From contig CAJVYT010000296.1 in assembly GCA_913009765.1 (NCBI GenBank), forward strand, positions 1 through 5,554: DNA of 5,554 bases, read 5' to 3'. A program made the position numbers and the translations under genes. Of this stretch, positions 1 through 5,554 are shown in pieces. The notes below the pieces were generated by a model. It worked only from the letters and a program-made list of their open reading frames with translations, was not told the DNA's origin and searched no databases. Positions within the stretch are counted from its first letter, which is position 1. Each line of letters starts with the position of its first letter. The stretch is from an uncultured candidate division Zixibacteria bacterium. Its GTDB lineage: Bacteria; Zixibacteria; MSB-5A5; GN15; FEB-12.

Positions 1-34
1 TACACTCTTTCCCTACACGACGCTCTTCCGATCT
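1..34 (+). other. Illumina P5-side sequencing adapter (artefact)
   Basis: The bases match the end of the standard Illumina TruSeq P5/read-1 adapter, finishing in the diagnostic GCTCTTCCGATCT. This is library sequence left at the contig end. Genomic DNA begins at 35, so the truncation of the first gene is technical, not biological. Confidence 0.98.
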
Positions 35-35
35 T

Positions 36-803
36 AACTGTGGCGGTATTCCTGAAAACCTCATTGAAAGTGAACTCTTTGGGTATAAGAAAGGGGCGTT
101 CACAGATGCTGTCAAAGACAAGCCGGGCCGTTTTGAGGAGGCGGATAAAGGAACCATATTTTTAGACGAGATTGGCGAACTCCCCTTTTCGTTGCAGGTA
201 AAACTTCTGCGCGTATTGCAGGAAGAAGAGATCTCTCCCTTGGGAGGTGTGGGTTCACGAAAAATTGATGTTCGGGTTGTGGTGGCCACGTCAAAGGATC
301 TGAGGAAGGAGGTAGAGGAAGGACGATTCCGCGAAGATCTCTACTATCGGATTAATGTCTTGACCGTTCATCTTCCCCCGTTGAGAACAAGAAAAGGGGA
401 TGTATCACTCCTGACCGGTTATTTCATAGATATCTTTAACAAGAAACTGAACAAGAAAGTGGAAGCCCCCTCTTCTGAAGCGATGTCCATTCTGATGAGC
501 TATCACTGGCCGGGGAATGTGAGAGAACTGGAAAATGTTATGGAGAGGGCGGTACTTCTTTCTACCGGTCGTTTGATAACGCCGAAGGAACTTCCATCCA
601 GTCTGACCCGGGACAGGGGCCTTACTCAAGATTTTGAAAGCGTGGATACTCTTTCCATCAAAAAGGCTTCTAAACAGCTGCAACGAAATCTCATTGAAAA
701 GGCCCTGAAAGCGACCAACGGGAACAGGACCCAGTCTGCCAAACTTTTAGAGATCAGCCGGCCGATGCTCATCTCCAAAATCAAGGAGTACGGGCTGGCA
801 TGA
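36..803 (+). CDS. NtrC-family sigma-54-dependent activator, 5'-truncated
   Basis: This is the C-terminal 255 residues of a bacterial enhancer-binding protein that uses ATP to remodel sigma-54 RNA polymerase. The reading frame is open from the adapter junction. The internal ATG at 192 is not the start, because conserved sequence precedes it. In visible-residue numbering the order is: [14 protein letters not shown] (1-16); the sigma-54 contact loop GAFTDA (20-25, a variant of GAFTGA); Walker [13 protein letters not shown] with D44/E45; the arginine-finger region [11 protein letters not shown] (about 98-108); sensor [12 protein letters not shown] (about 158-167); and a Fis-type C-terminal HTH (about 219-254). 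Walker A and any receiver, GAF or PAS domain are lost beyond the contig end, so the signal and the partner kinase cannot be named. A response regulator of the AtoC/ZraR type is the likeliest full form. Its stop lies 7 nt from the convergent antitoxin stop, and no terminator is visible between them. Confidence 0.95.
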
Positions 804-810
804 TTGGAAT

Positions 811-1188
811 TTAGAGAAAAACCTTATATTCAGTCCGTAAAGCCTTGGCCAAACGCTTTGCCATTTCTTTACCAATAGTGCGCTTGCCGTTCTCCATTTC
901 AGAAATATGGCTTGGCTTGACCCCTATCATTTCCGCAAGCTGTTTTTGCGTCAGTCCTTCACGGGAACGGAGCCCGCGCAACGCATGACCTATATGGAAC
1001 TCAGGGAAAACCTCCTCAATGGAATATAACCTGGAATCGTCTTCTTCCATCTTTTGGAGATGCATTCCTGCCAGATTAAGGATTTTCTCAATGGCGTCCT
1101 TTACCAACTCTCCCTTGTCAGAGGGTACTCCGCGTAAGTGAATTTCAACATATTCGTCCGTAGTCTGCGTTTTCGTGAGTTCCAACAT
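811..1188 (-). CDS. XRE-family antitoxin (HigA-like) of a type II TA pair
   Basis: The predicted protein of 125 residues would neutralise the upstream-encoded toxin and repress the operon. Residues 1-65 are acidic and variable, and are the likely toxin-contacting region. Residues about 70-119 form a helix-turn-helix of the Cro/XRE type, with LTQKQLAEMIGV as helices 2 and turn, and SHISEMENGKRTI as the recognition helix and following turn. The ATG at 1188 was chosen over one 15 nt upstream because GGAGGTG sits 6 nt before it. That Shine-Dalgarno falls inside the toxin coding sequence. The gene overlaps the toxin 3' end by 44 nt, which indicates one transcript and probably coupled translation. 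The toxin-before-antitoxin order is that of higBA. HTH membership is clear from the sequence; the antitoxin role rests on the neighbour. Confidence 0.9.
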   Translation of the reverse strand: MLELTKTQTTDEYVEIHLRGVPSDKGELVKDAIEKILNLAGMHLQKMEEDDSRLYSIEEVFPEFHIGHALRGLRSREGLTQKQLAEMIGVKPSHISEMENGKRTIGKEMAKRLAKALRTEYKVFL

Positions 1189-1441
1189 ATCGCACCTCCA
1201 CAAGCTTATTCTCCTTATCCGTTACCTTCCAAACGGCAACATAGGTTGGTTTGCCCTTTTTCAGGTGGCAATGGTGACAATCCCTCTTGCCTCTTATTTT
1301 GCCATAGTTAGGCCAAGTGGTTCTCGTAGGCCCAAGTTTTTTGATTTCCAGAACCAGAGCAAAAAGACTCTCTTGAACTTCAATGGGAAGATCTCCAGCC
1401 TGTTTTTTAGCCCTGTTTCTAAATTTTACGTTCCAGAACAT
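1145..1441 (-). CDS. RelE/HigB-like mRNA-interferase toxin
   Basis: This is a 98-residue basic protein of the RelE/ParE superfamily, the usual length for the family. Such toxins cut mRNA, often in the ribosomal A site, and are held inactive by their antitoxin. The N-terminal beta strand WNVKF, the helix NRAKKQAGDLPIEVQESLF (residues 9-27) and the C-terminal sheet with HCHLKKGKPTYVAVWKV (57-73) and YVGTHENADY (85-94) follow the pattern of 'cytotoxic translational repressor' proteins. The basic and aromatic residues H57, H59, K61, K62 and Y94 are candidate catalytic residues by analogy, not by demonstration. No Shine-Dalgarno precedes the ATG at 1441, and a possible promoter lies so close that the mRNA may be leaderless. 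The gene is first of a two-gene operon and overlaps the antitoxin. A ParE-type gyrase inhibitor is a less likely alternative. Confidence 0.88.
   Translation of the reverse strand: MFWNVKFRNRAKKQAGDLPIEVQESLFALVLEIKKLGPTRTTWPNYGKIRGKRDCHHCHLKKGKPTYVAVWKVTDKENKLVEVRYVGTHENADYGRIC
1193..1199 (-). promoter_or_regulatory. Shine-Dalgarno of the antitoxin gene
   Basis: On the minus strand, GGAGGTG lies 6 nt before the ATG at 1188 and fixes the antitoxin start. It is the strongest ribosome binding site in the TA operon. The toxin gene has none, which would favour antitoxin synthesis over toxin. Confidence 0.8.
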
Positions 1442-1447
1442 GAATAT

Positions 1448-1475
1448 TTATTACCAGCTATTGGTATTTTGTCAA
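1448..1475 (-). promoter_or_regulatory. Candidate sigma-70 promoter of the TA operon
   Basis: On the minus strand a perfect -35 hexamer TTGACA (1470-1475) is followed, after 16 nt, by TAATAA (1448-1453); shifting by one base gives AATAAA with a 17-nt spacer. The -10 is weak (3-4 of 6 matches). Transcription would start at or within a few bases of the toxin ATG at 1441, consistent with the missing Shine-Dalgarno there. The XRE antitoxin would be expected to bind around here, but I see no convincing palindrome. Confidence 0.45.
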
Positions 1476-1556
1476 GCAAAAGCTATGTAAATAAATATCG
1501 GTTGGCCATAAGAAAGTCAAATAAAAACAGTTAGATATAAAATTCTCTTCCTCAAA

Positions 1557-1579
1557 TGTCGCATTATATGTCTGCCATT
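1557..1579 (+). repeat. Candidate left terminal repeat of the element
   Basis: Two similarities overlap here. TGTCGCATTATATGT (1557-1571) matches the arms of the 1642-1691 inverted repeat at 13 of 15 positions, and CATTC follows in both after a one-base gap. TATGTCTGCCATT (1567-1579) is an imperfect inverted copy of 4100-4112 at the right end. A transposase or accessory-protein binding site is the natural reading. Which base is the true terminus cannot be decided from one copy. Confidence 0.45.
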
Positions 1580-1630
1580 CTCCTTAAATTTTAAGAAAAT
1601 CCATTAAAAATCTTTATAAATCAGGGGGTT

Positions 1631-1658
1631 TTGCTTCCGATCTGTCGTAATATATGTT
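1631..1658 (+). promoter_or_regulatory. Weak candidate promoter of orfA-orfB
   Basis: TTGCTT (1631-1636) and TATGTT (1653-1658) are separated by 16 nt, with 3 and 4 of 6 matches to sigma-70 hexamers. The -10 lies inside the left arm of the inverted repeat, so a protein bound to the repeat would block it. If transcription begins just after it, the mRNA carries only the right arm and no hairpin, whereas read-through transcripts from outside carry both. This is a weak match and tentative. Confidence 0.25.
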
Positions 1659-1691
1659 ATCATTCCACATTCAAAACATATATTACGACAG
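1642..1691. repeat. 17-bp perfect inverted repeat (operator and/or RBS-masking hairpin) before orfA
   Basis: The arm CTGTCGTAATATATGTT (1642-1658) is repeated exactly in inverse orientation at 1675-1691, with a 16-nt spacer (1659-1674). The right arm ends on the first bases of the orfA Shine-Dalgarno (AGGAGG, 1690-1695). In RNA the stem would place the ribosome binding site at the base of a long hairpin; in DNA it is a dyad suited to a dimeric HTH protein. It has no T-tract and is not a terminator. A related third copy lies at 1557-1571. Confidence 0.85.
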
Positions 1692-1695
1692 GAGG
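1690..1695 (+). promoter_or_regulatory. Shine-Dalgarno of orfA, abutting the hairpin
   Basis: AGGAGG is 5 nt before the ATG at 1701, which is a near-ideal site. Its first two bases belong to the right arm of the inverted repeat, so its accessibility would depend on whether the upstream arm is transcribed and folded. Confidence 0.8.
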
Positions 1696-1700
1696 GAGCT

Positions 1701-2342
1701 ATGAAATCGAACTCTTTAGAAAAAATGTTTAATAAATCTAAAGTGTTAACCTTGAGTCAGGTTTCCAAAACACATGGTTGCTCAATTAGAACAGTTCAAC
1801 GTCAATTTGCTGAGTTAGCTGTATTAAGAAGCTACAATAAAAATAGTCGGTATTACACACTGCCCGCAATACCCAAATTTGATGTTCATGGAATTTGGCC
1901 CTATCGAAATATTCTTTTTTCAAAATATGGAAACCTTAGACAAACAGTGAAACACATGATCCTTGCCTCAGAAGATGGACTGAGCGGGAATGAGATAGGC
2001 GCCGTTGTGAACTTACTACCCCGATCATTCATGCACCACTTTCGAGATGTGGGAGGTATTTTTCGTGAAAAGCACGGCGGCGTTTATATCTATTTTTCCA
2101 ATGACCCCACAATATATGCAAGGCAAATAATCAAAAGAGTTCAGGCAGACGATGTAAAAAGAATCAGCGATGCCATAGCCATCAAAATATTGGTTGTTTA
2201 CATCAAGCATCCGGAATTATCTGAAGAGGAGTTATCTTCTATTTTAAGGCGTGAACAAAACGTTAATATTTCTCCGTCCATGATTACAAACTTGCTTTCT
2301 TTTCATGGTCTTTTAAAAAAAACTCCAGATTCTCGGCGATAA
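1701..2342 (+). CDS. orfA: multi-HTH accessory protein / N-terminal part of the transposase
   Basis: The protein has 213 residues and I recognise no named family. Three helix-turn-helix-like segments are visible: residues about 17-38 (LTLSQVSKTHGCSIRTVQRQF), about 93-115 (GLSGNEIGAVVNLLPRSFMHHF, followed by wing-like GGVYIYF) and about 173-207 (LSEEELSSILRREQ to SPSMITNLLSFHGLLKK). This indicates a DNA-binding protein, plausibly recognising the TGTCG(C/T)A(A/T)TATATGT sites upstream. The ATG at 1701 is fixed by AGGAGG 5 nt earlier. The last codons run through a slippery A8 tract (2315-2322) with the orfB frame open beneath, so orfA may be the zero-frame product of an orfA-orfB fusion, as in IS1- and IS3-type elements. 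As a stand-alone product it would probably act as a repressor or transposition regulator. The gene is AT-rich compared with the flanking chromosomal genes. Confidence 0.8.
   Translation: MKSNSLEKMFNKSKVLTLSQVSKTHGCSIRTVQRQFAELAVLRSYNKNSRYYTLPAIPKFDVHGIWPYRNILFSKYGNLRQTVKHMILASEDGLSGNEIGAVVNLLPRSFMHHFRDVGGIFREKHGGVYIYFSNDPTIYARQIIKRVQADDVKRISDAIAIKILVVYIKHPELSEEELSSILRREQNVNISPSMITNLLSFHGLLKKTPDSRR
2312..2322 (+). promoter_or_regulatory. Candidate -1 programmed frameshift site (T TTA AAA / A AAA AAA)
   Basis: In the orfA frame the codons are TTA (2313-2315), AAA (2316-2318) and AAA (2319-2321). This gives T TTA AAA at 2312-2318 and A AAA AAA at 2315-2321, both in the X XXY YYZ phase. A -1 slip enters the orfB frame, which is open from 2267 (after a TAA at 2264-2266) to 4084. 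After the second slip site the new codons begin at 2321 and read NSRFSAIKVLSDLRKKQTEE before orfB Met1. No downstream pseudoknot or upstream stimulatory Shine-Dalgarno is obvious. Transcriptional slippage on the A8 run is an alternative mechanism. Confidence 0.6.
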
Positions 2343-2380
2343 AGGTTCTTTCTGATTTACGAAAAAAGCAAACTGAGGAA

Positions 2381-4087
2381 ATGAGTGCAAAGACACTGTT
2401 CCCGGAGATCTCGAAATTTTTATTCTATCCTGAAATAAAATTCTGTACTCAATGTAACATCAGGTTAAATGTATTAAAGACAGGGGAGAGGACCGTTATC
2501 ACAATGAATACCGGACCTTTTATTGCCCATGAGACCTTTTTATACTGCCCCCAACACGGAGAAATCCATCGTTCGGAGGATTTAAAACGCTTGGTTCCGT
2601 TTAAAGGCACCTACGGGTATGATGTGCTGGTGCATGTCGGAAAAGCTACGTATCTTCGCTCTATGAACGACCAGGCGATCAAGAAAGAGCTGGAGTTGAA
2701 GGCCATCAACATATCTGAAAGTGAAATCCGCTATCTTGGACAAAAATTCATAGCGTACCTAACCATCTGTCATCAGCAGAGCCAGTTGAAACTCAGGCTG
2801 AAGATGGCCCTAAATGGTGGTTACATCCTTCATATTGATGGAACCTGCGAAGGGGATAGCCCTCATTTGTTTACGGGTATGGATGAAATCAGCGGGATTA
2901 TCCTTTCAAGCGTGAAAATCAATTCAGAAAAGAAGGAAAAGATCATTCCTTTTTTAAAAGATATCCAAGCAAAATATGGCACCCCTTTAGCAGTTGTTAG
3001 TGATATGGGAAAAGGATTGATAGGGGCTGTTGAGGAAGTATTCCCCGGAGTACTTTTTTTGATATGTCATTTCCATTTTCTTAGAGATCTCGGAAAAGAC
3101 CTCCTTGATGATAAGTATCGGGATCTTCGCAATCGTTTAACAAAGAGCAAAATACGAGTGGCTTTGAAAAACAAGGCAAAGGATTTTGAAAAGAAGCTTG
3201 GAAAAGAGATTAAAGACCTGTCAAAGATCGACGCCAATCCGGAACTAGCATCCATAAAAACAGCACTGTTGTTTATTCACTGCATATTCGATACTTCTTC
3301 GCTATCTGGCTATGGCTTCCCTTTTGATATGAAACATTCTCTATTCTATCATCGACTTATAGCCGGCTACGAGAAAATAGAACGGCTATATAACACAAAA
3401 GGGGGTAAGCCTTTTTACCAATTGATAAAGATTTTGAGCCGTGTTATCAACGATAAGGATTTGAAACAAACGGCTTCATTTTTGGAAGAAAATGAAACCA
3501 TTTTCAATGAACTAAGAGAAGCACTTCGGATCACGTTGAAAGATGGTAAACAGGGGTTAAACGACGCTGGTGAAGATTGTGATATGAAATCCATTTCCAA
3601 TAAGGTAGATGAATTTATTGATAAGTATAAATCGTCAGAAAATAAATACCATCAGAAAATGATTGAGCAGATCAAAAAATATTATGAGAAGCTGTTTGCA
3701 GATCCAATTAAAGTCATGGTAGATGGAAAGGAGATCTTGATTCAACCCCAACGAACGAATAATGTGATGGAGCAATTTTTTAGATATTTGAAAAGATTAT
3801 TACGAAAAAGAAGTGGCAACATCTCAGTAAAAAGATCCTTAACTGCAATGTTACCCGGCACTGTATTGGTCAAAAATCTTGATAACGAAGACTATCTTGA
3901 GTTGCTGCTTGATGGGACCAGCGGTTTGGAAGAGAGGTTCTCACAAATTGATAGTCGTTTATTCTTACAAGAGTTTTCAGAAATGAAATCACATAATAGG
4001 AAAATTCCAGCGGATGCAAAAAAACTGATAAAAGAAGATCAAGCGCTGGATAAAATTGAAAAACTCTTTTTGGCAGCTGCAATTTAG
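2381..4087 (+). CDS. orfB: MULE-like DDE transposase (D-D-C(2)H-E)
   Basis: This 568-residue transposase would cut and join the element ends in an RNase H-fold active site. Numbering from the first ATG, a probable zinc finger is formed by C22-x2-C25 and C56-x2-H59. The catalytic residues are D153 (HIDGT), D208 (VSDMGKG), the C229-x2-H232 motif (CHFHFLRDLGKD) typical of MULE/IS256-type enzymes, and E464 (NNVMEQFFRYLKRLLRKRSGN). About 230 residues, largely helical and charged, separate the second D and E, as expected for an insertion domain. All key residues are present, so the enzyme looks intact. The ATG at 2381 is poorly served: GAGG lies only 2 nt upstream, and the frame is open and protein-like back to 2267. 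Production by -1 frameshift from orfA (fusion of about 795 residues: 207 from orfA plus 588) is therefore plausible. Transposase identity comes from motif pattern only, and the exact IS family is unknown. Confidence 0.88.
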   Translation: MSAKTLFPEISKFLFYPEIKFCTQCNIRLNVLKTGERTVITMNTGPFIAHETFLYCPQHGEIHRSEDLKRLVPFKGTYGYDVLVHVGKATYLRSMNDQAIKKELELKAINISESEIRYLGQKFIAYLTICHQQSQLKLRLKMALNGGYILHIDGTCEGDSPHLFTGMDEISGIILSSVKINSEKKEKIIPFLKDIQAKYGTPLAVVSDMGKGLIGAVEEVFPGVLFLICHFHFLRDLGKDLLDDKYRDLRNRLTKSKIRVALKNKAKDFEKKLGKEIKDLSKIDANPELASIKTALLFIHCIFDTSSLSGYGFPFDMKHSLFYHRLIAGYEKIERLYNTKGGKPFYQLIKILSRVINDKDLKQTASFLEENETIFNELREALRITLKDGKQGLNDAGEDCDMKSISNKVDEFIDKYKSSENKYHQKMIEQIKKYYEKLFADPIKVMVDGKEILIQPQRTNNVMEQFFRYLKRLLRKRSGNISVKRSLTAMLPGTVLVKNLDNEDYLELLLDGTSGLEERFSQIDSRLFLQEFSEMKSHNRKIPADAKKLIKEDQALDKIEKLFLAAAI

Positions 4088-4095
4088 TTGCCAAC

Positions 4096-4115
4096 CGCTA
4101 TTTGCGGACATAGCG
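4096..4115. repeat. Right end of the element: terminal repeat and small dyad
   Basis: The reverse complement of 4100-4112 is the partner of the left repeat at 1567-1579 (10 of 13). Overlapping it is a dyad CGCTAT (4096-4101) / ATAGCG (4110-4115) with an 8-nt loop, and a nested CCGC-TATTT-GCGG (4095-4107). The transposase stop is only 26 nt from the methylase-like resumption point, so these bases must carry the transposase recognition end. The stems are short and lack a T-run, so they are unlikely to form a terminator. Confidence 0.5.
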
Positions 4116-4773
4116 CACACCTGATGAATTGACCGGCAATGTGGACATGGGTCGGGGACTCGATCATTTCACACGGGGAATTTCCGCTGTATTTCAAAAA
4201 ATGTCGAAGGCACTAAAAACTGGCGCCCCCCTGGCATTCACTTATCATCACAATACAATCGAAGCGTATTACCCGGTGGCGGTGGCGGTCCTTGATGGCG
4301 GTCTGACCTGTTCTGCATCGCTTCCTTGTCCTGCCGAAATGGGCGCATCCATTCATATCAATGGGACCGGATCATCCATAATCGATACCATTTTTGTTTG
4401 CCGGACAACAGGCGTCATGCAGCGAAAATGGATAGCGGATTCGCCACATGAACTTGCCAGAATTGTAGAAAAAGACTTAAACCATCTCAAGGCCGGAAAT
4501 GTCAAACCGACTCGTGGTGGCATCAGATGTATTACCTATGGGCATCTAATCCGGTTGGCGATCTGGTCCTTGCGGCTTAACTGGAATAAGAACAAACCAA
4601 CAACATCACGTATCGCAAAAGTGGCAGATTGGCTCCAACGCTTTGGTGGATGGGCCGAAGTCGAGAAATGCATGGAGGGCGTTAAAAGAGAAACGACAAA
4701 GGATATGCCGTTGTTTTCTGTGCATGAGAGCGATGCAAATTATGGAGATGAATATGCTGACGTTCCCTTTTGA
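4114..4773 (+). pseudogene. C-terminal remnant of a DUF1156/COG1743-type adenine DNA methylase
   Basis: The remnant has 219 codons, in frame from CGC at 4114 just after TAG, reading RTPDELTGN and then GRGLDHFTRGISAVFQKMSKALKTGAPLAFTYHH. This matches my recollection of the C-terminal catalytic half and tail of DUF1156 'adenine-specific methylase containing a Zn-ribbon' proteins, including SLPCPAEMGASIHINGTGSS, IDTIFVCRTTG, ITYGHLIRLAIWSLRLNWNK and the ending YGDEYADVPF. Family members are usually about 900 residues, so roughly three quarters are missing, including the [DN]PPY motif that should lie just upstream of RTPDELTGN. No ribosome binding site serves the TTG at 4129 or the ATG at 4147. 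The 5' part is absent from the other side of the element. The remnant is non-functional as it stands, unless the junction is an assembly artefact. It would have protected or marked DNA by N6-adenine methylation in a restriction or defence locus. Confidence 0.75.
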
Positions 4774-5462
4774 AGTTTCCTTGGAGGAGATTCTCCGGGA
4801 TCCGGAAAGCTATGTTGATTCTGTATTTTCATGCCTCGAATCGGAATTCCTCGTTATGCCCAAAGGGGCAGGATTTGTGGAATATCCTGTTTTCGAACGT
4901 GGCTACGAAGCATTGAAAGCAGCTACAGATGGATTTTCCATTCTTGATCCCGACAAGGTTTACCCTGTGACGGTTTCCGAGCCGATTTCGATTGTGGTTC
5001 TGCGAACCATGCTTGGTTTTACACCTCCGGAGTGGGGCTATGTCACTATGCAAAGAACCGGAGTGCAGGTTACCCAAAGCTTTGTGCGTTCCCTGGATCG
5101 GAAAGTGCGAATGAGGCCTGAAACGGAACTCAATACAAACGGAGTTACCAAGGAACGACTTGAGGCGATGGTTCAAACCGCGTGTCAATTGCTATCTGCC
5201 GGTGCTCCCGAAGTAGACATTGATCAATTGCATCGGTTGAACAAAGCCGATACAAAACAGGGTGTTTCCAGCATCAAGAATCTATCTCAAATAGGGGCTC
5301 CCTATGCCATGCTGTTGTATGAACGGTTGCTTGGAAGGCCTTTTGCCGGGCATCGTGACTCCGTTAGCGAGATTATTGGTGACAGCTTGGAGTCAGCGAT
5401 CGAGGATGTTCTCACCAAAGCGGGTGTCAGTTTCCGTAAAACCAAACGAGCGGAACGAATCG
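4754..5462 (+). CDS. Methylase-linked protein, possible restriction endonuclease; 3'-truncated
   Basis: The genuine sequence comprises 236 codons, ending at 5461. The ATG at 4754 was chosen because GGAG (4744-4747) lies 6 nt before it; the frame runs open to an ATG at 4643, but that part is methylase coding in another frame. The start overlaps the methylase stop by 20 nt, which implies co-transcription and coupling. The protein is soluble, with no signal peptide or membrane segment. The segment HRDSVSEIIGDSLESAIEDVLTKAGVSF (about residues 199-226) looks like the leading E..E helix of a PD-(D/E)xK nuclease, and the protein vaguely recalls XamI-type restriction enzymes. The D and ExK strands would lie beyond the contig, so a nuclease role is inference from position and this fragment. 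An apparent continuation [11 protein letters not shown] to 5497 is translated adapter, not protein. Confidence 0.65.
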
Positions 5463-5520
5463 AGATCGGAAGAGCGTCGTGTAGGGAAAGAGTGTAGATC
5501 TCGGTGGTCGCCGTATCATT
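5463..5520 (-). other. Reverse-complement Illumina P5 adapter (artefact)
   Basis: The block begins AGATCGGAAGAGCGTCGTG and continues through the full P5 end, finishing GCCGTATCATT. It is the same adapter as at 1-34 in the opposite orientation. It truncates the last gene and creates false reading frames on both strands with the well-known artefact peptides GRASCRERV and [17 protein letters not shown]. Confidence 0.98.
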
Positions 5521-5554
5521 AAAAAAAAAAAACACAAGCATCGAGAGTTGATCC
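5521..5554. other. Poly-A read-through and unexplained tail (artefact)
   Basis: Twelve A residues (5521-5532) directly follow the outer end of the P5 adapter, as seen when a read runs off a short library molecule. The last 22 bases (5533-5554) follow no genomic sequence in the window and should be trimmed with it. I do not recognise their origin. Confidence 0.85.

What the first reader, a model, noticed from the sequence alone, without database searches (positions are those of the whole stretch)
2267..2400. orfA and orfB look like one transposase split by a programmed -1 frameshift
Seen directly: the orfB frame is open from 2267, 76 nt before the orfA stop. Two overlapping heptamers (T TTA AAA at 2312-2318, A AAA AAA at 2315-2321) are in the phase needed for -1 slippage into it. 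The 20 codons from 2321 to the orfB ATG read as plausible protein (AIKVLSDLRKKQTEE), and orfB's Shine-Dalgarno is only 2 nt from its ATG. Known: IS1, IS3 and other families make transposase by -1 shifting on A6-A7 motifs. Inferred: a fusion of about 795 residues joining three HTH modules to a D-D-C(2)H-E core, which would be an unusual architecture for a MULE-like transposase. The Illumina adapters suggest short-read data, which makes a length error in an A8 run less likely.
Basis: partly seen in the sequence, partly recalled or inferred. Interest (0 to 1): 0.72.

Follow-up and report, generated by a model that had tools for sequence, protein, structure and literature searches.

The report
Slippage-fused transposase of undescribed insertion sequence
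This is a mobile DNA element whose two transposase genes are probably joined into one protein when the cell's machinery slips on a run of A's; relatives keep that run even where the direction of the needed slip differs, which points to slipping during transcription rather than during translation.

Summary
The window holds a 2,631-bp insertion sequence (1483-4113) with OrfA (three predicted helix-turn-helix units) and OrfB (Mutator/IS256-related DDE transposase) in the -1 frame. All 68 non-redundant loci examined at the junction have an uninterrupted run of 8-10 A there; such runs occur 14 times in 164 kb elsewhere in these genes. The peptide after the run is conserved in the OrfB frame, often without a start codon, so an OrfA-OrfB fusion is strongly supported.

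T_TTA_AAA occurs in 12 of 68 loci; no stimulatory RNA structure or Shine-Dalgarno was found; and OrfB lies in the -1 frame in 59, +1 in 6 and in frame in 3 of 68 (two of those 3 are damaged copies) while the run persists. Varying direction is a published mark of transcriptional slippage, which I favour; ribosomal slippage may add to it. A dyad at the orfA start (50 of 66 loci) suggests that OrfA represses itself. I rate it a new variant of a known kind. No RNA or protein was tested.

The parts
1483..4113 (+). Insertion sequence, 2,631 bp
1483..1506 (+). Left terminal inverted repeat CTATGTAAATAAATATCGGTTGGC
   Evidence: ends of the same kind define five near-identical NaphS2 copies with 8-bp target duplications
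4090..4113 (-). Right terminal inverted repeat (reverse complement CTATGTCCGCAAATAGCGGTTGGC)
   Evidence: the alignment of L001 with the window ends at 4113
1642..1691 (.). Dyad, arms 1642-1658 and 1675-1691, next to the orfA Shine-Dalgarno; candidate operator
   Evidence: dyads above the 99th percentile of shuffles at the orfA start in 50 of 66 loci, in 0 of 68 control windows; shared half-site TGATAAAGTATATG, core word present in 39 of 50 arms
1701..2342 (+). orfA, 213 aa, DNA-binding part of the transposase and probable repressor
   Evidence: model pLDDT 89 with helix-turn-helix units at residues 3-38, 79-133 (winged) and 157-201
2267..4087 (+). Open frame of orfB (-1 relative to orfA)
2315..2322 (+). 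A8 slippage run (TTA AAA AAA ACT in the orfA frame)
   Evidence: 8-10 A at the same point in 68 of 68 non-redundant loci
2321..2380 (+). Trans-frame linker coding NSRFSAIKVLSDLRKKQTEE in the orfB frame
   Evidence: Similar peptides in relatives; third-position excess
2381..4087 (+). orfB from its first ATG, 568 aa, DDE transposase
   Evidence: Weak IS256/ISH6/MULE matches; fold match to ISCth4 transposase
2837..2839 (+). Codon of D153, probable first catalytic Asp
   Evidence: Invariant in 17 aligned OrfB
3002..3004 (+). Codon of D208, probable second catalytic Asp
   Evidence: Invariant in 17 aligned OrfB
3065..3076 (+). C229-x2-H232, the C(2)H motif
   Evidence: Invariant in 17 aligned OrfB
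3770..3772 (+). Codon of E464, probable catalytic Glu
   Evidence: Invariant in 17 aligned OrfB

Best explanation
The window carries an insertion sequence whose transposase is made as an OrfA-OrfB fusion through slippage on the A8 run at 2315-2322. In the main mechanism RNA polymerase adds or drops A's, giving a mixed mRNA pool: unchanged copies yield OrfA (DNA-binding, probably a repressor acting at the dyad 1642-1691), and copies with one extra A (or two fewer) yield the full transposase, about 795 residues. Ribosomal -1 slippage on A_AAA_AAA may add to it in -1 members such as this one. Shown by comparison: conserved run, conserved trans-frame peptide, differing frame direction, IS ends. 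Inferred: the slippage itself, its level, the fusion's activity, and OrfA's repressor role.
For: Run of 8-10 A in 68 of 68 non-redundant loci against 14 such runs in 164.0 kb of the same genes elsewhere; at the site no Lys codon is AAG although 38% of the other Lys codons are. OrfB frame -1 in 59, +1 in 6, 0 in 3 of 68; four +1 loci from four assemblies form a supported clade; L033, L036 and L040, 87-89% identical, are +1, 0 and -1, though L036 is a damaged copy. The three states need at least 6 changes on a tree of 65, and the +1 label at least 3 gains or losses. The frame-0 element L045 (A10) has both ends and an 8-bp target duplication. No ribosomal stimulators found. Linker conserved in the orfB frame, third positions 86 of 174 differences, p 8e-6. 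No ATG between run and OrfB core in 50 of 70, and no ATG/GTG/TTG in 13 of 70. Direction not conserved among orthologues is the criterion for transcriptional realignment in PMC3711429 (section read); [quoted passage not shown]
Against: No RNA or protein data. Most members are -1, the direction that ribosomal slippage serves, and a run of 8 or more always contains an in-phase slippery heptamer. The window's run is A8, shorter than the 9 A used as criterion in PMC1088944 (which nevertheless infers that slippage is productive on 8 A in Deinococcus and Nostoc). The absence of A7 is a weak argument, because in IS1447 seven A suffice for transcriptional slippage too (PMC6211511, abstract). Of the 3 frame-0 loci L036 has internal stops and L019 has a stop between the two ORFs, leaving L045 as the only clean one; the single +1 calls (L033, L077) and L045 could be homopolymer errors in assemblies. 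IS1447 has a stem-loop before its run; no enrichment of upstream structure was found here.
Confidence: 0.68

Rival explanations
1. Classical programmed -1 ribosomal frameshifting on A_AAA_AAA (IS1/IS3 type); the +1 and 0 members are side branches with another solution or sequencing errors.
For: An in-phase heptamer in the window and -1 frame in 59 of 68 loci. Heptamers without stimulator can still shift: 39 motifs (61%) gave 2.1- to 10-fold over the no-motif value in E. coli (PMC4066793, passages seen).
Against: No enrichment of downstream structure and no SD-like stimulator (0 of 68); A_AAA_AAG not used in the 68; the same run lies at a +1 junction in a supported four-member clade. Pseudoknots were not modelled.
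Confidence: 0.25
2. Two separate proteins, OrfA and OrfB, with OrfB started at ATG 2381 by translational coupling; the fusion is minor or absent.
For: GAGG two nt before ATG 2381; Met at this place in 13 of 14 aligned OrfB of 62% identity or more, the window included, Leu in P0057.
Against: Conserved coding in the orfB frame up to the run; no ATG in 50 of 70 and no ATG/GTG/TTG in 13 of 70 sequences between run and core; single-ORF relatives L045 and P0331.
Confidence: 0.05
3. Replication slippage (phase variation): the run length varies at the DNA level and only some copies encode the fusion.
For: Run lengths 8-10 with all three frame relations; of five near-identical NaphS2 copies four have A8 and one A7.
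Against: Split -1 copies dominate, and 120 of 120 listed OrfA end at the same place, which a freely switching run would not give.
Confidence: 0.08
4. Assembly or sequencing error in an A9 run; the real gene is one ORF.
For: Homopolymers are error-prone.
Against: Many independent assemblies show the same split.
Confidence: 0.01

Closest known systems
IS630, IS5-type (DDE_Tnp_1) and IS3 (IS1447) elements with transcriptional realignment (PMC3711429, PMC1088944, PMC6211511)
   Same: Two ORFs joined at a poly-A run; +1 and -1 clusters within one transposase family (PMC3711429) as here; IS1447 has A9 with +1 slippage giving the functional transposase (abstract)
   Different: Different transposase superfamily; IS1447's run follows a stem-loop, and no enrichment of upstream structure was found here. 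The equation of DDE_Tnp_1 with IS5 is mine
ISMich2 group, p-MULT 4 (Mutator superfamily; PMC3942029)
   Same: Mutator-related transposase in two ORFs with a -1 relation, taken there as probable translational frameshifting
   Different: No ISMich2 sequence was at hand. Distant Nostoc and Rhodovastum relatives (about 25% identity over OrfB 1-233) have annotated CDS lengths of 3n+1, and in Nostoc an A10 run lies at the frame change inside the catalytic domain, not before OrfB; calling these ISMich2-like would be a guess
IS256 and ISH6 families (p-MULT 1 and 2)
   Same: DDE with C(2)H, inverted repeats ending in C, 8-bp duplications, distant sequence match
   Different: Scores far below curated cut-offs (38.6 of 150; 26.8 of 240); separate 213-aa OrfA; 2.6-2.85 kb; longer D2-E interval
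IS1 and IS3 -1 ribosomal frameshifting
   Same: In-phase A-rich heptamer; regulator OrfA and transposase OrfAB (general scheme in PMC5009743)
   Different: No stimulators found, direction not conserved

Membership tests
[quoted passage not shown]
   D153, D208, C229-x2-H232 and E464 invariant in 17 sequences; roles inferred from position
[quoted passage not shown] helical insert of 99-138 aa between D2 and E (PMC3942029) | tested here: not met
   D208 to C229 is 21 positions and 255 residues lie between D208 and E464 (the insert itself was not delimited), so I call it Mutator-related, not a member of p-MULT 1-5
[quoted passage not shown]
   Repeats starting CTAT (required by the search) in 50 of 74; 8-bp duplication (7 of 8 or better) in 15 of 47 testable, five of them near-identical NaphS2 copies; the window's own flanks match 4 of 8 only
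IS256 family | Curated NCBIfam cut-off 150 bits | tested here: not met
   38.6 bits for the window; 15.2-34.7 bits in 8 relatives
ISH6 family | Curated NCBIfam cut-off 240 bits | tested here: not met
   26.8 bits
ISMich2 group | Transposase sequence in the ISMich2 clade | not testable with these tools
   No ISfinder sequences held; one paper in the library names the group
Programmed transcriptional realignment | Frame direction not conserved among orthologues | tested here: met
   -1 in 59, +1 in 6, 0 in 3 of 68; at least 6 changes on a tree of 65; two of the 3 frame-0 copies are damaged
Programmed transcriptional realignment | mRNA heterogeneous in run length | not testable with these tools
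   No RNA data
Programmed -1 ribosomal frameshifting | In-phase slippery heptamer | tested here: met
   A_AAA_AAA at 2315-2321
Programmed -1 ribosomal frameshifting | Stimulatory downstream structure or upstream SD | tested here: inconclusive
   No enrichment of structure and 0 of 68 SD-like, but pseudoknots were not modelled and single members may have a hairpin (5 of 68 with z below -2 downstream)
Programmed -1 ribosomal frameshifting | Same direction in orthologues | tested here: not met

The most novel reading that the evidence does not exclude
An undescribed, widely spread IS group in which a poly-A hub is under selection for length (8 or more) but not for frame: the same hub gives the fusion by -1, +1 or no shift, so the element measures out OrfA repressor against OrfAB transposase by RNA-polymerase slippage alone, with OrfA acting on a conserved dyad over its own start region. 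It would be direction-free transcriptional recoding in the Mutator superfamily.
Probability: 0.5. Interest if true: 0.62.

Novelty: new variant of a known kind. Interest (0 to 1): 0.5.

Why it matters
It adds a Mutator-related IS group to the elements that appear to need slippage to make transposase. Its relatives sit in genomes labelled with about 17 phyla (labels; mostly metagenome bins and short contigs, so hosts are uncertain), and many are listed as hypothetical proteins or unnamed. Sister clades that differ in the direction of the needed shift at one run are a natural experiment for separating polymerase from ribosome slippage. The conserved dyad gives a testable model of autoregulation.

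Tried and rejected
Sequencing error: rejected by homologues. T_TTA_AAA as the site: in 12 of 68 only. RNA stimulators: mean z downstream 60 nt -0.26 (136 control windows -0.11), downstream 100 nt -0.19, upstream 30 and 45 nt 0.01 and -0.05 (one search had shuffles but no control windows); pseudoknots untested. Dyad as RNA hairpin: mismatches are not biased to G.U (13 G.U-type and 11 A.C-type of 46 in 842 pairs), and Rfam gave only matches below the gathering scores, so a DNA operator is preferred; core spacing is not fixed, which is against a rigid operator. Viral contigs: 102 stretches matched a pattern, none encoded a relative. Sequence search of solved structures: none for OrfB, only weak hits for OrfA; a fold search with OrfA gave TFIIIC (TM 0.26) and mostly winged-helix proteins, no transposase among the 50 rows shown. 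Even sampling of two phyla found 2 of 395 and 3 of 392 genomes with a relative at E 1e-100, the centre genome counted in each, so it was not pursued. A mixed OrfA/OrfB/fusion alignment misplaced the OrfA rows and was not folded. An overlap of promoter and dyad was thought of but not tested.

One search printed 16 loci without any start codon; in three of these (L046, L058, L079) no anchor was found, and one search shows TTG or GTG codons but no ATG there, so I give 13 of 70 (no ATG stays 50 of 70). The 16 pairs were picked by me as related pairs of one frame type. The loci are related, so the codon-usage figure (1e-31) is not a true probability. The inverted-repeat search had no chance control; the target duplications are what supports the ends. 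The dyad threshold comes from base shuffles that do not keep dinucleotides; the 68 orfB windows are the second control.

Full report
What is there. The window's two ORFs lie in an insertion sequence at 1483-4113 with imperfect 24-bp ends (19 of 24 identical). Ends of the same kind (CTAT...GTTGG in most) were found in 50 of the 74 sequences examined, with element lengths of 2,631-2,852 bp, and 15 of 47 testable copies have an 8-bp target duplication, including all five near-identical copies of strain NaphS2. The window's own copy has none (4 of 8 bases match), so its flanks may have been rearranged.

The split is conserved. The protein searches found 4,503 OrfB hits among the 7,996 candidates scored and 289 OrfA hits; the best 120 of each are listed, and no listed OrfB hit is longer than 619 aa. 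The genome scan found 125 relatives and kept 80. OrfA is present before OrfB in 75 of these 80. Among the 74 sequences examined at the junction (73 loci and the window), run lengths are 8 in 47, 9 in 23, 10 in 3 and 7 in one (L003, whose sister copies have 8). After removal of near-copies 68 of 68 have 8-10 A. Elsewhere in the same genes there are 14 such runs in 164.0 kb, and 38% of the Lys codons are AAG.

The fusion is coded. After the run the orfB frame reads peptides of the type KKN-x-G-Y-x-A-(I/L)-K-x-L and reaches the OrfB core about 25-30 residues on, in most loci. In 16 related pairs, differences after the orfA stop fall on third positions of the orfB frame in 86 of 174 (p 8e-6), and in the overlap in 32 of 60 (no p computed), where for -1 members that position is the second codon position of orfA. 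So the orfB frame is what selection sees there. In 50 of 70 sequences there is no ATG between run and core, and in 13 of 70 no ATG, GTG or TTG; in 27 of 69 the orfB frame opens only within 15 nt upstream of the run or at it. Single-ORF relatives exist: L045 (828 codons, A10, with both ends and an 8-bp duplication) and protein P0331 (810 aa, junction GLIEKNVGF), the only full-length one among the best 120 of 1,461 hits to L045; P0244 (612 aa) is fused but ends early. L045's own closest listed relatives are OrfB-only proteins, so a single ORF is rare.

Which machine slips. OrfB is in the -1 frame in 59, +1 in 6 and 0 in 3 of 68 loci; two of the 3 frame-0 copies (L019, L036) are damaged. On a tree of 65 OrfB the three states need at least 6 changes and the +1 label at least 3 gains or losses; four +1 members from four assemblies form a supported clade. 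L033, L036 and L040 are 87-89% identical yet +1, 0 and -1. [quoted passage not shown] A heptamer alone would allow A7 or A_AAA_AAG; neither occurs in the 68, although in IS1447 seven A suffice for transcriptional slippage as well (abstract), so this point is weak. Stimulators typical of ribosomal sites were not found (0 of 68 SD-like, 6.1 expected; no enrichment of downstream structure). PMC1088944 (Results and Discussion read) reports IS elements with 9 A and related copies with 8 A in Deinococcus, and 8-10 A in Nostoc. Against this reading: most members are -1, every run contains a usable heptamer, and the window has only A8. I put transcriptional slippage as the main mechanism at about 0.68 and ribosomal slippage alone at about 0.25; both may act.

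A second conserved part. A dyad abuts the orfA ribosome-binding site in the window (1642-1658/1675-1691). The same search finds dyads above the 99th percentile of base shuffles at the orfA start in 50 of 66 loci and in 0 of 68 control windows from orfB. The half-site consensus is TGATAAAGTATATG, from the 39 of 50 arms that hold the core word, and mismatches are not biased to G.U. I read it as an operator for OrfA, which would make the OrfA:fusion ratio the control knob; this is inference.

Known or new. Slippage or frameshifting for transposase is known in IS1, IS3, IS5 and IS630 (PMC5009743), and a -1 relation was predicted for the Mutator-related ISMich2 group (PMC3942029, three sections read). 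[quoted passage not shown] Searches for transcriptional slippage with IS256, for Mutator with frameshift and for related terms listed no title or abstract on this group in the held open library; listings were capped, and subscription journals and ISfinder were not searched. For PMC6211511 I saw the outline and abstract, for PMC4066793 passages.

Noticed in passing
1642-1691, and the orfA start in 50 of 66 loci: Conserved dyad with half-site TGATAAAGTATATG next to the orfA start; core spacing, measured in 39, is 18-20 nt in 25 and 26-27 nt in 7.
   Followed up: partly
1482-1608; L009 2581-2707: The first 127 bp of the element's left end are 93% identical to L009, whose OrfB is only 43% identical to the window's. 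This looks like exchange of ends between distant elements of the group, or a recent recombination.
   Followed up: partly
1-34 and 5463-5496: Identical adapter-like sequence in inverted orientation at both ends, then an A12 tail near 5521-5532; the contig or read was not trimmed. The adapter's identity (Illumina) is recalled.
   Followed up: no
1475-1482 and 4114-4121: The flanks of the element share no target duplication (4 of 8), so the left and right neighbours may not have been adjacent before insertion.
   Followed up: partly
811-1441, minus strand: A small ORF of 98 aa followed by an HTH_3 protein, laid out like a toxin-antitoxin pair; only the HTH protein has a Pfam match above cut-off.
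   Followed up: partly
3-803: C-terminal part of a sigma-54 activator (Sigma54_activat, AAA_lid_14, HTH_8).
   Followed up: no
4129-5497: Two reading frames right of the element without a Pfam or PADLOC match and without an NCBIfam match above cut-off; from memory the first resembles a DUF1156-type methylase end, untested.
   Followed up: no
L081 3275-3284 (Nostoc plasmid): A distant relative (about 25% identity) has an A10 run at a frame change inside its catalytic domain, a possible slippage site at another place.
   Followed up: partly
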